Positions 1 through 12,668 of a DNA stretch of 12,668 nucleotides are shown here, piece after piece. Each line of letters starts with the position of its first letter. The first letter of the stretch is position 1. Source of the DNA: Campylobacteraceae bacterium (GTDB lineage: Bacteria; Campylobacterota; Campylobacteria; Campylobacterales; Campylobacteraceae); assembly GCA_031282125.1 (NCBI GenBank), contig JAITEH010000036.1:1-12668 (forward strand). The letters run 5' to 3'. The notes beneath the pieces are model-generated. The model ran no database searches, was not told where the DNA came from, and saw nothing but the letters and a program-made list of their open reading frames with translations. A program made the translations under genes and the position numbers.

Positions 1-11
1 GACGGAGAAGA

Positions 12-39
12 TGGATTCCCGCCTACGCGGGAATGACGG
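12..39. repeat. dRS3-like palindromic repeat, copy 1
   Basis: A 28-bp element whose core is ATTCCC-N8-GGGAAT. The stem ATTCCCGC (15-22) pairs with GCGGGAAT (27-34) across a 4-base loop, and the flanks are TGGATTCC and GAATGACGG. The core matches the published neisserial dRS3 pattern ATTCCC(N8)GGGAAT; that likeness may be convergent. An inverted copy of the same length lies at 211-238. It is non-coding. Confidence 0.75.
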
Positions 40-70
40 AATGGGAGACATGTATTTCTTATGGAAGTTT

Positions 71-96
71 GTCGTTCGGTCGCAGGAATAACGGAA
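71..96. repeat. partial repeat related to the 396-464 element
   Basis: This 26-bp stretch matches 441-466 with about four mismatches (both begin TCGTTCGGT and end ACGGAA after a GAAT core). It looks like the right half of the longer element at 396-464, without the left half, so it may be a decayed or truncated copy. Confidence 0.5.
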
Positions 97-145
97 TACA
101 TGAAATTTTTAATTGCAAAAATGTTTGGATGTTTGATATTTTTCT

Positions 146-178
146 GGATTGCTTCGTCATTTCATTCCTCGCAATGAC
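146..178. repeat. palindromic repeat, GGATTGC...GCAATGAC type
   Basis: It opens with GGATTGC and closes with GCAATGAC, so ATTGC (148-152) can pair with GCAAT (171-175). Inside, GTCAT (156-160) can pair with ATGAC (174-178). The ends echo the other elements of the cluster (GGATT at one side, AATGAC at the other), so I treat it as the same loose family. Confidence 0.6.
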
Positions 179-210
179 AAAATGTGGTGTAAAATATTGT
201 CCCTCTTTCT

Positions 211-238
211 CCGTCATTCCCGTGAAAACTGGAATCCA
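211..238. repeat. dRS3-like repeat, inverted copy of 12-39
   Basis: Read on the opposite strand this 28-bp element has the same ends as copy 1: the first 12 bases CCGTCATTCCCG are the exact complement of 28-39, and the last 8, GGAATCCA, of 12-19. Only the 8 bases between differ, and the internal palindrome is weakened. Confidence 0.7.
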
Positions 239-278
239 AAGACTATATGAAAAAAGTTACATGGATATATAAATCAGT

Positions 279-313
279 GGATTGTCATGCCACTTCGTGG
301 TTCACAATGACGG
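279..313. repeat. palindromic repeat, GGATTGT...ACAATGACGG type
   Basis: Nested hairpin. ATTGT (281-285) pairs with ACAAT (304-308), and CCAC (290-293) with GTGG (297-300) around a TTC loop. The ends GGATT and AATGACGG match the neighbouring elements. Confidence 0.65.
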
Positions 314-395
314 ATAAAGTAGAATTGTCTCATTATTTCATTATCTTATATACAAAATGAAATTTGTGTATTTTAACGTTTTTCGTTTTGCTTTT

Positions 396-464
396 TGGAT
401 TCCCGCATTCCCTCACGATATGCGCTTACTTCGTAAGCTTATCGTTCGGTTGCGTGAATGACGG
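396..464. repeat. long palindromic repeat with nested hairpins
   Basis: A 69-bp element with the same ends as copy 1 (TGGATTCCCGC at the left, GAATGACGG at the right) but a longer interior. Nested pairing is visible: CACG (414-417) with CGTG (453-456), CGATA (416-420) with TATCG (440-444), and a perfect hairpin GCTTAC (424-429)-TTC-GTAAGC (433-438). It lies just past the stop of the minus-strand gene at 492-830 and could end or protect that transcript, although it has no clear T-tract. Confidence 0.65.
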
Positions 465-491
465 AAAAATCTAATAAGTTTTTAAAATATA

Positions 492-830
492 TCAATAAAT
501 CATATGTTTAATTGTATATCTCAAAAAATCATCGAGAGGTTCATCATCATTTGTTCCATGCCAACAAGCATCGGATTTTGTTATATCTATAATAAGAAAA
601 AAATTGTCATACTCAATAATATCATATAAGGCATCTCTAACTTCTTTTATACCATATTCTGTGTATAAGATATGCAAATTATTGCCAAGATGAACAGAAC
701 TACCTTCTGTAAATTCCATTTTCTTAATGGCTTTTAGTACCAATTTTTTTTGCTTGTACTTGGATATATTTGTTTCTGTAGAAATATTATATGTAATGAG
801 AAAAGTACGAATTCTATTGACAGCTTGCAT
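492..830 (-). CDS. small Cas2/SinR-like ferredoxin-fold protein
   Basis: A 112-residue hypothetical protein. The predicted order is strand (RTFLITYNIS, about 8-17), helix (KKLVLKAIKKM), a strand pair around SSVHLGNNLHILYTEY (44-59), helix (IKEVRDALYDII), strand (DNFFLIIDIT) and a C-terminal CWHG...DDFL segment. This beta-alpha-beta-beta-alpha-beta order, and the RDAL...DNFFLI...W-G spacing, recall the small proteins annotated as 'SinR family', which have a Cas2/VapD-like fold. That link is from memory and weak at residue level. No cas1 or CRISPR array is nearby, so a role in adaptation is not supported; a nuclease- or toxin-like role is possible but unproven. The start has a good ribosome site (AAGGA, 7 bases upstream). 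It stands alone beside a repeat cluster, and its codons look more AT-rich than those of its neighbours, which hints at transfer. Confidence 0.7.
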   Translation of the reverse strand: MQAVNRIRTFLITYNISTETNISKYKQKKLVLKAIKKMEFTEGSSVHLGNNLHILYTEYGIKEVRDALYDIIEYDNFFLIIDITKSDACWHGTNDDEPLDDFLRYTIKHMIY

Positions 831-855
831 AATAATTCCTTATAGTTAATGTTGA

Positions 856-861
856 ATTATA
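856..861 (-). promoter_or_regulatory. -10 box for the Cas2/SinR-like gene
   Basis: On the minus strand this reads TATAAT, preceded by a T-rich stretch and no good -35, as is usual for Campylobacterota sigma70 promoters. Transcription would begin near 849, leaving a leader of about 20 bases with the AAGGA site. Confidence 0.55.
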
Positions 862-913
862 GCAATAAATATAAAATTTACATAAACATTATAAGTATAA
901 ATTTGCAATTATC

Positions 914-943
914 GTAAAAAACTAATCAAACAATCAGTTTTTG
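914..943 (-). terminator. terminator after the HdrB-like gene
   Basis: On the minus strand AAAAACTGAT and ATTAGTTTTT form a 10-bp stem (one G-T pair) with a 6-base loop, starting about 5 bases after the stop at 948. The T-run is part of the 3' arm. The same shape would work in the other direction. Confidence 0.55.
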
Positions 944-947
944 CGTC

Positions 948-1793
948 TTATTTCAAAAGAGTCGGTTTTATTTTGTGTGCGTTCAAACCCAAAGTTTTTT
1001 TATCAGTAACGCCGACTGCCATCAAAGCCACCTGCGGCAGTGTCAGAAGATATATAGGTATCTCGCGTCCCATCGCGCTTTCTATCTCTTTTCGCTTTCT
1101 ATCCATCAAGTAAAATATGCGCGTATCGCTTATTATCAAAAAATCCGCGCCGTTATCGAACGCATCCAAAAGAATACTGCCAGCCATTTTAAAGGCGATT
1201 TCGGGCGCATATCTCAGCAGTTCATAACCGCTTGGATTGAACTCTCTGCTGAATTTCACACGTTTTAATTTTATAGTATCGAAAAATCTGTCCAACTCTA
1301 TATTTGAGTGCCCGTCAATCCTTATATCAGCTCCATAGTAAAACGCGCCTTTGAAATTGTCAAACGGGTGTTTGAGGTGGTTTTTGATACGCTCTGTCGC
1401 ATCTTTACTTGTGATAAAGGCATTGATATGTAAAACATCAGCCAAAAAGTCGGTTGTAAGCTCAAGCGGATTTAAAATCTGCTCCATTTCCTCTTTTATA
1501 TCGGCATTATTTGTGACAAAGTTTTTTGCATTTATGAGGGACAGATAAGAGCTTGCGTCGTAAGTAACGATAGTTTCGCCGTTTTTACCTGCCTGCGCCA
1601 AAATCACGATAAATCTCTTGGCGAAAAGTTTTGGATTTAGTAAGTATTGTTCGGCGCCTATATCGCTTACATTCGTATCTATGGTGTAATTTGCGATGTA
1701 AAACTCTCTCAAAAAAGCTTCTCCTGCGTTTTTGAAAGGTTTGGTAACAAGTTCTTTATTCATTTTGTCAAAAATAATATAATCTGTCATCAT
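948..1793 (-). CDS. cysteine-free HdrB/SdhE-like protein
   Basis: A 281-residue soluble protein resembling the CCG-domain subunit HdrB (also SdhE/MfrE of Campylobacterota). The similarity is clearest from about residue 120 to the end. There is a YYGAD (152-156) where the family has YYGCH, NPSG (186-189) where CCG would be, then a helix and NGADFLIISDTRIFYL (214-229) where the family has a GAD-[VI]-V-x-CPxC type motif. The tail has IPIYLLTLPQVALMAVG and LGLNAHKI, matching the HdrB ending. The whole protein has no cysteine, so it cannot bind the usual clusters; the N-terminal third is shortened. It follows the FrdB-like gene by 6 bases, with AAGG ahead of two tandem ATG codons (1793 or 1790). 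Function unknown; a structural or scaffold partner of a redox complex is my inference. NCBI uses the name 'HdrB C-terminal domain-containing protein' for proteins of this kind, as I recall. Confidence 0.75.
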   Translation of the reverse strand: MMTDYIIFDKMNKELVTKPFKNAGEAFLREFYIANYTIDTNVSDIGAEQYLLNPKLFAKRFIVILAQAGKNGETIVTYDASSYLSLINAKNFVTNNADIKEEMEQILNPLELTTDFLADVLHINAFITSKDATERIKNHLKHPFDNFKGAFYYGADIRIDGHSNIELDRFFDTIKLKRVKFSREFNPSGYELLRYAPEIAFKMAGSILLDAFDNGADFLIISDTRIFYLMDRKRKEIESAMGREIPIYLLTLPQVALMAVGVTDKKTLGLNAHKIKPTLLK

Positions 1794-1799
1794 CCAGCC

Positions 1800-2495
1800 T
1801 TAAAAAATTAAACTTTTGGCATATTTTGCTTCACGTTTTGTCGTAGAATTGGCATCAGGGACATACTGCAAAATTTGCATTTTCAGTTTTGCTATACTCT
1901 CTTCTATATTTGCGGCTTTTGAGTATAAAATCATAGCGTTTTTAATGGAAGTATGAAGCCACACACCGCGTTTTTCATCCGCGCAAATCCGCAGTATCTC
2001 ATCTCTTTTGTGAGGATATTTTTCAATCAAAAACAGCGCGAAAAGCATGAACGAATCGCCGAAATATTCGCGCTCAAACTCAATCGTCGGCGAAGTGTAG
2101 TAGTATGAAACAAGCTCTTCGTATTTTTCTTTGTCGTTGTTTTCGATGAAAGGTTTTAAATAATCAAGCTGTTTTAAAAAAGCTCTTGTGTCTATGTCGA
2201 GGTCGTGCACAGTGTAAAATTCATTTAAAGGCTCAAGCGTGAATTTGTCCGTTTTTAACAATTTGACAATGGTTTTTACGTTTGTGCTTATGGAAGTAAC
2301 AAGCGAATTGACGCGTATACCTATGAATTTATTTGATGAAAAGGTGAAAGAGTTGTCCTGTTTTTTGATACCATTTAAGATATCCAGCAAAGTGCCGCCG
2401 CTTGCATCTACGCCTACTTCATACTCTTTGTAGTACGGCAGTAAGTCGTTTGCGGCATTGAAACGAAATACATTTGCGGTAATAAGATAGGACAT
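1800..2495 (-). CDS. FrdB/SdhB-like protein without Fe-S ligands (DUF5644-like)
   Basis: A 231-residue protein whose outline follows the iron-sulfur subunit of fumarate reductase or succinate dehydrogenase. Residues 21-45 (YYKEYEVGVD...TLLDILNGIK) match the beta-grasp start of FrdB. FTLEPLNEFYTVHDLDIDTRAFL (85-107) matches the FrdB stretch 'L.NFP..RDLVVD...F'. SPTIEFEREYFGDSFMLFAL (135-154) lines up with the region after the CxxC-x2-C motif, and EKRGVW (174-179) with the GVW before the last cluster motif. All ligand positions are replaced; the only cysteine is C171, off any cluster motif. The fold is probably kept and electron transfer lost. I recall the N-terminal part as Pfam DUF5644, found in Campylobacterota. 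The start is set by a strong AGGAGG site. First gene of a two-gene operon with the HdrB-like gene. Confidence 0.75.
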   Translation of the reverse strand: MSYLITANVFRFNAANDLLPYYKEYEVGVDASGGTLLDILNGIKKQDNSFTFSSNKFIGIRVNSLVTSISTNVKTIVKLLKTDKFTLEPLNEFYTVHDLDIDTRAFLKQLDYLKPFIENNDKEKYEELVSYYYTSPTIEFEREYFGDSFMLFALFLIEKYPHKRDEILRICADEKRGVWLHTSIKNAMILYSKAANIEESIAKLKMQILQYVPDANSTTKREAKYAKSLIF

Positions 2496-2529
2496 ATCTC
2501 CTCCTGAAAAAGCAAGTTTGAGTAGTTTA

Positions 2530-2572
2530 ACCCAAAAACACTTAATATCTTTTTTGTTTTAAAGTTTTGGGT
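2530..2572. repeat. inverted repeat ACCCAAAA/TTTTGGGT
   Basis: ACCCAAAA (2530-2537) and TTTTGGGT (2565-2572) are exact complements separated by 27 AT-rich bases. They lie between the divergent FrdB-like and thiL genes, within the likely 5' leader or promoter of the minus-strand operon. They could be an operator pair or an mRNA hairpin. Confidence 0.45.
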
Positions 2573-2629
2573 AAAAAAACGGTGCAAAAGTAACAAAACG
2601 GAGCTAATTTTATATTAAAGAGGCTGTAT

Positions 2630-2635
2630 TATAAT
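2630..2635 (+). promoter_or_regulatory. -10 box for thiL-truD
   Basis: A perfect TATAAT preceded by a T-rich AT stretch and no clear -35. The start of transcription would be near 2642, giving a leader of roughly 22 bases to the TTG start at 2664. Confidence 0.6.
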
Positions 2636-2663
2636 ACCAAACACTGTTTTTTTGGAGAAATTT

Positions 2664-3491
2664 TTGGATAAAGAGTCCTTTATCATTTCACAGTTTAAAA
2701 ATGCTTTCACGGGCGACGACGGTGCGGTTGTCGGCAAATGGATATATTCAAAAGATCTTTTTTGCGAAGATACGCACTTTAAAAGCGGCTGGCTTAGCCT
2801 TTATCAAATCGCGCGAAAAGCCGTGCTTGTCAATCTCTCCGACGCTGTAGCCATGAATGCCAATCCCAAATACGCTCTTCTTGGCGTTGGCATACCAAGC
2901 GATTTTAGTTTGCAGCAAATAGAAGAGTTATCAAAAGGTTTTATCGAAACAGCCCGCGAATATAATGTAAAAATTATCGGCGGAGATACCATATCAAGCG
3001 ATAAAATCGTAATTTCCGTAACGATTATCGCCAAAAAACGCAAACACACGCTTTATCGCTCAGGTCTAAAAAAGGGTGATATTTTGGCATATACGGGCGT
3101 TTTGGGGCAGAGCAAATGCGCTCTTCAAAAGCTCTTAAACGGCGGCGGCGTTTCGGAAGATTCGCGTTTTGTTGAGCCTGTTTTGAGGGCTTCGTTCATC
3201 AAAAAAGCAGCCAAATATCTGCGCTGCGGGCTTGATATATCTGACGGTCTTAGCAAGGATTTGTCGCGCCTTTGCGCTATTAGTTCTCTTGGCGTAAAAT
3301 TTGATAAAAAGATAGACAAAGATACTCTTTGCAGCGGCGAAGAGTATGAGATGCTGATAGCATTTGCTCCAGAAAACAAAGATAAGATTGTGCGCATCGC
3401 CGAAAAGACAAAAACACCGCTTAATATATTTGCCAAAGCCTGCGGGGGAGAGTATTTGAGCGAATGTGAAGAGCACCATTTTAAAGGATAA
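2664..3491 (+). CDS. thiL: thiamine-monophosphate kinase
   Basis: ThiL phosphorylates thiamine monophosphate to the cofactor thiamine diphosphate in the cytosol. Motifs of the PurM/ThiL ATP-binding fold are present: GDDGAVV (17-23), DLFCEDTHF (31-39) in place of the usual D-x-x-VEGVHF, NLSDAVAMNANP (57-68), GGDT (106-109) and LDISDGLSKDL (190-200). At 275 residues it is shorter than the E. coli enzyme (325), as I expect in this phylum. I chose the TTG at 2664 because GGAG (2654-2657) sits 6 bases upstream; another in-frame TTG at 2652 overlaps no ribosome site. truD follows after 5 bases, the same order as in Campylobacter jejuni. Confidence 0.93.
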   Translation: MDKESFIISQFKNAFTGDDGAVVGKWIYSKDLFCEDTHFKSGWLSLYQIARKAVLVNLSDAVAMNANPKYALLGVGIPSDFSLQQIEELSKGFIETAREYNVKIIGGDTISSDKIVISVTIIAKKRKHTLYRSGLKKGDILAYTGVLGQSKCALQKLLNGGGVSEDSRFVEPVLRASFIKKAAKYLRCGLDISDGLSKDLSRLCAISSLGVKFDKKIDKDTLCSGEEYEMLIAFAPENKDKIVRIAEKTKTPLNIFAKACGGEYLSECEEHHFKG

Positions 3492-3496
3492 ATATT

Positions 3497-4591
3497 TTGA
3501 ATAGACTATTTTTTTTAAATCACACAGCCATCAAACAAGCTCATTTTAATAAAAATGCAAGCGATTTTGTCGTCAATGAGATACCGCTTTATGAATTCAG
3601 CGGCAGCGGCGAACATCTTGTGCTGCATACGCGCAAGAAAGATTTGACTACATGGCAGATGCTGCGTATTTTCAGTGATACAAGCGGTGCAAAAATGCGT
3701 GATTTCGGCTATGCGGGACTAAAAGACAAAGACGGCATGACAACGCAATATGTGAGTATACACAAAAGTCATGCAAAGGCTTTTGAAAATTTTTCGCACC
3801 CAAATATAAAAATTTTAAGCGCTGTATATCACAACAATAAGATAAAAACGGGGCATTTAAAAGGCAACCGTTTTTTTGTAAGATTAAAAAAAGTCCTTCC
3901 TGCCGACGCTTTGAAACTTTCGCAAATATGCATGAAAATATCCAAAGAGGGATATCCGAACTATTTTGGTTATCAGCGTTTTGGTAAAGACGGCGATAAT
4001 TTCGAGCTTGGCAAGGCGATACTAAAAGGTGAAAAACGAGAAAGAAATCCAAAACTTAGAGAGTTTTTGATAAGCGCATATCAGAGTGAACTTTTCAATC
4101 AATGGCTTGCCAAAAGAGTGCAGATAAGTAAGTTTTTTGCAGATTTTAATCCATCAGAGCTTCAAAATGCGCTGAAATGGAGCAAAGATACGATAAAAGA
4201 GGTGATAAAACAGCCGTATTTTTTTAAACTCTTAAAAGGCGACGTATGCTGTCACTATCCTCATGGAAAGGCTTTTTTGTGCGAAGATTTAGATGCTGAA
4301 AGTGTTAGGATAACGGATAAAAATATAGCCATTACTGGTTTTTTGGCGGGCGAAAATGCGATAAGAGCGCAAGGGTTAGCTGGAGAGATAGAGAGCGAAG
4401 TTTTTGCCCAGACGGAGAGTTTTTTGAGTCAAATGAACGGCTCCAGACGCTATGCGTGGAATTTCGCAGAAGATTTTGAATACAAATACAAAGAAGAAGA
4501 GGCGTGGTTTGAGATGAGTTTCTCGCTTACGAAAGGCTCATACGCTACGGTTGTACTGGAAGAGATACTGCATAAAAATTTAGATGAGTAA
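3497..4591 (+). CDS. truD: tRNA pseudouridine(13) synthase TruD
   Basis: TruD converts uridine 13 in the D-arm of certain tRNAs to pseudouridine. The family motif GYAGLKDKDGMTTQYVSI (71-88) is intact, with D77 as the likely catalytic aspartate in GLKD. Other family marks are GNRFFVRLKK (near 123-132), PNYFGYQRFGKDGDN (near 153-167) and REFLISAYQSELFNQWL (near 188-204). At 364 residues it has the usual length. The start is TTG at 3497, preceded by AAAGGA 8 bases upstream. It is translated in tandem with thiL. No clear terminator follows; about 115 AT-rich bases separate it from the next gene. Confidence 0.95.
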   Translation: MNRLFFLNHTAIKQAHFNKNASDFVVNEIPLYEFSGSGEHLVLHTRKKDLTTWQMLRIFSDTSGAKMRDFGYAGLKDKDGMTTQYVSIHKSHAKAFENFSHPNIKILSAVYHNNKIKTGHLKGNRFFVRLKKVLPADALKLSQICMKISKEGYPNYFGYQRFGKDGDNFELGKAILKGEKRERNPKLREFLISAYQSELFNQWLAKRVQISKFFADFNPSELQNALKWSKDTIKEVIKQPYFFKLLKGDVCCHYPHGKAFLCEDLDAESVRITDKNIAITGFLAGENAIRAQGLAGEIESEVFAQTESFLSQMNGSRRYAWNFAEDFEYKYKEEEAWFEMSFSLTKGSYATVVLEEILHKNLDE

Positions 4592-4707
4592 AATAATTAC
4601 AAATTTTATAAAAAAATCTAATTAGGACAAAAATAATCTCTTTTTTTAATCATGCGCTAATAAATTATCTTGTAATATTAGAGGATAATTTTTATAAGGA
4701 GGATTAA

Positions 4708-5100
4708 ATGCCTAAAATTAATCGTTATGTAGATATAGACACGGTCGAAAGAGAAGCCAAAAAGGACTATATAGATAGACACTCTCCGTTTGTCCGCTGT
4801 GCGGCGTCTGCTAAAAAAGGTGAGAAATTTGCCGTAACAGTCAAAGTTGGAAATGAGTACTCTCATCCAGATGATTTTGACCATTATATAGCTAATGTAG
4901 CTTTGTATAACAGTGAAACGCTTGTCGCAAGAGCTGATTTTGTAGCAGGCACGCTTGGCGGTCAGGGCGCGAAAGGACAGTTGGAAGTAACTTTCAATAT
5001 AGTTCCGACAACTTCAAAATTAAATCTCACAGCTCATGCATACTGTACAAAACACGGCTTATGGGAGAGTGACCCTGTAAGCGTTGAGGTAGCAGAGTAA
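4708..5100 (+). CDS. superoxide reductase, one-domain (neelaredoxin type)
   Basis: A 130-residue cytosolic enzyme that reduces superoxide to hydrogen peroxide at a mononuclear Fe(His)4(Cys) centre, an alternative to superoxide dismutase common in microaerophiles and anaerobes. All five ligands are visible: H25 (RHSPF), H53 (SHPDD), H59 (DHY), C113 and H116 (YCTKHGLWES). There is no N-terminal desulforedoxin domain with four cysteines, so it is the class II form. Unusually, the conserved Glu-Lys-His of the catalytic loop is Asp-Arg-His (23-25). A very strong ribosome site (AAGGAGG) precedes the ATG and a strong terminator follows, so it is probably a highly expressed single-gene unit. A TAATAT near 4673-4678 is a possible but weak -10. 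The fold superficially recalls SoxZ, but the iron ligands exclude that. Confidence 0.92.
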   Translation: MPKINRYVDIDTVEREAKKDYIDRHSPFVRCAASAKKGEKFAVTVKVGNEYSHPDDFDHYIANVALYNSETLVARADFVAGTLGGQGAKGQLEVTFNIVPTTSKLNLTAHAYCTKHGLWESDPVSVEVAE

Positions 5101-5105
5101 ATTTA

Positions 5106-5150
5106 TCAATATCAGACTTTTTTTAAAGGTCTGATATTGAATCTTTTTTT
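5106..5150 (+). terminator. Rho-independent terminator of the superoxide reductase gene
   Basis: TCAATATCAGAC (5106-5117) pairs perfectly with GTCTGATATTGA (5129-5140). The stem can extend by further T-A pairs in the loop, and it is followed at once by ATC and a run of seven T. It begins 5 bases after the stop codon. Confidence 0.92.
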
Positions 5151-5216
5151 AATCCGCATATCTGCGGTACTATCCAAAAAACAGTTTTTTAAGTCAATAT
5201 AGGTTATCATTGCTTC

Positions 5217-5876
5217 ATGTCTAAACTTGAAACTCTAAAAATGTTAAAAGAGCTATATATCTACCGTTCGTATGGATTTACATACTATAAAAAACGCGAG
5301 ATTATGCCCGAAAAACCAAGCGCTTCCATACCAAACAGTATGGATGAATTGCGAAAAAACGTTTTTGGCTGTTTTTTGTGTACGCTGTGCAAAACGCGTA
5401 AAAATGTAGTGTTCGGTGAGGGTAATCTAAACGCTAAAGTTATGTTTGTGGGCGAGGGTCCTGGGTTTAATGAAGATTTGCAGGGAAGGCCGTTCGTGGG
5501 TAATGCAGGAGAACTTCTGACAAAAATGATAGAAAATGTACTAAAAATAAAACGAAGTGAAGTTTATATCGCAAATATCGTCAAATGCCGCCCGCCTGAA
5601 AATCGTACGCCAACTCCCGAGGAAGCAAATATGTGCAAGCCGTATCTTTTTAAACAAATAGAGATAGTATCTCCGCAAATCATCGTAGCGCTCGGCAATA
5701 CAAGCTATCATTATCTAACAGGTGACGAGCGCGGTATCACAAAGGTGCGCGGCGAAATCATAGATTATAAAAATGCTAAACTTATACCGACTTTTCATCC
5801 AAGCTATCTTCTAAGAAACGAATCTGCTAAAAAAGAGGCTTATCAAGACATGCTAAGAGTAAAGGCTTTATTATGA
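5217..5876 (+). CDS. family 4 uracil-DNA glycosylase (Fe-S)
   Basis: Removes uracil arising from cytosine deamination or dUTP incorporation; first step of base excision repair. Four cysteines at 55, 58, 124 and 140 have the spacing of the [4Fe-4S] ligands in the Thermus family 4 enzyme (C-x2-C-x65-C-x15-C). C52 is an extra one. The catalytic loop GEGPGFNED (79-87), the NIVKCRPPENR segment (120-130) and the DNA-intercalation motif HPSYLLR (194-200) are all kept. At 219 residues it carries about 50 extra residues ahead of the first cluster cysteine. The ATG has only a weak ribosome site; a later start at 5241 (Met9) is possible. The stop overlaps the next start by 4 bases (ATGA), so the two are cotranslated. 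Confidence 0.92.
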   Translation: MSKLETLKMLKELYIYRSYGFTYYKKREIMPEKPSASIPNSMDELRKNVFGCFLCTLCKTRKNVVFGEGNLNAKVMFVGEGPGFNEDLQGRPFVGNAGELLTKMIENVLKIKRSEVYIANIVKCRPPENRTPTPEEANMCKPYLFKQIEIVSPQIIVALGNTSYHYLTGDERGITKVRGEIIDYKNAKLIPTFHPSYLLRNESAKKEAYQDMLRVKALL

Positions 5877-7075
5877 AAAAGATATTTTTGCTGTTGATTT
5901 TTTTATGTGCGTCCATATATGCTTTCAGCGACAAGCCTTCGCCAATCCCGCTTCCAAAAAGCGTATTTTTGGATGTTCATCCTGCGGTGTGTAATGAGGT
6001 GTGTCTGGATAGATTGCTGAATAACGGTCAGGTTTTTAGCTTCATGAGCAGGTACAGCAAAGATTTTTCAAATAAACTCTTGGAAGAGAACTATTTTAAT
6101 TACGCGCAGATGTTTAATCTACTCATGCAGTATGAGTATGATTCGGCAAATATCAAAATTGCCGTTTTGATACCGCAAAAAAGTATCAAAACTTATGCAC
6201 TTACGTCTGTAAATGCCGTTTTGGCTTATCTTCTAGCGCAAAGGGGCAATTTCGAACTAACAGTGTTCAATAGCGTAGATGAGAGCGACGAAGCGATAAA
6301 ATCGACGCTTAACAATATACGAAAAAGCGGTTACGTGTACGTCATAGCGCCCATAACGCAAGACGGACTTGATATGCTGGTAAAAAATAGTTATGGCATG
6401 CATATATTTGTACCGACACTTCACAAATCCTTGTATGAGAATGCGCCGTACAATATCATTTTTGGCGGTATTGATTATAACGCTCAGATAGAGGCTTTAA
6501 GCAGTTTTGTCAAAGAGAATATCATTATATTTTCAGGTGAGAGCAAACTGGAGCTTAGTTTAAACGATATGGTGAAAAATCAAGATGCAATAGTTGAAGA
6601 TACGTTGTATTTTACAAGCTTGAAAGATAACTTTAAAAAAGCGATAGAGAGCAATAAAAACATAAGCTCATCATCAGTCTATCTCAATATGCCGCGCTTT
6701 ATGTCGGGACTGCTTGCTTCGCAGCTTAGAGCTTATAAACAGACTCCTTTAGCACTGCTGTCCACGCAGATAAATTATCATCCCGATATACTAAATCTTA
6801 CGCAGTATGAGGATAGAAAAAATCTATATCTTGCCAACTCTATAGGCGCGATAAATCCCCAGCTTGAAAGCATTAGCGCGTTTTTGGGCAACAACATGGA
6901 GTATGATTGGGTCAATTACTCTATTTCTATCGGCGTAGAGCATATAAATATAAACTTTTTTAATGATGAGGCTGAAAGGCTTTTTAGCGAAAGTATCGAT
7001 GATGACGCTCAGATAGAGTATGATACGCGTATTTTTAGAGCAGGACAATACGGCTTTCAAGAGATTAAAAACTAA
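5873..7075 (+). CDS. secreted periplasmic-binding-fold protein, unknown role
   Basis: A 400-residue protein. The first 17 residues (KK, then a hydrophobic run, then IYA|F) form a signal peptide, with cleavage probably after A17; C14 is not in a proper lipobox. Two cysteines, C40 and C44, follow the signal and could form a disulfide. From about residue 94 the pattern resembles a type 1 periplasmic-binding fold: KIAVLIP (95-101), a long helix, then strand and helix repeats with YVYVIAPIT (154-162) and MHIFVPTL (176-183). This is the layout of LpoA/LppC and branched-chain substrate-binding proteins. I cannot name a ligand. A peptidoglycan-synthase activator or a substrate-binding role are both possible. 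The gene overlaps the uracil-DNA glycosylase gene by 4 bases, an odd pairing of a cytosolic repair enzyme with an exported protein. Confidence 0.82.
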   Translation: MKKIFLLLIFLCASIYAFSDKPSPIPLPKSVFLDVHPAVCNEVCLDRLLNNGQVFSFMSRYSKDFSNKLLEENYFNYAQMFNLLMQYEYDSANIKIAVLIPQKSIKTYALTSVNAVLAYLLAQRGNFELTVFNSVDESDEAIKSTLNNIRKSGYVYVIAPITQDGLDMLVKNSYGMHIFVPTLHKSLYENAPYNIIFGGIDYNAQIEALSSFVKENIIIFSGESKLELSLNDMVKNQDAIVEDTLYFTSLKDNFKKAIESNKNISSSSVYLNMPRFMSGLLASQLRAYKQTPLALLSTQINYHPDILNLTQYEDRKNLYLANSIGAINPQLESISAFLGNNMEYDWVNYSISIGVEHININFFNDEAERLFSESIDDDAQIEYDTRIFRAGQYGFQEIKN

Positions 7076-7076
7076 A

Positions 7077-7517
7077 TTAGAGAAGTTTCTCCAACAAGAG
7101 GGCATCCGCGCCGTCAGGATAGTAGTTTGAAGCTATGCCGCTTTTGACAAATCCTGCTTTTTCATATAATCTAATCGCATGATAGTTCGTGGTATTTACT
7201 TCCAGCTTGATACTTTTTTTGCCCGTTTTTTTGGCGTATGCAAAGCTTTTTTCAAGAAGTTTCAAGCCGATGCCTTTTCCCTGAAACTCATTTTTTACAG
7301 CGATAGAGTAAACCCTTAATTTTGCGGATTTTTTGTGCGTTAAAAGCAGTATATAACCCGCCGCTTTATCTTCTATCTTGCAGATAAATAGCGGGTTTTT
7401 TTTGATGTGGTAGAGAAAATTTTGCTGCGTTAAGGCAAATGAGTTTTTGTCAAACAGCCCATTTTCTATCTCGCACAGAGCTTTTAAATCGTCTTTGGCC
7501 GCAGCTTCTATTTTCAT
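7077..7517 (-). CDS. GNAT acetyltransferase, RimI-like
   Basis: A 146-residue GNAT-fold N-acetyltransferase using acetyl-CoA. The pyrophosphate-binding loop EFQGKGIG (77-84) fits the Q/R-x-x-G-x-G/A motif, and LEVNTTNYHAIRLYEKAGF (105-123) matches the RimI pattern LEVR-x-SN-x-A-x2-LY-x-K-x-GF. It is most like ribosomal-protein alanine acetyltransferases, but the true target is not shown by sequence. The start ATG overlaps the stop of the DUF2156 gene (ATGA). Its stop lies one base from that of the convergent gene on the other strand, so transcripts probably overlap here. Confidence 0.85.
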   Translation of the reverse strand: MKIEAAAKDDLKALCEIENGLFDKNSFALTQQNFLYHIKKNPLFICKIEDKAAGYILLLTHKKSAKLRVYSIAVKNEFQGKGIGLKLLEKSFAYAKKTGKKSIKLEVNTTNYHAIRLYEKAGFVKSGIASNYYPDGADALLLEKLL

Positions 7518-8494
7518 TTTTGATAGATAGTGTATTTGGCGATGAGTTTTTCGGGGCGGTAACTCATTTTGACCTTTTTTAGATTCTCAAAGCCCATATC
7601 GTCGCCGACATTGATATATTCGACTTCATACTTGTCTTTGAGTACTTTTGAAAATTCGCGGAATAAAAACTGCGCGCAGCCAAGTGTCTCAAAATCTGTT
7701 TTTTCTATTATGATGCTGGCGATATGTTCATTTATCTTTTCGCCGACCGTAAAGCCTTTCAACTCACCGCCGATAAAAAGGCAAATGCCTGTCAGCTCCA
7801 ACTCTTCGTAATGCGCGAGCAATCTTTTTATAGCGTTTTGCTCAAATAAAATACCCTCCAAAAATCTATCCTCTTCCTCTTTTGGCATGTATTTGACTCT
7901 GTCGCTTGTCCATTTGCGATAAAGCGCGTTTATCATATTTGTGTGTTTTGAAGGCTCTAGCGTCTCTACGCATACGTCGGAATATGCCTTTTTAAATTTA
8001 TTGATTTCGTTTCTTTTGGAGTGATAGTTGTTTCCTTTGAGCTCTATCAAATCCTCGCTTTTATAGACATAATCTACAAGTTTTTTTTCGACGATATAAT
8101 CAGCGAGCATTTCGAACATTACAGTTCCCTCTTCCAAATAGTTCGTAAAACACTCCAAAATCTTTTCATGTACATAATCAATGCGCGAATAATATTTAGA
8201 AGTGTTGTTCTCATTCATAATCTTAAAACACTCTACGATAGCGTCGTTGATTTTATCTTTTTTGCCAAGCGGCGGCAGAAGCATTGAGATTTCACTTCCT
8301 TGCATGATAAACAGGCAAAAAGTATCGTTGATGATACTGTAAAAACCGCTTGCCGATGAGAGCCATAAATAGTTCGCAGCAAATGTATAATCGCTCAGGT
8401 CAACATTTACCTCTCTTAAATACTCCTCCATGAGAGGCTTTGTGTGCATATTGAAATGTCTTAATTCATAATTTAATATTTGCAGAGTGGGCAT
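7514..8494 (-). CDS. DUF2156 protein (lysylphosphatidylglycerol synthetase C-terminal-like)
   Basis: A 326-residue protein of the DUF2156 family, made of two GNAT-like halves related to the aminoacyltransferase domain of MprF. Marks are the start YTFAANYLWL, PPLGKK, then DLIELKGNNYHSKRNEINKF, KGFTVGEKIN, IIIEKTDFETLG and, near the end, INVGDDMGFENLKKVKMSYRPEKLIAKY. The family usually has EEDLG where this one reads GDDMG. There is no membrane part, so it is not a full MprF; the substrate is unknown. I chose the ATG at 8494, which has AAGGA 11 bases upstream, over the longer frame from 8593, whose first 33 residues lie in a hairpin-rich leader and do not look like protein. First gene of an operon with the RimI-like gene. 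Confidence 0.88.
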   Translation of the reverse strand: MPTLQILNYELRHFNMHTKPLMEEYLREVNVDLSDYTFAANYLWLSSASGFYSIINDTFCLFIMQGSEISMLLPPLGKKDKINDAIVECFKIMNENNTSKYYSRIDYVHEKILECFTNYLEEGTVMFEMLADYIVEKKLVDYVYKSEDLIELKGNNYHSKRNEINKFKKAYSDVCVETLEPSKHTNMINALYRKWTSDRVKYMPKEEEDRFLEGILFEQNAIKRLLAHYEELELTGICLFIGGELKGFTVGEKINEHIASIIIEKTDFETLGCAQFLFREFSKVLKDKYEVEYINVGDDMGFENLKKVKMSYRPEKLIAKYTIYQK

Positions 8495-8519
8495 CTGTCC
8501 AGTTTTCCTTTTATTGGCA

Positions 8520-8582
8520 TTTTGGATAATTCCTCGCCGCAGGAGGTTCGGACAGACGAAAGTCTTGAGCGAATCTTGCGAA
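8520..8582 (-). other. leader with three small hairpins
   Basis: In the RNA of the DUF2156 gene this leader can form, in order, TTGC-TTC-GCAA, AGAC-TTTC-GTCT and CCTC-(7)-GAGG. No T-tract follows, so it is not a plain terminator. The sequence is richer in GC than the flanks. Confidence 0.4.
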
Positions 8583-8598
8583 GCAAAAAACAAACGAA

Positions 8599-8604
8599 AT
8601 TATA
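8599..8604 (-). promoter_or_regulatory. -10 box for the DUF2156-rimI operon
   Basis: Reads TATAAT on the minus strand in an AT-rich setting. The transcript would begin near 8592 and carry a leader of almost 100 bases before the ATG at 8494. Confidence 0.5.
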
Positions 8605-8760
8605 AGCGCATAAAGTTTAAACTCAGTTGATAATCCGAGATTTTTTCTATTTATTTTTACGATGTATCAAAAGTGAAATTTTACAGCGGATTTAAATATT
8701 TGTACCCAAAAATTACAAATCAAATACGAAGCCGACAAAGACTATATGACACCCCTAAAT

Positions 8761-8940
8761 CTACTCGCGATAATCGCTGTCATAATCTGCGTCATACTCA
8801 TCTTTGTCGTAACTATACTCGTCTTCATCTTTATAAATATCGTCTTCGTCATCATCCTCAAAATCGTTGTCATCATCTTCAAAATCTATATCGTCCTCGA
8901 AATCATCGTCCCAATCTTTAGCCAGATGCAACCCTTCCAT
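8761..8940 (-). CDS. hyper-acidic 59-residue protein
   Basis: Translating the minus strand from the ATG at 8938-8940 to TAG at 8761-8763 gives 59 residues, of which 33 are Asp or Glu and only four are Lys or Arg. It starts MEGLHLAKDW, then long D/E runs follow, with single aromatic residues (W10, F14, F20, F27, Y36, Y42, Y44, Y49, Y53, Y57) at fairly regular steps. Phe occurs in the first half and Tyr in the second. No signal peptide or known domain is visible. It would be unstructured, or folded only on binding cations or a basic partner. AAGGA 6 bases ahead of the ATG supports translation. It lies 62 bases downstream of ribB on the same strand. The mix of GAT and GAC, and GAA and GAG, argues against a simple repeat expansion. 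A nucleic-acid mimic, chaperone tail or metal buffer are guesses. Confidence 0.72.
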   Translation of the reverse strand: MEGLHLAKDWDDDFEDDIDFEDDDNDFEDDDEDDIYKDEDEYSYDKDEYDADYDSDYRE

Positions 8941-8950
8941 AGGATATCCT

Positions 8951-8981
8951 TAGTGGTAAAATACTTCGTTATTTTAACACA
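8951..8981 (-). other. hairpin between ribB and the acidic-protein gene
   Basis: On the minus strand GTG-T-TAAAATA and TATTTTA-C-CAC pair with one T-C mismatch around a 6-base loop. No T-tract follows, so it may be an mRNA-processing or stability structure rather than a terminator. Confidence 0.45.
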
Positions 8982-9002
8982 CAAAAAATAAAATTGACTA
9001 AA

Positions 9003-10019
9003 TTATACGACAATCTCTTCCAAAATATCCAGACCAAATCCGCCGATAGCAAAGAAGTTATTACCGCCTTGCTTTGATAAAAGTGTGATTTTGTTGATAC
9101 CAAGAGCGTTCAATATCTGCGCTCCGATGCCGTGTTCTTTTGCGCTGTCTCTTTTGATAGTGTCCAAAAATATAAGGACTCCGCCGAATTTTTTGAGGTG
9201 ATCTATCGATTTGACAAGCGAATCGTACGTTCTATCCAACGAAAGAAGCTCTATATCTTTTAATATATGGTGAAATTTCACTGCCGCGCTGTTTGTAACA
9301 GAGCCGAATATATAAGCCGTGTGAATACTGTCTAAGTGGTCGCTAAACTCTACTTTTTCGACATTTGCGCCTCTAAACTGCGTATTTGTGCGGGATTTTT
9401 CATAGACTAAAGATTCGTATTTTAGGCGATATTCGATGATATCTGCTATGGATACGGTTTTGATATTGTGTTTTTTGCAGAAGATATCGATATCGTCTCT
9501 TCGCGCCATATCTCCGTCATCTTTGACTAATTCGCAAATGATAGCGCTCTCTCTTACGCCCGCCAAGCGGCAAAGGTCAATCGAACCTTCTGTGTGTCCC
9601 GTTCTAACCAATACGCCGCCTTTTTTGGCTATGAGTGGGAATATGTGTCCGGGTCGTACTAAATCTTTGGGTGAACTTTTCTGGTCGGCTATGACTTTGA
9701 TCGTCATGTCGCGCTCTATTGCAGATATGCCTGTTTTGGCGTTTTTCGCATCTACGGATATAGTAAAAGCAGTCTCATGGGCAGAATTGTTGTTTGCCAC
9801 CATCGGCGTTAATTCAAGTCTTTTTGCAGTATCTTCAGTAACGCTCATGCACACCAATCCTTTTGCATGAGTTATCATAAAATTGACCTTTTCGACAGTG
9901 GAAAAATCTGCCGCATATACCAAATCGCCCTCATTTTCCCTATCTTCGTCGTCCACTATGACTACCATTTTGCCGTTTTTTATCTCTTCAATGGCAGCTT
10001 TTACTCTCTCTTCGCTCAT
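9003..10019 (-). CDS. ribB: 3,4-dihydroxy-2-butanone-4-phosphate synthase with decayed RibA domain
   Basis: The N-terminal half makes 3,4-dihydroxy-2-butanone 4-phosphate from ribulose 5-phosphate, one of the two riboflavin precursors. Its motifs are intact: DDEDRENEGD (23-32), GLVCMSVT (54-61), TAFTISVD (83-90), KTGISAIERD (95-104) and RPGHIFPLIAKKGGVLVRTG (122-141), followed by HTEGSIDL. Residues from about 205 to 338 follow the outline of GTP cyclohydrolase II. They lack the zinc cysteines (no cysteine at all in this half) and the SECLTGD-type motif, so cyclohydrolase activity is very unlikely. Helicobacter pylori has a comparable RibBA. A separate ribA is expected elsewhere in the genome. 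The start at 10019 has AAGGA 6 bases upstream. A longer frame up to 10217 only reads through the tRNA-Gln gene. The leader is short, so no FMN riboswitch fits. Confidence 0.93.
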   Translation of the reverse strand: MSEERVKAAIEEIKNGKMVVIVDDEDRENEGDLVYAADFSTVEKVNFMITHAKGLVCMSVTEDTAKRLELTPMVANNNSAHETAFTISVDAKNAKTGISAIERDMTIKVIADQKSSPKDLVRPGHIFPLIAKKGGVLVRTGHTEGSIDLCRLAGVRESAIICELVKDDGDMARRDDIDIFCKKHNIKTVSIADIIEYRLKYESLVYEKSRTNTQFRGANVEKVEFSDHLDSIHTAYIFGSVTNSAAVKFHHILKDIELLSLDRTYDSLVKSIDHLKKFGGVLIFLDTIKRDSAKEHGIGAQILNALGINKITLLSKQGGNNFFAIGGFGLDILEEIVV

Positions 10020-10053
10020 CTCGCATCCTTTTTCAAAATAAAATATGTGGCGG

Positions 10054-10059
10054 ATTATA
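10054..10059 (-). promoter_or_regulatory. -10 box for ribB
   Basis: TATAAT on the minus strand, about 35 bases ahead of the start codon. No good -35. It lies only 11 bases from the -35 of the oppositely directed tRNA promoter. Confidence 0.6.
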
Positions 10060-10070
10060 GCTACTAATCC

Positions 10071-10099
10071 TTGACAAACAGATAAAAAGCTACTATAAT
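10071..10099 (+). promoter_or_regulatory. full-consensus promoter of the tRNA-Gln/tRNA-fMet unit
   Basis: TTGACA (10071-10076), 17 bases, TATAAT (10094-10099): an exact sigma70 consensus, unlike the other promoters in this window, which lack a -35. The mature tRNA starts about 35 bases after the likely start of transcription near 10106. Confidence 0.88.
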
Positions 10100-10141
10100 T
10101 CCGACCTTGATGTTTATTTTGGACTACAGGGCAACATTCAC

Positions 10142-10216
10142 TGGGGTGTCGCCAAGCGGTAAGGCAACTGGTTTTGGTCCAGTCATTCGGGGGTTCGAAT
10201 CCCTCCTCCCCATCCA
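10142..10216 (+). tRNA. tRNA-Gln (anticodon TTG)
   Basis: A complete cloverleaf. The acceptor TGGGGTG pairs with CTCCCCA, the anticodon stem is ACTGG/CCAGT with loop TTTTGGT (anticodon TTG), the T-loop is TTCGAAT, and CCA is encoded (10214-10216). The U1-A72 pair is the usual bacterial Gln identity mark. Acceptor pair 6-67 is a T-T mismatch, and the discriminator base is T. Confidence 0.95.
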
Positions 10217-10223
10217 CAATAGT

Positions 10224-10300
<77 letters not shown>

Positions 10301-10586
10301 ATTTACAAATCCATTCGTTATCTACAAACAGCAAAAACACTAAAGCCATCAAACAATTTGTCATAAAACTAAAAACGCCAATCCCAAAAAAAACTATCTA
10401 TTTCACTAATAAAGCTATCAAATTTTTTCTATATTTTTATTGAATTATAAAAATATGGGTTTATTTCGCTTGTTATATCCAAATATTTTTAAAAAATATA
10501 ATTAAAACTTTTACACTTTTACATTAATAAAATATAAATTTCATATTTTTTATTTATAATTAGCCATTTTCTTGCTAATATGCGAT
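10301..10586. other. AT-rich gene-free stretch
   Basis: No credible open frame or RNA gene is seen. An inverted repeat ATTAGC (10559-10564)/GCTAAT (10574-10579) lies just upstream of the promoter of the next gene. No clear terminator follows tRNA-fMet. Confidence 0.6.
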
Positions 10587-10624
10587 TTGATTAAAATAAA
10601 TTTTAATGTATAGTGTGATACTAT
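10587..10624 (+). promoter_or_regulatory. promoter and operator-like palindrome of the HTH gene
   Basis: TTGATT (10587-10592) and TATAGT (10609-10614) are 16 bases apart. ATAGT (10610-10614) and ACTAT (10620-10624) form a 5-bp inverted repeat with a 5-base gap that overlaps the -10 and the likely start of transcription. That is where a repressor would act, so self-regulation by the encoded HTH protein is a reasonable guess. Confidence 0.45.
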
Positions 10625-10650
10625 TTGTCAGGATTTATAAAGGGATAAGG

Positions 10651-10860
10651 ATGAAGGAAGCAAAAATAAGAACTATGATGCGTAAACTAAAAGTCACGCA
10701 TGCCGAATTGGCCAAAGAGCTTGGTATCGTCAAGGGTACTGTGGATAGTTATAGAATGAGTATGCCCAAAAAACTTGACCTTATGATAGACGGTCTTCGT
10801 TATAGAAAATTGGTGCGCTTCTTATTTGAAGAAGAACTTAAGAGCAAAGACAAAAAGTAA
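10651..10860 (+). CDS. small HTH (XRE-like) DNA-binding protein
   Basis: A 69-residue protein made almost only of a helix-turn-helix domain. The segment VTHAELAKELGIVKGTVDSY (15-34) has the look of the Cro/C1 or sigma-70-like HTH, with basic flanks and a charged C-terminus. It lacks any sensor or dimer domain, so it may act as a Cro-like repressor. I set the start at 10651, where AAAGGGATAAGG precedes the ATG; the earlier ATG at 10606 falls on the promoter palindrome and adds 15 residues with no family look. No toxin gene sits next to it, so a toxin-antitoxin pair is not supported. It may be a phage or island remnant, as it stands alone in AT-rich DNA between tRNA genes. Confidence 0.75.
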   Translation: MKEAKIRTMMRKLKVTHAELAKELGIVKGTVDSYRMSMPKKLDLMIDGLRYRKLVRFLFEEELKSKDKK

Positions 10861-10880
10861 AAACAGACCGTTTTTCATCA
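10859..10880 (+). terminator. weak terminator after the HTH gene
   Basis: AAAAAC (10859-10864) and GTTTTT (10870-10875) form a short AT stem with a 5-base loop that overlaps the stop codon. The T-run lies inside the stem. Weak. Confidence 0.35.
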
Positions 10881-11296
10881 GATATTAATACCCAGATACT
10901 ACTGCACATATAAATAATAAAAAACATTGATACTCAAAAAATGCGAGCGCGCAAAATTTTTTGTAATTATAAAATTATCCGTTATATATTTTTGCTATTT
11001 TAAATAAATTTGCCTTTTTGATTATATCCGCATTTATAAAAAACCGCGCGCGGATTTTTATTTTTTATTTTATACACATTTTTTTGGAATATTTTGTCAA
11101 AATATATATTTATGATGAAGTCTTTTGATTTGATTTGCAGGCTTGTTATATAAATCGAGCGGATTGATAATTTTGCCGTTTAACAAAAGGGCTAAAATCA
11201 AATTTTTAATCTAAAAATATTTGTCTGGCGGCAAATGATATCAAGTTGATAGATTTTCAGTGTGAAATATGCAGTTTTAAAAAGTCAAATATCTCT
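10881..11296. other. AT-rich gene-free stretch
   Basis: No convincing gene is seen. It holds a CG-only palindrome with flanking A and T runs (11038-11070), and a 7-bp inverted repeat ATATTTT-GTC-AAAATAT (11089-11105). A long-range complement also occurs: TTTGATTT near 11124 and AAATCAAA near 11195. Confidence 0.5.
11038..11070. terminator. candidate bidirectional terminator
   Basis: A run of six A, then CCGCGCGCGG (11044-11053), then ATTTTTATTTTTT. The stem CCG-CGCG-CGG extends into A-T pairs on both sides, giving a T-tail on either strand. It lies between the plus-strand HTH gene and the minus-strand tRNA-Gln(CTG), so it could end both. Confidence 0.5.
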
Positions 11297-11370
11297 TGGT
11301 TGCCGGAATAGGATTCGAACCTATATAGCGAGATCCAGAGTCTCGCGTCCTGCCGTTAGACGATCCGGCA
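11297..11370 (-). tRNA. tRNA-Gln (anticodon CTG)
   Basis: A full cloverleaf on the minus strand. The acceptor TGCCGGA pairs perfectly with TCCGGCA, the anticodon stem is CGAGA/TCTCG with loop CTCTGGA (anticodon CTG), the T-arm is ATAGG-TTCGAAT-CCTAT, the discriminator is A, and CCA is encoded. U1-A72 fits Gln. The variable loop has four bases. Confidence 0.95.
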
Positions 11371-11385
11371 AACTTTGAAAGCATA

Positions 11386-11391
11386 ATTATA
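11386..11391 (-). promoter_or_regulatory. -10 box for tRNA-Gln(CTG)
   Basis: TATAAT on the minus strand. The start of transcription near 11379 would be just ahead of the tRNA at 11370. There is no good -35. Confidence 0.5.
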
Positions 11392-11510
11392 ATTAAATTT
11401 TCTTACGAAAGGCTTTTGCTGAGCAAAATGCGACTTCAAACTTTTAATGAGAGTTTTTGTTTTTTTGAAAACTGCTTTTTAAAATTATAAAAGCGGCAAT
11501 TTATCTATTT

Positions 11511-12203
11511 TTATTTTGGCAGCATTTCCAGTATCTTTTGCACGGCGTCAAATGGATTACTTGCTTGATACACGGGACGCCCGACGACTATAAAATCACA
11601 CCTGTTTTCATAAGCTGTTTTGATATCCGCTACTCTTTTTTGGTCGTCTTTTTGCGCATTTTCAAACGGTCTTATGCCTGGAGTCAATGTAAGAAAATCA
11701 CCATTTGTGTGGTTTTTTATCATCAAACTCTCATACACGGAGCAGACAACGCCGTCAAGCCCGCTCTCAAAAGTCTCTTTTGCAAATTGCAGCGCTTTTT
11801 TTTCTATACTTTCGTTGTAAACTGCTTTAAAACCCTCATCGTCAAAGCTTGTAAGCGCAGTCACGGAGAGTACAATCGGCGGATTTTTCATGCCGCTTAG
11901 TCTGTCTTTTACCATTTTCATGGCTATTTTGCCGCTGCTTGCATGCACGTTGAACATTTCAACATTAAGATTTGCTATGGATTCCGCCGCATCAGCCATC
12001 GTATTTGGTATGTCGTAAAGCTTCAAATCGAGAAAAATCTTAAAATTATCATTGATATTTTTCAGTTCGCTTACGATATTTTTACCGTCTCTGATGAATG
12101 AGCGAAGTCCGACTTTGAGCCAAACATCGCATTTTTTCAATGATTTGGCTAAAGATATATTATCTTTTTCGTCAGGCAAATCCAAAGCTACGCAAAGCTT
12201 CAT
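11511..12203 (-). CDS. pyrF: orotidine 5'-phosphate decarboxylase
   Basis: Catalyses the last step of UMP synthesis, decarboxylation of OMP, in the cytosol as a dimeric TIM barrel. The catalytic array FLDLKLYDIPNT (58-69) is intact, with D59, K61 and D64. The phosphate-binding ends TPGIRP and IVVGRPVYQASNP are present. At 230 residues it is of normal length for the short bacterial group. Its ATG overlaps the nusB stop by 4 bases, so it is cotranslated with nusB. The order ribH-nusB-pyrF is the one in Campylobacter jejuni. No strong terminator follows, only a weak AT hairpin near 11477-11493. Confidence 0.96.
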   Translation of the reverse strand: MKLCVALDLPDEKDNISLAKSLKKCDVWLKVGLRSFIRDGKNIVSELKNINDNFKIFLDLKLYDIPNTMADAAESIANLNVEMFNVHASSGKIAMKMVKDRLSGMKNPPIVLSVTALTSFDDEGFKAVYNESIEKKALQFAKETFESGLDGVVCSVYESLMIKNHTNGDFLTLTPGIRPFENAQKDDQKRVADIKTAYENRCDFIVVGRPVYQASNPFDAVQKILEMLPK

Positions 12204-12601
12204 GGAAGATTCTTTTTGATGGAGTCCAAAACGCCGTTTACGAACTTTGAACTTGTCTCGTTTCCAAGCTCTTTTGCCAACTCTATAGCTTCGTTGATGA
12301 CGACCGCGCTGTCAAGTTTGGTATATAAAAGCTCATATGCGCCAAGCCTCAAAAGCGCTCTTTCTATCATGCCGATTTTTTCCAGCTCCCACTCTTTGAG
12401 GTATTTATTGATGGCTTTATCTATATCGTCGATATTATTTAAAATCCCGTTGTAAAGCTCTATGGCGAACTCTTTTTGCTGATTTCTTATCTTTTTTTCT
12501 TCAAAAATCTCATCGCGAAATTTTGCGATATTGCTGTTTCCCGTATCTTGTGCGTACAAAAGTCCTATGATAGTCTCTCTAACTTGCCTTCTGGTTGCCA
12601 C
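12200..12601 (-). CDS. nusB: transcription antitermination factor NusB
   Basis: NusB pairs with NusE (ribosomal S10) on boxA RNA for antitermination in rRNA operons. At 133 residues it is of normal length. It starts MATRRQVRETIIGLLYAQD, typical of the family, and has IGMIERALLRLGAYELLY and AVVINEAIELAKELG, then SSKFVNGVLDSI, the conserved C-terminal core. The start is GTG at 12601, preceded by AAGG; a nearby ATG is out of frame. It follows the ribH stop by one base. Confidence 0.95.
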   Translation of the reverse strand: MATRRQVRETIIGLLYAQDTGNSNIAKFRDEIFEEKKIRNQQKEFAIELYNGILNNIDDIDKAINKYLKEWELEKIGMIERALLRLGAYELLYTKLDSAVVINEAIELAKELGNETSSKFVNGVLDSIKKNLP

Positions 12602-12602
12602 A

Positions 12603-12668
12603 TTACGCCTTGATTTTGCTGTAAAGGCTGATAAGCTCTATCAGATTGACCATACTCTCAAAGCCTTT
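12603..12668 (-). CDS. ribH: 6,7-dimethyl-8-ribityllumazine synthase, C-terminal end only
   Basis: Only the last 21 codons and TAA lie in the window. They encode KGFESMVNLIELISLYSKIK plus A, like the C-terminal helix of lumazine synthase (NKG-x-EAA...A-x-EM...L). This helix alone is a thin basis, but the position directly ahead of nusB and pyrF supports ribH. The gene continues beyond the right edge. Lumazine synthase joins the RibB product to the pyrimidine precursor to make lumazine. Confidence 0.75.
   Translation of the reverse strand, partial: KGFESMVNLIELISLYSKIKA

What the first reader, a model, noticed from the sequence alone, without database searches (positions are those of the whole stretch)
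948..2495. Two-gene operon of FrdB-like and HdrB-like proteins that have lost their Fe-S ligands
Both proteins keep the outline of redox subunits that work together in fumarate/succinate and heterodisulfide reductases, yet one has no cysteine and the other has one, off any cluster motif. The genes are 6 bases apart and intact, so selection seems to have kept the pair after electron transfer was lost. They may form a redox-inactive mimic of an SdhB-SdhE unit, for example a regulator, assembly factor or scaffold for the real complex.
Basis: partly seen in the sequence, partly recalled or inferred. Interest (0 to 1): 0.75.

Follow-up and report, generated by a model that had tools for sequence, protein, structure and literature searches.

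The report
Cluster-less twin of a respiratory SdhB-SdhE pair
Two neighbouring genes in a relative of Campylobacter encode an old duplicate of the iron-sulphur and anchor subunits of a succinate/fumarate enzyme that has lost its metal-binding sites yet is kept by selection, perhaps as a non-redox helper of that enzyme.

Summary
Window 1800-2495(-) encodes a 231-aa FrdB/SdhB-like protein (one Cys) and 948-1793(-) a 281-aa HdrB/SdhE-like protein (none), six bases apart. Both match an uncharacterised solved H. pylori protein (PDB 3KWL), where they are fused, and Pfam DUF5644 and HdrB-like_C.

It is not local decay. At least 136 of 298 genomes of the order score as carriers, as two genes or one fusion. 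No sequence examined keeps a full ligand set; dN/dS is about 0.1; the picked forms make one clade. Profiles show full-length paralogy to SdhB (E 2e-34) and the SdhE anchor (E 2e-37) of the 'non-classical' SdhABE enzyme. In 14 of 60 loci (four families; not a random sample) it lies directly upstream of sdhA-sdhB-sdhE. The window lineage keeps the site; FrdCAB was found there, SdhABE was not.

Best reading: a non-redox docking or assembly factor for the SdhA/FrdA flavoprotein; the SdhE/SDHAF2 flavinylation factor was found in 0 of 298 genomes. This function is inferred. Against it: 20 of 20 loci chosen for lacking the pair have sdhABE, the factor is also missing from most controls with SdhA, and one genome keeps the pair with no detectable complex II. 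Structure prediction could not be run.

The parts
1800..2495 (-). FrdB/SdhB-like protein without Fe-S ligands (Fer2_3 + DUF5644), 231 aa, first gene of the pair
948..1793 (-). HdrB/SdhE-anchor-like protein without cysteines (HdrB-like_C), 281 aa, second gene of the pair
1794..1799 (-). 6-base gap between the two genes
2652..3491 (+). divergent thiL-like gene (AIRS family by Pfam; the name thiL is recalled), recurrent neighbour of the pair and of sdhABE in relatives
3497..4591 (+). truD-like gene, recurrent neighbour (name recalled; homology across loci)
4708..5100 (+). superoxide reductase/desulfoferrodoxin family gene, which follows the pair (same genus) or sdhE (some other families) in relatives
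5217..5876 (+). uracil-DNA glycosylase superfamily gene, further shared synteny

Best explanation
The pair is an ancient paralogue of the SdhB-SdhE (HdrB-like anchor) module of the type-E SdhABE enzyme of this order. It lost the [2Fe-2S] loop and the other cluster ligands and was kept. Shown: paralogy, one clade, ligand loss, purifying selection, an operon position before sdhABE in several families, frequent fusion of the two halves. Inferred: it docks on the SdhA/FrdA flavoprotein at the face normally taken by SdhB/FrdB, holds the immature flavoprotein during FAD loading or covalent attachment and complex assembly, and then yields to the real SdhB/FrdB. That would be the job done elsewhere by the unrelated SdhE/SDHAF2 factor. 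In the window organism the only client detected would be FrdA of FrdCAB.
For: Full-length profile homology to SdhB (E 1.8e-34, 219 columns) and SdhE anchor (E 2e-37, 279 columns), with gene order F-H equal to sdhB-sdhE. 40 picked ligand-less forms are one side of a 100/100 branch against 16 SdhB. Same strand, under 500 bases upstream of sdhA, in 14 of 60 loci in 4 families; divergent neighbour in 2; within 3 kb in 3. The ferredoxin-like domain keeps the SdhB consensus best (46% of columns, against 31% in the helical domain). PF03937 SdhE/SDHAF2 found in 0 of 298 genomes while E. coli and Caulobacter ring; SdhA/FrdA at E<=1e-90 in 297 of 298, 294 over cut-off. FrdA of the window's own genome has RSHSAAAQGG, read from recall as the covalent-FAD site. 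The known factor binds the FrdB site on FrdA, and deleting FrdB/SdhB lowers flavinylation (PMC5773532, passages; the site overlap also in PMC9557727, passages). dN/dS about 0.1.
Against: No binding or activity data. 20 of 20 loci chosen around sdhA hits of genomes without the pair hold sdhB and sdhE and no pair. 27 of 28 genomes without an F match also lack H though all 28 have FrdA/SdhA. G128 keeps both genes but no FrdA/SdhA over cut-off and no dhsB over cut-off was found (99% complete draft, 110 contigs). Lack of PF03937 is common: it rings in 2 of 14 control genomes, SdhA/FrdA in 11 of 14 (6 over cut-off). In Wolinella MFR one residue exchange sufficed for covalent FAD (PMC2680327, passages); organisms without the factor can self-flavinylate (PMC9557727, PMC12727194, passages). 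The operon position may be a trace of tandem duplication. 40 of 60 loci have no sdhA in the stretch fetched, and the 60 are not a random sample.
Confidence: 0.4

Rival explanations
1. The pair took up a new task unrelated to complex II, for example a ligand-binding sensor or scaffold. Its place before sdhABE is only the scar of tandem duplication.
For: Kept in lineages where no SdhABE was found, including the window genus, and in G128 without detected complex II; beside a murA-like gene in L102 and L111 (name recalled). H273, F218 and F227 of the HdrB-like protein are conserved in the family but not in the SdhE anchor. PMC9570263 (abstract and one table passage seen) lists HP0468 among proteins conserved in Helicobacter species with sheathed flagella and underrepresented in species without.
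Against: Several of the most conserved residues (D213, D217, D231, R243, G261) are also conserved in the true SdhE anchor, so they look like inherited scaffold. The operon position recurs in four families.
Confidence: 0.35
2. The pair is an inhibitor or alternative non-electron-transferring cap of FrdA/SdhA that sets how much flavoprotein enters the membrane complex.
For: Same docking logic as the best explanation; [quoted passage not shown]
Against: No regulatory data; fusion and position before sdhABE fit a helper equally well.
Confidence: 0.15
3. The pair still carries a redox or metal cofactor held by other residues.
For: Folds descend from cofactor binders; one ligand column of F has Cys in 18 of 97 sequences and two of H in 11 and 18 of 95.
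Against: No full ligand set in any of the 97 and 95 sequences: several ligand columns never hold Cys, one [2Fe-2S] column is a gap in 97 of 97 and one cubane column in 96 of 97.
Confidence: 0.06
4. The genes are decaying relics of sdhBE.
For: No SdhABE was found in the window genus genomes searched.
Against: dN/dS 0.08-0.17, like neighbouring thiL; F matches in 12 of 13 and H in 13 of 13 same-genus genomes, one H only a contig-edge fragment; the paralogue coexists with sdhABE in other families.
Confidence: 0.02

Closest known systems
PDB 3KWL, H. pylori protein (DUF5644 + HdrB-like_C), function unknown; probably HP0468 (inferred)
   Same: Both window proteins match it, in the same order
   Different: One fused chain of 514 residues; the window has two genes
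SdhB and SdhE anchor of SdhABE / 8-methylmenaquinol:fumarate reductase (MfrB, MfrE)
   Same: Full-length profile homology, same gene order
   Different: No full set of Fe-S ligands; no sdhA beside it in the window
FrdB of FrdCAB
   Same: Distant homology over both domains (E 2.4e-6 with five FrdB of the window genus)
   Different: Weaker than to SdhB; that FrdB has 11 Cys
SdhE/SDHAF2 flavinylation factor (PF03937)
   Same: Proposed role only: binding the flavoprotein at the FrdB face
   Different: No PF03937 match in the pair; found in 0 of 298 genomes of the order

Membership tests
SdhB/FrdB iron-sulphur subunit | Ferredoxin-like plus helical two-domain sequence | tested here: met
   Fer2_3 over cut-off; profile match over 219 columns
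SdhB/FrdB iron-sulphur subunit | Cys ligands of the [2Fe-2S] and cubane clusters | tested here: not met
   12 invariant Cys of 39 SdhB are Cys in 0-3 of 97 sequences per column, one column 18 of 97
SdhB/FrdB iron-sulphur subunit | Encoded with the flavoprotein subunit | tested here: inconclusive
   Directly upstream of sdhA in 14 of 60 loci, not in the window
HdrB / SdhE anchor | Homology over the full length of both halves | tested here: met
   Profile match over 279 columns
HdrB / SdhE anchor | CCG-motif cysteines | tested here: not met
   10 invariant Cys of 38 SdhE anchors are Cys in 0-18 of 95 sequences per column; six columns never
DUF5644 / HdrB-like_C family (3KWL) | Matches above the Pfam cut-offs | tested here: met
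   55.2 against 25 bits and 57.3 against 33.4 bits
SdhE/SDHAF2 flavinylation factor | PF03937 domain | tested here: not met
   No match in the pair up to E 1; 0 of 298 genomes
SdhE/SDHAF2 flavinylation factor | Binds the flavoprotein and promotes covalent FAD | not testable with these tools
   Needs biochemistry

The most novel reading that the evidence does not exclude
The pair is a complex II maturation (flavinylation/assembly) factor of this order: a duplicated SdhB-SdhE module that shed its clusters and became a chaperone for SdhA/FrdA, independently of SdhE/SDHAF2.
Probability: 0.2. Interest if true: 0.8.

Novelty: new variant of a known kind. Interest (0 to 1): 0.58.

Why it matters
In 298 genomes of the order the known flavinylation factor was not found, while the 45 SdhA/FrdA-type proteins that matched my motif pattern all have the histidine read as the covalent-FAD site. 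How these flavoproteins mature is open; they may simply self-flavinylate. A dead copy of the enzyme's own electron-transfer module, placed before sdhABE in several families, is a concrete candidate that one deletion and one pull-down can test. It also suggests a meaning for two Pfam families (DUF5644, HdrB-like_C) and for a solved H. pylori structure listed as of unknown function.

Tried and rejected
Local decay was tested and rejected. Co-occurrence with SdhA/FrdA is uninformative because 297 of 298 genomes have a match. In the phylum-level search the genomes listed are of the same order (two without a match were not listed), so nothing is said about presence elsewhere. The one genome-contig scan found 7 close relatives. 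Literature: DUF5644 in 1 paper; 3KWL with Helicobacter pylori in 1; HP0468, Cj1459, jhp0420 or WS0114 in 2, both by HP0468 (the last two tags were guesses); HdrB-like with Campylobacter in 0; a broad search gave 635 papers, 15 listed, none read; four of five terms on a ligand-less SdhB paralogue gave 0. Supplements could not be searched. 'SoxZ' and 'PF13458-like' in script output were wrong or placeholder labels: Pfam calls the first desulfoferrodoxin and gives the second no match over cut-off. One search printed a wrong gap for L046; one search repeats the count correctly.

Full report
Observation. Two intact minus-strand ORFs lie at 1800-2495 (231 aa, one Cys) and 948-1793 (281 aa, no Cys), six bases apart. 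The first matches Fer2_3 (29.5 bits, cut-off 27), DUF5644 (55.2 bits) and SdhB/FrdB models and structures. The second matches HdrB-like_C (57.3 bits) and, below their curated cut-offs, HdrB models. The best solved relative of both is PDB 3KWL, a 514-residue chain. PMC3397514 (table passage seen) lists 3KWL among H. pylori proteins of unknown function; PMC9570263 (table passage and abstract seen) lists HP0468 as DUF5644. That 3KWL is HP0468 is my inference.

Nature of the pair. Profile comparison aligns 64 FrdB-like sequences with 11 SdhB over 219 columns (E 1.8e-34) and 58 HdrB-like sequences with 11 SdhE anchors over 279 columns (E 2e-37). Five FrdB of the window genus are more distant (E 2.4e-6). 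In a tree of 56 picked rows, 40 ligand-less forms and 16 SdhB fall on the two sides of one 100/100 branch; one row of each kind is a long branch. The tree has no outside root, so it shows one clade against SdhB, not the direction. I read the pair as an old paralogue of sdhB-sdhE. 'SdhE anchor' here is the HdrB-like subunit, not the unrelated SdhE/SDHAF2 flavinylation factor.

Ligands. Twelve Cys are invariant in 39 SdhB. In 97 unique FrdB-like sequences Cys occurs there 1, 0, 1, 3, 0, 0, 0, 0, 0, 0, 0 and 18 times. Ten Cys are invariant in 38 SdhE anchors. In 95 HdrB-like sequences Cys occurs there 0, 11, 0, 0, 0, 4, 0, 18, 0 and 1 times. Some of these columns are gaps in many sequences: one [2Fe-2S] column is a gap in all 97, and the first five CCG columns are gaps in about 40 of 95. 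Scattered Cys elsewhere are common, up to 10 per protein.

Selection and spread. Against same-genus copies, dN/dS is 0.08-0.12 for F in four comparisons (a fifth was saturated), 0.09-0.17 for H in five, and 0.12-0.15 for thiL in four. Most dS values exceed 0.8, so the ratios are rough. F was found in 12 of 13 same-genus genomes and H in 13 of 13, one of them a contig-edge fragment. In 298 genomes of the order 270 match the F profile, but this includes true SdhB. I did not inspect each of the 136. At least 42 of 97 unique F proteins also carry H. Of the 28 genomes without an F match (20 printed; 8 deduced by comparing the lists), 27 lack H too; G301 has partial H matches and a weak F match with the later profile.

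Context. I looked for sdhA in 60 loci (59 fetched plus the window). In 14 the ligand-less gene lies on the same strand under 500 bases upstream of sdhA: L046, L091, L093-L100, L108, L110, L112, L126, in families f14 (7), f6 (3), f7 (2) and f9 (2). In 2 (L088, L089; f16) it is the divergent neighbour. In 3 (L106, L107, L114; f18) it is within 3 kb, with truD and thiL between. In 1 (L049) an sdhA is 8 kb away. In 40 there was none in the stretch, some of which are short contigs. A 360-bit flavoprotein in L044 and L122 was left out. The 60 are not a random sample: I had seen the flavoprotein behind L025/L046 before choosing more of f14, and the nearness in G218 and G186 before fetching them. The neighbours could also reflect one inherited arrangement, not 14 events. 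In 20 further stretches, chosen around sdhA hits of genomes that looked free of the pair, 20 of 20 hold SdhB and SdhE and none holds F or H; in L134 and L138 the order is truD-thiL, sdhA-sdhB-sdhE, superoxide reductase, UDG. The same-genus loci L056 and L057 read thiL, F-H, superoxide reductase, UDG. A simple history is that the pair sat between thiL and sdhA and that sdhABE was later lost in the window lineage. In seven genomes of the genus, the window's own (56% complete) included, FrdA lies with FrdB and an FrdC-like gene (name recalled) and no SdhA of SdhABE was found at E<=1e-60; two of them, G001 and G007, hold a further flavoprotein.

Mechanism. Shown: paralogy, loss of ligands, selection, fusion, and an operon link with sdhABE in four families. 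Inferred: docking on SdhA/FrdA. The known flavinylation factor binds FrdA at the FrdB surface, and deleting FrdB/SdhB lowers flavinylation, which its authors say allows other explanations (PMC5773532, passages; site overlap also PMC9557727, passages). That factor (PF03937) is found in 0 of 298 genomes here, with E. coli and Caulobacter as positive controls, and 297 of 298 hold an SdhA/FrdA match. The ferredoxin-like domain keeps the SdhB consensus at 46% of columns against 31% in the helical domain; that this domain faces the flavoprotein is general knowledge of complex II.

Against it. PF03937 also fails to ring in 12 of 14 controls, while SdhA/FrdA rings in 11 of 14 (6 over cut-off), so its absence alone proves no substitute. 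The pair is absent from many genomes with SdhABE or Frd. G128 has both genes but only a 484-aa flavoprotein under cut-off, NadB-like by recall, and no dhsB over cut-off. In Wolinella, A86H alone gave covalent FAD in MFR (PMC2680327, passages); whether Wolinella has the pair was not tested. Self-flavinylation is documented or proposed elsewhere (PMC9557727, passages; PMC12727194, abstract, section 13 and passages, which does not hold the word Campylobacter). So a strict requirement is unlikely. PMC6090961 (passages) says HP0468 is upregulated by hydrogen, citing another paper, and is a gastric cancer association hit of unknown function; PMC9570263 links it by distribution to sheathed flagella. 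Neither decides.

Limits. Structure prediction and therefore fold search could not be run: the queue was full at 14 attempts. No complex could be modelled. Distribution outside the order was not tested. Labels f and g are the tool's codes.

Noticed in passing
L110 2523-4148; L108 10216-10578; L139 6164-6475: In family f7 a DUF309 domain is fused to the front of the ligand-less protein (L110); a homologous ORF lies just upstream of it in L108 and upstream of sdhA in L139.
   Followed up: partly
L157 (genome G128) 679-2180: A 1.5-Mb draft genome keeps both genes of the pair although no FrdA/SdhA or dhsB match over cut-off was found.
   Followed up: partly
L155 1486-3126; L156 1393-3024; L044 4306-5991; L122 4241-5938: A further SdhA/FrdA-like flavoprotein of about 545-566 aa; in L044, L155 and L156 it lies beside an ORF that looks like a nif-type regulator (recalled). 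No Fe-S partner was looked for.
   Followed up: no
L102 1923-3035; L111 9924-11048: In family f9 the fused gene lies next to a murA-like gene (name recalled), with no sdhA in the stretch.
   Followed up: no
window 492-830 (-): 112-aa ORF near the pair with no Pfam match at E 0.01.
   Followed up: no
window 33-272 (+): The ORF contains VIPVKTGIQ, which resembles the translation of a dispersed repeat (from recall).
   Followed up: no
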